From positions 2,046,001 through 2,110,000 of the forward strand of contig NZ_CP013862.1 of the NCBI RefSeq assembly GCF_001307805.1: DNA of 64,000 nucleotides. Direction: 5' to 3'. Below are positions 1-64,000 of this stretch, piece after piece. Both the position numbers and the translations under genes were made by a program. The notes below the pieces were generated by a model. It was given only the letters and a program-made list of their open reading frames with translations. It was not told where the DNA came from and did not search any database. Position 1 is the stretch's first letter. Each line of letters opens with the position of its first letter. Origin of the DNA: Lentibacillus amyloliquefaciens. GTDB lineage: Bacteria > Bacillota > Bacilli > Bacillales > Amphibacillaceae.

Positions 1-39
1 CTCCCCGTTTACGCTGCATTAATCTTAATAAAGCAAAAG

Positions 40-918
40 CTATATTTCATACGGGTTGTATTTATATTGGCGCTGATAAACATTCGCGGCTTCGGTTTCA
101 AATTTTTCAGTTGTCACCATTCCTTTTTCGCCTAAATAATTAAGCATGGAAGCTAAATCGAATTCATAAGGTTTAACGCCGGGCTGGTGTTTCAACTCAT
201 CAAATGACCAAGAACCATCTTTTTCACTCATAATATCCAATAGATGCTTGGCCGAACCTTTTGTCCTGCGGCTGATGGCAAAATCCGCCGCCAGCATCAT
301 CAGCTGGACCCGCTCCGGCAAATCCTCTTTGCTTTCAATTAATTCTTCGTAAAGTCTGTTCACTTCAGGATCGATCTTTTTGACTTGTTTCCATAATGTC
401 ACTTCAGGGTAATACCCTTTTTCAATCACGGCAAGCCTTGCCAAGTAATGAAGTGAATGAACCATTCGTGCAAAAGCATCTTTATACTGCCCAGTGTTGT
501 AGAGATCCCTTACTTCAAAATAACTCTTCAGCAATTTGCCGAATTCGATGACTTTCCGCAAATCTCTCTTCTCATGCGGGAACGTCTTCAATTCTTCTTT
601 AAAACGGCTTACATACTGATCCCGGTCAAAAATGATCTCCCCGGACATTATCCACTCAATGGCTTTCCGATAGCCATTTGTGTCAATCCACTTCAATAAT
701 AACTCTTCCGTTATCGTGTGCATAACGGCAGTTTTACCGTCATATTCATAATGTTCTTCCTGCCAGTTCGTTCTTGCGTGTGTAACTATAATCAATAAAA
801 TCACATCAAAATTATCTGTTATCGGACTATCCGGTTTCTTCTTTTCAATTAAAATCATCCCTAATGTATCAGGATGGCTTGTGCGCTTCTGATAAATCGG
901 CCTTAGTAAATTTTCCAT
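40..918 (-). CDS. ygxA: YgxA-family nucleotidyltransferase-like protein
   Basis: This 292-residue cytoplasmic protein resembles Bacillus YgxA, a conserved nucleotidyltransferase-like protein of unknown role. It has no signal peptide or membrane segment and is rich in charged helices. Identification rests on overall resemblance and on synteny: ygxA, ygzB, perR, bcp and gsaB follow in B. subtilis order. In B. subtilis an rRNA operon lies just beyond ygxA, so one may lie left of this window; that is inference. The ATG at 918 is preceded by an AGGATTCGCGAA-type weak ribosome site. Confidence 0.8.
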   Translation of the reverse strand: MENLLRPIYQKRTSHPDTLGMILIEKKKPDSPITDNFDVILLIIVTHARTNWQEEHYEYDGKTAVMHTITEELLLKWIDTNGYRKAIEWIMSGEIIFDRDQYVSRFKEELKTFPHEKRDLRKVIEFGKLLKSYFEVRDLYNTGQYKDAFARMVHSLHYLARLAVIEKGYYPEVTLWKQVKKIDPEVNRLYEELIESKEDLPERVQLMMLAADFAISRRTKGSAKHLLDIMSEKDGSWSFDELKHQPGVKPYEFDLASMLNYLGEKGMVTTEKFETEAANVYQRQYKYNPYEI

Positions 919-1140
919 TTCGCGAATCCTCCATCGCTTATTTTCATTACTATATTATTCGTTATCATTTTAGGAAATCCTTTTTTAAACATCAAAAATA
1001 CTTCAATTGTCACTGAATAATCATTTATTAAAGCGATTACTTAGACAGGATTTCCGTTCTATAGTGAAACAGCTTTTTTTGCTTTCAGACGTGGCAAAAT
1101 ATGCTATACTATTTCTGTAATACATCAAGGAGGACTATTC

Positions 1141-1530
1141 ATGGCAGATAAATTGGTCTATTCCAGTAAAATAAATAAAATCCGTTCATTTGCACTGATT
1201 CTGATTTTTGTCGGGTTCGCGGTCATGTACGGGGGACTGCTGTCAAGAAATATTGAATGGCTTATGCTGACACTGTTTCTGTTCGGGCTTTTGTTCATTA
1301 TTTTAAGTTGTGTTGTGTACTTTTGGATAGGAATGCTCTCAACGAAAGCTGTGCCGATTGAGTGCCCGAACTGCGAAAAACCGACCAAAATGCTTGGCCG
1401 TGTCGATGCCTGTATGCACTGCAAACAGCCGCTGACACTCGATAAAGATCTCGAAGGCATTGAATTTGATGAGAAGTACAATAAACGGAAATACCGAAAA
1501 CAAGCAAAAGCCGAATCAAAAGATAAATAA
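1141..1530 (+). CDS. ygzB: YgzB family (UPF0295) membrane protein with zinc-ribbon-like tail
   Basis: A 129-residue membrane protein of the UPF0295/YgzB family, function unknown. Two hydrophobic segments (about residues 15-35 and 40-65) are followed by a cytoplasmic domain with paired cysteines, CPNC and CMHC, that look like a zinc ribbon, and then a very basic tail. The start follows AAGGAGGACTATTC. It is divergent from ygxA and convergent with perR, the same arrangement as in B. subtilis. Nothing else is known of its role. Confidence 0.85.
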
Positions 1531-1537
1531 TACCATA

Positions 1538-1577
1538 GAAAAAACGCCAGCTGGTTTCATCAGCTGACGTTTTTTAT
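1538..1577. terminator. Bidirectional terminator between ygzB and perR
   Basis: The stem ACGCCAGCTG / CAGCTGACGT is flanked by an A run on the left and a T run on the right, so it can terminate both convergent genes. Confidence 0.8.
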
Positions 1578-1647
1578 TATGAAAGAAAATCGAATAACTT
1601 CATAAGTTCCCATTCGTCCGGCACCGCTTATCACAAGTCTGGACGGA

Positions 1648-2097
1648 TTAGTGTTTTTGTGTTTCCAGCTCCTTGCAATCTTCACATGTGCCGTAAATTT
1701 CCATACGGTGATGCGTGACATCGAATCCCGTGACTTGTTCAGCCAATGATTCAACTTCATCCAATACCGGATAGTGGAAATCCTCAATTTTTCCGCATTC
1801 TTCACAAATTATATGATAATGTTCACTAGAGTTATAATCAAAACGACTTGATGAATCACCATAAGTCAATTCCCGGACGAGCCCTATCTGACGCAGCACA
1901 CGCAAGTTGTTGTATACGGTGGCTACGCTCATGTTCGGAAATTTGCTTTCAAGCGCTTTGTATATATCGTCGGCAGTCGGGTGAATCATCGAGTTAAGTA
2001 GATACTCAAGTACCGCATGACGCTGTGGTGTTATGCGTACGCCTGAGCCTCTGAGTGTATCGATTGCTTCTTGCAATTTCTGATCAGACACCGCCAT
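1648..2097 (-). CDS. perR: Peroxide-stress repressor PerR (Fur family)
   Basis: A 149-residue Fur-family metalloregulator. It represses peroxide-defence genes and senses H2O2 through metal-catalysed histidine oxidation (family knowledge). Visible are the winged-helix segment ([15 protein letters not shown]), metal-binding His/Asp residues in [18 protein letters not shown], and two CxxC pairs, CEEC and CEDC, for structural zinc. The reading frame stays open far upstream, but the ATG at 2097 after AGTGGGGTGC gives the normal family length. A PerR-box-like sequence upstream suggests autoregulation. bcp, a peroxidase, lies two genes away. Confidence 0.95.
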
Positions 2098-2143
2098 GCA
2101 CCCCACTTTCAGTAATTTATTCAGTCCAAATAATATTCTTATA

Positions 2144-2158
2144 TTGTAATTCTTATAA
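2144..2158 (-). promoter_or_regulatory. Putative PerR box upstream of perR
   Basis: On the minus strand the 15-mer TTATAAGAATTACAA matches the PerR-box consensus TTATAATNATTATAA at 12 of the 14 defined positions. It sits 4 bp downstream of the -10 element, where a repressor would block transcription. Confidence 0.7.
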
Positions 2159-2162
2159 TTAA

Positions 2163-2192
2163 AGTGTACTCGCTTTAACTCTATTCTGTCAA
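2163..2192 (-). promoter_or_regulatory. Sigma-A promoter of perR
   Basis: A perfect TTGACA (2187-2192) and TACACT (2163-2168) are separated by 18 bp on the minus strand. Confidence 0.65.
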
Positions 2193-2234
2193 TATAAGTA
2201 TATTGCAAACGTGTTAATATTATTAATTCAAAAT

Positions 2235-2274
2235 AAAAATGAGCGATCTCCACTTGAAATAATCGCTCATTTTT
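2235..2274 (-). terminator. Terminator downstream of cobalamin adenosyltransferase
   Basis: An inverted repeat, AAAAATGAGCGAT / ATCGCTCATTTTT, ends in a T run on the minus strand just after the adenosyltransferase stop codon. Confidence 0.8.
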
Positions 2275-2279
2275 ACTTA

Positions 2280-2840
2280 TTAAACGTCTGCTTGCAGAGG
2301 TGTTTCTTTTCCATCGACAGCCCGGTTGACATATCTTGCTCCGACAAACAGAAAGTCGGACAGACGGTTCAAATAGGATATGACAAGCGGGTTGACCTCT
2401 TCTTGTTCGTTCAAAGCGATTGCAGTACGTTCGGCACGCCTGGCAACCGTCCGGGCCATGTGCAGTGAACTCGATGCGGAATGTCCTGATGGCAGGATAA
2501 AGTTGCGCAGCATCTCCAGATTTTTGTCCCACTCATCCATCTGTGCTTCAAGTTCATCAATGTGCTCTTGCTTCAGCTTCCACGTGACTTCCTTATCCGT
2601 TGGTGTGGCCAGCTCTGCTCCCACATGGAATAAAATCGTCTGGGCGCGGTGCATCTGTTCCAAAAATGCGTCCTTGCCCACCCAATCTTCGTTATCAAGA
2701 AAACTGAGCGCTAGACCAATCATGGAATTGGCTTCATCACACGTCCCGTAAGCCTCTACGCGCAAGTCATTTTTCGGCACGCGTTTCCCTGAGATTAAAG
2801 ACGTTTGGCCTTTGTCACCTTTTCGAGTATATATACGCAT
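2280..2840 (-). CDS. PduO-type ATP:cob(I)alamin adenosyltransferase
   Basis: A 186-residue corrinoid adenosyltransferase that converts cob(I)alamin and ATP to adenosylcobalamin. The N-terminal [11 protein letters not shown] motif is the ATP-binding signature of the PduO family, and the C-terminal [12 protein letters not shown] motif is also typical. Length matches B. subtilis YvqK. It starts 1 bp after the stop codon of the upstream dehydrogenase gene, so the two are probably cotranscribed. The user of the cofactor is not visible in the window. Confidence 0.9.
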
Positions 2841-2841
2841 C

Positions 2842-3792
2842 TTAATACCCCCTGGTTAAGTCAATTTCATTTTTATAATCCGTACCGCCGTTTAAATAGG
2901 TTTGCAAGTTTTCATCAAAAATCTCGAGCGCCCGCCGGTGATAATGCGGTGAGACACCGGATATATGCGGTGTGATGGTAATGTTATCTTCCGTCCAGAA
3001 CGGATGATCTTCCGGGAGCGGCTCTTGGTCAAACACATCCAGCACAGCATGGGCGATTTCCCCTTCACGAACTGCTTTTAAGATTGTGTCTTCCTCGACG
3101 GCGTCACCGCGCCCCATGTTCAAAAACACAGCATTGGCCGGCATTTTCCGAAAGTGGTCAAATGTGAAGAAACGGTTCGTCTCCTTTGTGCTCGGCAAAA
3201 CAGACACAAGAAAATCTGCTTCTGGCAAGAGTTTTCCGAGCTCATCGTGTTTAACCGTTTGATCAAAATTCTCCACCGGCCTGCCGCTTCGTGAAACGCC
3301 ATTCACATTCATTCGAAAAGCTTTTGCAAGTCGTGCCACTTCTTTGCCAATCGCACCGGTCCCGGCAATAAGCATTGTTTTGCCGCTCAGCTCACTCATC
3401 CTTACCGACCGGTCCCAATTTCTTTCTGCTTCGTTTGCTATAACCTGTTTAACCTGGCGAGTGACCTGCAGCAGCATGGCAAACGCATATTCCGCCATCG
3501 GGGTTTTATGGATACCTCTTGCGTTTGTCACCATAATGCCACGTTGGCTGATTGCCTCAAACGGCATTTTTTCCAACCCCGCAGACAGCACCATAATCCA
3601 TTTTAGTTGGGAGGCCTCGTCAATCAAACGAGCGTTCAAATCATTACCATAGGTTACAACAACATCCGCTCGCTTTAAATCCTTTTTGGCATCATCCATA
3701 TTTTGGCAAAAAATAAAATTGATATCAGGATAGTTTTCACGGAGTCGTGTGCGATGTTTTTCAGAAACTTTTACTGAAAAAAGGATAATCAC
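2842..3792 (-). CDS. D-isomer-specific 2-hydroxyacid dehydrogenase
   Basis: An NAD(P)-dependent dehydrogenase of the D-2-hydroxyacid family, about 316 residues. It has the Rossmann motif GTGAIG near residue 137, the GRGDAV segment, the catalytic Glu region DVFDQEPLP, and the catalytic His in ITPHISG. The GTG at 3792 is chosen because GGGGAGG lies 7 bp before it and the length then fits the family; a longer ATG-initiated form from 3852 is less likely. The substrate cannot be told from sequence. Confidence 0.85.
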   Translation of the reverse strand: MIILFSVKVSEKHRTRLRENYPDINFIFCQNMDDAKKDLKRADVVVTYGNDLNARLIDEASQLKWIMVLSAGLEKMPFEAISQRGIMVTNARGIHKTPMAEYAFAMLLQVTRQVKQVIANEAERNWDRSVRMSELSGKTMLIAGTGAIGKEVARLAKAFRMNVNGVSRSGRPVENFDQTVKHDELGKLLPEADFLVSVLPSTKETNRFFTFDHFRKMPANAVFLNMGRGDAVEEDTILKAVREGEIAHAVLDVFDQEPLPEDHPFWTEDNITITPHISGVSPHYHRRALEIFDENLQTYLNGGTDYKNEIDLTRGY

Positions 3793-3895
3793 TATAATGC
3801 CTCCCCGTATTGTCTTGTCCCCATCGTAACCGTTTTCGGAGCAAAATTCCATTAATTTTCCCGGATGATTGAAAGATTCTCTGTATTCTATACAT

Positions 3896-3926
3896 TAAAA
3901 ACAGCCCACCCGTAGATGGACTGTTA
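3896..3926 (-). terminator. Terminator of bcp
   Basis: On the minus strand a stem AACAGTCCA / TGGGCTGTT is followed by TTTAAT, 8 bp beyond the bcp stop codon. Confidence 0.65.
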
Positions 3927-3934
3927 ACATTAAG

Positions 3935-4375
3935 TCAGCTTGCTTCCCGCAAATAGCCAAGGGCTTCTTCCACATGCCCGTCCACTTTAACTTTGCGGAA
4001 TTCTTTCTGCAGATTGCCTTCTTTATCAATGATGAAAGTTGACCGTTCGATGCCGTCATTCCATACACCGTAATCTTCTGCAGCTTGGTGATCGACATCC
4101 GCCAGCAGCATAAACGGCAGATCATGTTTATCAATGAACTTCTGGTGACTTTCAACCGGATCGGGACTGACGCCGATAATAACTGCATTGAGATCACTGA
4201 ATTTTTCCTTATTATCACGGAAGTCACACGCTTCGTTCGTGCAGCCTGGTGTCATATCTTTCGGATAAAAATAGAGAACAATATTCTGACCCTTGTAGTC
4301 GGACAGGCTGATTTGCTCGCCGTCCTGATTGTTCAATGTAAACTCAGGCGCTTGTTTGCCTACTTCTGCACGCAT
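3935..4375 (-). CDS. bcp: Thiol peroxidase of the Bcp/PrxQ type
   Basis: A 146-residue peroxiredoxin that reduces H2O2 and organic peroxides using thioredoxin. The motif TPGCTNEACDF holds the peroxidatic Cys and, five residues on, the resolving Cys of the PrxQ class. The ATG at 4375 follows GGAGGGATATCA and begins with the typical MRAEVGKQAPEF; the upstream in-frame extension is discarded. It corresponds to ygaF in the conserved ygzB-perR-bcp-gsaB block, which fits oxidative-stress defence next to PerR. Confidence 0.93.
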   Translation of the reverse strand: MRAEVGKQAPEFTLNNQDGEQISLSDYKGQNIVLYFYPKDMTPGCTNEACDFRDNKEKFSDLNAVIIGVSPDPVESHQKFIDKHDLPFMLLADVDHQAAEDYGVWNDGIERSTFIIDKEGNLQKEFRKVKVDGHVEEALGYLREAS

Positions 4376-4387
4376 TGATATCCCTCC

Positions 4388-4404
4388 ATTATTACTCCAA
4401 TAAT
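4388..4404. promoter_or_regulatory. Inverted repeat overlapping the probable bcp promoter
   Basis: Perfect 6-bp arms ATTATT and AATAAT flank a 5-bp centre. On the minus strand the arm forms part of a TATTAT -10-like element. It does not match the PerR-box consensus well (about 9 of 14), so the binding protein is unknown. Confidence 0.35.
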
Positions 4405-4446
4405 AGGTGCTAAAACAAGAATGTCTTAAACACCCTAATATGTCCA

Positions 4447-4899
4447 CTATAGCATATCATCATTTCTCTCTCTATTATACTGATTATTTTGTACAATTTT
4501 CAAGACAAACGCAGCCGGCAGAACATAACCGATCAGTGCCTGGATGAGCGCTATGATTCTACCGATTCCAATCGGCGTGATATCCCCGTACCCAATCGTC
4601 AATAAGGTCACTCCACTGAAATAAAACGAATGAATCAACGAGCCAAACATACTGACTTCCCGAAGTTCGCCGCCTTCAACAAGCAAAATATGATTCATCG
4701 ACAACACAAAATAAATAAGCCCAAAACCAAGTATGACGATCAAATAAATCATAAGTAATGTATAAAAAATTTCAAAAGAGAACTGGCCTTCGTGCACATG
4801 CATACGTTCACGGGTTTTTCCGCCACGGATAAAATCCAAAATACTGACTGCGACAACAACAGCAACCCCAATTGCAACAATTAGCGATATAACATCCAT
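4447..4899 (-). CDS. Two-TM potassium channel family protein
   Basis: A 150-residue membrane protein with an N-terminal hydrophobic segment, a second segment (about 45-68), and a pore loop with the K+ selectivity filter TIGYGD followed by a last membrane helix. This is the Ion_trans_2 pore module without a cytoplasmic RCK domain. It is divergent from gsaB and lies upstream of bcp in the same direction. Ion specificity for K+ is inferred from the filter. Confidence 0.85.
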   Translation of the reverse strand: MDVISLIVAIGVAVVVAVSILDFIRGGKTRERMHVHEGQFSFEIFYTLLMIYLIVILGFGLIYFVLSMNHILLVEGGELREVSMFGSLIHSFYFSGVTLLTIGYGDITPIGIGRIIALIQALIGYVLPAAFVLKIVQNNQYNRERNDDML

Positions 4900-5029
4900 A
4901 ATATCACCTGCTTATTCTCATCCTATGCTTATCCATTTGCTGAATTGCCATATATTTTTTCTGATGAGGTCAATCGGGTATAATCAGTATCGGAATCTTT
5001 TTTAGAAAATTATTTTGGAGGCAGTACGA

Positions 5030-6334
5030 ATGAATTTCTCAACATCAAAAGCATTGCATGACGAAGCGCTTAACCATATTGTCGGAGGCGTCAACTCCCC
5101 GTCGCGTGCCTATAAAGGGGTTGGCGGCGGTACACCTGTTTACATGGATCATGGAAAAGGGGCCTATTTCTGGGACGTCGATGGCAATCAATACATTGAT
5201 TACCTCGGCGCTTACGGACCAATTATTACCGGCCATGGCCACCCGCATATCGCTGAGGCCATCTCTAATGCTGCAAAAACCGGCGTTTTATACGGCACAC
5301 CGACAAAGCTTGAAAATCAATTCGCGAAAATGCTGAAATCAGCTATCCCGTCTCTTGAAAAAGTGCGATTTACCAATTCCGGAACAGAAGCTGTGATGAC
5401 AACCGTCCGGGTAGCCAGAGCTTATACAGGCCGGAACAAAATCATCAAATTCTCCGGTAGCTATCACGGCCACTTTGACTCAGTGCTGGTTGAAGCCGGG
5501 TCTGGCCCGGCAACATTGGGAACCCCGGATTCAGCAGGCATTCCGCAATCAGTTGCTGAAGATGTGATTACCGTTCCGTTTAATGATACGGATACCTTCC
5601 AGAAAGCCATGGAGCGATGGGGAGACGAAATGGCAGCTGTTCTTGTTGAGCCGATCGTCGGCAACTTCGGTATTGTTAAACCGCATGATGGATTTTTAAA
5701 GCGTGTTAATGACATAGCACATGATGCAGGTTCATTAGTTATTTATGATGAAGTCATCACCGCATTTCGGTTCACTTACGGAAGCGCACAGCAGATTTAT
5801 GGCGTCACGCCGGATATGACCGCAATGGGTAAAATCATCGGCGGCGGCCTGCCAATCGGAGCATACGGCGGCAGGCAGGATATTATGGAACAAGTCGCAC
5901 CGCTTGGGCCTGCTTATCAATCCGGAACAATGGCCGGAAACCCCGCCTCGATGGCTTCAGGCATTGCCTGTCTGGAAGTACTTCAGGAACCGCGCGTTTA
6001 TGAAGAACTGGATCGCCTCGGCGAACGCCTTGAAAATGGCATTTTAGAAAAAGCATCCGAGGCAGGAATCCCAATTTCTGTCAATCGCATGTGTGGCGCA
6101 TTGACTGTTTACTTTGGCACTGATTCTGTGGAAAATTATGACGAAGCTGATGCAAGCGATGGTGATGCATTTGCCCGATTCTTCCATCTGATGCTTGAAG
6201 AGGGCATTAATTTAGCACCATCCAAATTTGAAGCATGGTTTTTGACCACTGAACACACTGATGAGGATATTAATGCAACCATTGAAGCAGCCGGCAAAGC
6301 GTTTGCTGCCATGACAGAGGACCAGAAAAGGTAA
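5030..6334 (+). CDS. gsaB: Glutamate-1-semialdehyde 2,1-aminomutase
   Basis: A 434-residue PLP enzyme that converts glutamate-1-semialdehyde to 5-aminolevulinate in C5 tetrapyrrole synthesis. Signatures are [11 protein letters not shown] near the N-terminus, the NSGTEAVM cofactor motif, [11 protein letters not shown], and the PLP lysine in [14 protein letters not shown]. The ATG at 5030 follows TTGGAGGCAGTACGA; a TTG 15 bp upstream is less likely because it overlaps the ribosome site. By synteny this is the second paralogue (gsaB), separate from the hemAXCDBL operon. Confidence 0.93.
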
Positions 6335-6353
6335 GCTTGCAGCTGATAACACG

Positions 6354-6407
6354 AAAAAGGGGCATGATTCCAGAAACAATTTTTCTGGAATCATGCCCCC
6401 TTTTTTA
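6354..6407 (+). terminator. Strong terminator of gsaB
   Basis: A long perfect hairpin with about 20-bp arms beginning GGGGCATGATTCC, loop CAATTT-like, followed by TTTTTT. The A run on the left may let it serve the convergent ygaD as well. Confidence 0.9.
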
Positions 6408-6461
6408 TGGTTTGATAGTGAAAGAACTGCCGCAGCGGATTTTTTGAAGCAGTGATAAGAC

Positions 6462-6571
6462 TGCACGAAAATTCCGGTTAACTGCACGAATTTAATCATT
6501 TACTGCGCGAAATCAGATATCATCGCGCGATTTTAGAAATTATTGCACGAATGCAGCCCATCACGCACCAT
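6462..6571. repeat. Array of degenerate 20-21 bp units, core TGCACGAA
   Basis: Cores related to TGCACGAA begin at 6462, 6483, 6504, 6524, 6544 and 6564, so the spacing is 21, 21, 20, 20 and 20 bp. Sequence between the cores is not conserved. The array lies between convergent gsaB and ygaD and its last unit overlaps the final codons of ygaD. The spacing equals about two helical turns. Confidence 0.7.
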
Positions 6572-8312
6572 CCAAATTTTGCACCTGATACAAATCGTAA
6601 TAATGACCTTTCCTTGCCATCAGTTCACTGTGTGGTCCCGCTTCTTTAATTTCGCCATCTTCAATATGCACAATTCGATCCGCATGTGTAATGGTTGCCA
6701 GGCGGTGAGCTACAATAAATGTCGTCCGATCGGAAGCAAGTCGTTCCATTGCTTCCTGGATGATATGCTCGCTTTCCAAGTCAAGCGCGGAAGTTGCCTC
6801 ATCAAAAATCAGGATTGGCGGGTTTTTCAAAAACACCCTTGCTATCGCGATCCGCTGTTTCTGCCCGCCGGAAAGTTTCACACCGCGTTCGCCAACCGTG
6901 GTGTCATAGCCTTCGCTCAATTCTTGAATAAAGTCATGGGCGTTAGCCGCTTTGGCAGCAGCGACAACCTCTTCATCAGTAGCATCAGGGTTGCCCATGC
7001 GTATATTCATCGCAATGGATTCACTGAATAATATATTATCCTGCAAAACCATGCCAATATTATCACGCAACGAGCGGGCTTGCACATTACGGATATCCGT
7101 GCCATCCACTTTAATCGAACCGCTTGTTACATCGTAAAAACGCGGAATCAGACTTATCAGCGTAGATTTACCGCCGCCGCTCATGCCGACGAATGCAATC
7201 GTTTCACCGCTTTTGACGTTAAGCGAGACGTCGTGCAACACTTCCGCTTCCTCATCTTCATACTTAAATGATACTTTTTCGATATCAATTTTTCCGTCAA
7301 GAGGTCCGAGTTGTTTGGCACCTGGATTATCCTCTATGTCATATTTTTCATTCATCAATTCAAACACACGGTCAATTGACGCAACCGACTGAGTCAGAAC
7401 TGTTGAGGAGCTGATAAGACGCCGCAGCGGGCCGTATACGCGTTCCATATAGCCGTAAAATGCAGTCATCGTACCAACTGTGACATCACCTTGAATGACA
7501 AGATAGCCGGCTGCCGCAATGACCAGTAAGGGTGCCAGATCGGTGATGGTATTCATAACGGCAAACGTTTTGGCATTCCAGTCCGTATGATTCAGCGCTT
7601 TTTGCAGAAAGTTGGCATTCCGATTGTCAAATTGTCCCTGTTCATAATCTTCGAGAGCAAAACTTCTTGTCACCGGAATTCCCTGCACCCGTTCGTGCAA
7701 ATGGCCCTGGACTTCAGCAAGTGATTGCGAACGCTCCCGTGTCAATCGTCTCAATCGGCCATAGAAGAACTTCACACAAAAACCGAAAATCGGGAACAGA
7801 ATGACAGCAACAATCGTGAGGCCGACATCCATTGTCAGCATAATACCGATTGCAATCAAAATAGTGATCATATCCAGCCAAATATTCATCAGACCTGTGA
7901 CAACAAAGTTTTTCGTTTGTTCGACATCATGTATTACCCGGGAAATAATTTCCCCGGTTTTTGTCTGAGAATAGAATCTGAGGCTCAGTTTTTGTATATG
8001 ATCGAACAATTTATTCCTGACATCATACAGGATTGTGTTCCCGACCCATTGCGCGAGATACTGCCGAAAATATTCAATCGGCGGACGCAGGATCAGGAAT
8101 ATGACAAACGCACCGCCCATCAGCCACAACAGCTGTTCTATTCTTGCTGCATCCGTCATGTCATCTGCATTGATGATATTGTCGATAACATACTTTAAAA
8201 TTAACGGCATAAGAAGCGGAATACCAAATTTAAGGATCCCGATCAATACCGTTACCAGTATTTTCCACTTATAAGGTTTGACGAACTGTAAATATTGTTT
8301 AATACTGCTCAT
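6561..8312 (-). CDS. ygaD: ABC exporter half-transporter, fused membrane and ATPase domains
   Basis: A 583-residue type-IV ABC exporter subunit. Six membrane segments fill about residues 1-310, followed by an ATPase with Walker [10 protein letters not shown], signature LSGGQKQR, Walker [12 protein letters not shown] and the H-loop AHRLAT. It should act as a homodimer. The ATG at 8312 is preceded by GGAAGCGAATATA and gives the usual length. It matches ygaD by position between gsaB and ygaC. Substrate is unknown; relatives export lipids or drugs. Confidence 0.9.
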
Positions 8313-8448
8313 TATATTCGCTTCCTTATTATATAATAATTCTTTCAAAATAAAACCCTTGCTACAGCCGTAACAAGGTTTTTCCAATCAACCACACTCA
8401 ATCGATTATAAAACTATCCACGGTGATAAGCAATTATTTGAAATATGA

Positions 8449-8976
8449 TTATTTATAAGTTAAATAACGCTCATACCACTGATCGATGAATTCGCCTGAA
8501 AATGGCCCTTTGCGCTGCCTGACCCATCCAAGCAAATAATCGACATGACGATATAAAATACGATCCAATGAGCCGGGATAATGCATTTGTTGTTTGTGCT
8601 CCTCATATTCATCCTCATCAAGCAAATCAAATGTCATATCCGGATACACTTTGACGTCAAGGTCGTAATCAATATATTTCAATGCCCCCTCATCAAATAC
8701 AAATGGCGAGCTGATATTGCAGTAATAATAAATCCCATCAGTACGCAACATGCCGATGATATTAAACCAATAATCCGCATGAAAGTAGCAAATGGCAGGC
8801 TCCCGCGTTATCCAGCTCCGTCCATCACTTTCTTTGACCTCTGTTTTATCATTCGCACCGATGACAATTGTTTCAGTTCCTTTCAGCACCAGTGTGTCCT
8901 CCCATGTACGGTGCAATTGACCATTATGCTTATAGCTATGTATTCGTATGGCTGAGCCAGCTTCTGGTGCAGTCAT
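8449..8976 (-). CDS. ygaC: DUF402 nucleoside tri-/diphosphatase-like protein
   Basis: A 175-residue UPF0374/DUF402 protein matching YgaC. The Staphylococcus aureus homologue (Ntdp) hydrolyses nucleoside tri- and diphosphates; that activity is carried over here by family. The acidic motif [10 protein letters not shown] and the [11 protein letters not shown] stretch supply the metal-binding carboxylates typical of the fold. It lies in the conserved sspE-ygaC-ygaD order. No membrane segment is present. Confidence 0.87.
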
Positions 8977-9175
8977 CCAATCTCCCCTTCAAAAACGTCC
9001 ACATTGACAGAATTCCCACTGTAAATTTGAAAAGCTGATAATTACGTGTCCTTTCATTATAAGTGTAATGACTGGATATTTGAAGAAAAGCAAATCAGCA
9101 AGGGAAAAGTTCTCAGAGGACGGTTGTCATTACATCAACCTAAAAACGGATTGAATCCGGCGTGAAATTCAGTCA

Positions 9176-9209
9176 TAAAAAAGAGAGCCCCAGGCAAGAG
9201 GGCTCTCTT
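9176..9209 (-). terminator. Terminator downstream of sspE
   Basis: An AGAGAGCCC / GGGCTCTCT hairpin ends in TTTTTT on the minus strand. It lies 125 bp after the sspE stop. The rest of 8977-9333 holds no gene I can support. Confidence 0.8.
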
Positions 9210-9333
9210 CAGAGCTCTGTTTCATTGATTTTTAGCTTCAGACGCTCGCTTATTTGTGCGTCTCCTTTCACATCAGCTTTTTGCAAATCACATTTACAGA
9301 GCTACTATTCGTTAAAAATCGGGGGTTGCTTAG

Positions 9334-9507
9334 TTATTTCTTATTTTGCTTTGACTTTTGGTTCTGCTTTTTGACTTCCTGCGCATTTGTTTCTGATGCA
9401 AATTCAGTACCATACTGACCTTGACCTTGCTGGGCTTTTTGGTTCTGCTGTTTTACTTTTTGTACGTTTGTACCAGCAGAAGTTTTGTTGGGTTGTTTTT
9501 TAGCCAT
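9334..9507 (-). CDS. sspE: Gamma-type small acid-soluble spore protein
   Basis: A 57-residue Gln/Lys/Asn-rich protein with two imperfect internal repeats around QNQKA and QNQKS and the GTEFASETNAQEV segment typical of gamma-SASP. It is an amino-acid store in the spore, degraded by the GPR protease at germination. Two adjacent ATGs follow GGAGGTGATA; the second (9507) gives the usual MAKKQ start. A forespore sigma-G promoter is expected but I cannot place it with confidence. Its presence shows that the organism sporulates. Confidence 0.93.
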   Translation of the reverse strand: MAKKQPNKTSAGTNVQKVKQQNQKAQQGQGQYGTEFASETNAQEVKKQNQKSKQNKK

Positions 9508-9778
9508 CATTATCACCTCCGCACTCATTACCTTTTCCATTTTATAAACCGTTATCCTTCTAAATCAGAGTAAAAATCAACTGGTTTTGATAAATAATGG
9601 AAAAAGCGACGGAAGCTTCTTCAACATTGTAAGCATGAGACATGACATTTAAATTGTCGTCCCGGATTTCACGAAGGCTCATTTCATAAAATATGTTACG
9701 CGTTAACCTTCGTATTTGATGTAAAATGCTAAACAAAATCTTGCTACATTATTTGGAAAAGCTTTCTGGAGACGCAGC

Positions 9779-10160
9779 TGGAATATACTCGCTTTCCGTG
9801 GGCTCACCACGAGCCTCCTAGTGAGCAAAGTTCGCTCACTGCGGGGTCTACAAGAGCTCGCTGTCCCACAGGAGTCTTCGTGTGTTTCCTCCGCTAGTGA
9901 CACGTTTGATTGGAGCCGAGGCAGTCAACTCCTGCGGGAAAAACAACGGCTGAAGATCCCGCAGGACAAGGAAAGCTTCGACAGTAACACATCGCACGAA
10001 GAAAAAGTGATTTTCTTTTTCGAGGAAGCGGTTTTTGCTTCCGAGGAAGCTGAAGCGTTGCCCTAAGGTGCGCGACTTGCCCACAGCGTAAATCAACACT
10101 GTCACTGTTTCGCAATTTATGGATGTTGCGACAAAATAACAACTTTTACGAGAACAGCCT
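9779..10160. repeat. Composite GC-rich dispersed repeat (modules 1 and 2 plus tail)
   Basis: Module 1 (about 9779-9896) has CGCTTTCCG, GAGCCTCCT, CTGCGGGGTCT, CAGGAGTCTTCG and TTTCCTCCGCT in order. Module 2 (about 9906-10098) runs from TTGATTGGAG through AACTCCTGCGGGA, TGAAGCGTTGCCC and AAGGTGCGCGACT to AAATCAACA, with about 55 bp of extra sequence. A tail with TTTATGGAT and GCGACAAAA follows. The same module 2 plus tail recurs at 43766-43960. Stretch 9508-9778 has no feature I recognise. Confidence 0.75.
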
Positions 10161-11231
10161 TCATGGTAAATACGGCAACATTTTTTGATGCGAAACAGGA
10201 AAAGGGTGATCTTCCATTTTCTTACAGCTCACGAACTGCAGGCGCTCATCGTCTGAAGTTTCACTGGCAGTCGTTGCAGTGACGACTTCCAGCTGCCATA
10301 TGATATGCGTGAACACATGCTTCAAGTCGACCTGCTTAGCTGACAATTCAACATCTATGCCATATTCCAGCCGGAACCAATTTTCAATATGTTCCTTGCC
10401 GATTTCACCCGTCGGGACCATCGGGAATTGCCACATATTTGCCAAGAGACCATCTTCAGGCCTTTTTTCGATCACATATTCATTGTGGTTATTTTTGATT
10501 AACAAAACCGTATACGACATTTTTTTCTGTTTTTTTGCTTTCGATTTAAATGGCAGTTCGTGCACACGCCCTTCCTGAAATGCCCGGCAATGCTCCTGGA
10601 CCGGACAGAACATGCACATCGGTTCTTTAGGCGTGCAGACTAATGCTCCAAGCTCCATGATGCCTTGATTGAACGATGAAGGGTCCTCATGGGAAATAAG
10701 CGCTTCAGCATAACGTTCAAATTGCTTTTTTACCTTTGGGTCTGCGATATCATCTTCTATTTTCAAGACACGCGCCAGAACACGCATGACGTTGCCATCT
10801 ACTGCCGGCAGTACCTGATCAAAAGCAATCGATAAAATGGCTCCCTTTGTGTATGGCCCTATGCCTTTTAACTTCCCCAGTCGTTTCGGATCATCCGGTA
10901 CTTTACCGCCATATGATTCAGCAACTTCGCGAACGGCGTTTTGTAAATTCCGTGCACGGGAATAGTAACCAAGACCTTCCCATGTTTTTAAAACTTCCTG
11001 GGGATCTGCATAAGCTAAATCATATAGCGTTGGATATTTTGACATAAACCGCTGAAAATAAGGAATAACCGTATTAACCTGCGTCTGCTGAAGCATTATC
11101 TCGGAAACCCAGACTTTATACGGATCCTGATCCTTGCGCCATGGCAGGTCACGCTTATTGTTTTGATACCAATCAATCAGTTTTTCCTGAAAGCCTTGAA
11201 TGTCAAAACTCTGTAAGATTTTATCACTCAT
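10161..11231 (-). CDS. mutY: A/G-specific adenine DNA glycosylase MutY
   Basis: A 356-residue base-excision repair enzyme that removes adenine opposite 8-oxoguanine. Visible are the catalytic Glu region (MLQQTQVNTV), the helix-hairpin-helix LKGIGPYTKGAI, the catalytic Asp in PAVDGNVMRV, the [4Fe-4S] cysteines in CTPKEPMCMFCPVQEHC, and a C-terminal NUDIX-like 8-oxoG recognition domain. Position next to yfhP matches B. subtilis yfhQ. It is divergent from yfhP. Confidence 0.95.
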   Translation of the reverse strand: MSDKILQSFDIQGFQEKLIDWYQNNKRDLPWRKDQDPYKVWVSEIMLQQTQVNTVIPYFQRFMSKYPTLYDLAYADPQEVLKTWEGLGYYSRARNLQNAVREVAESYGGKVPDDPKRLGKLKGIGPYTKGAILSIAFDQVLPAVDGNVMRVLARVLKIEDDIADPKVKKQFERYAEALISHEDPSSFNQGIMELGALVCTPKEPMCMFCPVQEHCRAFQEGRVHELPFKSKAKKQKKMSYTVLLIKNNHNEYVIEKRPEDGLLANMWQFPMVPTGEIGKEHIENWFRLEYGIDVELSAKQVDLKHVFTHIIWQLEVVTATTASETSDDERLQFVSCKKMEDHPFPVSHQKMLPYLP

Positions 11232-11331
11232 TAGATAACTTCCTTTGTGTTATAATTAAAGTAACCTATATTAAAATTACACGTGTTGATATAGATTACA
11301 ACTGTACAAATCGAATATTAGGAGGAACCTT

Positions 11332-12317
11332 ATGGACACAGGCACCCATATTGTTATGGGGTTGCAATCGGCGGGCTTGCTACACTGGATCCCGCTGTGC
11401 AAAATGATCCTGGTATGTTTGCCGCTGTGTTAGCCGGAACTGTCATAGGTTCACATGCACCGGATTTCGATACCGTATTAAAATTGCGCAACAACGCTGT
11501 TTATATACGGCATCATCGGGGCGCGACACACTCGATTCCCGCAGTTCTGATATGGGGTGTGCTAATAGCCGGTGTCATTTATGCAATCGTGCCGGGCCTC
11601 AGTTTTCTGCATTTATGGGCATGGACGGCGCTTTCCGTCATCATCCATGTTCTTGTTGATATACCGAATGCCTATGGAACACAAGCTTATCGGCCATTTA
11701 CAAATAGATGGGTTGCACATGGGGTCATTAATACGTTCGATCCGTATATTTTCCTGCTCCATATTGGCGGGATAATCGCATGGCTGTTTGGAGCGAATCC
11801 GGGATATACGTTTTTGACGATTTATGCCGTTATTGCACTTTACTATGTCAAACGGTATATGGATAAACGTGACATTGTAAGGACGATTAAAGAATTTTAC
11901 CCGAACACTGAGCAGATTGCAACCTCTCCAACCATTAAGCAAAATCAATGGCGTGTAGCCATTACGACAACCGATTATTTTTATGTAGGATCGGTCATCG
12001 ATGGTCATATTAACATCGTTGATCAATTTGAAAAGATCCCGTTACCGGACAATCAGCTGTTTGAACTGGCGAAAAAGGATAAGAACATTGCTGCATTTTT
12101 ATCCTTCTCTCCGGTTTACCGTTGGGAAGTGCACGATTTTGATGACTTTACCGAAGTACGGTTCATTGATTTGCGGTACCGGTCAAATGAACGCTATCCG
12201 TTTGTGGCCGTAGTGCAAATTGATGATAACATGCGTATTCAGACTTCTTATACCGGATGGATCTTTTCTGAACAAAAACTGCAGCATAAACTGGATATCG
12301 GTGATAATCCGGTATAA
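11332..12317 (+). pseudogene. yfhP: YfhP-type membrane metal-dependent hydrolase, frameshifted near the start
   Basis: The natural start is the ATG at 11332 after TTAGGAGGAACCT, giving MDTGTHIVMG. After the GGGG run at 11358-11361 that frame fails, and the homologous frame (VAIGGLATLDPAV, then DPGMFAAVLAG) continues one base out of register to 12317. One G appears to be missing. The intact protein would be about 328 residues, a DUF457/YdjM-like membrane protein with early His and Asp metal ligands (GSHAPDFD). It could be a genuine mutation or a base-calling error in the G run. Confidence 0.85.
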
Positions 12318-12353
12318 CAGCAGCCAGCGCACAGCCCGGCTGTTGTTTTTTTT
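12316..12353 (+). terminator. Terminator of yfhP
   Basis: The stem AACAGCAGCC / GGCTGTTGTT is followed by eight T residues. Confidence 0.8.
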
Positions 12354-12378
12354 CAGGTTCCAGCAAACATGCTGCAGT

Positions 12379-12717
12379 TTACGATGCCTCTATCTTGTCC
12401 CCGAGCAGTGATATTGGTAATGCTTCTTCTTTTTCGTGCGCTTCATCCAATAAATTGACGCGATGGCCCCATGCAAACACACCGTTTATATAATTAATTT
12501 TAAATTTATAGCCAGGGTCGCCTTTCAGCTCATATACCTCATGCGGCTTGAAATCACCCGGGTTCATCATGTAAGCAATCGCCATCTGCATCTTTCGTTC
12601 GTTGATGGCCACTTCACTGATATTGCCAAACTGCTCGGCTTTTTGTGCTTTTTCCTTCAATCTGCCGACTTCCTCGCGCAGCTGATCTACTGTGTAATCA
12701 CTATATCTGTAATCCAT
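12379..12717 (-). CDS. yfhH: YfhH family protein
   Basis: A 112-residue soluble protein of the YfhH family, function unknown. The N-terminal half is a charged amphipathic helix (VDQLREEVGRLKEKAQKAEQ), and the C-terminal half is beta-rich, with YKFKINYINGVFAWG. The ATG at 12717 follows AAGGGAGCAATCAAA. It lies between recX and yfhP as in B. subtilis. Bases 12718-12936 show no further gene. Confidence 0.85.
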   Translation of the reverse strand: MDYRYSDYTVDQLREEVGRLKEKAQKAEQFGNISEVAINERKMQMAIAYMMNPGDFKPHEVYELKGDPGYKFKINYINGVFAWGHRVNLLDEAHEKEEALPISLLGDKIEAS

Positions 12718-12936
12718 TTTGATTGCTCCCTTCTCTATCAGTTTACATTTTATCAATAGTTAAGGAAATTGAATACTCCTGTCACTTGCTCGCTACTATT
12801 ACAATATGATGTTGATTTTTCATCATTTCAGGCGAAACGTCATCACTGACCTTTAGCATAGCCGAATTCAAAAAAAGCACACTTGCCTTTGCTGCAAATG
12901 CGCCATGGTAAAAATTAACTTATGCGGTTGGATTGA

Positions 12937-13755
12937 TCATGATTTCCTGAAGTTCCCAAATACTTCACTGGTTTCACTTATACTGACAAACGCTTTCGGA
13001 TCTGTATTCTTAATAAGATGCTTGACAAGTGCCAGTTCATAGCGAGTGATAACAGTATACAGCACTTTGTTTTCATTATTCGTGTAAGCGCCATAGCCAT
13101 TCATGACCGTAATACCTCTGATCAAATTGCCAATAAGTTCATTTTTTAGCTCTTCACCTTTCGTTGTGACAACCATCAGACTTAATTTTATATGACGGGT
13201 ATGAATACGGTCGATTACAACACCTGTAATATAAATAGAGGCCATCGTCAATAATGCCAAATTCCAGGAAAACACAAACCCTGATATAAACACGACAGTA
13301 CTATTGATGCCAAAAATCAATGCACCAAGCGGGATATCATGTTTTTGAGTAACAACGAGCCCTATAATATCAGCGCCCCCAGTGGATCCGTTCAATCGGA
13401 CAATGAGACCAATCCCAACACCTGTAATGATACCTCCGAATACCGCTGACAATAACGGATCTGCTGCTACCTGCAATATCGGGATATACTGCATCGACAT
13501 AGATGTGATAAAGACAGAAAGGACACTGTTCCATATAAATTCCTTCCCCAGCCTCATTAATCCAATAAGAAATACAGGAATGTTTAAAACAACAAGCCAG
13601 ATACCTGAGTTCAATGGGGAAACAAGCCCCAAAATCATAGCAAGACCTGTTACACCGCCTGATAATACCTCATGCGGAAGCAGAAACATATTAAAGGCAA
13701 ATCCTAAAATAATCGAAGCAGCAAACAGAACAGCATATTTATAAACATGATACAT
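12937..13755 (-). CDS. YitT family membrane protein (DUF161/DUF2179)
   Basis: A protein of about 272 residues with five to six membrane segments over residues 1-175 and a soluble C-terminal DUF2179 domain (IRGITVMNGYGAYTN, then ISETSEVFGNF). The family is widespread in Firmicutes and its function is not established. Motifs LPHEVLSGGVTGLAMIL and GSTGGADIIG are typical. Three in-frame start candidates lie together; the ATG at 13755 is 9 bp from GGGGG and best spaced. Confidence 0.88.
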   Translation of the reverse strand: MYHVYKYAVLFAASIILGFAFNMFLLPHEVLSGGVTGLAMILGLVSPLNSGIWLVVLNIPVFLIGLMRLGKEFIWNSVLSVFITSMSMQYIPILQVAADPLLSAVFGGIITGVGIGLIVRLNGSTGGADIIGLVVTQKHDIPLGALIFGINSTVVFISGFVFSWNLALLTMASIYITGVVIDRIHTRHIKLSLMVVTTKGEELKNELIGNLIRGITVMNGYGAYTNNENKVLYTVITRYELALVKHLIKNTDPKAFVSISETSEVFGNFRKS

Positions 13756-13792
13756 TGACATGACCCCCAATCAGGCATTCTAAAGCGAAACT

Positions 13793-13906
13793 TCATTCAG
13801 TGAAGTGTTTTTCTTCACTGAATGTTAGTTAAGCAGAATCGGACATTTACGGACAGTTAAACGCCGTTCTTGGGCGGGTTACTGTCCGTTACATGCGGGA
13901 TAAAAA
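13793..13906 (+). repeat. Two-hairpin dispersed element, copy A
   Basis: The first hairpin has arms CATTCAGTGAAG / CTTCACTGAATG (13794-13824). A second, with arms CGGACAGT / ACTGTCCG and an inner CGCC / GGCG, lies in 13840-13890, and the element ends with TTACATGCGGGATAAAA. Copy C (63572-63686) keeps both hairpins with paired changes. The rest of 13756-14154 has no gene. Confidence 0.7.
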
Positions 13907-14154
13907 CACCTAACGAATTTTAGGGGTCATACAGCAAAAAGTCAATATCTTTCTTAACATTGATTTTGTTTTTTGTTTCAACAAATCTTATAACGGGAAC
14001 AAGTCAGTTCTCTATGGGGGCATTTCCAAAAATAGTATAATTATATCGAAGGTTCATGATATCCTTGTGCTAAAGACATTTCAGAAGAATACCCATGCTG
14101 AGGAGGCATTCTCTATAGCAGAGAAAATTACGTTATTATTTGGAGGGATACAGA

Positions 14155-14814
14155 ATGTCTACGGTTGCCATTACCGGTGCGGGTAGCGGCCTTGGCCGTG
14201 CACTGGCACTGAAATATGCCAAAAATGATTATAAAGTGTTTTTACTGGGACGCGATGACACGAAACTTCATCTTGTCCAGAAAGAAATTCAACAAAAGGG
14301 AGGTCATGCAGAAGTAATCTTATGCGACGTGCAGGAGCCCGCTTCAGTGAGCATTGCTTTTCAGCAAATCGGCGAACTGGATGTTTTCATTAATAATGCA
14401 GGCGTCGGAATTTTTGGTCCGCTGGAAGATTACACAAGCGAAGATATCGACAAAACACTCAACACCAATGTTAAAGGTGCCATTCTGACCGTTCAGTCTG
14501 CACTTCCCCTTATCCGTAAAAATAGCGGACGAATTTTGACGATTATTTCAACGGCCGGTCTGCGCGGCAAAGTGCATGAATCCATTTATTCTGCCAGCAA
14601 ATTTGCAGTAAAAGGGCTTACGGAAAGTCTGCAAAAAGAATGGAAAGATGACCCTATCGCTATCACTGCCGTTTACATGGGCGGTATGAACACCCCGTTT
14701 TGGGATAAATCATCCCATGTCGAAGATCCTTCCGTTCTGAAAGGGCCAGAAGGTGTGGCTGAACAGATTTTCAATGAAGACGACGGCCGCAGCGAAATTG
14801 TGATTGACCAGTAA
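14155..14814 (+). CDS. Short-chain dehydrogenase/reductase (SDR)
   Basis: A 219-residue classical SDR. It shows the cofactor motif TGAGSGLG at residues 7-14, the structural NNAG motif, and the catalytic Ser (IISTAG) and YSASK. The ATG at 14155 follows TTGGAGGGATACAGA. It is a stand-alone gene convergent with recX. The reaction cannot be predicted from the sequence. Confidence 0.87.
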   Translation: MSTVAITGAGSGLGRALALKYAKNDYKVFLLGRDDTKLHLVQKEIQQKGGHAEVILCDVQEPASVSIAFQQIGELDVFINNAGVGIFGPLEDYTSEDIDKTLNTNVKGAILTVQSALPLIRKNSGRILTIISTAGLRGKVHESIYSASKFAVKGLTESLQKEWKDDPIAITAVYMGGMNTPFWDKSSHVEDPSVLKGPEGVAEQIFNEDDGRSEIVIDQ

Positions 14815-14859
14815 GAGCCTTTTTCAATAAGCAAGCGTCGGATGTTATATTGAGCAGTC

Positions 14860-15672
14860 TTATTGTTCCATGTACTCGTCTAAAAACGTATTGATTAAAT
14901 CAATTGTGAAGCCTTTGCGATACAGGGCTTCTTTTACTTTTTGGCTGAGCTGAAAGCCACTGTATTTCTGCCGATGTTTGTGCAGCAGTTTTTCACCCTG
15001 TTTAACAAGCGCTTCCCATTCCGCATCGTCATCTTTTTGGTTCTGAAGCTCTGATGTCACTTCCTTAACCACATCACCTGTAAAGCCTTTTTGCATCAGC
15101 GTTCCCTGCATTTTCTGGACCTGCTGGCGAAATGACTTTTTGCTGTTTGAACGAAGGTTTTTCTCGGCGAGTTTCAATGCTTTTTCAAATTGGACATCAA
15201 ATGAATAAATAGCCACAGCTTCACTGGCCAGCTCCTCAGCTACGCCTTTTTGCAGCAGTTCCTGTCTGACGAGAATCGGACCTTTGCTTGACGTATTCAT
15301 GCGCGTCCGCACAAAGCTACGGGCAAATTCCCGGTCATCTGTAAGTCCTTCTTCATTAAGCTTTTTCATTATTTGTGAAATATGTTCCTCATCCACTTCT
15401 TTTTGAACAAGATAATCACGCATTTCTTTTTTTGTGCGCATCCGGTAGCTTAAATAATTGATGGCAAGGGTATAGTGTTTATGAAGTGTATCTTTCTGGA
15501 TGAGAACGGTCACGGTGCTGTCGTCCAGCTCCATCTGTTTGCGCAGCCGATATTCAACTAATATCGATTCATCGACACTGAACCCATACTTTTCCCCACC
15601 TCCGTCATCCAGAAAAATATTGTAGCGATCTTTATGTTTCTTTTGTGTTGTGATCCGGGTGATTTTAGGCAT
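14860..15672 (-). CDS. recX: Recombination regulator RecX
   Basis: A 270-residue RecX protein, which modulates RecA filament assembly. Three-helix RecX repeats are visible, for example YLSYRMRTKKEMRDYL and FARSFVRTRMNTSSKGPILVRQEL (split here as family signature), with a C-terminal repeat ending LINTFLDEYME. The second ATG (15672) is preferred: GGGAGG is then 7 bp upstream and the protein begins MPKITRIT as in B. subtilis. It lies between yfhH and yfhF, the conserved order. Confidence 0.92.
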   Translation of the reverse strand: MPKITRITTQKKHKDRYNIFLDDGGGEKYGFSVDESILVEYRLRKQMELDDSTVTVLIQKDTLHKHYTLAINYLSYRMRTKKEMRDYLVQKEVDEEHISQIMKKLNEEGLTDDREFARSFVRTRMNTSSKGPILVRQELLQKGVAEELASEAVAIYSFDVQFEKALKLAEKNLRSNSKKSFRQQVQKMQGTLMQKGFTGDVVKEVTSELQNQKDDDAEWEALVKQGEKLLHKHRQKYSGFQLSQKVKEALYRKGFTIDLINTFLDEYMEQ

Positions 15673-15779
15673 CATCTTCCCTCCCTTTTCAAACTATTAT
15701 ATCATGTAAAGGACTGGAAAAATCAGTACACCAAAAGAAAAATATTTACTGACAGTTGATCCCTCTCCTAATCTTCATC

Positions 15780-15838
15780 GTATACGCGTACATTTGGGCT
15801 GGGGGTCATACTGCCAGTTGCATGCAGGATAAAACTTA
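15780..15838 (+). repeat. Degenerate partial copy of the two-hairpin element
   Basis: The stretch retains ACATTTGGG, GGGTCATACTG and a terminal GCATGCAGGATAAAA that align with the 3' half of the elements at 13836-13906 and 63614-63686. Confidence 0.45.
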
Positions 15839-15858
15839 AAGTGATCGGAGTGACTGGA

Positions 15859-16746
15859 ATGAATATCATGATAACCGGCGGAACCGGATTTGTTGGTACT
15901 CACCTGACAAAGGAACTCACTGAAAAAGGGCATCACGTGTACGTACTAACCCGCTCACCTGAGAAGCGTACAGACACCAATCATATCGCATACATCGGCT
16001 ATGACCATCCGGTTAAAGATCTGCCGAGAATTCATGCGGTCATTAACCTTGCCGGCGACTCACTGTTCGGTTATTGGACCAGAAAGAAAAAGAAAGTCAT
16101 CCGCACTAGCCGGATTAACACCACGCAAAAGGTCATCAGGATGATGGAACAAATGGAAACTAAACCGGATGTATTCATCAGCGGTTCAGCCGTCGGTTTT
16201 TACGGAACGTCAGAAGAACTCATATTCACAGAACAAACCATAAACCCCGGAGATGACTTCCTGGCCGATGTTGTTGTGGATTGGGAACAGACGGCAAAAC
16301 AGGCGGAACAGCTTGGCATTCGAACTGTTTATACACGATTTGGTGTCATTTTGGGACAAGTTGGTGCGCTGCCTCTGATGAAACTTCCGGTTAAAATGTT
16401 TGCAGGCGGCAGGATTGGAAACGGTGAGCAGTGGGTTTCCTGGGTTCATATAAAAGATGTTGTCGGTCTAATACATTTTTGCATGTTTAACGAACAAATC
16501 AACGGACCCGTCAATGTGACCGCACCCAATCCGAAACGGAATAAAGATTTCACCCGTGTGCTTGCCGATATCCTTAACCGCCCCTTCTGGCTCCCGGCCC
16601 CAGCCTTTATGGTCTGGACAGCTATCGGGGAGATGAGCTTATTAATCGAAAAAGGGCAGTATGTTTTGCCGAAAAAAGCCAAAGACTTTCATTATCCGTT
16701 TTCCTATCCGGATCTCAAAGAGGCACTTGATGAAACAGAACGATAG
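15859..16746 (+). CDS. yfhF: TIGR01777-type epimerase (SDR39U1 family)
   Basis: A 295-residue extended-SDR protein matching YfhF. The N-terminal MNIMITGGTGFVGTHL carries the GxxGxxG nucleotide-binding loop; INLAGDSLFGYWT and SGSAVGFYG are characteristic of the SDR39U1 branch, and the DUF1731-like C-terminus ends KEALDETER. The ATG at 15859 follows CGGAGTGACTGGA. Substrate unknown. It is divergent from recX, as in B. subtilis. Confidence 0.88.
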   Translation: MNIMITGGTGFVGTHLTKELTEKGHHVYVLTRSPEKRTDTNHIAYIGYDHPVKDLPRIHAVINLAGDSLFGYWTRKKKKVIRTSRINTTQKVIRMMEQMETKPDVFISGSAVGFYGTSEELIFTEQTINPGDDFLADVVVDWEQTAKQAEQLGIRTVYTRFGVILGQVGALPLMKLPVKMFAGGRIGNGEQWVSWVHIKDVVGLIHFCMFNEQINGPVNVTAPNPKRNKDFTRVLADILNRPFWLPAPAFMVWTAIGEMSLLIEKGQYVLPKKAKDFHYPFSYPDLKEALDETER

Positions 16747-16773
16747 ATGCGATCTTTATGGCAGGATAAGCCA

Positions 16774-16813
16774 AAAAGGAAATTGCAGTTAAGATGGCGA
16801 TTTCCTTTTGTTT
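16774..16813 (+). terminator. Terminator of yfhF
   Basis: Stem AAAAGGAAAT / ATTTCCTTTT followed by GTTT. Confidence 0.6.
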
Positions 16814-16982
16814 ATCCACAGAAAATCATCCTGTGTTGATAACTCGCTGAAATCCTTCCACAAAAAGGTCAGTTATTCACACCGGTCCAGTGGATAACTT
16901 TACAACCTTGTGTGGATAGTGTGTATAAACCTGTTGATTACTTTAGTTGAGCTGTTCATGCTGTTGAAAGTTTTGTGGATAT
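16812..16982. promoter_or_regulatory. DnaA-box cluster
   Basis: Against the DnaA box TTATCCACA there is one perfect match (16812-16820, plus). Six further 9-mers have one mismatch: 16873-16881 (plus) and 16834-16842, 16889-16897, 16911-16919, 16920-16928 and 16974-16982 (minus). Another at 16932-16940 has two. Seven good boxes in 171 bp of intergenic DNA far exceeds chance. B. subtilis has comparable clusters away from oriC that titrate DnaA or repress initiation (known). No dnaA, dnaN or AT-rich unwinding element lies here, so oriC itself is unlikely. Confidence 0.75.
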
Positions 16983-17149
16983 CAATTAGCTCGTAAACAC
17001 AACTCAAGGCATTATTCCCCCCTTGATTATTTCAAAACATCCGAGGGAAAGCTTATCAACTCCTGTCTTAAGAATCCCCGCGAGAGCAACGATTCAAATT
17101 TAAATACAAGATAAAGAAACTTTCTAAGCTCATGATTGGAGTGCTCATA

Positions 17150-17359
17150 TTGGATGTCATCGATCTTTTAAGCAAAATCAACTGGGGTGTAATAGCACCA
17201 TTGATCGTTATTCAATTCATTTTGCTGATTGTTGCGGCTATAGACCTTATCCGTGCGGAAAAAACAAATGGGCCAAAGTGGATGTGGATTCTGGTCATTA
17301 TTTTGATTAACTTTGTTGGACCGGTTCTTTATTTTATTTTTGGAAGGAGAAACGACTAA
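17150..17359 (+). CDS. yxlE: Small PLDc_N-type membrane protein (YxlE-like)
   Basis: A 69-residue protein with two membrane segments, LIVIQFILLIVAAIDLI and MWILVIILINFVGPVLYFIF, joined by a short loop. This is the phospholipase-D N-terminal (PLDc_N) membrane module. The TTG at 17150 is chosen because GGAG lies 8 bp upstream; an ATG at 17132 lacks a ribosome site. In B. subtilis yxlE, yxlF and yxlG form part of the sigY operon, and YxlE helps restrain SigY. Here the next two genes match yxlF and yxlG but no sigma gene is present. Confidence 0.75.
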   Translation: MDVIDLLSKINWGVIAPLIVIQFILLIVAAIDLIRAEKTNGPKWMWILVIILINFVGPVLYFIFGRRND

Positions 17360-17360
17360 A

Positions 17361-18269
17361 ATGATCTTGCTAAGCGCAGACAATTTAACCAAAATTTATG
17401 ACCGCCAACCTGTAGTCGACAGAGTCAGCTTCAAGTTTGAATCCGGTAAATGCATCGCCCTGATTGGTCCAAATGGTGCCGGTAAAACAACAACACTCAG
17501 AACGCTTTCAGGATTAATTAAGCCGACAAGCGGAACCATTACATTTGCTGGTAAGAAACAAAATGCTGATAATCGGGAATCAATTGGCTATTTGCCGCAG
17601 CACCCTGTCTTTTTTAAATGGATGAGTGGGAAAGAGTTCCTTGTCTATGTCGGCCGTCTTGCTCATTTATCCAAACAGAAATCCGTTAAACGAGCGGAAA
17701 AACTGCTTGAGCGTGTCGGCCTTTCAGAATCCGCTAATAAAAGAATCGGCAAATATTCCGGCGGCATGAAACAGCGGCTCGGCATTGCTCAGGCGATGAT
17801 TCACCAGCCAAAGCTGCTGATGCTTGATGAACCGGTATCCTCACTCGATCCGATTGGCAGACGGGAAGTACTGACATTAATGGAAGAGCTGAAAAACGAT
17901 ATAACGATTTTATTTTCGACACATATTTTAAGTGATGCGGACGAAGTGAGTGATGAATTACTGCTCCTGCATGAAGGCAGAATCATGGAATCAGGATCAA
18001 TGACTGACCTTCGGGAAAGATATCAAACTGCCAAAATTGAACTCAGTTTTGAAGGGGATTTAATCGTCTACAGGGAAAAGCTAAACGCCCTTAAGCATGT
18101 CACAAATTCGTGGATCGACCGCGGGTATCTTCATGTGACCGTCAGCGATATGACAGCAGCCCGGCATGATATTTTAGCAGCCGCTTCAGCTGAAGAATGG
18201 GCACTTACATCTTTCAGCATCAACCGGACTTCTCTTGAAGATATGTTCATGAAGGCGGTGAAGAGCTGA
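17361..18269 (+). CDS. yxlF: ABC transporter ATP-binding protein (YxlF-like)
   Basis: A 302-residue ATPase with Walker A GPNGAGKTT near residue 35, signature YSGGMKQR, Walker B LLMLDEPVSSLDP and switch His in FSTHIL. The C-terminal extension of about 90 residues is usual for NosF/CcmA-type ATPases. The ATG at 17361 follows AAGGAGAAACGACTAAA, 1 bp beyond the previous stop, and its own stop overlaps the permease ATG. The substrate is unknown. Confidence 0.9.
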   Translation: MILLSADNLTKIYDRQPVVDRVSFKFESGKCIALIGPNGAGKTTTLRTLSGLIKPTSGTITFAGKKQNADNRESIGYLPQHPVFFKWMSGKEFLVYVGRLAHLSKQKSVKRAEKLLERVGLSESANKRIGKYSGGMKQRLGIAQAMIHQPKLLMLDEPVSSLDPIGRREVLTLMEELKNDITILFSTHILSDADEVSDELLLLHEGRIMESGSMTDLRERYQTAKIELSFEGDLIVYREKLNALKHVTNSWIDRGYLHVTVSDMTAARHDILAAASAEEWALTSFSINRTSLEDMFMKAVKS

Positions 18270-19045
18270 TGCAATGGTGGGTGCTTTTTCATAAAGAATT
18301 AGTAGAAAACGTTCGCAATGTGAAATGGATCTGGGTCCCGCTGGTTATGATACTGATTGCTGTCATGGACCCGCTGACTAACTATTACTTGCCGCAAATT
18401 ATTGAAGCAACAGGCGGGCTGCCGGATGGAACACAAATTGACCTGCCGGAATATCAGCCGAGTGACGTCGTTATGTTGAGTCTCGGTCAATTCAACACGA
18501 TTGGCGTGGCAATCATTGCTCTTATATCAATGGGGACCATTGCCGGTGAGCGTAAAAGCGGCGTGTCGGAACTGGTTCTTGTTAAGCCCGTTTCCTATAC
18601 GAATTACATTACAGCCAAATGGGCTTCAACTGCCTGTTTGATACTGGTTTCCTTTGCGCTTGGCATGCTTGCCAGCTGGTATTATATCAATTTGTTATTC
18701 GGTGAATTATCGTTTGGTGCACTACTGCAGGTACTGTTTTTTTACGGATTATGGTTCATGCTTGTTGTGTCACTGTCGATTTTTTACAATGCCATATTCA
18801 AAATACCAGGACTGATTGCATTCTTGACAATCGCAACAGTTGGACTCATCAGTATAGTGACATCAGTTTTTTCCCATGTCCTTGAATGGAGCCCCAGCCG
18901 CATCTCCCCATATATTCAGCAAATGGTGATTACGGGCAATGCTCCATCAGACTTAACCTGTGCGGCTATCGTGACAGGCATCATGATTGGATTGCTGTTA
19001 ATCGCCTCAGTCATGATATTCAGGAAAAAGGAAATGGCAAGTTAA
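18269..19045 (+). CDS. yxlG: ABC transporter permease, NosY/YxlG type
   Basis: A 258-residue ABC-2 type permease with six predicted membrane segments and the early motif MGTIAGERKSGVSELVLVKPVS, a cytoplasmic loop common to this family (shown here only as a landmark). It begins with the ATGA overlap at 18269, so translation is coupled to the ATPase. Together with the PLDc_N protein it forms a three-gene exporter operon. Confidence 0.88.
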   Translation: MQWWVLFHKELVENVRNVKWIWVPLVMILIAVMDPLTNYYLPQIIEATGGLPDGTQIDLPEYQPSDVVMLSLGQFNTIGVAIIALISMGTIAGERKSGVSELVLVKPVSYTNYITAKWASTACLILVSFALGMLASWYYINLLFGELSFGALLQVLFFYGLWFMLVVSLSIFYNAIFKIPGLIAFLTIATVGLISIVTSVFSHVLEWSPSRISPYIQQMVITGNAPSDLTCAAIVTGIMIGLLLIASVMIFRKKEMAS

Positions 19046-19111
19046 AAGGAGGTTGGGGCAAAGGCGCTTTATTTAAAAAATCCGAATTAACTAGATATGG
19101 CTGGTACATAC

Positions 19112-19233
19112 AACCCGCTCCGGAAAAATACTCCGCTTTCCGCGGGCGGCTGGTGAGCCTCCTCGTGCTGGCGCACTGCGGGGTCTCACCTATGCCTATG
19201 CTCCCGCAGGAGTCTTCGCATATTTCCTCCGCT
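19112..19233 (+). repeat. Dispersed GC-rich repeat, module 1
   Basis: The copy runs from ACCCGCTCCGGAAAAATA through CTCCGCTTTCCGCGGGCGG, CTGGTGAGCCTCCTCG, CTGCGGGGTCTCACC and CCCGCAGGAGTCTTCG to TATTTCCTCCGCT. The ends form an imperfect inverted repeat (GGAAA-TAC / TATTTCC). An inverted copy lies at 30657-30778. Confidence 0.75.
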
Positions 19234-19288
19234 CAAGTAGCATATTGTTCGTCTTTAAAGTTGGCCGTTTTAATTATGTCCAACCCTT

Positions 19289-19996
19289 CTATTTCACTTT
19301 AACGGTTGTAATTCGCCGCAAAAACAAGAAGGATATACCATAAATCACCACTCCAATACCGAACAGCTGATAAAAGAATATAAGGTCAATGCCGGTAAAT
19401 ACATCAACAACGAAATCAATGAGCCATCCCTGTGCGATGCCTAACAGACTGATAAGGAGCAGTACACCAAGGAAGCTCCCTCCGCCGGCTATGCCATATT
19501 TATAGAACAACAAGCCTATCATGAACATAGCTGCCAGGAAGAAAAACATGATGGCTGTATCAATGACAATGCGTGTATACCATGTGCCATCCAGGAAATA
19601 AGCCGGGTGAAGAAATAAAAAGAAGTCGACTCCTGTTGCGTTCATTAACGCCATGACAAGCTCCTGCAGACCAGCCGCAGCAATAGCCATGGCCAGAGAG
19701 AGCATAAGAAAAAATCCACCTGATCCGACAAAAATATTTTTGCGTGTGGCACTCATCTTGATTAAAAATGGTACTGAATCTTTAACCGTCAGGAATCCCA
19801 AAATAGCGCAGTAAACATACATTGGCCCTGTCAGGCTGAACGTAAAAAGTGTCACCTCATTATCCAAACCTGCCAGAAAGTAAGTGAATGCCAGTGAAAC
19901 AACCAATATAGACAGTAAAATCGTCCAGAAAATTGTGAGTGAGTAACGCAAATCTGATCCGAAAAAATAAAGCAATTCTTTTATTTGTCTTCCCAT
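19289..19996 (-). CDS. ABC-2 type permease, partner of the GntR-controlled ATPase
   Basis: A 235-residue membrane protein with six predicted membrane segments and the N-terminal LLYFFGSDLRYSLTIFW typical of permeases in ytrA/yhcF-type operons. Its ATG (19996) is 7 bp beyond the 3' end of a group II intron. No ribosome site lies in the intron tail before it. When the intron is removed in silico, AAGGAGG from the 3' end of the ATPase gene falls 12 bp before this ATG. It is therefore the third gene of the GntR-ATPase-permease operon, split by the intron. Confidence 0.85.
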   Translation of the reverse strand: MGRQIKELLYFFGSDLRYSLTIFWTILLSILVVSLAFTYFLAGLDNEVTLFTFSLTGPMYVYCAILGFLTVKDSVPFLIKMSATRKNIFVGSGGFFLMLSLAMAIAAAGLQELVMALMNATGVDFFLFLHPAYFLDGTWYTRIVIDTAIMFFFLAAMFMIGLLFYKYGIAGGGSFLGVLLLISLLGIAQGWLIDFVVDVFTGIDLIFFYQLFGIGVVIYGISFLFLRRITTVKVK

Positions 19997-20050
19997 TGGC
20001 TAATAGCGATAGGTAAGTTTTTGAAGTTATCTTCAACTTTTCCCCCGCTC

Positions 20051-20088
20051 CACACCATACGAGCGGCTTTCACCGCATACGGCGTTCC
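20051..20088 (-). ncRNA. Group II intron domain V
   Basis: On the minus strand CGCCGTATGCGGTGAAAGCC folds with CGCTCGTATGGTG into the two-part stem of domain V, with a GAAA tetraloop. This is the catalytic core of the ribozyme. Confidence 0.8.
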
Positions 20089-20170
20089 ATCAACACTTAA
20101 AGATTTGTGTGCTCCTAAGTCTGACAACTTACCATGTATTCATCATCATTCAAATTATTTTAGATATTGA

Positions 20171-22054
20171 TTATTGTTTAATTTTCTTGTTTCCCACTGA
20201 CTTACGCAACTTGTTAAGCTTATGAAGCTGCTGTTCATTAAGCTTTAATATCGCTAGATATTCATTGATAGTATCGGTTCTTATTGCATGTATAAGCGCA
20301 TGTGCTTCGGGTTTTATGAGCGTCAAGTTGTTATAGCTGTCATCATGTGTTAGGTGGTACGGTTTTTTATGATGACAGTGCATATCAGTTATTTCTAATT
20401 CCTCTTCTGTTACGGAGCACCTACCATATTGCGCGACATACAAGGAAATCCTGTTATCATTAAATTCGACCGTTGCACGGTCATTTATTACAGGGTGTTC
20501 TCGTAGCCATTGAAGTGAAGCTTCGGACACAGCCTTTTGATTGTCATGAATTAGTTTTCTACCTTGTGAGGTATATTTATTAATGTATGTTTTAGGGTAC
20601 ATAGGCTTTCGGTGCCGTACGTAACTCACAGGAATTATGGGTCTACCGAGCAGGTATCTCATATTCTTCGAATTTGTGTATCTGACTATACCTTTATCCT
20701 TTCCGGTATATTTTCCAGTTTTAGATAGTCCAGAATTTATCAATCGGGTATTCATTGTTAAAAGCACTGGGTAGTGAATTTTCTTGAAATCCTTATTGAC
20801 ATGTGTGGCTATCCTATAGTAGTTGTGCATTCCTATAACTTTACTATTGTACTTGCCAATTGCTCTAATCCCGTCAGCACGTCTAGGAGCTTTCTGAATC
20901 TGTATTATTTGTGCTTTTAGTTCCTGTTTCATTCGATTAATAGCTTTGGTGCATATATGGGAATGCATAACATAGCGATTTTTGCCTTTTCTTTCTAACT
21001 TTAGTGAGAAACCTAAAAACTCGCTTTCTTCTTTACGAAGGTAAGTGATCTTGGACTTCTCCTCCGATATTGGCAAACGTAAACGTTCTTCTAACCACTG
21101 CTTACAAGCATGATATAGTTTTTCTGCTGTTTTTCTATCCGGGCAGAAAACCTTGAAATCATCACCATATCTTACGAAATAGCATTCCTTAAGATTAGTA
21201 TGTGAGCGCATTTTTTTATGGTGATTTCCCATGTGTTCAGTCCCATTGGAATTGTATTGGGTTTTTATCTCCGACATTCTTCGATTTTCCCATTGATTCG
21301 CTATCCACCAATCGAACTCATTGAGATTTACGTTAGCAAGTAATGGCGATAAAATACCGCCTTGCATCGTTCCTTTCGTCGGTGTGAATACTTTTCCATT
21401 TGGAAATTGTATCGGCGACTCCAACATTTTCCTGATAATGACTAGGACTTGTTTATCTCGTATTCCCATAGCCCAGAGCTGCCTAATTAGTTTTGAATGC
21501 CATACTTCATCGAAGAATCCTTTGATATCTATATCGACCACATATTGCATTTTGATGATATTCATCTTCTTTGCACAGTCGGCTATTGCGTGTTCCGTTG
21601 ATTTATTTGGTCTGAAACCGTGACTATGTGAGTTGAATTTTGCTTCACATATTGGCTCTAAAACCTGTAAGAAACATTGTTGTGCTATTCTGTCCCATAT
21701 AGACGGAATACCCAGTGGGCGTTTCTTACCGTTTGGTTTCGGTATTTCTACTCGTTTAACCTTTCTTGGTTTATAACACGCAAACCTTCTTTTCACGATG
21801 TTTAGAAATTCATCAGTGTCCAGTATCTCAATATCTTTAATTGTTTTACCATCTACACCTGTTGTTGTACTTCCGCCATTTCGTTTTATATTTCTATATG
21901 CCAAAAGAATATTGTTATCAGATGTAATGATTTTCATGAGTGATTTGAAATTTTGGTTTTCGACACTTCTTTGATAGAGTTTATCGTACACTTCTTGCAT
22001 ACCGTAGTATTCCGAATGTCTGAGTTTTCTATCTTTGTGTCTAATGTTGTCCAT
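20171..22054 (-). CDS. ltrA: Group II intron reverse transcriptase/maturase with HNH endonuclease
   Basis: A 627-residue LtrA-type protein. The RT fingers/palm occupy about residues 60-350 with RPLGIPSIWDRIAQQ, HGFRPNKST, DIDIKGFFD and GTMQGGILSPLLAN. The catalytic motif reads RYGDDFKVFC (296-299), where group II RTs usually have YADD. The maturase domain is about 370-520. A C-terminal HNH nuclease holds C546, C560-H561-H562, NNL and HALIH. All domains are full length, so the intron may be mobile. The start follows GGGGGTGACGAACT. Confidence 0.93.
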   Translation of the reverse strand: MDNIRHKDRKLRHSEYYGMQEVYDKLYQRSVENQNFKSLMKIITSDNNILLAYRNIKRNGGSTTTGVDGKTIKDIEILDTDEFLNIVKRRFACYKPRKVKRVEIPKPNGKKRPLGIPSIWDRIAQQCFLQVLEPICEAKFNSHSHGFRPNKSTEHAIADCAKKMNIIKMQYVVDIDIKGFFDEVWHSKLIRQLWAMGIRDKQVLVIIRKMLESPIQFPNGKVFTPTKGTMQGGILSPLLANVNLNEFDWWIANQWENRRMSEIKTQYNSNGTEHMGNHHKKMRSHTNLKECYFVRYGDDFKVFCPDRKTAEKLYHACKQWLEERLRLPISEEKSKITYLRKEESEFLGFSLKLERKGKNRYVMHSHICTKAINRMKQELKAQIIQIQKAPRRADGIRAIGKYNSKVIGMHNYYRIATHVNKDFKKIHYPVLLTMNTRLINSGLSKTGKYTGKDKGIVRYTNSKNMRYLLGRPIIPVSYVRHRKPMYPKTYINKYTSQGRKLIHDNQKAVSEASLQWLREHPVINDRATVEFNDNRISLYVAQYGRCSVTEEELEITDMHCHHKKPYHLTHDDSYNNLTLIKPEAHALIHAIRTDTINEYLAILKLNEQQLHKLNKLRKSVGNKKIKQ

Positions 22055-22765
22055 AGTTCGTCACCCCCTTAGAAGTTCCTGGTTGTGACCTTTTGGTCTT
22101 ACGGGAAATCTATGGTAATGACTTAGGTTTCTTTTCTTTATAATGTTGACTTGTGACTGTTGCTCTACTTCCATTACAGAAGTTTCAAAGCTCATGTCAC
22201 TACTTTCATCAAGATTAAACTAGGTTATTAATAATTCTTAGTTCCCTAGTAACGCTTCATTGTCTGTGTAAACTCCACGTTCTTGACTTCCCACGTTCCC
22301 TTAGTTCTATCAATGCTATGGTTTAGGTGCTGACTTTTGCCCTGTACCACTTCAAGTGCCTATAACACTCCACGGAGTTTCATAAAAACAATTCTTACTC
22401 CACCGCATGATACAATAGAATAACCTTCTTATTTCAAGGCTCTACCCGACACATTTCTATGCCTTAGGCGTTTAGGACAGTACATTCGCCAGTTCGTCAG
22501 TGCTTCTGCACATTCTCACCATGCCAAGCTTTTTACGACTTCCGGCATATAATCTATGGACGATGCCTCCACCGCCCTTTCGGTTGGTGTTACCACTACT
22601 ACGATAAATTTCTGCCGTCTTCACCGAGCTTCATACCACTTTCGATTACACATATCTACTTGTCGCATGTCGGAGTATTAAAGGGGCGTTTCAAGGCGTT
22701 ACCCTATCATTCCACCTCTCGAACTAAGAGTTCTCCACTAAAATTTGTTAGTGTGTCTAGTCTTT

Positions 22766-23638
22766 TCAACTAGCAACGTGTCGCGCTGCTCCCTCCTTCT
22801 CTGTCAAATAAATCATCAATTCCTGAATTGGTATGCTCTCAACCGTCAACCCGGCTGACTCCGCCTGCACCATATTTCCGAAGACATACGCTGTCATCAT
22901 GCCGGCAAGCTGCTTACTCTGGAAAACTTCCTTATCGCTGGTAAATTGTTCAACATCCTGTATAGGACCTGATACTGCATAAGCGTGCTCACGCAGCGTG
23001 TCAGCTTCTTCCTGCAAGACCAGTTTTCCTTCCTGCAGTATAAGCACTTCTTCAAACATGAGACTGACTTCATCAATTAAGTGGGTTGAGAAGATAATTG
23101 TCCGCTTCTCCGCTTCATATTCTTCGAGTAAAATATCGTAAAACTTCTTGCGGGCGGCAGCATCAAGTCCGATATAGGGCTCATCAAAGATCGTAATCGG
23201 CGCCTTGCTTGCCAGCCCGACGATAATGCCGAGAGCTGAAGCCATGCCTTTCGATAATGTTTTAACTTTGGCATTCAGACTCAGATTATATTCGCGTATC
23301 AATTCATCTGCCAACTTCTGGTCCCATGTCGGATAAAAATAAGCATAAATTTTGAGGACATTTTTAACCTTTAAATCCTTTTTAAAATTATCGCCTTCTT
23401 TGATCAGACAAATGGACTCCGTCAGCCGCTGATTATCAAACGGTTTTTCCCCGTCAACCAGAATCTCGCCCTCGGAGGCTAAAATGTGCCCCGATAAAAT
23501 TTCCATGAACGTGGTCTTCCCTGCGCCATTTCGTCCCAGAAGACCGTAAATTTTTGGCTCTGATAACGCAAACGAAACATCATCCAGTGCTTTCGTATCT
23601 TTATATGCTTTCGATACATGATTAACCTCAATTTTCAT
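22766..23638 (-). CDS. ABC transporter ATP-binding protein (YtrB-like), 3' end altered by intron
   Basis: An ATPase of 290 residues as read through to 22766, with Walker A GRNGAGKTT, signature TLSKGMAS, Walker B ITIFDEP and a switch-His STHLID. The last six residues (ARHVAS) are encoded by the 5' end of the group II intron; in the spliced message the protein ends TEKEGA followed by TAG. It starts inside the last codons of the GntR gene (11-bp overlap), after GGAGGAGAACCATC. The signature LSKGM replaces LSGGQ, common in this subfamily. Confidence 0.9.
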   Translation of the reverse strand: MKIEVNHVSKAYKDTKALDDVSFALSEPKIYGLLGRNGAGKTTFMEILSGHILASEGEILVDGEKPFDNQRLTESICLIKEGDNFKKDLKVKNVLKIYAYFYPTWDQKLADELIREYNLSLNAKVKTLSKGMASALGIIVGLASKAPITIFDEPYIGLDAAARKKFYDILLEEYEAEKRTIIFSTHLIDEVSLMFEEVLILQEGKLVLQEEADTLREHAYAVSGPIQDVEQFTSDKEVFQSKQLAGMMTAYVFGNMVQAESAGLTVESIPIQELMIYLTEKEGAARHVAS

Positions 23639-24005
23639 GATGGTTCTCCTCCCTGTTCACCATTTCCAATAACTCACTTTTATTGATTTTTAATTTGGTT
23701 GCCTCATCCTTTAATGGCAGGACATAATGTTCATAAAACGTCTGTTTGCGCTTCCCGATTAAAATTGTTTCGGCATCTTCAGTCACAAACATCCCGACAC
23801 CCCTCCGTTTCACTAGGATACCTTCATCCACCAGCTCATTGGTCCCTTTCGCTGCAGTCGCCGGGTTAATCCGATAGTACTTGGCAAATTCATTTGTGGA
23901 CGGAACACGCTCGCCCGGCTTGATTGTTCCATTGATGATCGCATCTTCCAGATACTCTTTGATCTGCTGAAAAATAGGTTTATTTTCATCCAACTGCAAT
24001 TTCAT
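23628..24005 (-). CDS. GntR-family regulator, YtrA subfamily
   Basis: A 125-residue repressor with an N-terminal winged helix-turn-helix (residues about 10-75, including GTIKPGERVPSTNEFAKY) and the short helical C-terminal dimerisation region of the YtrA subfamily, not a FadR/UTRA ligand domain. It is the first gene of a regulator-ATPase-permease operon. A 40-bp near-palindrome covers its own -10 region, so autorepression is likely. The start follows AAGGAGCCTCATT. Confidence 0.9.
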   Translation of the reverse strand: MKLQLDENKPIFQQIKEYLEDAIINGTIKPGERVPSTNEFAKYYRINPATAAKGTNELVDEGILVKRRGVGMFVTEDAETILIGKRKQTFYEHYVLPLKDEATKLKINKSELLEMVNREENHHEN

Positions 24006-24018
24006 AATGAGGCTCCTT

Positions 24019-24058
24019 AGTTATTCGGTTAATTACTTATGTAACTAACCATATAACT
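24019..24058. promoter_or_regulatory. Near-palindromic operator of the GntR/ABC operon
   Basis: Forty bases with outer arms AGTTAT / ATAACT and inner arms GGTTA-TTAC / GTAA-TAACC. Mismatches are only at a few central and spacer positions. It overlaps the -10 element and transcript start of the GntR gene, as expected for YtrA-type autoregulation. Confidence 0.75.
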
Positions 24059-24076
24059 ATTTTATACGTTTGTCAA
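24048..24076 (-). promoter_or_regulatory. Sigma-A promoter of the GntR/ABC operon
   Basis: TTGACA (24071-24076) and TATGGT (24048-24053) with 17-bp spacing on the minus strand; the -10 lies inside the operator. Confidence 0.7.
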
Positions 24077-24142
24077 TAATTTTTTGAAAAAATAAAGCAG
24101 GGAAAAGGAGCAGTCTTTGTGAACTTTGTCATTTCAAAACAA

Positions 24143-24210
24143 AATCGAGCATTTATGGACAGTTAGCCGTTGTTCTTCGCCAGTTAGCAACCGTTACATG
24201 CGGGAGAAAA
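24143..24210 (+). repeat. Two-hairpin dispersed element, degenerate copy B
   Basis: Matches the second half of copies A and C: GAGCATTTATGGACAGTTAG, CCGTTGTTCTTCG, then CCGTTACATGCGGGAGAAAA. The first hairpin is missing and the second stem is damaged. Confidence 0.55.
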
Positions 24211-24246
24211 GTTCACATTTTTTAATGCAGCGTGGATAAGCGTCCA

Positions 24247-24282
24247 TTAAAATAGCTCCGCACCTTATAAAAGTGCGGAGCC
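24247..24282 (-). terminator. Terminator of the SPFH/RHH operon
   Basis: The perfect stem GCTCCGCAC / GTGCGGAGC is followed on the minus strand by TATTTTAAT. Confidence 0.75.
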
Positions 24283-24285
24283 TAA

Positions 24286-24465
24286 CTAGTCTTCCCCTAT
24301 TTTTTTATCTTGTGATTTGGGCAGGCGGCCTGCTCTTTTAGCTGATTCGCGAAGCAAAAATTCCACGTGACTGTTGACACTCCGAAATTCATCTTTAGCC
24401 CAGACTTGAAGGATCTCATACAATTTCGGGTCGATCCTTAATGGGAAATTCTTTTTTTTAGCCAT
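24286..24465 (-). CDS. Arc-like ribbon-helix-helix DNA-binding protein
   Basis: A 59-residue protein beginning MAKKKNFPLRIDPKLYEILQ, followed by helices that include FRSVNSHVEFLLRES. This is the beta-strand/helix/helix layout of Arc/MetJ-type ribbon-helix-helix regulators. GGGG lies 4 bp before the ATG. It follows the SPFH gene by 14 bp and shares its terminator, so the two are cotranscribed. No toxin partner is present, so an antitoxin role is not supported. It may regulate the SPFH operon, which is inference. Confidence 0.8.
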   Translation of the reverse strand: MAKKKNFPLRIDPKLYEILQVWAKDEFRSVNSHVEFLLRESAKRAGRLPKSQDKKIGED

Positions 24466-24479
24466 CGAACCCCTTCTTT

Positions 24480-25334
24480 TTATTGATAAAGTGAACCGGT
24501 GTTAATGACCGGCTGTGAGCCATTTTCCGAAACAATCGATACCATCAGATTGTTGACCATGGTAGCACGCCGCTCTTCGTCCAGTTCGACGGTGCCATCT
24601 TTTTCCAGCTGAGCAATCGCTTCCTCTACCATTCCTACAGCACCTTCCACAATTTGTTTACGGGCAGCAATAATGGCGCTCGCCTGCTGACGCTGAAGCA
24701 TCGCCTGGGCAACTTCAGTTGAATAGGCAAGATGGGTCAGGCGCGTTTCAAGTACTTCAACACCCGCAACCGTCAGCCGTTCCTGAAGATCCTTGGCAAG
24801 CTGCGCAGATACTTCTTCTGCATTGCCGCGCAGTGTCATTTCATCTTCTGTAAATGTGTCATAAGGATATTGCGTTGCGACCGCACGAATGGCTGTTTCA
24901 CTCTGGATTTCCACATATTTTTCATAGCGGTCCACTTCAAAAACCGCCTTTGCTGCATCCACTACCCTGAACACAATAACAGCCGCAATTTCAATCGGAT
25001 TACCATTCACATCGTTCACTTTCAGCTGGCTGCTGTTAAAGTTGCGGACACGCAAAGACACCATCCGTCTCATTGAAAATGGAACGGTAACAGCAATCCC
25101 TTCTTTACGGATGCTGCCCATATATTTTCCAAGAAAAGTCACAACCGCTGCCTGGTTCGGCTGGACAAGCGTAATTCCGCTTCCCAATGCAATTGCGATC
25201 ACCAACGCAATTCCGCCAATGACAAACTGTGCTTCAAGAAAGCTCATCACTGTCACGGCTACCAGTATGGCAATTGCAAGAATACCGACATACCCATTCA
25301 TCATCCACGCGTCTTTTTCACGAATCACGTTCAT
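24480..25334 (-). CDS. SPFH/Band 7 domain membrane protein
   Basis: A 284-residue protein with two N-terminal hydrophobic segments (about 14-55) followed by an SPFH domain. Landmarks are QPNQAAVVTFLGKYMGS, the AVIVFRVVD strand and the helical VAQAMLQRQQASAIIAARK at the start of the coiled-coil tail. Relatives assemble membrane microdomains or protect membranes. The ATG at 25334 follows GGGGAAGGTGTGT. It is cotranscribed with the ribbon-helix-helix gene. Specific role unknown. Confidence 0.88.
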   Translation of the reverse strand: MNVIREKDAWMMNGYVGILAIAILVAVTVMSFLEAQFVIGGIALVIAIALGSGITLVQPNQAAVVTFLGKYMGSIRKEGIAVTVPFSMRRMVSLRVRNFNSSQLKVNDVNGNPIEIAAVIVFRVVDAAKAVFEVDRYEKYVEIQSETAIRAVATQYPYDTFTEDEMTLRGNAEEVSAQLAKDLQERLTVAGVEVLETRLTHLAYSTEVAQAMLQRQQASAIIAARKQIVEGAVGMVEEAIAQLEKDGTVELDEERRATMVNNLMVSIVSENGSQPVINTGSLYQ

Positions 25335-25405
25335 ACACACACCTTCCCCACATTATTTTAAAATCATATTATTATGATATCATAATTGTTTATTTCTGTA
25401 AATTA

Positions 25406-26274
25406 TTATCCTGCCTTTAAACTGCTTAGCGGATTATTTTCATGATAAATGACAAAGCCATTACCATCTGTCCGAACTGTGATATCACCAAAGGCCGCCG
25501 TGGGGTATATCGCCGCACTCACTTTGTTAAGGTTCTCCATAACACGGTCAACCGGATGGCCGAACTCATTTTTCTTCCCGTAGGTTAAAATAGCTGCATT
25601 CGGGCTAACCTTGCGTAAAAATTCAAGAGATGTACTTGTGCGTGACCCATGGTGTGCAATTTTAACGATTTCCGAATTCAGATTATGCTTTTCGATCAGT
25701 TTTTTTTCCTGCTTCTTTTTAACATCGCTCATCAGCAAAAAATCCATTTTGTTAAATGTTATTTTAAGAACAATGGATGATTCATTATTTGATTCGGAGC
25801 TGCTGTACGTATTTAAAATTCGCACCTTTAATAAAGGATCGATCTGTAAAAGACTATTGCTCTCAGCAATTTCAATTGGTATTTGCCGCTTCATAACCTG
25901 GCTGATGTAGCGGGCGTATGTTTTGGTCGAATGAATTTTACCGGTGTCTACAATTCTCTGAACATCGACAGATTTCATAACTTCCAGAAGACCGCCAATG
26001 TGATCGATATCCGGGTGTGTCGCGATCATTAAATCCAGCTTCTTTATATCCTGCTCTTCCAGAAATGAAGTGACTTTTTCCCCTGCTTGAGGCGGTCCGC
26101 CATCAATTAGAATGTTTTTATCAGTTGGCGTCTGGACAAGTATGCTGTCCCCTGACCAACATCGATAAAATGAACCTCCATGTCAGACTCTTGCTCGGCA
26201 TGATAAACGCCTGGCGCGATTATCAATACGGACATGATGACAGATATAACCCATATAGCTTTTTGCCGTTGCAT
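25406..26274 (-). pseudogene. Secreted ComEC-like metallo-beta-lactamase-fold hydrolase, frameshifted
   Basis: From the ATG at 26274 the frame encodes a signal-like hydrophobic segment and then MEVHFIDVGQG. At a GGGG run (plus 26149-26152, CCCC) the frame is lost, and the homologous frame (DSILVQTPTDKNILIDGGPP, then THPDIDHIGG) resumes one base out. One G is missing. Intact, it would be about 289 residues and match the extracellular nuclease-like domain of ComEC/Rec2, with HPDIDH and HHGSRTS metal ligands. A base-calling error is possible. Confidence 0.85.
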
Positions 26275-26444
26275 GATAAACATCCCTTTATCTGTGAGTG
26301 CTTATAGTTTATACAAATTGAGGTTATTATTATGCGACTTGATTGGTGGAAATATAACAATTGTGCATGTCCAGGTTAATGCTGATTGCTTTTTTGGATA
26401 TGGTTTTGGTCCTCCCGCCCATGTTTCGTAATTAAAATTTTCAA

Positions 26445-26483
26445 CAAAAAAAAGCCGCTGAACAGTGTCAGCGGCTTTTTTTC
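26445..26483. terminator. Terminator of clpE
   Basis: Stem AAAGCCGCTG / CAGCGGCTTT with a long A run on the left and T run on the right; strong in both directions. Confidence 0.85.
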
Positions 26484-26496
26484 AATCACACATTTG

Positions 26497-28626
26497 TTAT
26501 TTTGTGTTTTCAACAACAATTTCGCCATCTTTAACAGCTACATTGACAGTTTCAATTGTTTCTTCTTCCAGAATCAGATCAGTCAGCTGGTCTTCAATCT
26601 TGTCCTGGATAACGCGGCGCAATGGACGTGCACCAAAGCGGCGGTCATAACCAAGCTGAACAAGTTCGTGTTTCGCTTCGTCAGTAACTGAAATGGAAAC
26701 ATCATTCTCTTCAATTGTTTCTTCAAGTTCTGCAAGCATCAAGTCAACAATTTGCAGAAGGCTTTCTTCAGCCAGCTCATTAAATGTGATAATGCTGTCA
26801 AAACGGTTCAGAAACTCGGGTTTGAAATAGGCACTTAAGTTTTCCAGAGTTTGAACTGATTCATGCTCGTCCCGGTTGAAACCGACATTGATTTGCTTAT
26901 CACCGGTTCCGGCGTTACTGGTCATGATGATAACTGTTTCTTTAAAACTTACAGTACGACCGTGCGAATCAGTCAGTTGGCCATCTTCCATGATTTGCAG
27001 GAACATGTTCTGCACGTCAGGATGCGCTTTTTCGATTTCATCCAGCAACAGGATGGAATAAGGGTTGCGGCGCACTTTTTCAGTCAGCTGACCTGCTTCT
27101 TCATGTCCGACATATCCTGGTGGTGAACCGATGATTTTGGATGTTGAATGTTTCTCCATATATTCACTCATATCAAGCCGGATTAGGCTGTCACGTGAAC
27201 CGAACAATTCTTCAGCCAGTGCCTTTGTCAGCTCTGTTTTACCAACACCGGTCGGACCGACAAACAGGAATGATCCAATTGGACGGTATTTCGATTTCAG
27301 TCCTGCACGGCTGCGGCGGACGGCTTTGGCAACTTTTTGTACCGCTTCGTCCTGGCCGATAACTTTCTCACTGAGATTTTTGTCCAAATCACGCATTTTT
27401 TCCTGTTCATCCGTTTGCAGTTTGGTTACCGGGATGCCCGTTTTTTCTTCAACAATCAATTGAATATCGGAAATATCCACATCGGTGACTTGCTCTTCCT
27501 CATTCGCTTTATCCAGTTGCTTTTGCAGCTGAATTTCCTGATAGCGCAGGTGGGCTGCATGTTCATAGTCTTCTTTTTCAGCAGCTGCTTCTTTTTCACG
27601 GACAACTTCATCCAATCGGTTTTGAATGGTATCGGAATCTTTTTCCGCGTTATCGAGATTCAAACGTGAGCCGACCTCATCCATCAGGTCAATCGCTTTG
27701 TCCGGCAGAAAGCGGTCTTGAATATAGCGTTGTGACAATGTGACAAACGCGCGAATCGCTTCATCGGAATAACGGACTTCATGGAATTTTTCATAACGGT
27801 CTTTGATACCGTCCAGAATCTTAAAAGCGTCTTCCAGTGATGGTTCTTTTACCATAATTGGCTGGAAACGGCGTTCAAGAGCGGCATCTTTTTCAATTTG
27901 ACGATACTCTTTCAAAGTTGTCGCACCGATTAATTGCAGTTCACCGCGGGCCAGTGCAGGTTTCAAAATATTGCCGGCGTCCATTTGTGAGCTTTCAGCG
28001 GTGCCTGCTCCAACCAACTGATGGATTTCGTCTACAAACAGGATGACATTTTGGCGTTCCTGCATTTCTTGAACAAGCTGTTTCATCCGTTCTTCAAACT
28101 GACCGCGCATGCTCGTATTGGCAACGAGTGATGCGACATCGAGCAGATAGATTTCTTTATCCATCAGTTTAGCCGGCACTTTACCTTCCGTAATTTTAAG
28201 GGCGAGTCCTTCGGCAATAGCTGTTTTACCGACACCGGCTTCACCAATCAGAACCGGATTATTTTTGTTCCGGCGGTTTAGTGTTTCAATCGTACGTTTC
28301 ACTTCGTTGTCACGTCCGATTATCGGGTCAACCAGGCCGGCGCGTGCTGCATTTGTTACGTTTTTGCCGAGCTGATCAAGCAAGCCATTGTTCCCGGAAC
28401 CTTGCTGTGTTTGTGTACCGGTGAATCCTTGACCTTGCTGACCATTGCCTTGGAAAAATTTATTGGCAAAATCGCCTTGTTGGCCTCCCTGGCCATTACC
28501 ACTCATCATGCTTCCCTGAATTTCGCGGAAACATTGATTGCATAGATGCATATTCATACGTTCATTGTTTATTTGCATTGAGACGTTAATTGATGCTGGA
28601 CGAATACCACAATTTTGACATTGCAT
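26497..28626 (-). CDS. clpE: ATP-dependent unfoldase ClpE
   Basis: A 709-residue Hsp100/Clp ATPase that feeds damaged proteins to ClpP. The N-terminus has the ClpE zinc finger (C3, C6, C29, C32), then a Gln/Gly-rich linker, the first AAA+ domain with GEAGVGKT (about 128-135), a UVR-like helical segment ([17 protein letters not shown]), the second AAA+ domain with GPTGVGKTE, and a C-terminal D2 small domain. Two CtsR boxes in the promoter indicate heat-shock control, as for B. subtilis clpE. Confidence 0.96.
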
Positions 28627-28671
28627 ACTGTAATTCCTCCTTAAATTGGAATCTATAATAAAAGGTTTGAC

Positions 28672-28688
28672 TTTGACTATCTTTGACC
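28672..28688 (-). promoter_or_regulatory. CtsR box 1 of clpE
   Basis: The minus strand reads GGTCAAA-GAT-AGTCAAA, a perfect match to the CtsR heptad repeat RGTCAAA-NAN-RGTCAAA. A further half-site GTCAAA directly abuts it at 28666-28671. Confidence 0.9.
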
Positions 28689-28698
28689 TTTGATTCTT

Positions 28699-28727
28699 AT
28701 TATACTCTGACCTTCTTTGACTTTCAA
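28699..28727 (-). promoter_or_regulatory. Sigma-A promoter of clpE
   Basis: TTGAAA (28722-28727) and TATAAT (28699-28704), 17-bp spacing, minus strand. Confidence 0.85.
28706..28722 (-). promoter_or_regulatory. CtsR box 2 of clpE
   Basis: The minus strand reads AGTCAAA-GAA-GGTCAGA, one mismatch from the CtsR consensus, placed between the -35 and -10 elements. Confidence 0.85.
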
Positions 28728-28859
28728 GTGTTTTTACTCAATTTTTTTGGAAAAATATTTACGCAGCAAACGCCATGCGTGCAAGGGATTCAACGTGAAT
28801 AGCGAACGCTTTGATCAAACAATTATTCCAATGAAAAAGGTCTCTCTATTCCTATTAAC

Positions 28860-28900
28860 TCAAAAGGGCTGCCCTAAACATAGGACAGCCCTTCTTTTTT
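28860..28900. terminator. Terminator downstream of the acyl-CoA synthetase gene
   Basis: Stem AAGGGCTGYCCT / AGGACAGCCCTT with flanking A/T runs; overlaps the gene's stop codon. Confidence 0.7.
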
Positions 28901-30482
28901 AATTTGTCGCCTTTTCTTTTTGTCTTAATTCCACGCGTCTGATTTTGCCTGATGTTGTTTTCGGCAATTCATCGATAAACTCGATTTTTCTCGGATATTT
29001 ATATGGTGCGGTCAAGTTTTTAACCTGTTCCTGCAAGTTTCTGACCAAATCCGGATCGTCAGGATTGATGCTGTTCTGAAGCACGATATAAGCCTTGACG
29101 ACATTGCCGCGGACCTCGTCTGGACTGGCTACAACCGCACATTCCTGTACAAATGGATGTTTAACCAATGCATCTTCAACTTCAAACGGACCGATGGTGT
29201 AACCGGAACTGATGATAATATCATCACTGCGCCCTTCAAACCAGAAGTAGCCTTCTTCGTCCTTCCATGCCTGGTCACCCGTTACATAATAATCGCCGCG
29301 GTGAGACATCTGCGTCCTCTCAGGATCCTTGTAATATTCACGGAATAATGCAGGACTGTCAAGTTTGACTGCAATATCGCCGATTTCATTGGCAGGCACC
29401 GGGATTCCATCTTCATCAATAATATCCACATCGTTACCGGGTGTCGGTTTCCCCATTGAGCCCGGTTTCACTTTGGTGTCTTTAAGGAAGCCAAGCAATA
29501 AAGTATTTTCCGTTTGACCATAACCATCACGAACCGTTATATCAAAATACTTCCGGAAGGTATCGATGACTTCGCGGTTGAGAGGTTCACCTGCTGAAAC
29601 AGCACTGTGCAAAGCGGGCAGCTGATAAGCGTCAAGGTTATCAACTTTAGCCATCAGGCGGTACTCGGTCGGTGTACAGCACAATACATTAATATCTTCA
29701 TCCTGCAGCAGTCCGAGATAAGTTTTCGGGTCAAATTTGCCAAGATATACAAAACCGGTTGCACCTGAACCGAGCACTGACAGAAATGGACTCCAAATCC
29801 ATTTTTGCCAGCCCGGACCAGCTGTTGCCCAAACTTTGTCACCTTCATTAATCGAAAGCCAGTTTTCCGGTGCGGTTTTCAGGTGGGCAAATCCCCAACC
29901 GTGGGTATGTACAACTGCTTTTGGATTGCCCGTTGTGCCTGAGGTGTACGACAAAAACGCCGTATCGTCTTTGGTTGTTCCAGCCATGTCCAGCTGATCT
30001 GAAGCTTCCTCTTTTAGTTCATCAAGATTGTTCCAGCCATCAACGGATTGTCCGACCGAAAATAAACTGAGCTCGTCAAATTCATTAACACCTTCAAATT
30101 GGGCCACATACGGATAGTAACTAACGACCGCGCTGACTTCACCATGACTGATCCGGTATTGGAGATCTTTCGTCTTCAGCATCTCCGAACTTGGGATCAC
30201 CACGAGTCCTGCCTTTAGTGCTGCCAGATACGTTTCATAAGCTTCAATCAGCCGCGGAATCATCACAAGGACTTTGTCGCCTTTCTTCAGCCCTTTACTT
30301 TTGAAAATGTTGCCAATTTTGCTGACATTTTCGAGTAAGTCTTCATATGTAATTTGTTTTGAGTTGCCTTTATCATCTTTCCAGACCAGTGCATTTCTGG
30401 ATGGGTTTTTGGAGGTGAAATGTTCCATTTCCATAACGATATTGTACTCTTCAGGCGCAATTAAGTCCTCTTTATTCATCAT
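28899..30482 (-). CDS. Acyl-CoA synthetase (medium-chain/acetate type, AMP-forming)
   Basis: A 527-residue ANL-superfamily ligase that activates a carboxylate with ATP and CoA. It shows the P-loop-like YTSGTTGNPKAVVHTHG, the adenylate motif DGYGQTENTLL, the hinge region YVTGDQAWKDEEGYFWFEGRSDD, and the catalytic lysine in PKTTSGKIRRVELR. Best matches are the AcsA/YtcI/MbcS-type enzymes rather than long-chain FadD. The adjacent ATG (30479) is a possible alternative start. Chain length is not determined. Confidence 0.88.
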   Translation of the reverse strand: MMNKEDLIAPEEYNIVMEMEHFTSKNPSRNALVWKDDKGNSKQITYEDLLENVSKIGNIFKSKGLKKGDKVLVMIPRLIEAYETYLAALKAGLVVIPSSEMLKTKDLQYRISHGEVSAVVSYYPYVAQFEGVNEFDELSLFSVGQSVDGWNNLDELKEEASDQLDMAGTTKDDTAFLSYTSGTTGNPKAVVHTHGWGFAHLKTAPENWLSINEGDKVWATAGPGWQKWIWSPFLSVLGSGATGFVYLGKFDPKTYLGLLQDEDINVLCCTPTEYRLMAKVDNLDAYQLPALHSAVSAGEPLNREVIDTFRKYFDITVRDGYGQTENTLLLGFLKDTKVKPGSMGKPTPGNDVDIIDEDGIPVPANEIGDIAVKLDSPALFREYYKDPERTQMSHRGDYYVTGDQAWKDEEGYFWFEGRSDDIIISSGYTIGPFEVEDALVKHPFVQECAVVASPDEVRGNVVKAYIVLQNSINPDDPDLVRNLQEQVKNLTAPYKYPRKIEFIDELPKTTSGKIRRVELRQKEKATN

Positions 30483-30656
30483 ATCAGCTCCAATTCGGAT
30501 TTCCTTTAGTATATCAGAATTGAACTAAAATTTGAATAAGTGCTTTTGTTTTCTGGAAGAAGACAGGAGACTTGCCTGAATCAACAAAATAAAAAATAAA
30601 AGATATTGAGACATAAATAAAACAATCTATTCTGAATAGGAATAATATACAGCTCT

Positions 30657-30778
30657 AGCGGAGGAAATATACGTAGACTCCTGCGGGAAAGAAGGCATAG
30701 GTGAGACCCCGCAGAACGGAGTTCGAGGAGGCTCACCAGCCGCCCGCGGAAAGCGAAGTATATTTCCGGAGCGGGTTA
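30657..30778 (-). repeat. Dispersed GC-rich repeat, module 1, inverted copy
   Basis: Runs from AGCGGAGGAAATATACG through ACTCCTGCGGGAAAG, GGTGAGACCCCGCAG and GAGGCTCACCAGCCGCCCGC to GAAGTATATTTCCGGAGCGGG. It carries clear terminal inverted repeats, GGAAATATAC and GTATATTTCC. It fills most of the gap 30483-30853, which has no gene. Confidence 0.78.
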
Positions 30779-30853
30779 TATGCGCAAATTTAAGTTCGGA
30801 ACTCTTTTATTACAAACACTTTTATCCCAGCCTCTTTCTTCATGCACAAATTA

Positions 30854-31648
30854 TCAATAACCATAGATCGGCTGTGGCAGATTATCCTTCAGCACCAGAT
30901 GGTCGAGACTTTTGAACTGATAGCCCTGTTTTTTCATTTCCGTAATCAATTTGTCCAGCGCTTTGGCATTATCGGACGACACTGTATGCAGCAAAATAAT
31001 CGCTCCCGGATGAATATGATCCATAACATTTTCGTATGCATGCCGCCAGCCTTTCTGGTCACCCCAATCGACAAATGCCAACGACCAGAATATATGAGTG
31101 TAGCCCAGTTCATTTGCCCACTTTAATGTTTTTTCACTGAACATGCCACGCGGTGGGCGCAAATACTTGATTTCCTTCTGCTCAGAAACCTCAGCAACCG
31201 CTTGTTCCAGCGTCTCGAGCTCTTTCTTCATTTTATCTTTCGTAACAACTGTTAGATCGGGATGATGATACGAATGATTCCCGATAATATGCCCGTCTTC
31301 TGCCATCCGTTCAACAAGTTCGGGTTCACTCTCCACATAATGACCTGTGAGGAAAAACGCAGCCGGAACATCATGCTTCTTCAACACATCGAGAACCTCA
31401 TCCGTGTAACCTTTCTCATAACCGTTATCAAATGTCAGATAAACTGTTTTCTTTTTAGATTCATCAGCATAGTAAGCATCATGCTTTTCGAGAATCTGTT
31501 TGTACTTGCCGATATCCGGAAGTTGATGATCATCATTCTTTTTAAATCCCCATCCATACCCGCTTGCCGCCTCGCTGGCATCTGCAGGCGGGGCAAAGGC
31601 AAGTAACAACAGAATGAATGTCAGTGCCATAGCCATATAGTTTTGCAT
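30854..31648 (-). CDS. pdaA: Delta-lactam-biosynthetic de-N-acetylase PdaA
   Basis: A secreted polysaccharide deacetylase of about 264 residues that removes the N-acetyl group from muramic acid to form muramic delta-lactam in spore cortex. It has a signal peptide (residues 1-25), the NodB motif 1 variant TFDNGYE typical of PdaA, the zinc ligands in GNHSYHHPDL, RPPRGMFS, and the late motif ILLHT. The ATG at 31648 follows AGGTGG. It agrees with the yfjS position in B. subtilis near yfkD and shows that cortex maturation is present. Confidence 0.93.
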   Translation of the reverse strand: MQNYMAMALTFILLLLAFAPPADASEAASGYGWGFKKNDDHQLPDIGKYKQILEKHDAYYADESKKKTVYLTFDNGYEKGYTDEVLDVLKKHDVPAAFFLTGHYVESEPELVERMAEDGHIIGNHSYHHPDLTVVTKDKMKKELETLEQAVAEVSEQKEIKYLRPPRGMFSEKTLKWANELGYTHIFWSLAFVDWGDQKGWRHAYENVMDHIHPGAIILLHTVSSDNAKALDKLITEMKKQGYQFKSLDHLVLKDNLPQPIYGY

Positions 31649-31735
31649 TCCACAGCCCACCTGTTTTTCCCTTACTTTGCTCGTCTGCAGAGATTTTTAT
31701 GCATATATAGCGGTATCACTTTGACAATTCCCCTT

Positions 31736-33046
31736 TTACAAAATCATTGCCGCGATCCAGCCAAATACCACCAGCGGAATATTGAAGTGAAGAAACGTCG
31801 GAACACACGTATCCCAGATGTGGTGATGCTTGCCATCAGCATTCAGCCCGGATGTCGGACCAAGTGTACTGTCTGAAGCCGGCGAACCAGCGTCACCCAA
31901 CGCGCCTGCAGTTCCAATCAATGAAGCGGTCGCAAGCGGCGAAAAGCCTGCCGCTACACAAATTGGCACAAACAATGCTGCGAGAATCGGAATTGTCCCA
32001 AATGAAGACCCGATACCAATTGTGACAACGAGCCCGACAAGCAGTAATACAAGTGCAATAAGTGCCTTGTTATCACTAAGAAAGCCTGATGACACTTCCA
32101 CAAGCGCACTGACCGCACCTGTGTCTTCCAAAACTTTACCAAATCCGGATGCCACCAGCATGACGAATGCGATTTGTCCCATCATCGCGATCCCGTCGGC
32201 CATCACCTGATCACCTTTTTTAAATGGAACAACGACAAGGCCAAACATTAACACCAGACCTGTCAACGCACCGGCTATCAAGTTTTGGAAAACCACCTGC
32301 ACGACTAATGCACCGAGAATCGCAACGAGTGTTAATGCATGTTTACGGTTAAAAGAAACCTTCTCCGCTGGCGGCGCTGTGAAATTAACCTCACTTCCGC
32401 CGGCACCCGGAACTGATTCACGGTCTTTTCGATACGTAATAAATATCGCAATTAATAAGCCCACAATCATTCCAGCACCCGGAATCAGCATAGCCTGTGC
32501 TGTCTGGGTGATTGTGATGTCAGTTCCATTTTCAACCATTCCGTTTTGTATGGTTTCGTGAAAAAGCAATCCGAATCCGGCCGGGATCATGACATACGGC
32601 GCTTTCAGACCAAATGTCAATGCAGCCGCAACGCCGCGCCGGTCCACTTTCATATCATCAAATAATTTTAATAATGGCGGAATTAATATTGGTATAAATG
32701 CAATATGAACCGGAACCACATTTTGAGATAAAGATGCCACACCGGCAATCGCCAGCACCATTATCGTTTTCTTCCCAGTCAACATTCTGATTAAAAAATT
32801 TACTAGTATCGTTGTAATGCCTGTATAGCTGATCGCCACGGCAAAAGCACCGAGCAAAATATAACTTAGCGCTGTGCTCGCCTGGTCACCCATACCGCTG
32901 ACCATCAAATCAATTGATTCAATGATTGTCAATCCGGACATAAGCCCTGCTGTAATTGCTGCAGCGATAATCGAAATAATAACGTTAACTCTCAGCAGAC
33001 TGAGAACCGTCAGCACTAACACTGATATAAGTACAACCCACTCCAT
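31736..33046 (-). CDS. YuiF-type Na+/H+ antiporter-family transporter
   Basis: A 436-residue integral membrane protein with about 11-12 hydrophobic segments, resembling YuiF and the NhaC-like Na+/H+ antiporter family (COG2056). The motifs SLSQNVVPVHIAFIPILIPP and GTAGALGDAGSPASD are characteristic. Some relatives are annotated as amino-acid transporters, so the substrate is open. The ATG at 33046 follows GAGGGGAAGCGAAC. A palindrome covers its -10 region. Confidence 0.82.
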   Translation of the reverse strand: MEWVVLISVLVLTVLSLLRVNVIISIIAAAITAGLMSGLTIIESIDLMVSGMGDQASTALSYILLGAFAVAISYTGITTILVNFLIRMLTGKKTIMVLAIAGVASLSQNVVPVHIAFIPILIPPLLKLFDDMKVDRRGVAAALTFGLKAPYVMIPAGFGLLFHETIQNGMVENGTDITITQTAQAMLIPGAGMIVGLLIAIFITYRKDRESVPGAGGSEVNFTAPPAEKVSFNRKHALTLVAILGALVVQVVFQNLIAGALTGLVLMFGLVVVPFKKGDQVMADGIAMMGQIAFVMLVASGFGKVLEDTGAVSALVEVSSGFLSDNKALIALVLLLVGLVVTIGIGSSFGTIPILAALFVPICVAAGFSPLATASLIGTAGALGDAGSPASDSTLGPTSGLNADGKHHHIWDTCVPTFLHFNIPLVVFGWIAAMIL

Positions 33047-33079
33047 GTTCGCTTCCCCTCTTTTCTCTCTTAAGCAATA

Positions 33080-33115
33080 CTTTATCATGATAAAGCATTA
33101 AAGCAAGAAAATCAA
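33080..33115 (-). promoter_or_regulatory. Promoter of the YuiF-like gene with palindromic operator
   Basis: TTGATT (33110-33115) and TATCAT (33087-33092), 17 bp apart on the minus strand. A perfect 16-bp palindrome CTTTATCATGATAAAG (33080-33095) overlaps the -10, suggesting a repressor site. The regulator is not identified. Confidence 0.6.
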
Positions 33116-33286
33116 CCCTGTTTCTGAAATTTTTTTAGGAATATCATTTCAGGCTTGCTATGGGGCAACTTAAAGAGAGCGGATCAGATGAAGTGGCTCC
33201 CCCGCCTGACGTTTCGCAACTCCGACGATGTTTTGTTACTCGGGCTGATATCACACTTGTTCCTGTCGATACCTTGCCCTTTCTGT

Positions 33287-33323
33287 TAAAAATCCCCTGC
33301 CGGACATTTTCCGACAGGGGATT
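33287..33323 (-). terminator. Terminator of yfkD
   Basis: Stem AATCCCCTGTCGG / CCGGCAGGGGATT (one mismatch) followed by T5 on the minus strand. Between it and 33047 I see no gene. Confidence 0.85.
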
Positions 33324-33332
33324 CAGCTATAC

Positions 33333-34124
33333 TTACTTCAAATTAAAGGAAAATGATACATGATCCTGGATTGGCACCCATGCGCCGATTCCTTGTTTGG
33401 TGACATTTTTGACCACGATTGATTTACTCGAGCCTTTTAACTGAAAATATACTTCACCAAACGTTACTTGTCCCCGTTCGTTAACTGCAGGAGCATAAGC
33501 CTGCAGTTCGCCATATTTTTTGGCAGGAACGCTATAGGCATTTTCTTTTTTCGTGTTCTGACCGATGACAGTCGAATAAGCAAGCGGCAGTTTAATTTTA
33601 TCCTGCGCCTCAAGCAGCATCATTTTTTTAACATCATCGGGGTTGGTAATTTTGTTTGTTAATGCGCCTTTAACTTCTTGCTTATTCTGCTGCGAGTATT
33701 GCATTTTCTTCTCAGATTCTCCGCCGATATTGTTCAGTTCATTGGTATTGATGTTTTGATACTCCCAGTTGATATTCGTTTCATCCGATTTATAGTTCAG
33801 CGGCCATCTCCCGATATAAACCATGCCGCGGTAGCCAAACGCAATCGGCGAGGGGTTGATTGATGTTTCATTCAGCATCTTGATAAGATCGGGGTTTTCG
33901 ATCGCTGCGTCAACGCCGTCAATCAGCTCCTGTGTCAATTCACTTGGCTCCACAACTTCCTGATCCTCTGTCGAATTTGGGAATGTATTTTCTTTTGATA
34001 TATTCAACACGTGGTTCGGAACCTCAAATTCTTTATTGGACGATTCTTCTTCTTCGGCAAGAGCATTAACCGGAGTAAATATGAGCAATATCAGTAAAAC
34101 AACAAAACAAAAACGTCTATTCAT
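33333..34124 (-). CDS. yfkD: YfkD-like secreted protein
   Basis: A 263-residue exported protein, with a signal peptide (residues 1-23, MNRRFCFVVLLILLIF then A-rich) and no later membrane segment. NVSKENTFPN-like and PSPIAFGYRGMVYIGRWPLNY segments match the YfkD family, function unknown. The ATG at 34124 is 9 bp from AAAGGA. Placement near pdaA and yfkF supports the name. There is no lipobox cysteine. Confidence 0.8.
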   Translation of the reverse strand: MNRRFCFVVLLILLIFTPVNALAEEEESSNKEFEVPNHVLNISKENTFPNSTEDQEVVEPSELTQELIDGVDAAIENPDLIKMLNETSINPSPIAFGYRGMVYIGRWPLNYKSDETNINWEYQNINTNELNNIGGESEKKMQYSQQNKQEVKGALTNKITNPDDVKKMMLLEAQDKIKLPLAYSTVIGQNTKKENAYSVPAKKYGELQAYAPAVNERGQVTFGEVYFQLKGSSKSIVVKNVTKQGIGAWVPIQDHVSFSFNLK

Positions 34125-34257
34125 GTGTCCCATTCCTTTCAATATCTGACTTTAGCGGCCTGGTGCGGAACTTACGCACGCATCACACTACATAACAGAT
34201 ATTTCAGCTTTTAACCGTAGTTTTTTCGGACACATGAATATTATACCTTGTAAAATT

Positions 34258-34650
34258 TCACCGGCTTAGTTCGACCGATTCCAGTGTTTCTTCTATATGA
34301 ATGCTGTCTTCAACCGAACGGACCATTGAGCAATTTTTTCTTGCCAGGGCCAAATTTTTGTACAGTTTTTCATCATCCAGATGGTACCCTTTAATCACAT
34401 AATGCAGATCAATCCGTTCGATTCGATTAGCTTCATCCGGGTTGCGCTTTACTTCGGCTGTCACTTTCATATCTGCTGCTTCCATCCGCTGCTTGTTTAA
34501 AATTTTACGGAAAACAGATGCACTGCAGCCGGCGATTGAGGCAACCATCAATTGGTATGGACGGAAACCATGCTCCGCGTTCCCTGAAATGTCGAGCTGC
34601 CCGTATTCAAATTCAGTGCGCAAACCTTCTTCTTTTAAATGAAATTCCAT
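34258..34650 (-). CDS. OsmC/Ohr family protein
   Basis: A 130-residue OsmC-fold protein, a family of thiol-dependent peroxidases. The two redox cysteines are in IAGCSASVF and RKNCSMVRS, the expected positions on the dimer interface. It begins MEFHLKEEGL after AGGAGTGTCGTCATT. It stands alone, divergent from the yfkF-type gene. The exact peroxide substrate is not known. Confidence 0.85.
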   Translation of the reverse strand: MEFHLKEEGLRTEFEYGQLDISGNAEHGFRPYQLMVASIAGCSASVFRKILNKQRMEAADMKVTAEVKRNPDEANRIERIDLHYVIKGYHLDDEKLYKNLALARKNCSMVRSVEDSIHIEETLESVELSR

Positions 34651-34804
34651 AATGACGACACTCCTCTTTATGATAATACTTCTTATTATTTACCCTTAAT
34701 GCTATATCATAATGCTCCTTTTAATGAAGTAATTTGAATTGACCTCCCCCGGGAAAAGAATTACATTGTATGGAACAGAATGAATGGTGGAAGGTGAAAA
34801 TGCG

Positions 34805-35977
34805 ATGGTATCTGCTCAAACAAGATTTTACATTTTAATTGCACTCGTTTTCGTATCCGGATTCTCTCAAGGTATGATCCTTCCATTACTGTCAATTATT
34901 CTTGAGCAAGATGGGGTATCCTCTTCTGTCAACGGACTTCATGCGACCGGGTTGTACATTGGCATATTGATTGCGTCGCCTTTCATGGAAAAACCAATGC
35001 GCCGCTTCGGCTTCAAACCGGTAATTGTTGCCGGCGGAATGCTTGTCTTTATTTCCCTGGCTTTATTTCCGTTCTGGCAGGCTTTATGGTTCTGGTTTAT
35101 TCTGCGTGTCATCATCGGAATCGGTGATAATATGCTCCATTTCGCCACGCAAACGTGGATCACCACTACCAGTCCTATCGAAAAACGCGGGAAAAATATT
35201 TCATTCTATGGATTATCATTCGGTCTCGGTTTTACAGTCGGGCCGCTGATGACCCGGCTATTGGAGATTAATCAGGCTTTGCCGTTTCTCGTATCGGCGT
35301 TTTTGAGCATGCTCGTCTGGTCAATGACGTTTTTCATCCGAAATAAAATGCCTGAGGATGATGATGTTCACTCCCGCAGCAGTTCAAGTTCAATTACACG
35401 GTTCATACAAACCGGAAAGCTTGCTTGGGTGGCGATACTTCCGGCATTTGGGTATGGTTTTCTGGAAGCGACATTGCACGGGATTTTCCCGATTTATGGT
35501 CTCAGAATCGGCCATGATGTAAATATCCTGTCGTTAATTATTCCTTTTTTTGCAGGGGCAAGCATTGTTACACAAATTCCTTTAGGTATATTAAGTGACC
35601 GTGTCGGCAGACGTAAAATTCTGCTCACTGTGATTGGAGGCGGCATTCTCGCTTTTCTGTTTGCGGCTTCATTTGAAGAATCCGCCGCAGCACTGTTTAT
35701 TTCGTTTGCCGTCTCCGGTATGCTCGTCGGTTCCCTGTATTCACTGAGCATTGCTTACATGACCGATATGGTGCCGGCTTCACTTTTACCTGCAGGCAAC
35801 CTGATGACAGGGATAGCATTTAGTTTCGGAAGCTTGACCGGCCCGTATCTCGGCGGTTTATTTATTGACCTGTTTCCTGAGGTTTCCTTTTTCTTTTGTA
35901 TTATTTTGATGCTCATCATATTGTTTGCAGTCATCTTTTTCAAAAAAGATACACGGCCAGAGCCGAATTATAAGTAA
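34805..35977 (+). CDS. yfkF: MFS transporter (YfkF-like)
   Basis: A 390-residue major facilitator with 12 predicted membrane segments. The central loop is charged and serine-rich (DDDVHSRSSSSS), and the loop DRVGRRK between helices 8 and 9 matches the MFS signature. The ATG at 34805 is 8 bp from AAGGTG. Synteny with yfkD, yfkH and yfkJ suggests YfkF. It is probably a drug or metabolite exporter; substrate unknown. Confidence 0.83.
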   Translation: MVSAQTRFYILIALVFVSGFSQGMILPLLSIILEQDGVSSSVNGLHATGLYIGILIASPFMEKPMRRFGFKPVIVAGGMLVFISLALFPFWQALWFWFILRVIIGIGDNMLHFATQTWITTTSPIEKRGKNISFYGLSFGLGFTVGPLMTRLLEINQALPFLVSAFLSMLVWSMTFFIRNKMPEDDDVHSRSSSSSITRFIQTGKLAWVAILPAFGYGFLEATLHGIFPIYGLRIGHDVNILSLIIPFFAGASIVTQIPLGILSDRVGRRKILLTVIGGGILAFLFAASFEESAAALFISFAVSGMLVGSLYSLSIAYMTDMVPASLLPAGNLMTGIAFSFGSLTGPYLGGLFIDLFPEVSFFFCIILMLIILFAVIFFKKDTRPEPNYK

Positions 35978-35986
35978 AAAGAAGAT

Positions 35987-36021
35987 AAGAAAGCTGCCAC
36001 ATCCAAATGGCAGCTTTCTTA
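35987..36021. terminator. Bidirectional terminator between yfkF and yfkH
   Basis: AAGAAAGCTGCCA / TGGCAGCTTTCTT between convergent genes. Confidence 0.8.
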
Positions 36022-36022
36022 C

Positions 36023-36844
36023 TTATGTTAATCTTTTTTCACGGAGCATGGCGTTTATAACTCCGCCAATCATAATAATAATACCACTTAAATAAAACCA
36101 AATCATCAGGACAATGACGGTACCCAGGCTCCCGTATGTGGCTGAGTAATCACCCATTGAGTTGACATAAAATGAAAAACCCAACGAGGCAAGCTGCCAG
36201 CCCATCGTCGCAAACAGCGCGCCCCATGCAACATTTTTGAAGTAAATACGCATGTTGGGGGCCAATCTGTAAAGCGCGAGGAGCACGATATAAATAACCA
36301 CAGATGAAACGCCCCAGCGCAATGTATCCCAAACGGCCAAAAAGCTATCTGACATACCGATGAATGAAAAGATAAATTCTCCAATCATTTTTCCGAATAC
36401 CGGAAGCAGAAAAGCGATCGAAATGACAAGAACCATTGCGATAGTCAGTGCAATTGCAATCAGCCGCATAACGATGAATGAACGATCTTCCTCAACCTTA
36501 TAGGCACGGTTGAACCCCTTCATGATAGCATTTACACCATTGGAAGCGGCCCATAATGTACCAATGATCCCAATTGACAATAAAGAGCCGCTCTGATTAT
36601 TGACAAGCTCTGATACATTCTCATTAATCAGTTCGTTTATTTCACCGGGCGCATACCGTTCAATAAAGCCGGTCACATTGCCCGAATCCAGTGGCAGGTA
36701 ACCAAGCAAGGTCATCAAAAAAAGCAGGAATGGGAACAATGACAGCAACAAGAAATAGGCAAGCTGTGCTGCCACTCCTGCAATATCATCGTTACTTATA
36801 CGCTGAAATAACTCTTTGCCAAACCCTACCGTTTTTTTCCACAT
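36023..36844 (-). CDS. yfkH: YihY/virulence factor BrkB family membrane protein
   Basis: A 273-residue protein with six predicted membrane segments, of the YihY (formerly 'RNase BN') family. The motifs AAQLAYFLLLSLFPFLLFL, LWAASNGVNAIMKGFNRAY and SYSATYGSLG-like GDYSATYGSLGTVI are typical. Function is not established; the RNase label is historical and wrong. It sits with yfkI and yfkJ as in B. subtilis. Confidence 0.9.
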   Translation of the reverse strand: MWKKTVGFGKELFQRISNDDIAGVAAQLAYFLLLSLFPFLLFLMTLLGYLPLDSGNVTGFIERYAPGEINELINENVSELVNNQSGSLLSIGIIGTLWAASNGVNAIMKGFNRAYKVEEDRSFIVMRLIAIALTIAMVLVISIAFLLPVFGKMIGEFIFSFIGMSDSFLAVWDTLRWGVSSVVIYIVLLALYRLAPNMRIYFKNVAWGALFATMGWQLASLGFSFYVNSMGDYSATYGSLGTVIVLMIWFYLSGIIIMIGGVINAMLREKRLT

Positions 36845-36867
36845 CTAAATCGCCTCACACGTTTAAG

Positions 36868-37173
36868 TTACAAATTGTTATTTAACTCTTCCCTATCGCT
36901 TTTATTGGTAAACCGTTCCAATGAGCTTTCCACCTGCTCTATAGCGGTGATGGCACTATCGGTATTTTTTGTAAAAGTGGTATTTAAACGGTCAAAGGCA
37001 TCCTTTGCATTTTTCACGGCTTCTGATGGCCGTTTAACGTAATACGATGAGCCACTTTTTAAAGTTGTCATTTGCTCTGTGGCATAATTTCGCACGTCAC
37101 GGTCGATTAAAGACAGAAGGCCTCCTGTAATCGTACCAATCAATAATCCTAAGCATAGTTTTTGTTTTCCCAT
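36868..37173 (-). CDS. yfkI: YtxH-like small membrane-anchored protein
   Basis: A 101-residue protein with a single N-terminal glycine-rich hydrophobic segment (LGLLIGTITGGLLSLI) followed by a charged helical region, the layout of YtxH/gas-vesicle-protein-like stress proteins. Position between the YihY gene and the tyrosine phosphatase matches yfkI; sequence resemblance alone is weak. Function unknown. Confidence 0.65.
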   Translation of the reverse strand: MGKQKLCLGLLIGTITGGLLSLIDRDVRNYATEQMTTLKSGSSYYVKRPSEAVKNAKDAFDRLNTTFTKNTDSAITAIEQVESSLERFTNKSDREELNNNL

Positions 37174-37193
37174 AGATAATCGCTCCTTTAATG

Positions 37194-37664
37194 TTATATG
37201 TTGTTTTCTTTCCTGATATAATTTAATAGGGCACTGCAGCCTTTTGACACCAACTCATAAGTATAATCAAAATTGCCTGTCAGATAAGGATCGGGGACAC
37301 TGGCTTCTTCTGCTTCATCAACAAAATCCATCAGTTTGGCTACCATGATATCATCATGCTTATCGCTTATCCCTCGTATTGAACTGATGTTTTCATCATC
37401 CATCGCTATAAGATAATTAAAATCCTGGAAGTCACGGGCATCAAATTGTCGAGCCTTTATGCCTTCATACGAGATTCGCTGTTTATCCAGCAGGTTTCTT
37501 GTCCCCTCATGTGGCGACTCACCAACGTGCCAATGACCTGTACCTGCAGAATCTGTCCCGATTTTATCTGAAAGCTGTTCCCGTTTTACCAAGTCCTTGA
37601 AGATTGCTTCTGCCATCGGGGAACGGCAAATATTCCCAAGACATACAAATAATACGCGTATCAT
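37194..37664 (-). CDS. yfkJ: Low-molecular-weight protein-tyrosine phosphatase
   Basis: A 156-residue phosphatase with the P-loop CLGNICRS (C8, R14) at the N-terminus and the catalytic acid in VPDPYLTG near the C-terminus. It hydrolyses phosphotyrosine through a cysteinyl-phosphate. It corresponds to YfkJ of B. subtilis, linked there to stress resistance. The start follows AGGAGTTGAATTC. It is the first gene of a yfkJ-yfkI-yfkH operon. Confidence 0.92.
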   Translation of the reverse strand: MIRVLFVCLGNICRSPMAEAIFKDLVKREQLSDKIGTDSAGTGHWHVGESPHEGTRNLLDKQRISYEGIKARQFDARDFQDFNYLIAMDDENISSIRGISDKHDDIMVAKLMDFVDEAEEASVPDPYLTGNFDYTYELVSKGCSALLNYIRKENNI

Positions 37665-37772
37665 GAATTCAACTCCTGCTCCTAATGATTGCTGTTTATG
37701 TTTTCATTATAATAGGAGCCGTTATTAAATGCCACCATCCTCTATTGCATTATCACAAATGACAATGCCAAT

Positions 37773-38444
37773 TTAGTTTTGAGCGAGTGGTGCAATACAG
37801 TCTTCATCATTATTTTTCGCTGAATTGACGTAGCTTGCCACGTCATATGCCCGCAGATTCTCAATTTCTAATGACCTCAGAAAATGATGTGCCTCTTCCG
37901 GTGATTGCTCGCCTGCCTCTAGCCAGGCATCTTGCTTGTCTTTTGGCAAAATGATCGGCATCCGGTGATGGATATCCTGCATGAAACCGTTCGCCTCTTT
38001 TGTCAGAATGGTACAAGTGAAAAGTTTCTTACCGTCCTGTTCCCATTTATCCCACAACCCGGCAAAAGCAAACAACCCCCGGTTCTCAAGCCGGATCCGT
38101 TTCGGCTGTTTTTCATTGCCATCACGCCTCCATTCGTAAAAACTGTCTGCAACAATCAGACACCGTTTACGGGACATCAGTCTTTTGAAGCTTGGCTTTT
38201 CATGGGCCGTTTCGCTTCGAGCGTTAATCATCTTATAACCGATTTTTTCATCATTCGCCCATGAAGGCACAAGCCCCCAGCGCAAGTAGCCTGCACGTTT
38301 TGCCTTTCCATCATGGATAATGGCAAGCACATTTTGTCCAGGAGCAATATTGTAGCTTAACTGATAATCGTCGATTGACTGTTCAATGCCGAATTCCTCG
38401 AGAATTTCAACTTCATCAGCAAGCAATGTATAACGTCCGCACAT
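37773..38444 (-). CDS. SRAP/HMCES-type abasic-site DNA-protein crosslinker
   Basis: A 223-residue SOS response-associated peptidase (SRAP) protein, the YedK/HMCES family. Cys2, exposed after Met removal, forms a thiazolidine crosslink with abasic sites in single-stranded DNA. The N-terminal MCGRYTL, the NARSET motif and the HHRMPIIL motif with the active-site His are all present. The ATG at 38444 follows a long G run that serves as ribosome site; upstream in-frame sequence is excluded because Cys2 must be N-terminal. It lies 38 bp after the glutaminase gene. Confidence 0.92.
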   Translation of the reverse strand: MCGRYTLLADEVEILEEFGIEQSIDDYQLSYNIAPGQNVLAIIHDGKAKRAGYLRWGLVPSWANDEKIGYKMINARSETAHEKPSFKRLMSRKRCLIVADSFYEWRRDGNEKQPKRIRLENRGLFAFAGLWDKWEQDGKKLFTCTILTKEANGFMQDIHHRMPIILPKDKQDAWLEAGEQSPEEAHHFLRSLEIENLRAYDVASYVNSAKNNDEDCIAPLAQN

Positions 38445-38482
38445 CGTGTCACCCCCCCCATTTTTTAAAAACCCGCCCTCTC

Positions 38483-39478
38483 TTAAAAAATACTCAAATC
38501 CCATTGTGTTGCAATATGCCTAAGCAGACGAATGCCGGCCACGCTGTTTCCCTCTTCCCCTAGAGCCGGACCGTAAACACCGATGCCACAGCCGTCGGTA
38601 AAGGGCATAGATTCATCCCGAACCCGTGGTGGAACAGCTGCCAGGATGCCGCCGGATACACCACTTTTTGCCGGAATGCCGACATAAGTGGCGAATTTGC
38701 CTGATGCATCATACATCCCGCATGTCAGCATGAGCACCTTGGTGATCCGGGCAATCTGTCTTGGAATGATTTCTTCACCGTTTTTCGGATCCATCCCATC
38801 ATTGGCGAGGATCATGCCAATCCGGGCAAGATCGTCAATGGTTACATCAATGGAACACTGCTTGAAATACGTTTCCAGCGTAATATCCAAATCCGATTCC
38901 AGAAAACCAACTTCGAGCAAATAGTAGCCGATTGCCCGATTGCGCGTGGAAGAATCACGCTCAGACTTGAAAACATCAGCATTTAATTCAGGACGGTTGC
39001 CAAGCATATCTTCAAGCAATTTCAGCACAGGCTCAAGCTTATCATCCGATGTATCTCCAGGCAAAGCCGATGTTACCGTAATCGCTCCGGCATTATTAAA
39101 TGGATTGAGCGGTTTTTTGACCTGCTTCATTTCCAAATGCATGATTGAATTAAATGCTTCTCCGGTCGGCTCCACATCGACTTGCTGCAGCATATACGAG
39201 ACACCGCGTTCCATGCAGGCCACAGCAAATGTGATGGCTTTGGAAATGCTTTGCAGTGTGAACGGGTCTTCTGTATCGCCCGAACGGATGGTAATACCGT
39301 TATTGCCCTTAATTACAATACCTAAAGCATCCGGATTGGCTTTCTGCAGCTCCGGAATATACGAAGCAACCTCCCCGTCATTCGTATGTTTCCTGTAAAA
39401 AGCGACCCAGTCATCGACATATTGCTGCAGCCACTCCTCTGTTTCTTCGGTATTCCAATTCGCTATTCCCTGAACCAT
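38483..39478 (-). CDS. glsA: Glutaminase (GlsA family)
   Basis: A 331-residue serine-dependent glutaminase that converts glutamine to glutamate and ammonia. The beta-lactamase-like motif S77-I-S-K80 (LQSISKA) is the nucleophile site. NPFNNAGAI, the VAFYR-like N-terminus, and the C-terminal GAVPPR-like AAVPPRVRDE, with SGVSGGILA, are conserved. Length is slightly above the usual 305-310 residues. The start follows GAGGTGATTCA. B. subtilis has two such genes, ybgJ and ylaM. Confidence 0.92.
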   Translation of the reverse strand: MVQGIANWNTEETEEWLQQYVDDWVAFYRKHTNDGEVASYIPELQKANPDALGIVIKGNNGITIRSGDTEDPFTLQSISKAITFAVACMERGVSYMLQQVDVEPTGEAFNSIMHLEMKQVKKPLNPFNNAGAITVTSALPGDTSDDKLEPVLKLLEDMLGNRPELNADVFKSERDSSTRNRAIGYYLLEVGFLESDLDITLETYFKQCSIDVTIDDLARIGMILANDGMDPKNGEEIIPRQIARITKVLMLTCGMYDASGKFATYVGIPAKSGVSGGILAAVPPRVRDESMPFTDGCGIGVYGPALGEEGNSVAGIRLLRHIATQWDLSIF

Positions 39479-39851
39479 TGAATCACCTCATTTCTGACGC
39501 CAATTCGCCATGTTTTCTTATCCTGATAATCATTCGGATAAACGGGGGCATTTATCATCATGTTAATGGTAGATGTTCCGACACGGCACCTGCCTTCTTC
39601 AAGCATTTGATATATTCCGTCGATTGTTACCCGAAGCAATTTGGACCAGGCACCTATTATCAGTACGGCTGCATAACAAGTAAACGTTAAGACTCCTGAT
39701 CACTTTAAACTCCCCCTGTTAGTACTCTTATTATACCTGTCAAACGATGGGTTGAAAAGAAACGGGAAAAGATGAATTTTTCATTCGCTTGTCTTTTAAT
39801 AAAATTGGCGTTACGATTAATTTCTGAACTTACCTGAGAAAGGCGTCTGCT
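39479..39851. other. Intergenic region without recognised features
   Basis: No gene, terminator or riboswitch fold is supported here. In particular I see no purine riboswitch before the PbuE-like gene. A short plus-strand reading frame at 39478-39690 lacks a ribosome site and has no recognisable product. Confidence 0.5.
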
Positions 39852-41021
39852 ATGAATAAACGTGTCTACTTTTTAATGATTGTCGCATTTGTTGTCGGAA
39901 TGGTTGAATTACTTATCGGGGGCATCCTGGATCTGATGGCAGCTGATTTGAATGTCAGCCTTGGCCAGGTTGGTTTTTTAATAACCATTTTCTCATTGAT
40001 TTTTGCAGTTGGTGCCCCTGTCCTGCTTATTCTGACTTCGAACGTTGAACGCAAACGGCTGACACTGATTTCCTTGACTATATTTTTCGTGGGAAATTTA
40101 GTGACTGTGTTCAGCCCGACATATACGGTCGTATTTATTGGGAGAATCATTTCAGCGTTAAGCGGATCATTGTTGATTATATTATGTCTCACCATTGCAC
40201 CATCGATTGTTCATCCAAAATACCGCGGGCGCGCTATTGGAATAGTTTCCATGGGAGTCAGCGCCTCTATTGTACTCGGTCTTCCCATTGGCCTGCTGCT
40301 GGGAAATGCATTTGGATGGCGTGCCCCATTTGTGCTGGTTTCAGTTTTGACTATCCTGTCGATGGCTGGAGTGTTTTTCCTGATGGGCCGTGTTGAACCA
40401 AAACCTTCCAGTCCAATCAAGGAGCAACTCGCAACACTGAAAGATCGGGGAATCTTTTTTGGTCAGTCCATCACCTTTCTGTTCCTGGCAGGTCATACAA
40501 TCCTTTATGCCTATTTGACACCATTTGCCAAAAACGTCTTAGGAGTTGATGGCACATGGGTAAGTATTATTTACATGATCTTCGGACTTGCAGCCGTCAG
40601 CGGCGGTGGAGTGGGCGGTTTCCTTTCAGATACATGGGGATCAAAGAACACGATTATGGCAACAACCATTTTATTTTCACTGGTTATGTTTACGATTCCT
40701 TATACGACTTTTGCACTGCCATTATTTTTATTGATTCTGGTCATCTGGGGAATGCTGAGCTGGACATTAGCACCTGCTACCCAAAGCTATTTGATCGGCC
40801 TGTCTCCTGAAACGTCGGATATTCAACAGAGTCTGAATAACTCGGCACTTCATCTTGGTATCGCTTTTGGGTCATTTGTCGGCGGAATAGTTATTGAGCG
40901 TGTTTCGGTGGAACAAAATGCTACTATCGGCGGTTTGTTTGTCATTCTTTCAATCGTTGCAGCCCTGGTTTCAATGTATGGTCAGAAAAGAACGGCAAAC
41001 GAAAAGGGACTGAGCCATTAA
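39852..41021 (+). CDS. pbuE: MFS exporter of the PbuE/NepI type (purine efflux-like)
   Basis: A 389-residue, 12-TM major facilitator. Several blocks match B. subtilis PbuE closely, including LTIAPSIVHPKYRGRAIG, LAGHTILYAYLTPF, VIWGMLSWTLAPATQSYLI and SDIQQSLNNSALHLGIA. PbuE exports purine bases and nucleosides such as hypoxanthine and adenosine. Unlike B. subtilis pbuE there is no adenine riboswitch in the 160 bp upstream, so regulation differs. The start is preceded by a weak site (GAGAAAGGCGTCTGCT). Confidence 0.78.
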   Translation: MNKRVYFLMIVAFVVGMVELLIGGILDLMAADLNVSLGQVGFLITIFSLIFAVGAPVLLILTSNVERKRLTLISLTIFFVGNLVTVFSPTYTVVFIGRIISALSGSLLIILCLTIAPSIVHPKYRGRAIGIVSMGVSASIVLGLPIGLLLGNAFGWRAPFVLVSVLTILSMAGVFFLMGRVEPKPSSPIKEQLATLKDRGIFFGQSITFLFLAGHTILYAYLTPFAKNVLGVDGTWVSIIYMIFGLAAVSGGGVGGFLSDTWGSKNTIMATTILFSLVMFTIPYTTFALPLFLLILVIWGMLSWTLAPATQSYLIGLSPETSDIQQSLNNSALHLGIAFGSFVGGIVIERVSVEQNATIGGLFVILSIVAALVSMYGQKRTANEKGLSH

Positions 41022-41040
41022 GCCCAGTCCCTTTTCGATT
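41001..41040. terminator. Terminator between the MFS and CAP-domain genes
   Basis: GAAAAGGGACTG / CAGTCCCTTTTC hairpin overlapping the MFS stop codon, between convergent genes. Confidence 0.8.
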
Positions 41041-41081
41041 TGTCTGTTTTCAGTAGAACAGAAGGCGGTTGCCCGGCCTTC

Positions 41082-41939
41082 TTATTTTCCAATAAACTGC
41101 TGTGTCCAGTGGTTGCCTTGTTCTACATAGCCAACGCCGATGTGAGTGAAGTTCTCGTTCAAGATGTTTTCACGATGACCTTCACTATTCATCCAGCCAT
41201 TCACAACCTGCTCTGGAGACGTTTGTCCTCTGGCAATATTTTCGCCTGCTGTTTGATAAGAAATACCATACTCTTTCATCATATCAAATGGTGACCCGTA
41301 GTTCGGGCTGTTGTGAGAGAAATAGTTGTTTGCTGCCATGTCACGGGATTTCTCACGTGCCACTTTGCTTAATTCCGTATCAATTTTAAGCGGTTCAAGC
41401 CCTTGTGCTTCGCGTTCTTGGTTTGTCAGTTCCACCACTTGCTGTTCAAATTCGCTCAGTTGTTGTGAATCTTGTGTTTGATTTTGCTTATTTTGTTGAG
41501 TTTGCTGGTTTTGCTGTTCAGCCGGCTGCTGTGGCGCCTGGGCTTCAGGCTGCTCAGTTTCTTGCTCTTGCTGGTTGTTAGTGTCTTGTTCTGATTTATC
41601 CTGTTCAGTTTGTTCCTCTTGTTTCTTGTTTGTTTCTTGCTTTGATTTAGCTTGTTCAGCGTTACCATTCTTTTCAGACTGATCCTGTTTAGGCTGTTTG
41701 CTATTATTCTCTTGCTGTTTATTCCAATTAACCTGCGGGAAGTGTTTATTTAAATAGTTACTGAACTTCTCATTTGAACCCTCAGTCCAGTCACCCCCGT
41801 TAACAGAATAATAGACTTTATGCTGATAAGATTGGTTTTGAGTATTATTTTCACTCGCAGAAGCATCTGCAGTTGTTTGAAATGCTCCGCCGAATAACAA
41901 CGCTACGGTCAGTGATCCGACCATCAATTTGTTAATCAT
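41082..41939 (-). CDS. Secreted CAP-domain protein (YkwD-like)
   Basis: A 285-residue exported protein with a signal peptide (about 1-25, ending TTADASA), a short N-terminal domain with YYSVNGGDWTEG, a long low-complexity Gln/Glu/Asn/Lys-rich linker (about 65-165), and a C-terminal CAP/SCP domain (ELTNQEREAQGLEPLKID, HNSPNYGSPFDMM, GENIA, GHRENIL, HIGVGYVEQGNHWTQQF). Relatives are cell-wall or spore-coat associated. The ATG at 41939 follows GGAGAGGTGACAGCA. Molecular function of bacterial CAP domains is unclear. Confidence 0.9.
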   Translation of the reverse strand: MINKLMVGSLTVALLFGGAFQTTADASASENNTQNQSYQHKVYYSVNGGDWTEGSNEKFSNYLNKHFPQVNWNKQQENNSKQPKQDQSEKNGNAEQAKSKQETNKKQEEQTEQDKSEQDTNNQQEQETEQPEAQAPQQPAEQQNQQTQQNKQNQTQDSQQLSEFEQQVVELTNQEREAQGLEPLKIDTELSKVAREKSRDMAANNYFSHNSPNYGSPFDMMKEYGISYQTAGENIARGQTSPEQVVNGWMNSEGHRENILNENFTHIGVGYVEQGNHWTQQFIGK

Positions 41940-42391
41940 TGCTGTCACCTCTCCTGTGTGTTTTTTATTGCAAAATCATCGTATCATAGTTTTTTTGTAA
42001 TATTACTGTCACTCATTTCCATTCGCTCGTTATCCAACTAATTTTTCTGAATATTATCGATGCAGACAGGCCTCATCTTCATATCCTGGGAAAAAGTGCA
42101 GGAAAAGGTTTGATGTAATGGCAGATTTTACATTTACATAACTATTGACACCCCTCTGAATCAGCCTTTTATGTTACAATCGGCCATTATTTGTAAACGA
42201 AATGTTACTTGATTTTTGATGCCTTTTCCTTTCAAAATAGAAGGGAGTGAAATTTTCTGGGAACGCTCAACGTGGCTTTCATATATCCTCAGAAAATATA
42301 TCAATGTTTGGAAAGCTATCGTATTGATATGCATTTTTCGCATCGATAAATTGAATTAATAGTTTTATATCACATCATTGGAGGAACTGAG
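41940..42391. other. Intergenic region upstream of mreBH
   Basis: A TTGACA at 42145-42150 is followed after 19 bp by TATGTT, a possible but poorly spaced sigma-A promoter. GACACCCC here recalls the C-rich -35 of sigma-I, which drives mreBH in B. subtilis, but no CGAA element lies at a suitable distance. Nothing else is recognised. Confidence 0.35.
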
Positions 42392-43399
42392 ATGTTATCT
42401 ACTGCAGAAATCGGAATTGATTTAGGTACAGCGAATATACTGATTTATTCCAAATCAAAAGGAATCGTGTTAAACGAGCCATCTGTCGTGGCAATTGATT
42501 TGAATACCAAAAATGTCGTGGCGGTCGGTTCGGAAGCCAAAGAAATGGTCGGAAAAACCCCGGCGAATATTGTCCCAATCCGTCCTTTAAAAGATGGTGT
42601 TATCGCAGACTATGACGTGACCGCACAAATGCTAAAAGAATTTTTGAAAAAAGTGAGCAAGAAAATGGGCTTATCTATGCGTAAACCGACTGTAGTTGTG
42701 TGTACGCCATCCGGCAGCACAACCGTTGAACGGCGCGCTATCCATAATGCCGTCTCCAGCTATGGCGCAAAACATGTGCATTTGATTGAAGAACCGGTCG
42801 CAGCTGCCATCGGGTCAGATTTGCCTGTCGATGAGCCGATTGCAAATGTTATCGTTGATATTGGCGGCGGCACTTCCGAAGTCGGGATTATCTCATTCGG
42901 CGGCGTCGTATCCGTGAACTCTATCCGCACCGGCGGCGACAAAATGGATGAAGAAATTATCAACTATATCCGGAAAAAATATAATATCTTAATCGGTGAA
43001 CGTACTGCAGAAAACATTAAAATGGAAATTGGGCATGCAGACGAAAATCATGAAGAAGAATCAATGGATGTCCGTGGCCGTGACATGGTAACTGGCTTGC
43101 CTAAAACGGTATCAGTTTCATCAAAGGAAGTTTATTCTGCGTTGAAAGAATCACTCGATCAGATTTTGGAAACAATCCGGTCAACGCTGGAAAATTGTCC
43201 GCCTGAATTGAGCGGTGATATTGTAGACCGCGGTATCGTTCTGACCGGCGGCGGCTCAATGTTAAACGGTCTCAAGGACTGGCTGTCACAGGAAATTTTC
43301 GTTCCTGTCCATATTGCACCGAGCCCGCTGGAATCTGTTGCAATCGGAACAGGCCGCTCATTGAAAATGATCTCGAAGCTCCAAAAAGCTGCAAAATAA
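42392..43399 (+). CDS. mreBH: Rod-shape actin homologue MreBH
   Basis: A 335-residue bacterial actin that guides lateral wall synthesis and, in B. subtilis, the LytE hydrolase. Actin-family motifs are present: phosphate-1 [13 protein letters not shown], phosphate-2 [19 protein letters not shown], and adenosine loop [16 protein letters not shown] [11 protein letters not shown]. Length and many blocks ([29 protein letters not shown]) match MreBH rather than MreB or Mbl. It stands alone without mreCD, as in B. subtilis. The start follows TTGGAGGAACTGAG. Confidence 0.93.
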
Positions 43400-43414
43400 T
43401 AAATAAAAAAATGA

Positions 43415-43453
43415 TAAAACCGTACGCCATCATAAGTGGTGTGCGGTTTTATT
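43415..43453 (+). terminator. Terminator of mreBH
   Basis: AAAACCGTACGCCA / TGGTGTGCGGTTTT hairpin followed by ATTAT. Confidence 0.8.
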
Positions 43454-43652
43454 ATGCAATCGTTTATAGCGAAACTGAGTCTGCAGCCAATGCAGGCCTT
43501 CTCCGGTTGAAGTTTTCTCCTGCCGCCAGTCTCTGCCTTATTCCTTTTTAAAAAGGCACCTTTCGTAAATGTAGTTGCTCTTTAATCTCATGGTTGATGT
43601 AAACCGCGAAACAGTGAAATTTTCATTCTGATTACCGTTAAGTACTTAAAGG

Positions 43653-43720
43653 CGCTCCGGAAATACACGCCGCGCACCTTAGGGCGGCTGGTGAGCCTCC
43701 TCGGGCTGGCGCCGCGCCTT
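43653..43720 (+). repeat. Chimeric partial module 1 repeat
   Basis: Starts like module 1 (CGCTCCGGAAATACAC), switches to a fragment of module 2 in reverse (CGCGCACCTTAGGGC), then returns to module 1 (GGCTGGTGAGCCTCCTCG). This looks like a recombinant of the two modules. Confidence 0.65.
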
Positions 43721-43765
43721 ATAATCTCATTGTTTTGGTGCTTAACTAAACCTCACTTGTGAATG

Positions 43766-43960
43766 TTGATTGGAGTGGAGGGCAGTCAACTCCTGCGGGA
43801 AAGCGGGCGACTGAGACCTGAGCAGGAAGCGGTTTTCTTCCGAGGAGGCTGAAGCGTTGCCCTAAGGTGCGCGACTGCCCGGAACGGAAATCAACATAGC
43901 AAGTACTTCGCAGTTTATGGATATTGTGACCAAAAACAAAGACCTTTTAGAAAACAAACT
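43766..43960 (+). repeat. Dispersed GC-rich repeat, module 2 with tail
   Basis: Module 2 (43766-43896) runs from TTGATTGGAGTGGAGGGCAG through AACTCCTGCGGGAAAGCGGG, GAAGCGTTGCCCTAAGGTGC to CCCGGAACGGAAATCAACA. The following tail (TTCGCAGTTTATGGATATTG, GTGACCAAAAAC) is also found after module 2 at about 10098-10160. The whole 43454-44027 interval has no gene other than the start region of the next one. Confidence 0.78.
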
Positions 43961-44027
43961 AAAAAATCACCTTCCACAAAAAGGATTTTTAAAATTTTTG
44001 TGGAATTATTGTATGAGAGGTGGTCAT

Positions 44028-44384
44028 ATGTATACGCTTATTTATCTGTATCGGGTTAAGCTGGAGAGCATTGAAACATTTATCGACATGAATCACCAGG
44101 CTGGCGAAATCTATATGTCACATGGATCGCTGGAAGAAAAAACCTATCAGGCTGAAGATCTCAGCGGCCATCATAACTATAAAGGTCTGATTGAAGTGAT
44201 TCAAAAAGAAGATGATGAAGTGATTTTCCTGGTACAGTCTGTATTTCGGAACAAATCACACTACAATGATGTGATGGACCAAGTAAGCATTCGTTCCGAT
44301 ATCAGGGTGATCAGAAGTGAGCTGGGGCACACAACAGACCTGTCAAACGTTATCACCGCCACGTTTGCAACTGACGGGAAATAA
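44028..44384 (+). CDS. DUF1428-like dimeric alpha/beta-barrel protein
   Basis: A 118-residue protein starting MYTLIYLYRVKLE after AGAGGTGGTCAT; a longer frame upstream runs into repeat DNA and is discarded. The segment FIDMNHQAGEIYMSHGSLEEKTYQAED resembles DUF1428 proteins, which have a ferredoxin-like dimeric barrel fold (described here as a landmark). No catalytic residues are obvious. Function unknown. Confidence 0.65.
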   Translation: MYTLIYLYRVKLESIETFIDMNHQAGEIYMSHGSLEEKTYQAEDLSGHHNYKGLIEVIQKEDDEVIFLVQSVFRNKSHYNDVMDQVSIRSDIRVIRSELGHTTDLSNVITATFATDGK

Positions 44385-44428
44385 AGCGGAAAGTGGCGGG
44401 TTACTAACCATTAATGCGGAATTAACTG

Positions 44429-44457
44429 TTTACATATTTTTCAGAATAATATATAAT
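44429..44457 (+). promoter_or_regulatory. Sigma-A promoter of the CoA-transferase operon
   Basis: TTTACA (44429-44434) and TATAAT (44452-44457), 17-bp spacing, leaving a leader of about 185 nt. Just downstream, around 44470-44488, the palindromic core AAACGTTT occurs in CTAAAACGTTTCC; it only partly fits a CcpA cre site. Confidence 0.65.
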
Positions 44458-44649
44458 ATAATTAATCATGCTAAAACGTTTCCACGCTAGAGCGCATGAT
44501 GCATTTAACGACATTCAAAGAAACTGCCTAATCTGTTAACAGTTCTATACCAGTTCTGATTCAACAGACACAAGCCAGTTCAAATTGACTCGCAGATTCC
44601 TGTGGTCTTTTTGGAGTGGTTTATTTTTTTCTCAGAAAGGAGTGATGAA

Positions 44650-45810
44650 ATGGCTGGAGCACTTGAAAACATCAAAATTCTTGATCTGTCCCGTGTCCTG
44701 GCCGGGCCTTATGCCACGATGATTCTCGGAGATCTCGGTGCAGACGTCATAAAAGTCGAGGCGCCCGGCGGCAGTGACGAAACGCGTAAATGGGGCCCGC
44801 CTTTTCAAAATGGTGTGAGTGCTTATTATCTTTGTGCCAACCGGAATAAAAGGAGTATAACGCTTGATCTGAAATCAGAGGAAGGCATCAAAGCGATTAA
44901 AGAACTTGTTCGCGATAGTGATGTCATTGTCAATAACTTCAAAACCGGTACAATGCAGCGGCTTGGTCTGGATTATGAAACATTATCCGAAATTAATCCT
45001 GAACTCGTTTATTGTTCCATCACAGGTTTTGGTGAAACCGGTCCTTATAAGGATATGCCGGGCTATGACTTTATTATCCAGGCGATGAGCGGGTTGATGA
45101 GCATTACCGGTGATCATGAATCCGGCCCGCAAAAAGTCGGCGTGGCCATCACCGATATTTTAACCGGCCTTTATGCTTGCATTGGCATTCAGGGTGCCCT
45201 CCTTGAACGAAACCAGTCGGGCAAAGGACAAAAGATCGACCTTTCACTGTATGATTCGGCTGTCAGTGCACTTGTTAACATCGGAAGCAATTATTTGATG
45301 GCGGAGAAGAAACCAACTGCTCTCGGAAACCAGCATGCCAATATCGTTCCGTATCAGACATTTGACACAAAGGATGGTCAGATGGTGATCGCTGTAGGCA
45401 ACGACCATCAGTTCCAGCGATTATGCAACATTTTAGACAAACCGGAATACGCATCAGATGGACGGTTCAAGACAAACCCGGATCGTGTCGAAAATCGAGA
45501 GGCTTTGATTCCGCTGCTTCAGGAATTCCTTTCGACTGAGCCAACTGCATACTGGCAGGAAAAATTCCAGGAAAACAACATCCCATGCGGCCCGATTCAA
45601 TCAATTGATGAAGTGGCACAAGACCCGCAGCTGAATGAACGTGATATGTTTATCAATAAAGACCACCCGACAGCAGGGAATATCCGGATGATCGGAAGTC
45701 CCTTAAAACTGTCACGCACACCGGTGAACACTCGCCATCACCCGCCTGATGCCGGCGAAAACACAGAGACGATATTGAAACAATTAGGCATTTCCAAACA
45801 AAAAAACTAG
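44650..45810 (+). CDS. Family III CoA-transferase (CaiB/BaiF), possibly glutarate CoA-transferase
   Basis: A 386-residue class III CoA-transferase. N-terminal LDLSRVLAGPYATMILGDLGADVIKVE and PGYDFIIQAMSGLMSITG, with the conserved Asp near residue 140, are family signatures. The ATG at 44650 follows AAAGGAGTGATGAA. It is followed 11 bp later by an acyl-CoA dehydrogenase, and a lysine-degradation gene set lies across the IclR gene. Human SUGCT, which activates glutarate, is in this family; that substrate is inferred here from context only. Confidence 0.88.
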   Translation: MAGALENIKILDLSRVLAGPYATMILGDLGADVIKVEAPGGSDETRKWGPPFQNGVSAYYLCANRNKRSITLDLKSEEGIKAIKELVRDSDVIVNNFKTGTMQRLGLDYETLSEINPELVYCSITGFGETGPYKDMPGYDFIIQAMSGLMSITGDHESGPQKVGVAITDILTGLYACIGIQGALLERNQSGKGQKIDLSLYDSAVSALVNIGSNYLMAEKKPTALGNQHANIVPYQTFDTKDGQMVIAVGNDHQFQRLCNILDKPEYASDGRFKTNPDRVENREALIPLLQEFLSTEPTAYWQEKFQENNIPCGPIQSIDEVAQDPQLNERDMFINKDHPTAGNIRMIGSPLKLSRTPVNTRHHPPDAGENTETILKQLGISKQKN

Positions 45811-45821
45811 GAGTTGATCAG

Positions 45822-47024
45822 ATGGATTTTAATTTTTCAGAAGAACAAAATATGCTGCGCAGTACTGTCCGGAGTTTCGTGGACAAAGAAATTATGCCTT
45901 ATATTGCCGATTGGGACCGGGAAGGAGAATTTGATCCGGCCATAATGCAGCGCCTTGCTGACCTTGGCCTGATGGGAGTCTGCATGCCGGAACAATATGG
46001 GGGAACCGGCATGGATTACAATTCATTAGCGATTGTCTGTGAAGAGCTGGAGCGCGGAGACACTGCATTTCGCACAGCCGTTTCCGTTCATACCGGTCTG
46101 AACAGCATGACGCTTTTGCAGTGGGGGACGGAAGAACAAAAGCAAAAATATCTTGTGCCCCAGGCAAAGGGTGAAAAAGTCGGTGCTTATGGCCTGACAG
46201 AGCCCGGTGCCGGATCCGACGTTGCCGCGCTTCAGTCAACTGCAGTTAAAGAAGGCGATCATTACATCCTGAACGGTTCAAAAGCATGGATTTCACTTTG
46301 CGACACAGCCGACCACTTCCTTGTATTTGCCTATACCGATAAAGAAAAACGTCATAAAGGCATCTCTGCTTTTATTGTCGAACGCAACTGGGAAGGATTT
46401 GATTCAAAAGCGACGAAAGGAAAACTGGGAATCCGCTCCGGCAACACGGGTGAAATCTTTTTCGATCATGTTAAAGTGCCGGAAGAAAATCTGCTTGGTG
46501 AAGAAGGGGAAGGTTTTAAAATCGCCATGGCTGCGCTTGATAATGGGCGCTTCACCGTCGCTGCGGGTGCTGTCGGTCAAATCCGTGCCTGCCTTGAAGC
46601 AAGTGCTCAATACGCAAATGAACGGGAAACTTTCGGCAAACCAATCGGCCAGCATCAGCTTGTCCAGCAAATGATCGCCAAGATGAAAGCCGGCCTTGAA
46701 ATGAGCAGCCTGCTCGTCTATCGCGCCGGCGAACTGAAAAACGCAGGAAAACGAAATACGGAAGAAACGTCAATGGCCAAGTGGCAGGCGTGCGATTTTG
46801 CCAATAAAGCGGCTGATGATGCCGTGCAGATACACGGGGCCTATGGCTATTCCGATGAATACCCGGTTGAACGTTATTTGCGCAACTCGAAAGCACCGGT
46901 CATATACGAAGGAACCCGTGAAGTGCATACCCTAATCCAGGCAGGGTACGCTTTAGGCTATCGTGAAGACAAACCATTAAACAAAATGTTACCGGCATGG
47001 GAAGGCAACCAGGCAAAAGTCTAA
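45822..47024 (+). CDS. Acyl-CoA dehydrogenase, glutaryl-CoA dehydrogenase candidate
   Basis: A 400-residue FAD-dependent acyl-CoA dehydrogenase with AYGLTEPGAGSDVAA and the catalytic Glu (about 363) in VIYEGTREVHTLIQAGYALG. The YEGT-xx-H-xLI context resembles glutaryl-CoA dehydrogenase, where YEGTHDIHALI is found, more than short-chain dehydrogenases. With the adjoining CoA-transferase it could turn glutarate into crotonyl-CoA. An alternative is a dehydrogenase for another branched or dicarboxylic acyl-CoA. SD AGGAG precedes the ATG. Confidence 0.85.
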   Translation: MDFNFSEEQNMLRSTVRSFVDKEIMPYIADWDREGEFDPAIMQRLADLGLMGVCMPEQYGGTGMDYNSLAIVCEELERGDTAFRTAVSVHTGLNSMTLLQWGTEEQKQKYLVPQAKGEKVGAYGLTEPGAGSDVAALQSTAVKEGDHYILNGSKAWISLCDTADHFLVFAYTDKEKRHKGISAFIVERNWEGFDSKATKGKLGIRSGNTGEIFFDHVKVPEENLLGEEGEGFKIAMAALDNGRFTVAAGAVGQIRACLEASAQYANERETFGKPIGQHQLVQQMIAKMKAGLEMSSLLVYRAGELKNAGKRNTEETSMAKWQACDFANKAADDAVQIHGAYGYSDEYPVERYLRNSKAPVIYEGTREVHTLIQAGYALGYREDKPLNKMLPAWEGNQAKV

Positions 47025-47039
47025 GTTTGCATTGAAGTT

Positions 47040-47084
47040 GATAGTCGCTTTTTCTGCTGAGGAAATGCGGCTATCCATTTTTTT
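47040..47084 (+). terminator. Terminator of the acyl-CoA dehydrogenase operon
   Basis: Stem GATAGTCGC / GCGGCTATC followed by a T7 run. Confidence 0.7.
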
Positions 47085-47126
47085 GAAATTGGCGCTGTAG
47101 ATTAATATATCCCCCTGCCGACATTT

Positions 47127-47450
47127 CTAATCAAGACTCTCCCTATATTGTTCGTATTGCCGGTACAAATCATACAACGCTGATAAAAGGGCATTGCCGG
47201 CTTTTCCCAAATAATGTTCTTTCATCGCTTCAGCAGGCTCATCAACCCCATCCTGCAGGCTGTGTCCTCTTAGAAGCTGGTGAATAAACTCCCTGCCGTG
47301 TTCTGTTGCCAATGTACAACTCGCGGTAACGATAACGCCGTATTTTTTATCGATTTCAGCTGTTATGGTGAGTGTTTCATACATGCTTCTGGCAGCCATT
47401 CCGGATGGCAGTCGCGCGTGCCCTGCAATAAATACCGTATTCATCTGCAT
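47127..47450 (-). CDS. DUF3870-type protein
   Basis: A protein of about 107 residues resembling DUF3870, a small family of unknown function seen beside CoA-transferase and acyl-CoA dehydrogenase genes in Bacillaceae. The first half is beta-rich (TVFIAGHARLPSGMAARSMYE, TLTITAEIDKKYGVIVTASCTLAT, given as landmarks) and the second half helical. Three ATGs lie together after GGAGGGGG; the second is chosen for spacing. It follows the IclR gene by about 13 bp and is cotranscribed with it. Confidence 0.65.
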   Translation of the reverse strand: MQMNTVFIAGHARLPSGMAARSMYETLTITAEIDKKYGVIVTASCTLATEHGREFIHQLLRGHSLQDGVDEPAEAMKEHYLGKAGNALLSALYDLYRQYEQYRESLD

Positions 47451-47463
47451 CATCCCCCTCCAA

Positions 47464-48234
47464 CTAGAAGACAGGTTCCCGAAAGCCGAGTTTTCGGGAA
47501 ATTCTTTCAGCTGTTAATTGTGTCTGTCGCTTCAGATCCTCCAGATTTTCCCCTTCAAAATGACTCGACAGTCCGCTTACTGCAAGCGCCGCAATCATTT
47601 GATTCCTGTAGTCATAAATGGGGTAAGAAATGCCTGTTGTATCAGCATCCTGTTCACCGATACTGAACGCGAAACTTTCTTCATAAATCGTGTGCAATTC
47701 CTGAAGTAATTTCTGTTTATCTATCATACCCTCAGTTACGGGATGATGCAATTCAGCATTCTCCAAGATTTCTTCCTGGCGCTTCATCGGCATATGTGCT
47801 AACAGCATCTTTGGACCCGACCCTAAATACAGCGGAGAGCTTTTGCCAACTCTGGTATTCAGCCTTAGTGCTCTTCTGCTGTCCACTTTCTCAATATATG
47901 TGGCTTCATCCTGATTTCTTATAACCAAATGGACAACCTCATTAATATCACCGGCAAGCTGCTGCATAAAGGGGAGCGCAATATGCCGGATTTCCAGCTG
48001 ATCGGAAACAATATGTCCAAGCTCCAGCAGTTTAAGACCCAATCGGTATTTGCTGTCGTGCTCGTTCTCTTTAGTTTTATATAAAAAATCGCTCGATTCG
48101 AGTGCCGATAACAGCCTGTAAGCAGTCGGTTTTGGAAGATTCGCTTTTTCGGCAATTTCCTTTAATGTCCATTCGGGTGTATCGACTGAGAAATAATCTA
48201 ATAATTTTAATGCTTTGATCACACTTTGATTCAT
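47464..48234 (-). CDS. IclR-family transcriptional regulator
   Basis: A 256-residue IclR regulator with an N-terminal winged helix-turn-helix (residues about 5-60, TLKEIAEKANLPKPTAYRLLSALE) and a C-terminal effector domain with GKSSPLYLGSGPKMLLAHM and the GISYPIYDYRNQMIAALAVSG block. The ATG at 48234 is 8 bp after AAGGAG. It sits between the CoA-transferase/ACAD operon and the lysine-dehydrogenase operon, so it may control both. An IclR-like palindrome lies at 54480-54494. The effector is unknown. Confidence 0.9.
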   Translation of the reverse strand: MNQSVIKALKLLDYFSVDTPEWTLKEIAEKANLPKPTAYRLLSALESSDFLYKTKENEHDSKYRLGLKLLELGHIVSDQLEIRHIALPFMQQLAGDINEVVHLVIRNQDEATYIEKVDSRRALRLNTRVGKSSPLYLGSGPKMLLAHMPMKRQEEILENAELHHPVTEGMIDKQKLLQELHTIYEESFAFSIGEQDADTTGISYPIYDYRNQMIAALAVSGLSSHFEGENLEDLKRQTQLTAERISRKLGFREPVF

Positions 48235-48344
48235 GACGAAAACTCCTTGCACCAGGCGTAATTATGGATATATTTTAAAGCTCTTTTCCCGTTCTTTGTT
48301 ATTTTACTATTGCAGTTAATATGAATTGCGACACAGTGATAGAA

Positions 48345-48474
48345 TTGATTTCCGCTCCGGGCAGTCGCGCACCTTAGGGCAACGCTTCAGCTTCCTCGGA
48401 AGCAAAAACCGCTTCCTGCGGGATCTTCAGCCGCCCGCTTTCCCGCAGGAGTCGACTGCCCTCCTCTCCAACCA
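48345..48474 (-). repeat. Dispersed GC-rich repeat, module 2, inverted copy
   Basis: Runs from TTGATTTCCGCTCCGGGCAG through GCGCACCTTAGGGCAACGC, CTTCAGCTTCCTCGG, GCTTTCCCGCAGGAGTC to GACTGCCCTCCTCTCCAACCA. The remainder of 48235-48784 has no gene I can support. Confidence 0.78.
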
Positions 48475-48784
48475 AACGCCATGAAATACGCCAGCGGGAA
48501 AGCTAAGACAAGGAGATCCCACGGTTACAGAAGAACAAAGGCTAAGAACGCCACGACAATAGCCAACTCCTTTGTGACCAACATTATGTTTGCCCGGGGC
48601 TGAGGCCGTGCCCATGGAAGGCGGGTTTTATTGCCGGAGCGCCTCTTAGCAATCAGTAAAAGTCAGAAAGGACCACACAAATGAGAATTTTAACAGTACA
48701 TCGCATTTCCTGGCTTCTGTGTCAGAAACTGGAAATACTCAGGAAAAGGGTGCCACATGAAGTTCCAACAGTCTTTTCCAGTAA

Positions 48785-49957
48785 TCAGCCAGTTACATGT
48801 GCTTTTTTATTGCTGCTAGGTTCGTGAATGCTGACTCCCCGCTTTGCCATTTCGTCAATATAGATATCACCCGGGACGATCTGCTCCGGCGGATAGACAC
48901 CACGCTTATCAATCGTCCCATCAGCAATCATCTGCGCAACGGCTGAAATTGTGTTTGCTGTGGCCCGTGCCATAGCCGTAACTTTATGTTCGCGGTCTTT
49001 ATAAGTCGTCATTTCAAACACATGTGTATCCTTATGTCCTGCCTTTTCGCCCCCTACTTTCACCCGCAGCAGAACAACATCATCTTTATCACCCAATTCA
49101 ACAATTGGATCGAGCACCTTAAGCAAGACTTCACGCGGATTGATTTCTTCACCATTCACATCAACCGAATAATCCATCCGTGTCAAATTCAGGTCCACCA
49201 GAAGCTTGAATTTCTCTGCATGCCCGGGATAGCGAATCGTTTTATACTCCAGAGTCTTAAGATTCGGGTACGAGATTGATAATGTTGATGTACCGCCGGA
49301 AGTATGAAATGCCTCCAGCGGACCGAATTTTTCAAAATGAACACGCTCAACTTCTGTTAACGATTCGATTTCCTGTTTGACACCATCGCGTACAATCAGT
49401 GCCGGATCAGTATAATGGTCAAAAACACCTTCCATCGAAAAGACGTGGTTATATTCAAATGGCGGCTCCGGATTAACCGGAATTCCCCCGACATATAATT
49501 TAATTTCTTCCATTTTATCAAGTTTGCCGGCTCCATAGCCTGATAGAATATTAATCATACCCGGTGCAACACCCAAATCCGGGATTAACGTTACACCTGC
49601 ATCCTGAGCATCCTCTTTCATGTCAAGTACTTTATCGGTCACATGACCAATGTGCCCTCCCAAATCAACTGAATGAACGCCGGTTTTTATTGCAGTTTTG
49701 GCGACGGTTTCGTTAAATGAATAAAATAACGCATTAATGATGACGTCAAACTGCCGCATATAATTGCCAAGCTCCCGTTCATCCTTTGCATTGACCTGAT
49801 AAGCCGTCAGTTTGGCGGAACTGAGCTGATTAACCACTTTTTGCGCAGCATCAATATCGATATCAGCAAGCCCGACCTCTGTCACACCTCCACTTGCCAC
49901 TAAATCCCGCGTTGCTTCCTTGCCCATCAATCCAGATCCCAGCACACCTATTTTCAC
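48785..49957 (-). CDS. L-lysine 6-dehydrogenase (saccharopine dehydrogenase family)
   Basis: A 390-residue NAD-dependent enzyme resembling Geobacillus lysine 6-dehydrogenase, which deaminates L-lysine to 2-aminoadipate 6-semialdehyde. Landmarks are [58 protein letters not shown] and [14 protein letters not shown]. The GTG at 49957 (9 bp after GGAG, giving MKIGVLG) is preferred over the ATG at 49963, which is too close to the ribosome site. It is the last gene of the aminotransferase-TPP enzyme-ALDH-LysDH operon. Confidence 0.87.
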
Positions 49958-50076
49958 ATGCATTCACTCCCTGCCTGAAATATGTTTCCACTTTTTAGAG
50001 GACTGTCTCGAATTCTTCGGGAATCCAACAAAATATGAGACAGCCCATTTTATAAATTCATGACGGTTGTTACACG

Positions 50077-51573
50077 TTACTCCGTATCAATCTGTGCCCG
50101 CTGAAGTTTGCCACTGTAATCGATGTAAACAGCTTTCCATTCGGTGAATACATCGAGTGCCTGCACACCTGAATCGCGATGACCATTTCCGGTTCCTTTT
50201 GTACCGCCAAATGGCAGGTGGATTTCTGCCCCTGTCGTTCCGGCGTTTACGTAAACAATCCCGGTATCCAGATCACGTTGTGCTTGAAAAACTCTATTGG
50301 CATCTGTTGTAAAGATCGAGCTTGACAGACCGAAAGAGACACCATTATTCACGTCGATCGCTTCTTCAAAACTTTTCACAGGAATCAATGAAATAACCGG
50401 ACCGAATATCTCTTCCTGAGAGATGCGCATATCTGCCGTGCAGTCTGTAAACAAGGTTGGTGCGTAATAATGGCCGCCTGCATATTTATCATCATCAAGC
50501 ACATAACCGCCAGCCATTAATTTGGCGCCTTCCTCTTTACCGATTTGAATATACTTTTCTATCTTTTCAAGACCGGCTTTATTAATGATTGGACCAACTT
50601 TATTTGATTCATCAAGTCCGTCACCGATTGCCAGTTTTTCAATTTCGACAAGCAACCGCTCCTCGACCTTTTCTTTCACATCTTCATGAACGATGACACG
50701 GCTCGCTGCTGTACACCGCTGACCGCTCGTTCCATAAGCACTCCAAATAATGCCCTCCACTGCCAGATTGAGATCAGCATCATCCATGACGGTAATCGCA
50801 TTCTTGCCGCCCATTTCCAGCGACACTTTCTTCAGCTGTTTGCCACATTCGCTTGCGATATTGCGGCCGGTTTCATTGGACCCGGTAAATGAAATGACCC
50901 GGATATCGTCATGATGCACCATGGCATCACCAACAGCAGACCCCCTGCCATTGACAACATTCATGATACCTTTTGGCAAGCCCGCTTCTTCAAGAATCTT
51001 AGCCAGTTCATATGCCATAATTGGCGTTTCAGTCGCCGGCTTCCAGATAACCGCATTGCCCGCAACAATCGCCGGGAACGACTTCCAGGTGGCAATTGCA
51101 ATCGGGAAGTTCCATGGTGTGATAATGCCGACAACACCTACCGGCGCGCGCTGGCTCATGGAAAACTTATTTGGCAGCTCTGCAGGTGTCGTGTGACCGA
51201 ATAGACGGCGTCCTTCGCCAGCCATGTAAAATGCCATATCGATCCCTTCCTGAACTTCACCTCGTGCTTCTTCCAGCACTTTTCCATTTTCCATCGTCAA
51301 AAGCTGTGAAAGCCGTTCTTTCCGTTCTTTCATCATCTGACCGGCTTTGAACAAAACTTCAGCTCGCTGTGGCGCCGGAACAAGTGCCCACTCTTTTTGC
51401 GCTTTTCCCGCAGCTTCAACAGCTTTACTGACATCTTTTTCATCCGATAAGGGCACGTCCACGATCGTTTTGCCGTTTGCCGGATTAATCACCGGGGCCG
51501 ATTCGTGCTTCTCCACCCATTCACCGTCAATAAAATTTTGCAGATTGTCTGTTTTCAGCAGTGCTTTACTCAT
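50077..51573 (-). CDS. Aldehyde dehydrogenase, probable aminoadipate-semialdehyde dehydrogenase
   Basis: A 498-residue NAD(P)-dependent ALDH. The catalytic Cys is in [12 protein letters not shown] and the general base Glu in SLEMGGKNA; the cofactor motif is FTGSNETGR. In context it should oxidise 2-aminoadipate semialdehyde (from lysine dehydrogenase) to L-2-aminoadipate, and might also act on glutarate semialdehyde. SD AGGAGG precedes the ATG. A 113-bp gap with a GGGCTGTCTC / GAGACAGTCC hairpin separates it from the lysine-dehydrogenase gene. Confidence 0.87.
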
Positions 51574-51606
51574 GGAAAATACCTCCTAATATTGATTGAT
51601 ATCCTG

Positions 51607-53279
51607 TTATTTTTCAGCACGATCCCGGAGCTGTGAAATCGTGGTAGAAACGGAAATCTGTTCTTTCTCAGTCATAACTTCTATCACAGCCGGTACATTT
51701 TTCTCCAGTGCCAGCTTAAATACTTTCGCGAAATCATCCGGTGTGTTGGCTTCATACCCATCGGCACCAACACTTTCAGCTAAATCTTTGAAAGAGATCC
51801 CCCCAAATCAGTGCCAATGACTTTTCCCGGATAATGCATTTCCTGATGCATCCGAATGGTTCCATACATTTGATTGTTAAACACGATACTGATGACAGGA
51901 ATATGATATCTGACAGCTGTTTCAAGCTCCTGCATAGTCATCATAAAACCGCCGTCACCCGCTAAAGCAACGACCGATTTATCCGGCAGGGCACGCTTTG
52001 CTCCAATCGCTGACGGCAAGCCATACCCCATGGCGCCTGATGTCGGTCCCACATACGTATGCTTTTTCTTAAACGAGTAAAACGCATGCAGCCAGCCGGC
52101 AAAATTTCCCGCATCATTAGTCAAAAGGGCATGATCAGGCAAAATATCTTCCATCAGTGCCACTATATGCTTGTATATGGAAGCTTTATGCGACACATCA
52201 AGACGACTGATCGCTTCATAAGCACGCCGGCGTTCATCTGCCCATTTTTGCCAAGTGTTTGGGATTTTGATGCCGGTTAACGCAAGGAGAGCTTCACCAG
52301 CATCTGCTACAATACCGACATCCGGTGTGAAAACTTTGCCGATTGTTTCAAAGCTGATGTCTATATGGATAAGTTTTTTCTCCGGTGTGATAATCGCGTA
52401 ATCTTGTGTCGTCACCTCAGACAGGCGTGTGCCGATGGCCAGTATCGTATCTGCCTCCTCAACAGAATTGATTATTTCCCGGTTTGTTCCCAGTCCCAGG
52501 TGCCCGGCGTAAAGCGGGTGATCATTCGGAAATACATCCTGTCTCCGAAATGCTGCAATAACAGGCAATTGATGCTTCTCGGCAAATGTGACAAGCGCCT
52601 CTTCTGTGCGAGAGCTTTTTATCCCGCCGCCGGCAATAATCAATGGTTTTTCAGCCGCAGAGAGCAATTGACTGACGCGGTTGATTTCTTCTTTGGCCGG
52701 AGCTGGCTTTGGGATCACAGTTGGCGGACCAAATACCATTTCTTCCTTTTCCGGCAATACATCTTCAGGCAGTGACACAATGACAGGTCCGGGTCTTCCG
52801 GTTTTGGCTATCCGAATTGCACGCTGCGTGATTTCTGCTGTGCGTTCAGGGTCTTTCACCTCAACAGCCCACTTGGCAATATGCCCGAAATACTGATCAA
52901 GATCCACTTCCTGAAAACCTTCCCTGCCCCTGTGTTTGCTGTGTACCTGCCCCAGAAACACGACCATCGGTGTTGAGTCCTGATAAGCGGTATGTACCCC
53001 TATCGATAGATTTGATGCACCAACGCCACGCGTAGCCATTACAATACCGGGCTTCAGTGATGACTTCGCATATCCTTCAGCCATAAAGGCCGCACCGCTT
53101 TCATGTCGTGTTGATATCAGATTAATAGTTTCTTCATCATACAGTGCATCCAGCAATGGCAAATAGCTTTCGCCCGGGACACAAAACACATCACGAATGC
53201 TTTCAATTTTCATGCACTCCACAATTGCCTGTGCAGCAGTGACTGTTTTGACAGTCCGTACGTTTACGGTTGTTTTCAT
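51607..53279 (-). pseudogene. Thiamine-diphosphate-dependent acetolactate-synthase-like enzyme, frameshifted near the C-terminus
   Basis: An ALS-like TPP enzyme. The catalytic Glu is in TRHESGAAFMAEG and the TPP/Mg motif is GDGGFMM-NN. As read, it stops after GTDLGGSLSKI (51780). In the frame one base away the homologous tail continues (ISFKDLAESVGADGYEANTP) to a TAA at 51607, giving 557 residues, normal for the family. The slip is in a G6 run (plus 51789-51794) that should be G7. In context it might decarboxylate 2-oxoadipate; that is inference. The truncated protein may be inactive, or this is a base-calling error. Confidence 0.85.
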
Positions 53280-53287
53280 TTATCGTG

Positions 53288-54457
53288 TCACCCCTCCAAA
53301 TTCAGCTGCTTCATCCGTTCGATAACCTCTTCCAAACGATCGATTGAAACCGTAAGTGCCACCCTGAAGTATCCCTCACCCCGCGAGCCAAACGCGTTCC
53401 CCGGAGTGATGATGACGCCTGCTTCATCAAGCAATTTGCCGGCAAATGACATTGATGTAAACCCATCCGGTACCTTCGCCCAAAAAAAGATGGTCCCGTT
53501 TGGTTTGTCTGCTTCAATGCCAAGTTTTCTGAAAGACGTGTACAACGTTTCCATCCGTTCCTCATAGATTTTACTATGTTCATCCACTGCTGAATAATCA
53601 CTGGTCAAAGCAGTCGCCGCAGCTTTTTGAACAGGGATAAACTGACTGCTGTCGATGTTGCTTTTAAGAGCTGAAAGTGCCTTTATTACTTTCCTGTTAC
53701 CGACCGCATAACCAATCCGCCAACCGGTCATATTAAAGTTTTTCGACAATGAGCCGAATTCCACTGCACATGCTTTCGCCTCAGGAACCTGCAGCACGCT
53801 TGGTGCTTCATAACCGTCAAACGTAAGCATGTCATATGCGGCATCATGCACAAGCAGCAGCTGATTTTTCTCTGCGAATGCAATCGCTTCCAAAAATGTG
53901 TTGTAATCAGCAGTCGCTGCAGTCGGATTGTTCGGATAATTCAAAAGCATTAACACTGCTTGATTAACACTAGCCTGATCAATATGGCCATAAAGCGGCA
54001 AATACCCATTTGCCTCATCCAGCGGGAGTTGTTCACTTATCCCGCCAGCTAACTGAACCGCTGTCCTGTAAGCCGGATAGCCCGGATCCGGCACAAGAAC
54101 CTTCTCCCCCGGATTGACGGTTGCCTGCATCAGGTTGGCAATTCCTTCTTTCGACCCGATAACAGCAAGCACTTCTGTCTCCGGGTCCAATTCCACATCG
54201 TACCGCCTTTTGTAAAAGTGTGCCACCGCTTCTCTGAATTCTTTTATGCCACTGTATGTGGAATAACCATGATTGGCAGGGGCCCGTGCTTCTTCCGTCA
54301 GACGATCGATGATGAAATCAGGTGTCGGCAAATCCGGCGCACCAATTCCCAAATCGATTACATCTACACCTTTTTCCCGGAGATCTTTTTTCTTCTGCTG
54401 GAATTCGGAAAATAAATATGGCGGCAAATCGTTCACTTTATTGGAGACAAACGACAT
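53288..54457 (-). CDS. Class I/II PLP aminotransferase, possible 2-aminoadipate aminotransferase
   Basis: A 389-residue fold-type I aminotransferase with GSKEGIANLM, NYPNNPTAA, and the PLP lysine in GSLSKNFNMTGWRIG. It resembles LL-diaminopimelate aminotransferase/YugH-like enzymes. The ATG at 54457 follows GGAGGTGCGTG. It is the first gene of the four-gene operon, 8 bp from the TPP enzyme. With lysine dehydrogenase downstream, transamination of 2-aminoadipate to 2-oxoadipate is the likely step (inference). Confidence 0.87.
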   Translation of the reverse strand: MSFVSNKVNDLPPYLFSEFQQKKKDLREKGVDVIDLGIGAPDLPTPDFIIDRLTEEARAPANHGYSTYSGIKEFREAVAHFYKRRYDVELDPETEVLAVIGSKEGIANLMQATVNPGEKVLVPDPGYPAYRTAVQLAGGISEQLPLDEANGYLPLYGHIDQASVNQAVLMLLNYPNNPTAATADYNTFLEAIAFAEKNQLLLVHDAAYDMLTFDGYEAPSVLQVPEAKACAVEFGSLSKNFNMTGWRIGYAVGNRKVIKALSALKSNIDSSQFIPVQKAAATALTSDYSAVDEHSKIYEERMETLYTSFRKLGIEADKPNGTIFFWAKVPDGFTSMSFAGKLLDEAGVIITPGNAFGSRGEGYFRVALTVSIDRLEEVIERMKQLNLEG

Positions 54458-54479
54458 CACGCACCTCCATTTCAATTAA

Positions 54480-54494
54480 TGAAATAACATTTCA
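54480..54494. promoter_or_regulatory. IclR-like palindrome in the leader of the lysine operon
   Basis: TGAAA-TAACA-TTTCA, a perfect 5+5 bp inverted repeat. IclR-family sites often have the form TGAAA-N5-TTTCA. It lies about 13 bp downstream of the -10, a repressor position. Confidence 0.5.
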
Positions 54495-54507
54495 TGCATC
54501 TGTTTTA

Positions 54508-54536
54508 AGTGTAAAATAGAGTCTGAAAAATTGCAA
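54508..54536 (-). promoter_or_regulatory. Sigma-A promoter of the lysine-degradation operon
   Basis: TTGCAA (54531-54536) and TACACT (54508-54513) with 17-bp spacing on the minus strand. Confidence 0.6.
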
Positions 54537-54590
54537 CTGTTTGTAAACAACTTCTTTTATTTAGATCAAGCTGTTTATTTCCGGAAACGC

Positions 54591-54757
54591 GCTCAAATTC
54601 TTGTGCTCACGCCCATGTTTTGATTCACGCGCCCATATTTCTTTTTTTTCACCCATGTTTTGACATTTCCGGCCCATGTTTTATTTCTCGGGAACATGTT
54701 TTCATATCCCCGCCCATATCCCCCATCTGACGCCCATGTTTCCGTTCTGGCACCCAT
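54591..54757. repeat. Array of degenerate 20-21 bp units, core GCCCATGTTT
   Basis: Cores begin at 54611, 54631, 54651, 54672, 54692, 54712, 54732 and 54752, with a weaker one at 54591. Spacing is 20 bp except one of 21. The first four and the seventh are close to GCCCATGTTT; others are diverged. The 10 bp between cores is not conserved. The array lies between the divergent lysine and kynurenine operons. Confidence 0.8.
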
Positions 54758-54865
54758 AATTATGATTCGATACTAACGTTTAAAATCCTCCAGAAAATAA
54801 TAAACATTCCAAACACGGGCTTTCATTGTTATCATAAAAGAAAACACATATGAAAGGGTGCTATC

Positions 54866-56137
54866 ATGAACACTGACCGAAAATATGCAGATGAATTGGA
54901 CCAGCAGGATAAGTTGTCCGACTTCCGGAATGAATTTTATACACCCGATAACACGATTTACCTGGACGGCAACTCACTTGGGCTTCTGTCAAAACGAGCG
55001 GAGCAGGCTATCCATGACATGACAGAATCATGGAAGCAGTTTGCCATCAATGGATGGACAGAAGGTGATCATCCATGGTATTACTTGTCCGAAAATCTCG
55101 GTGCGCTGACTGCTCCATTAATCGGAGCCAAGCCTGAAGAAGTCGTTGTGACCGGATCGGCAACCACCAATCTGCATCAGCTGACCGCAAGTTTCTATAA
55201 CCCTGTGGGAAGCAGAACAAAAATCCTGGCAGATACCTTAAACTTCCCTTCTGATATTTATGCTCTGAAAAGTCAGCTGAAACTGCAAGGATATGACCCG
55301 GATGGGCATCTTATCCAGATTAAAAGCAAAGATGGGAATATGCTGGAAACACAAGACATTGTTAAAGCGATGACAGATGATGTTGCGTTGATTGTGCTTC
55401 CCGGCGTCTTGTACCGAAGCGGCCAGGTGCTTGACATGAAAACCTTGACACATGAAGCACACAAACGCGGAATCCCCATCGGTTTTGATCTCTGCCATTC
55501 AATCGGATCGGTTCCGCATAAGCTGTCAGAATGGGACGTGGACTTTGCCTTCTGGTGCACATATAAACATTTGAATGCCGGCCCGGGCAGTGTCGCAGGA
55601 CTATATGTCAATCAGCAGCACTTCGGCCATAAACCGGGTCTTGCCGGATGGTTCAGTTCATCGAAGGAAAAACAATTTGATATGGAACATACCCTGACAC
55701 CTGCTCACGATGCAGGCGCCTATCAAATCGGCACACCGCACCTATTGAGTGCTGCACCACTATTGGGTTCTCTCAAAATGTTCCGGGAAGCGGGCATTGA
55801 AAACATACGGCAGAAATCACTTCAGCTCACCCAATATTTAATGGATCTGGTTGAAACAGAGCTTTTAGAATATGACTTTAAAATCGCTAATCCGACAACC
55901 GCATCCGAACGCGGCGGCCATGTCTATATCGAACATCCGGATGCTGCCCGTATTTGCAAAGCTCTGAAAGCAGATGGTGTGATCCCTGATTTCCGTAAAC
56001 CAAACGGCATCCGTCTGGCACCTGTCGCGTTGTATAACACGTTTACTGACGTATGGGAGACCATCCGAATCCTGAAAACCATCATGGACGAAGAACGCTT
56101 TAAACACTACGAAAACGAAAGGGGTATCATTGCCTGA
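54866..56137 (+). CDS. kynU: Kynureninase
   Basis: A 423-residue PLP enzyme that cleaves L-kynurenine to anthranilate and alanine. Landmarks are [36 protein letters not shown], and the PLP lysine in [16 protein letters not shown]. Length is typical. The start follows GAAAGGGTGC. It heads kynUBA, the bacterial tryptophan-to-anthranilate pathway. A TTCCAA-17-TATCAT element upstream may be the promoter. Confidence 0.95.
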
Positions 56138-56772
56138 TGACACAAACCAATTGGATCGATATTTCACAGCCGCTGACCCAAGACATGGCACACTTCCCGG
56201 GGGACGCGCCATTTGACTACTCACTGACATTCACAAAAGCACAAACCGGCTCAGCCAACGTCGGTCAACTAACCGGGAGCGTCCATATCGGCACCCATAT
56301 TGACGCACCCTTTCACTACGATGAAAACGGGAAAACGGTTGATCAGTTGGATGTCAATATGTATATCGGCAATGCAGTCGTGCTTGATGTCAGCCATACC
56401 GAGAGAATCACGGCAGACACACTAAAGCCATTTGATTTAAAAGGGGCATCGCGTGTTTTATTGCACACGTCACTTCCAAATAATCCAAAACGTTTCCCTG
56501 AGCAAATACCTGAGCTGGATCCGAGTATCGCAGATTTTTTGGGCGAACAAGGGGTAGTCCTGCTTGGCGTCGACATCCCGTCCGTTGATCCGCCTGAAAG
56601 CAAGGAACTTCCGGTTCATCATGCACTGTACCGGCAGAATATTTTTATTCTGGAGAATTTAATGCTTGATCACGTCGAGCCCGGTCAATACGAACTGATT
56701 GCCCTGCCGCTAGCCATAAATGGTGCTGACGGCAGTCCGGTCCGTGCAGTTCTGCGGCCGGTCAATGAATAG
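56137..56772 (+). CDS. kynB: Kynurenine formamidase (cyclase family)
   Basis: A 211-residue metal-dependent formamidase that hydrolyses N-formylkynurenine. The KynB metal motif [11 protein letters not shown] is present, with [16 protein letters not shown] at the N-terminus and GVDIPSVDP in the middle. Its ATG overlaps the kynU stop (TGATGA), so the two are translationally coupled. Confidence 0.95.
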
Positions 56773-56785
56773 GAGGAGTCAGCAT

Positions 56786-57622
56786 ATGAACGATAATCCA
56801 TTTGAAAATGAAAACGACATCCATACTGATTTTAAAGAAAAAATGACGTACGGTGACTACCTGCAGCTCGACCAGCTGCTGAACAGTCAGAGACGCCTTT
56901 CCGATCACCATGATGAAATGCTGTTTATCATCATCCACCATGTGAGTGAGCTTTGGCTGAAACTGATCATTCACGAAACCAAAGGCGCGATTGCAGCAAT
57001 CGAGCAGAATAATTTGCGGGCTTCCTTCAAAATGCTTTCCCGTGTGTCGAAAATACAATCGCAAATCATTAACGGCTGGGATGTGCTGTCCACCCTTACA
57101 CCCGCTGAATATATGGAGTTCCGCGACAAACTGGGGAATGCGTCCGGTTTCCAGTCATACCAGTATCGGTTGGTCGAATTTGTGCTTGGTTATAAAGCAC
57201 CGCATATTTTAAAAATCTATCAAAATGACCCGGAAATCTATCGCATTTTGGAAGATGCCTATCATAAACCAGGACTTTATGACGTTGCGATTCAAGCTCT
57301 GGCACGCCACGGATTCACAATCGATGAGGAAGTTCTCAACCGTGATTTCTCCAAAACATACGAGAAAAATGCTTCTGTTGAGAGAGCGTGGATGAACGTA
57401 TATCACAACGCCCCGGCATACTGGGAGCTGTATGAATTGGCGGAAAAACTGGTCGATATTGAAGACTGGTTCCAGCAGTGGCGCTTCCGGCATATGAAAA
57501 CAGTGGAACGAATCATCGGACATAAAACAGGCACCGGCGGTTCATCAGGTGTCGGCTACCTGAAACAGGTGCTTGATCACTATTTCTTTCCGGAGTTGTG
57601 GGAACTGCGTACTAAAATTTAA
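56786..57622 (+). CDS. kynA: Tryptophan 2,3-dioxygenase
   Basis: A 278-residue haem enzyme that opens the indole ring of tryptophan to N-formylkynurenine. Typical segments are [44 protein letters not shown], the haem-ligand His region [14 protein letters not shown], and [11 protein letters not shown]. The ATG at 56786 follows AGGAGGAGTCAGCAT. It completes the kynU-kynB-kynA operon. Confidence 0.95.
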
Positions 57623-57664
57623 GAAGGTGTTCAAAAAGCCCGGTAAAAACGACACTGTATGCGA

Positions 57665-57694
57665 TTGTAGTCAATACCTAAAATGGTATATAAT
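57665..57694 (+). promoter_or_regulatory. Sigma-A promoter of the NSS symporter gene
   Basis: TTGTAG (57665-57670) and TATAAT (57689-57694), 18-bp spacing. Confidence 0.6.
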
Positions 57695-57729
57695 ATTGGT
57701 TACATTTTAAAAGTGGAAAGGAATTAATT

Positions 57730-59070
57730 ATGAACGATCATTGGTCATCCAGAATTGGATTTATTTTATCATCAGCAGGTGCAGCGATCGGCCTTGGAGC
57801 TATATGGAAATTCCCCTATATGACAGGCATGAACGGGGGCGGCGCCTTTTTCCTGCTTTTTATTGCATTTACCTTAATCATCGGGCTTCCCCTCTTGGTT
57901 ACTGAATTTATTATCGGACGCGGTGCTCAGAAAGAAGCTGTCAGTGCGTTCAAAAAACTCGCTCCCGGCAGCAGTTGGCAGGTTATCGGTTATTGGGGCA
58001 TTGCCGGTTCATTTATCCTGTTGTCATTTTACAGTGTTGTCGGCGGCTGGGTGCTCATATACAGTGTCATGTCGCTGTTTGGCTCTGTCATTTCAGACAA
58101 TGCCAATTATGAACAGTTATTTGGAGCGATCACCGGTGATCCGCTTATCGCCATTTCCGGGCATGCCCTGTTTTTAATCCTCGCCGTCATTATTGTTTCC
58201 TTTGGGATTAAAGCGGGGATTGAAAAAGCAAGTAAAGTGATGATGCCATTATTGTTTGTCTTTTTTATCATACTGGTCATCCGATCTGTTACCTTCGAAG
58301 GCGCAGCTGAAGGTCTTAAATTCTTTCTGCAGCCTGACTTTTCCAAAATGACAGCAGAAGGGATTTTGTATGCACTCGGCCAGTCCTTCTTTGCCCTGGC
58401 GGTCGGTTTTTCCGTCATGGTGACATACAGTTCCTACCTTGGTAAAGATGTGAGCTTGCCGTTTTCAGCGGCATCTGTTTCAATTATGAACGTTTTTGTT
58501 TCACTTTTAGCCGGACTGGCCATATTCCCTGTAGTCTTTTCATTCGGACTGGAGCCGACAGAAGGCCCTGGCTTATTATTCATGGTGCTGCCGGCTGCTT
58601 TTGCACAAATGCCATTCGGTGAAGTGTTCCTGACGTTATTTCTGTTGCTGTTCCTGTTTGCCATTTTCACATCAGCCTTCAGCATGCTTGAGATTATGAC
58701 AGCCGCTGTTACCGCCAGAAAGAACTATTCACGAACCAAAGTCGTGTGGGCTTCCGGACTAATCGTCTTTATAGCCGGCATTCCTGCTGCCCTGTCATCA
58801 AGTGCGCTGGCAGACTTTAAAATCTTTGGAAAGACTGTTTTTGATGCGAGTGATTTTCTTGTCAGTAACATCATGCTTCCGGGCGGATGTCTGATGATGG
58901 CATTATTCATCGGTATCAGAATGGATCAGTCACTGATGAAGCAGGAATTTTCCTATGCCAATAACCTTTCATCCGGAGCATATCAGCTCTGGTTTCAAAT
59001 CATGCGCTGGCTCGTGCCGGTCACCATCGTTATCGTCTTCTTAAATTCAGTCGGTATTATTCAATTTTAA
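57730..59070 (+). CDS. Na+-dependent NSS-family transporter, probably for tryptophan
   Basis: A 446-residue neurotransmitter:sodium symporter with 11-12 membrane segments. TM1 has the sodium/substrate motif SAGAAIGLGAIWKFPYMTGMNGGGAF (landmark), TM6 VGFSVMVTYSSY, and the usual proline-containing breaks. Bacterial members carry amino acids (TnaT carries tryptophan). Position right after kynUBA makes tryptophan the likely substrate, by inference. It has its own promoter. The start follows GGAAAGGAATTAATT. Confidence 0.87.
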   Translation: MNDHWSSRIGFILSSAGAAIGLGAIWKFPYMTGMNGGGAFFLLFIAFTLIIGLPLLVTEFIIGRGAQKEAVSAFKKLAPGSSWQVIGYWGIAGSFILLSFYSVVGGWVLIYSVMSLFGSVISDNANYEQLFGAITGDPLIAISGHALFLILAVIIVSFGIKAGIEKASKVMMPLLFVFFIILVIRSVTFEGAAEGLKFFLQPDFSKMTAEGILYALGQSFFALAVGFSVMVTYSSYLGKDVSLPFSAASVSIMNVFVSLLAGLAIFPVVFSFGLEPTEGPGLLFMVLPAAFAQMPFGEVFLTLFLLLFLFAIFTSAFSMLEIMTAAVTARKNYSRTKVVWASGLIVFIAGIPAALSSSALADFKIFGKTVFDASDFLVSNIMLPGGCLMMALFIGIRMDQSLMKQEFSYANNLSSGAYQLWFQIMRWLVPVTIVIVFLNSVGIIQF

Positions 59071-59166
59071 TGCATGAATCCTAAGCCTTTTCCATGTAAA
59101 CAGTGATATTTAAGGTTAAAATAGCATGAGGAGGGAATTTATTCTCAAAATGGGAGGTTATCGCAT

Positions 59167-60510
59167 ATGGCACAAAAAATTGTCATCGTCGGCGGTGTAG
59201 CGGGCGGTGCCAACATCGCGTCACAATTGCGGCGGAATGATCAAAACTCTGACATTACCTTATTTGATAAAGATGAGCATATCGCCTTCTCCACCTGTGG
59301 TATGCCGTATTACATCGGCGGTGAAGTTGAAAAGCGGTCTCATCTGCTCGTGAATAGCGAAAAGTTTGCCGATAAATTCGATATAAACTTGCAAACCAAT
59401 GCAGAAGTTATAAAAATCGACCGTGAAAACAAGCAGGTTACTTACCGGGATTCCTCGGGAGAACATAAAACACCTTACGATAAACTTGTGCTGGCACCCG
59501 GCGCTTCTGCCATCAAACCTGATTTTGACGGGTATAATGAAAAACGGGTGTTCACACTCCATACTATCCCGGATATGGATGCGATTCAGGAATTTATCCA
59601 GACCCATCAACCAAAAACCTGTGCCATCATCGGTGCCGGTTTCGTCGGTATGGAACTGGTCGAGAATTTACAAGCACTCAGTATTGACTGTACGATTATC
59701 GACCGAAGCAAACAAGTCATGAAGCTTGTCGATAAGGACATGGCCGCAATGATTGAGGACCATATCACTTCAAAAGGCACTCACCTTCTTTTGAATGAAG
59801 AACTTAACTCATTTTCAAATAACGGCTCGACGCTGCACTTAGGCAGCGGCAAAAGTGTGCAGGCTGACATGACCATCATGGCTGCCGGCATCCGTCCGAA
59901 TAAGAAATTGGCTGAAGACAGCGGCTTGAAAATAGGCAAAACGGGTGCGATTAAAGTAAACAATTTTATGCAGACGAACGATCCCGATATTTATGCCATC
60001 GGAGACGTTATCGAAACAAATGACTTTCTGACCGGAACGCCGAGACATGTTGCACTGGCAGGGCCGGCACATCGCCAGGCCATCATTGCAGCCGGCCATA
60101 TGCAAGGAAACAAAATCGAATATTCAGGCGTGCAGGGTTCTGCCATTTTTAAAGTATTTGATTTAACAGTTGGTTCTACAGGGTTGAACGCCGCTGTATT
60201 GGATCATTTGGACATTGAGTATAAAACAGTGACACATGAGGCCCTCTCTCATGCCGGCTATTATCCCGGTGCTGAGAAAATTTGCATCAAAATCCTGTTC
60301 GATGCAAAAACAGGCTTGTTATACGGTGCTCAAGTCATTGGAAGAGAAGGTGCCGATAAACGATTAGCTGTCCTGGCAACAGCCATGAAAGGCAGAATGA
60401 CCGTGCACACTCTGACGGAATTGGAACTGGCCTACGCGCCGCCATATTCATCACCGAAAGACCCCGTCAATGTCATCGGCTATAAAGCAACAAGCAAACT
60501 GGAGTCTTAA
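59167..60510 (+). CDS. CoA-disulfide reductase
   Basis: A 447-residue flavin-dependent pyridine-nucleotide disulfide oxidoreductase. FAD motif GGVAGGANIA, single active-site cysteine C44 in FSTCGMPYYIGG, NAD(P) motif GAGFVGMELVE, the second FAD motif DIYAIGDVIET, and the paired tyrosines typical of the enzyme (HAGYYPGA). There is no C-terminal rhodanese domain. It keeps CoA reduced in organisms that use CoA/bacillithiol in place of glutathione. NADH oxidase or polysulfide reductase activity is an alternative. Confidence 0.87.
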   Translation: MAQKIVIVGGVAGGANIASQLRRNDQNSDITLFDKDEHIAFSTCGMPYYIGGEVEKRSHLLVNSEKFADKFDINLQTNAEVIKIDRENKQVTYRDSSGEHKTPYDKLVLAPGASAIKPDFDGYNEKRVFTLHTIPDMDAIQEFIQTHQPKTCAIIGAGFVGMELVENLQALSIDCTIIDRSKQVMKLVDKDMAAMIEDHITSKGTHLLLNEELNSFSNNGSTLHLGSGKSVQADMTIMAAGIRPNKKLAEDSGLKIGKTGAIKVNNFMQTNDPDIYAIGDVIETNDFLTGTPRHVALAGPAHRQAIIAAGHMQGNKIEYSGVQGSAIFKVFDLTVGSTGLNAAVLDHLDIEYKTVTHEALSHAGYYPGAEKICIKILFDAKTGLLYGAQVIGREGADKRLAVLATAMKGRMTVHTLTELELAYAPPYSSPKDPVNVIGYKATSKLES

Positions 60511-60548
60511 AAAACTTTTTGATAATGATTGTAATAAGCGCAAAAGAA

Positions 60549-60577
60549 GCACCAGCCGGCTGACTGGTGCCTTTTTC
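60549..60577 (+). terminator. Terminator of the CoA-disulfide reductase gene
   Basis: GCACCAG / CTGGTGC hairpin followed by T5. Confidence 0.8.
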
Positions 60578-60602
60578 TATGTTATTTAAATATGGCGCCC
60601 GA

Positions 60603-61274
60603 TTAAAATCCTTCTTCAAAACGATAAATCAATCTGTATTTATCTTCATTCACCAGTTCTTTCATATGGACTTTGACATTATGCCCCAGATACGCTTCCT
60701 CGTCAGTCATTGCCACAATCATCGCTTTTGTATCATTTTGCATATCATAATAAATATCGCCGACAACAGGTTTATCGAAATCGTCATTGTAGGATATGAT
60801 ACCTGTCGTTTCATCTTCTTCAAGCTGAGCCTCCGAGACAAGCTCTTTGTCATAATATGCTATATCCTCACTGCCCCCACTCTTGCCCGGGACCAGGACG
60901 ACATATTCACTGTGCTTGACACCATTATCACGTGTGGTGACAACATTTCCATCTTCAACGTTGTCTACTTTTTCAATTTCGTTAAGTGAATAATGATCAA
61001 GAAAGTCAGGTGCCGGTTTAATGATTAAAATATAATCACCAGGCTCAGGTTTTTTATTCTGATCAATCGTGTAACGCCGGCCATAGAAAATAAATGAATC
61101 GTTATGTTTCGGTCGACAAGGCTCAATATTATTGGCACTGGTTATATCCTGCTGCATGTCTTTCAAACGATAGAGGTGTACAGATTGTTTGAACATCGGT
61201 TTCACCGAATATACTTTGTGAAGTTCATTTTTGTAATAAACAAACTGCCCTTTTCTAACCTGAAATAATTTCAT
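60603..61274 (-). CDS. Conserved hypothetical protein
   Basis: A 223-residue soluble acidic protein that I do not recognise. It begins MKLFQVRKGQFVYYKNELHK after AAGGAGGCACGAAA. Three stretches look like repeated small beta-barrel units: FVYYKNELHKVYSV, YGRRYTIDQNKKPEPGDYIL and VGDIYYDMQNDTKAMIVAM. No signal peptide, membrane segment or catalytic motif is visible. It is upstream of a convergent-free region next to yfmR and probably transcribed alone. Confidence 0.75.
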   Translation of the reverse strand: MKLFQVRKGQFVYYKNELHKVYSVKPMFKQSVHLYRLKDMQQDITSANNIEPCRPKHNDSFIFYGRRYTIDQNKKPEPGDYILIIKPAPDFLDHYSLNEIEKVDNVEDGNVVTTRDNGVKHSEYVVLVPGKSGGSEDIAYYDKELVSEAQLEEDETTGIISYNDDFDKPVVGDIYYDMQNDTKAMIVAMTDEEAYLGHNVKVHMKELVNEDKYRLIYRFEEGF

Positions 61275-61464
61275 TTTCGTGCCTCCTTAAATTTTATACA
61301 TTATACCACTCTTATTTTCCGTAATACTATATAAATTAAACATAAAATGGGAGAAAATACAATGTATGTTCAAAAATTTCAGCTGGTTATGCAAAATTCC
61401 CCTATGATTTTTCGGTAAGGTTATTGTCTCAAAGATTGCAACTTACGAAAAAAGCCTTCGGTGA

Positions 61465-63339
61465 TTATTGACCAAGTTCTTGTGCTATTAAGGAAAGCTC
61501 TTCCCAGCGTTCCATTTTAGCTTCCAGTTTTTCTTCTACTTCCTGCTGTTCATTATAAAGGTCTTGCACCTTGCCGGCATCACTTCCCGCTCCGGCTATT
61601 TGTTCCTGAAGCTCTTCCAGTTTTGTTTCCAGCTCGGTTATATCATCTTCAATCGTTTCCCATTCGATTTTATCATGATATGACATCTTCTTTTTCGGTG
61701 CAGGTTTTTTCTGCGTTTTCTTGTCTGATTTAGGTGTTTGCTTGTCCTGCTGCTTCTCCCGCTCAAGCAATTCACTGTAGTTGCCGTAAAAATGCTCGAT
61801 GGGGGCATCTTCTTTGAACACAAGCATATGATCAACGACACGATCGAGAAAATACCGGTCGTGCGATACTGTAATGACAACACCCGGGAATTGATCCAAG
61901 TAATCCTCAAGCACCCCGAGCGTCTGAGTATCCAAATCATTGGTCGGCTCATCCAGCAGCAGGACATTCGGTTCCTGCATAAGCACTTTCAGCACATAAA
62001 GACGTCGCCGCTCCCCGCCCGATAATTTGCGGATATAATTCCACTGCTGGCGGCGTGAGAATAAAAATCTCTCCAGCATTTGCTCTGCTGTAATGACTTC
62101 ACCCTTTTTTGTATGGACTACTTCAGCTGTCTCACGGATGTATTCGATAATTCGTTTGTCACCATCAAATTCTTCATCATTTTGCGTATAATAGCCGATT
62201 TTGACGGTTTGTCCTATCTCGACTTCCCCTTTGTCAGGGTGTATTCGGCCGGCCATGATATTCAGCAAGGTGGTTTTGCCCGTACCATTTGGTCCAACAA
62301 TGCCTAACCGGTCTCCGGGAACAACCATGAAATCAAAGTTGCTGATCAGCGTACCTGCTTCATAGCCTTTTTCGACACCTTCAAGTTCCAGCACTTTGTT
62401 TCCAAGCCGGGTTGATCCTGCTTCAAACGAAACGTCCCTGGATGTCGTATCAAATGTTTGCTTTTTCATCTCCTCTGCCCGTTCGACCCGTGCTTTTTGT
62501 TTGGTTCCACGTGCTTTCGGTCCCCGTTTCAGCCAGGCAAGTTCACGGCGCAGCGTGTTTTGATGCTTTTCTTCATAGCTTTTTTCCAATGCTTCCCGCT
62601 CAGCTTTTTTCTCAAGAAATACTTCATAGTTGCCCTCATAAATATAAAGATTCCCTTTATCCAGTTCATAAATCTGATTCGTGACCCGATTCAAAAAGTA
62701 ACGGTCATGCGTTACGAGCAACAAAGCACCTTTATAAGATGCTAAATAGTTTTCCAGCCAGTCCACCGTTTCATTATCAAGATGATTTGTCGGCTCATCA
62801 AGAATCAGAAGATCAGCGGGCTGTATTAACGCTTTTGCGATGGCAACACGCTTTCTCTGACCACCTGAAAGTTCGGCAACCCGTTTATGATAGTCAGTCA
62901 CCCCTAATTTAGTTAGGACTGTTTTGGCCGCCGTGTTAGCTTCCCATGCTTCCACTTCATCCATCTGCTGCTGTTTCACCAGCAGCCGTTCCTGATTCTT
63001 CTCGTTTTCCGGATTGCGCTGCAAATCAAGCAGTACTTGCTCATATTCTCGCATCACTTTCATGATGACGGCTTCTCCATAATAAATCTGTTCAATAACA
63101 GTCAGGTCATCCTCCAAATCAGGTTCCTGAGCCAAATATTCGATTTTGTAATGTTTAGGGTGATCAATCGTGCCTTTCTCTGCTGTATCGATTCCGGCAA
63201 GCACTTTCAAAAAGGTTGACTTCCCGGTACCGTTAACACCAATCAATCCTATTCTGGCATTTGGTTTGATGATACATGAAATGTTATTGAGTAACGTTTT
63301 GTCGCCATATGATTTATATAAATTCTCTACTGTAAGCAT
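61465..63339 (-). CDS. yfmR: ABC-F family ATPase YfmR
   Basis: A 624-residue ABC-F translation factor. Two ATPase domains have Walker A GVNGTGKST and GPNGTGKTT, signatures LSGGQRKR and LSGGERRR, and Walker B LLILDEPTNHLD and LLLDEPTNDLD. Between them lies the linker that reaches the ribosomal P-site region. The C-terminal coiled coil (about 530-624) is basic then acidic. It has no membrane domain, so it is not a transporter. B. subtilis YfmR relieves stalled ribosomes. Translation starts after GGAAGGTAATAGT. Confidence 0.92.
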   Translation of the reverse strand: MLTVENLYKSYGDKTLLNNISCIIKPNARIGLIGVNGTGKSTFLKVLAGIDTAEKGTIDHPKHYKIEYLAQEPDLEDDLTVIEQIYYGEAVIMKVMREYEQVLLDLQRNPENEKNQERLLVKQQQMDEVEAWEANTAAKTVLTKLGVTDYHKRVAELSGGQRKRVAIAKALIQPADLLILDEPTNHLDNETVDWLENYLASYKGALLLVTHDRYFLNRVTNQIYELDKGNLYIYEGNYEVFLEKKAEREALEKSYEEKHQNTLRRELAWLKRGPKARGTKQKARVERAEEMKKQTFDTTSRDVSFEAGSTRLGNKVLELEGVEKGYEAGTLISNFDFMVVPGDRLGIVGPNGTGKTTLLNIMAGRIHPDKGEVEIGQTVKIGYYTQNDEEFDGDKRIIEYIRETAEVVHTKKGEVITAEQMLERFLFSRRQQWNYIRKLSGGERRRLYVLKVLMQEPNVLLLDEPTNDLDTQTLGVLEDYLDQFPGVVITVSHDRYFLDRVVDHMLVFKEDAPIEHFYGNYSELLEREKQQDKQTPKSDKKTQKKPAPKKKMSYHDKIEWETIEDDITELETKLEELQEQIAGAGSDAGKVQDLYNEQQEVEEKLEAKMERWEELSLIAQELGQ

Positions 63340-63343
63340 ACTA

Positions 63344-63541
63344 TTACCTTCCTAATGTTGAATCATCGTCATTCTTATGATTTTTTATCAGCTGTTTGAT
63401 TAAAATAACAATTAAAAATAGCAACCATGACGTAGCGGCATAGAATATCAATTTGCTGAACTGATCCATTTCCTGAAAAAAGAATGCCATCCCGATCCAG
63501 ATAACACCCAATCCAAGTATTTGATAAACTAAAAATTTAAT
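63344..63541 (-). CDS. Small two-TM membrane protein with ATT start
   Basis: A 65-residue reading frame coding for KFLVYQILGLGVIWIGMAFF, a second hydrophobic segment WLLFLIVILIKQLI and a charged tail ending DDSTLGR. There is no ATG, GTG or TTG near the start; an ATT at 63541 lies 8 bp after GGGGG and could be a rare start codon or a mutated ATG. It ends 4 bp before the yfmR ATG and contains the yfmR ribosome site. Function unknown. Confidence 0.5.
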   Translation of the reverse strand: MKFLVYQILGLGVIWIGMAFFFQEMDQFSKLIFYAATSWLLFLIVILIKQLIKNHKNDDDSTLGR

Positions 63542-63571
63542 AGTGATTGCCCCCAGACCTAAAGTGAATCT

Positions 63572-63686
63572 TCAATCAGTGGGAGGTTTTTTCCCCCACT
63601 GATTGTTAGATGAATGAATCGGACATTTAGGGACAGTTAACCGCCGTTCCCGGGCGGATTACTGTCCATTACATGTGGGATAAAAT
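63572..63686 (+). repeat. Two-hairpin dispersed element, copy C
   Basis: Hairpin 1: CAATCAGTGGG / CCCACTGATTG with a T-rich loop (63573-63605). Hairpin 2: GGACAGT / ACTGTCC with inner CGCC / GGCG. It ends TTACATGTGGGATAAAA. Compared with copy A (13793-13906), at least three pairs in hairpin 1 differ on both arms and still pair. Confidence 0.7.
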
Positions 63687-63841
63687 TCTCTATCTCTAGT
63701 TTATCGTACTGACGGCTGCTTTGCCATTATGAAATTTGAGAACAGCTGATTTTGATGCAATCAGACCTAAATCAACATTGATAAGAACATCAAATGCTTA
63801 CTTAAGCTTACAAAACGAAAGCACCAGTCCTGCCGGGAAAA

Positions 63842-64000
63842 TCAGTCATTCAATTCCCGGATAACATTTGCTGTTTCAATCGCTGCAGTTGCTGCCTCCG
63901 ATCCTTTGTTCCCAGCCTTTGTTCCGGCACGCTCAATCGCCTGTTCGATTGTTTCAGTCGTCAGCACACCAAAAATAACCGGTTTGCCGGACTGAATCGC
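63842..64000 (-). CDS. ribH: 6,7-dimethyl-8-ribityllumazine synthase, C-terminal part
   Basis: The last 52 residues of lumazine synthase, the penultimate enzyme of riboflavin synthesis. [20 protein letters not shown] and [18 protein letters not shown] are the conserved C-terminal segments that form the phosphate-binding and active-site region (split landmarks). The gene continues past the right edge of the window. Other rib genes are expected upstream, outside the window. Bases 63687-63841 show nothing clear. Confidence 0.93.

Follow-up and report, generated by a model that had tools for sequence, protein, structure and literature searches.

A group II intron in Lentibacillus amyloliquefaciens, probably a stray from a topoisomerase home site, separates a Shine-Dalgarno sequence from its start codon

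In the 64,000-nt stretch of the Lentibacillus amyloliquefaciens genome analysed here (the window), a complete group II intron containing a reverse transcriptase open reading frame (ORF) divides a Shine-Dalgarno sequence (SD) from the ATG that it serves (Table 1). The SD is part of the last codons of an ABC ATPase gene, and the ATG opens the gene that follows. The sequences compared make it probable that this arrangement reflects the stray insertion of a topoisomerase-homing intron at the SD, with translation of the second gene depending passively on splicing and no regulated switch being involved. The retrotransposing intron would have its home at the DREGEN codons of the TOPRIM motif, in topoisomerase-like genes of mobile elements, and would have inserted recently at a look-alike site, namely, the SD that closes the ATPase gene. 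Its exon-binding sites would pair with this SD itself (EBS2 with AGGAG and EBS1 with GGAGCA), and in the precursor RNA the SD would be distant from its AUG and also held in a duplex with the ribozyme. Once forward splicing had joined the SD to the AUG, the second gene could be translated; without splicing, the ATPase would end in six additional residues and hardly any of the second protein would be made.

Table 1. Positions of the intron, its exon-binding interactions, and the flanking genes in the window.
Feature	Position	Strand	Description	Basis
Group II intron	20003..22786	-	5′ GCGCGAC ... CGCTAT 3′	Rfam matches near both ends
Domain 1 core (RF02004, group-II-D1D4-5)	22531..22735	-		Rfam, 158.3 bits
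Domains 5 and 6 (RF00029, Intron_gpII)	20003..20087	-		Rfam
Reverse transcriptase/maturase ORF	20171..22054	-	627 aa	TIGR04416, PF00078
EBS1	22385..22390	-	UGUUUU, intron nt 397–402	alignment and covariation
EBS2	22466..22470	-	CGCCU, intron nt 317–321	covariation
IBS1	22787..22792	-	GGAGCA, exon −6 to −1; 3 Watson-Crick and 3 G-U pairs	covariation
IBS2	22793..22797	-	AGGAG, exon −11 to −7, inside the SD; 4/5 pairs, one A-G mismatch	covariation
SD of the downstream gene	22792..22798	-	AAGGAGG	sequence; duplex energy
5′ exon	22787..23638	-	ABC transporter ATPase gene up to GGA GCA	PF00005; 29 relative loci
ARHVAS and TGA	22766..22786	-	read from unspliced RNA only	ORF list
Stop of the spliced ATPase frame	20000..20002	-	TAG, first bases of the 3′ exon	sequence; relative loci
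3′ exon gene	19289..19996	-	235-aa protein, start ATG 19996–19994	ORF list
GntR-family regulator	23628..24005	-	upstream gene, same strand	PF00392

The element has the domain 5/6 structure, domain 1 core, internal reverse transcriptase/maturase ORF, and EBS/IBS pairing of a group II intron. The RF00029 match (55.5 bits) covers the full length of the model (1–77 of 77) and ends exactly at position 20003, and the boundaries were set from the empty sites of relatives and the aligned ends of related introns. The ORF lacks an internal stop, carries YGDD at residue 296, and scored 344.3 bits against the group II reverse transcriptase/maturase model TIGR04416 (cutoff 300); only hints of an HNH-like C-terminus, below the Pfam cutoff, were seen. 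The intron occurs as a single copy in its own genome. Group II introns usually begin with GUGCG; the 5′ end here is GCGCG, which also occurs in the copy in Lentibacillus jeotgali and in some relatives.

Computational removal of positions 20003–22786 gives the junction AAG GAG GGA GCA / TAG CCA ATG, and RNA joined at this predicted junction would read GGAGCATAGCCAATG. This rebuilt junction had been proposed from the window sequence alone, and the relatives agree with it: the intron was absent, and the junction was as rebuilt, in 29 of the 29 relative loci read (L003–L031; the 30 best from a 100-genome search, less the window's own locus). The nearest relative (G002, L003) has AAG AAG GGA GCA TGA CCG ATG at this place, with gap-free DNA identities of 87.3% in the ATPase gene and 88.6% in the downstream gene. 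Together with the Rfam matches and the maturase ORF, these empty loci confirm the original prediction that a group II intron lies between the SD and the start codon. The predicted extension of the ATPase by ARHVAS in unspliced RNA was likewise found, as a 290-aa frame (ORF 22766–23638). In 27 of the 29 relative loci, the alignment with the 235-aa product of the downstream gene began at its first residue; this protein had no match in Pfam or NCBIfam, and its label "permease" comes from its operon position only.

The last codons of the ATPase gene contain the SD of the downstream gene, and the SD rebuilt by splicing is very strong (−12.7 kcal/mol), and an SD at least this strong occurs in 1% of 300 mechanically chosen ORFs from the same genome and at none of 2000 random positions; the empty sites of the 29 relative loci ranged from −7.9 to −12.3 kcal/mol. 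In the joined RNA, 11 nt lie between AAGGAGG and the ATG, where 12 bp had been given originally, and the spacing in the GGGAG register is 8 nt. The unspliced RNA (+1.7 kcal/mol) has no usable SD, as had been supposed for an ATG left behind intron RNA. Because the SD and the start codon belong to the 5′ and 3′ exons, respectively, and RNA that has not been spliced offers no usable SD, splicing-dependent translation is expected; in other words, the predicted SD energies indicate that splicing would bring the ribosome-binding site to the start codon, and the second gene probably needs it for translation. An in-frame TAG two codons 5′ of the ATG excludes an intron-derived N-terminal extension of the second protein. 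Leaky translation of unspliced RNA is possible from an in-frame TTG at codon 7, which is preceded by a weak SD-like sequence (−4.2 kcal/mol).

The exon-binding sites were located by a covariation scan of 22 of the 37 aligned introns, from which the window copy and near-duplicate sites had been removed beforehand; introns without a located 5′ end never entered the alignment. Mean pairing was 0.89 for EBS1 and 0.69 for EBS2, compared with 0.43 and 0.31, respectively, when exons were swapped, although by eye some of the 22 introns pair poorly at EBS1 (L036 and L042). An alternative position of EBS2, at intron nt 347–351, was rejected, as that segment is a variable hairpin in the alignment and covariation places EBS2 at 317–321. 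The window site forms 10 of 11 EBS/IBS pairs, seven of them Watson-Crick, whereas in five variants of the home site 10 or all 11 pairs form, and between 8 and 11 of these are Watson-Crick. The EBS2–IBS2 duplex is weaker at the window site (−2.8 kcal/mol) than at the home site (−5.9 kcal/mol), but the EBS1–IBS1 duplex is not (−2.3 and −2.2 kcal/mol, respectively); therefore, the poorer fit at the window site lies in the EBS2 energy and the number of Watson-Crick pairs, not in the EBS1 energy.

Because the exon-binding sites pair with the SD itself, the SD should be masked until splicing. The same pairing might also act afterwards: the free intron would re-pair with the joined SD/IBS, reopen the exons, and cut the mRNA between SD and AUG, so that the operon would mainly be expressed at a lower level. 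Exon reopening through EBS–IBS pairing is described for Ll.LtrB (PMC6003770), and its pairing target here would be the SD, but the weaker EBS2–IBS2 duplex argues against it. Lowered expression as the main outcome is a possibility that we take seriously but consider unlikely; it is compatible with stray insertion and passive dependence on splicing, and could add to them. We think it rather improbable that the intron does not splice here at all and that the second gene is off or leaks through the codon-7 TTG. The EBS/IBS pairing here, which includes three G-U wobbles and a mismatch, and the GCGCG end point in that direction, and the SD-like sequence before codon 7 would suit the leak; against this, the domain 1 and domain 5/6 models are matched over their full length, the maturase ORF is intact, and EBS1 forms six of six pairs, counting wobbles, with an energy like that at the home site. 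The intron presumably splices in the cell, and splicing would then set whether the second gene is translated.

The origin of the insertion is suggested by a copy in L. jeotgali (L032), which differs from the window intron at 5 positions in 2579 nt and has the same exon-binding sequences, but lacks its 3′ end and sits in a topoisomerase-like gene (a Toprim-domain ORF), where it follows GTGAAGGTGAAAACA in the DREGEN codons of the TOPRIM motif. Introns in toprim genes of Enterococcus plasmids are also related (74–75% identity in the protein and about 72% in the DNA of the whole intron), and those of L033–L035 have the same EBS1 sequence as the window intron. Nine junctions of this clade were read in enterococci (three genomes and five plasmids); each lies at DREGEN codons and, like the L. 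jeotgali insertion, inside coding sequence. The window copy, in contrast, is not at a topoisomerase site but in an ABC operon, where it divides the SD of another gene from the start codon. A toprim or topoisomerase gene is annotated at 30 of the 40 plasmid matches listed, and 13 phage records showed partial similarity, none reaching 80% coverage. These relationships suggest transfer from the topoisomerase site to the ABC operon, and the near-identity and empty loci are consistent with a recent insertion. Several points stand against this explanation: the GCGCG 5′ end; the EBS1–IBS1 duplex energy, which shows none of the poorer fit seen in the EBS2 energy and Watson-Crick count; the missing 3′ end of the L. 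jeotgali copy, which is therefore itself no working donor; and the absence of an empty site in L. jeotgali, which seems to lack the ABC operon.

The original prediction went further, making the ribozyme a switch on ABC exporter assembly. Of this, the dependence on splicing is expected from the sequence, but the switch itself finds no support. An arrangement with SD and start on different exons and the SD serving as IBS would permit control, and there is a group I precedent: splicing of a c-di-GMP allosteric ribozyme of Clostridioides difficile positions a ribosome-binding site ahead of a start codon (PMC3984707). However, that system is a group I intron that carries an aptamer and has its 5′ splice site shifted, whereas at gathering thresholds Rfam matched only two intron parts in the window and no riboswitch or ligand aptamer beside the ribozyme, a result with which an unknown aptamer is compatible. 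Furthermore, the window intron is nearly identical to a topoisomerase-site copy, pairs through wobbles and a mismatch as an element unadapted to its site, and is missing from every relative locus read. We consider it very doubtful that reversible, RNA-only on/off control, in which the ribozyme holds the SD as its IBS, splicing gates it, and exon reopening undoes it, is exploited by the cell or the element, and just as doubtful that a signal-responsive splicing efficiency sets the ratio of the second protein to the ATPase. That the intron lineage targets SDs generally is scarcely credible: the DREGEN codons (GARGGNGAR) resemble an SD, EBS2 pairs with the SD core AGGNG, and the window site is an SD, but among 917,472 sampled strand positions of the genome, only 2 of the 167 sites pairing as well as the window site (1.2%, vs 0.78% of all positions) lie 2–13 nt before the start of a frame of at least 100 aa, which does not support a general SD preference of the clade, and no further ectopic copy of the clade was seen, the L. 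jeotgali insertion and each of the nine junctions read from enterococci being in topoisomerase-like genes.

Within the searches made, no second case of an SD and its start codon split by an intron was found. A survey took 130 introns (30 loci and 100 stretches) from the best-scoring matches listed for 397 genomes of the same order; some matches of many-copy genomes were skipped, and the window's own intron was among the lower-scoring, unlisted matches. A start codon opening a frame of at least 50 aa (40 aa where the frame ran off the stretch) lay within 20 nt of the 3′ end in 22 of the 130. By eye, most of these 22 introns interrupt genes. For L180, L194, L211, and L222 no such placement was possible, and L194 has an SD-like GGGAGGGGGG in its 3′ exon. 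The Rfam scan took in 20 of the 22, and 5′ ends were located for part of them. The pattern AGGAG N1–9 GYGYGAMACGTT, an SD followed by one type of intron 5′ end, matched in 15 of 398 genomes of the same class, compared with 5 genomes for the reversed control pattern, and at the matches in the 14 genomes other than that of the window Rfam found no intron at the gathering threshold. It also matched 93 viral stretches, which were inspected with a crude motif script; Rfam found nothing in the eight of these that were scanned.

Several known introns resemble this one in part. Ll.LtrB homes to a conserved motif in a gene for conjugation and has one likely ectopic retrotransposition, in SK11 (PMC5072309), and its EBS–IBS pairing is described as controlling host mRNA (PMC6003770); it differs from the window intron in that its home is a relaxase gene and the copy in SK11 interrupts a gene for a cell surface protein. 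Like the window intron, the Azotobacter groEL intron at a stop codon (PMC4465626), the F3 introns of T. elongatus between two start codons (PMC2882425), and C.te.I1 of Clostridium tetani, at or beside a translation signal (PMC3919590), have start or stop codons at their insertion sites or immediately adjacent, and the groEL-type lineages are characterized by a large 5′ insertion in the ribozyme and habitual insertion at stop or start codons (PMC4465626). The available portions of these accounts describe no SD in a 5′ exon with its AUG in the 3′ exon, and no such split by a group II intron was met in the literature searched, where accounts were available in part and most subscription journals lay outside.

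Present evidence does not show a new regulatory device. The locus is instead a natural test case of a group II intron dividing a translation start region, in which the extent to which the second gene is translated should give a direct readout of splicing and exon reopening. It illustrates how a motif-homing intron may stray into a host operon, and how an SD may itself act as the intron-binding site.

Removal of the intron joins the 3′ end of an ABC ATPase gene, which contains a Shine-Dalgarno (SD) sequence, to the start codon of the next gene. Rfam recognized both a group II domain 1 core and domains 5/6, with the domain 5/6 match ending at precisely the 3′ splice site proposed, and the intron ORF, whose frame is open, encodes a reverse transcriptase (RT)/maturase scoring above the NCBIfam cutoff. 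This protein carries YGDD, versus YADD in five of the six relatives checked; a motif search of the sixth (locus L036) found neither.

Features of the intron-bearing operon
Feature	Coordinates	Strand	Source
GntR regulator	24005-23628	minus	
ABC ATPase	from 23638	minus	
Group II intron	22786-20003	minus	Rfam
Downstream gene, 235 aa	19996-19289	minus	

A search for the ATPase over 100 related genomes gave 30 loci of best matches, the window being one, and the intron was absent from all 29 others. At each of these 29, the ATPase stop codon lay at the rebuilt place or at most 7 codons away, with the next start codon within a few nucleotides of it; the alignment of the downstream protein began at residue 1 in 27. 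In the nearest relative (G002), the ATPase DNA was 87.3% identical and that of the downstream gene 88.6%, both in gap-free alignments. The original prediction had named a differing junction in intron-less relatives as its refutation, and the rebuilt junction agreed with 29/29. The empty loci and the Rfam matches confirm a group II intron between an SD and its start codon. Convergent with this operon are two plus-strand ORFs (17313-19045) that by eye resemble a second ABC ATPase and its membrane partner; the intergenic space holds a repeat (19076-19287) with 44 matches in the same genome, counting itself, and dozens in Lentibacillus jeotgali.

Duplex energies were calculated with a nine-base anti-SD sequence. 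The joined region gave −12.7 kcal/mol, a strength reached by 1% of 300 sampled ORFs of the same genome and 0/2000 random positions, and the unspliced region gave +1.7 kcal/mol, with 98% of the 300 ORFs at least equally strong; these ORFs were picked mechanically with the first ATG as the start and form an approximate background. Across the 29 empty loci, the energies ranged from −7.9 to −12.3 kcal/mol, and the SD of the intron ORF itself was strong (−11.5 kcal/mol). An in-frame TAG lies two codons upstream of the downstream gene's start, and an N-terminal extension from the intron is therefore impossible. A TTG at codon 7, with a weak SD-like stretch (−4.2 kcal/mol), could serve as a leaky start.

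The window's copy was the sole recognized intron in 398 genomes of the same class with AGGAG 1–9 nt upstream of its 5′ end, in a pattern search restricted to one type of intron 5′ end; a separate survey, with gaps in coverage, comprised 130 introns. Three papers (PMC4465626, PMC2882425, PMC3919590) already describe introns inserted at a stop codon or between two start codons, and the literature searches turned up no group II intron splitting an SD from its start.

A covariation scan of 22 related introns, each with its own 5′ exon, ranked intron nt 397–402 (exon-binding site EBS1) and 317–321 (EBS2) highest. EBS1 partners exon positions −1 to −6 (mean pairing 0.89 vs 0.43 with exons swapped) and EBS2 positions −7 to −11 (0.69 vs 0.31). 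At five variants of the home site, the DREGEN codons of the TOPRIM motif in topoisomerase-like genes, 10 or 11 of 11 positions paired, 8 to 11 of them Watson-Crick; the window site paired at 10/11 (seven Watson-Crick, three G-U), with one A-G mismatch. The EBS2 duplex was weaker at the window site (−2.8 vs −5.9), whereas the EBS1 duplexes were equal (−2.3 vs −2.2 at home). Because the partner sites are AGGAG (IBS2) and GGAGCA (IBS1), most of the SD (22792-22797) falls inside the intron's pairing target. Equally good pairing occurred at 167 of 917,472 sampled strand positions in the same genome, two of the 167 directly preceding a start codon; judged from these sites, insertion at an SD seems fortuitous and not the outcome of a preference.

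By DNA similarity the genome holds one copy of the intron, and it contains two more domain 5/6 matches. The same intron occurs in L. jeotgali (locus L032; 5 mismatches in 2579 nt, final part missing), where it follows GTGAAGGTGAAAACA in a Toprim-domain ORF that encodes DCDREGEN up to the intron. That copy is truncated near the end of its ORF (L032 ~5847), beyond which the sequence is unrelated; the topoisomerase-like gene at this locus therefore appears disrupted. Genome G007, which belongs to the same genus as the window, has the same intron and 5′ exon and, judging by contig coordinates, is probably one and the same assembly. Enterococcus copies share 74–75% protein identity with the window's intron protein and sit at the same codons at 9/9 junctions read, which represent several topoisomerase alleles (L111–L113 from three genomes; L115–L120 from five plasmids, L115 and L116 being a single plasmid read except its last 16 kb); more distant enterococcal introns (~44%, e.g., L062) lie at other sites and were left out of this count. 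Toprim/topoisomerase annotations underlay 30 of the 40 plasmid matches listed, from 375 records in total (59 with 80% coverage), and the four unannotated rows opened, H5 (= H79), H9 (= H94), H91, and H95, were all topoisomerase-site copies by sequence.

A related intron group was also observed (5′ ends, L050, L056, L057, L058, L064, L076, and the variant L054; by 3′ ends also L071 and L074), with proteins 37–54% identical by best segment, a common 5′ exon motif like GTGAA..AATG.ACT, and a 3′ exon beginning with TAA and then a G-rich stretch. Once joined, these exon sequences may constitute a conserved non-coding element; a strict pattern found no empty copies in the fetched loci. Large Listeria/Bacillus phages (MZ422438.1, KU878088.1, MF360957.1) showed short 81–89% matches to the intron's 3′ end, and the phage AR9 match coincided with annotations for RNA polymerase beta-prime and homing endonuclease.

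The original prediction held that permease synthesis needs splicing and that the ribozyme works as a switch, citing a Clostridioides difficile group I intron, a precedent with which PMC3984707 agrees. The regulated switch is not supported. Since the downstream gene had zero Pfam or NCBIfam matches, "permease" reflects operon position. For Ll.LtrB, PMC6003770 describes reopening of joined exons by the spliced intron and lowered host mRNA; by analogy, such reopening may apply here. The case is one of an ordinary mobile intron with an unusual insertion, and the contrast between joined and unspliced SD energies makes it likely that translation of the downstream gene depends passively on splicing.
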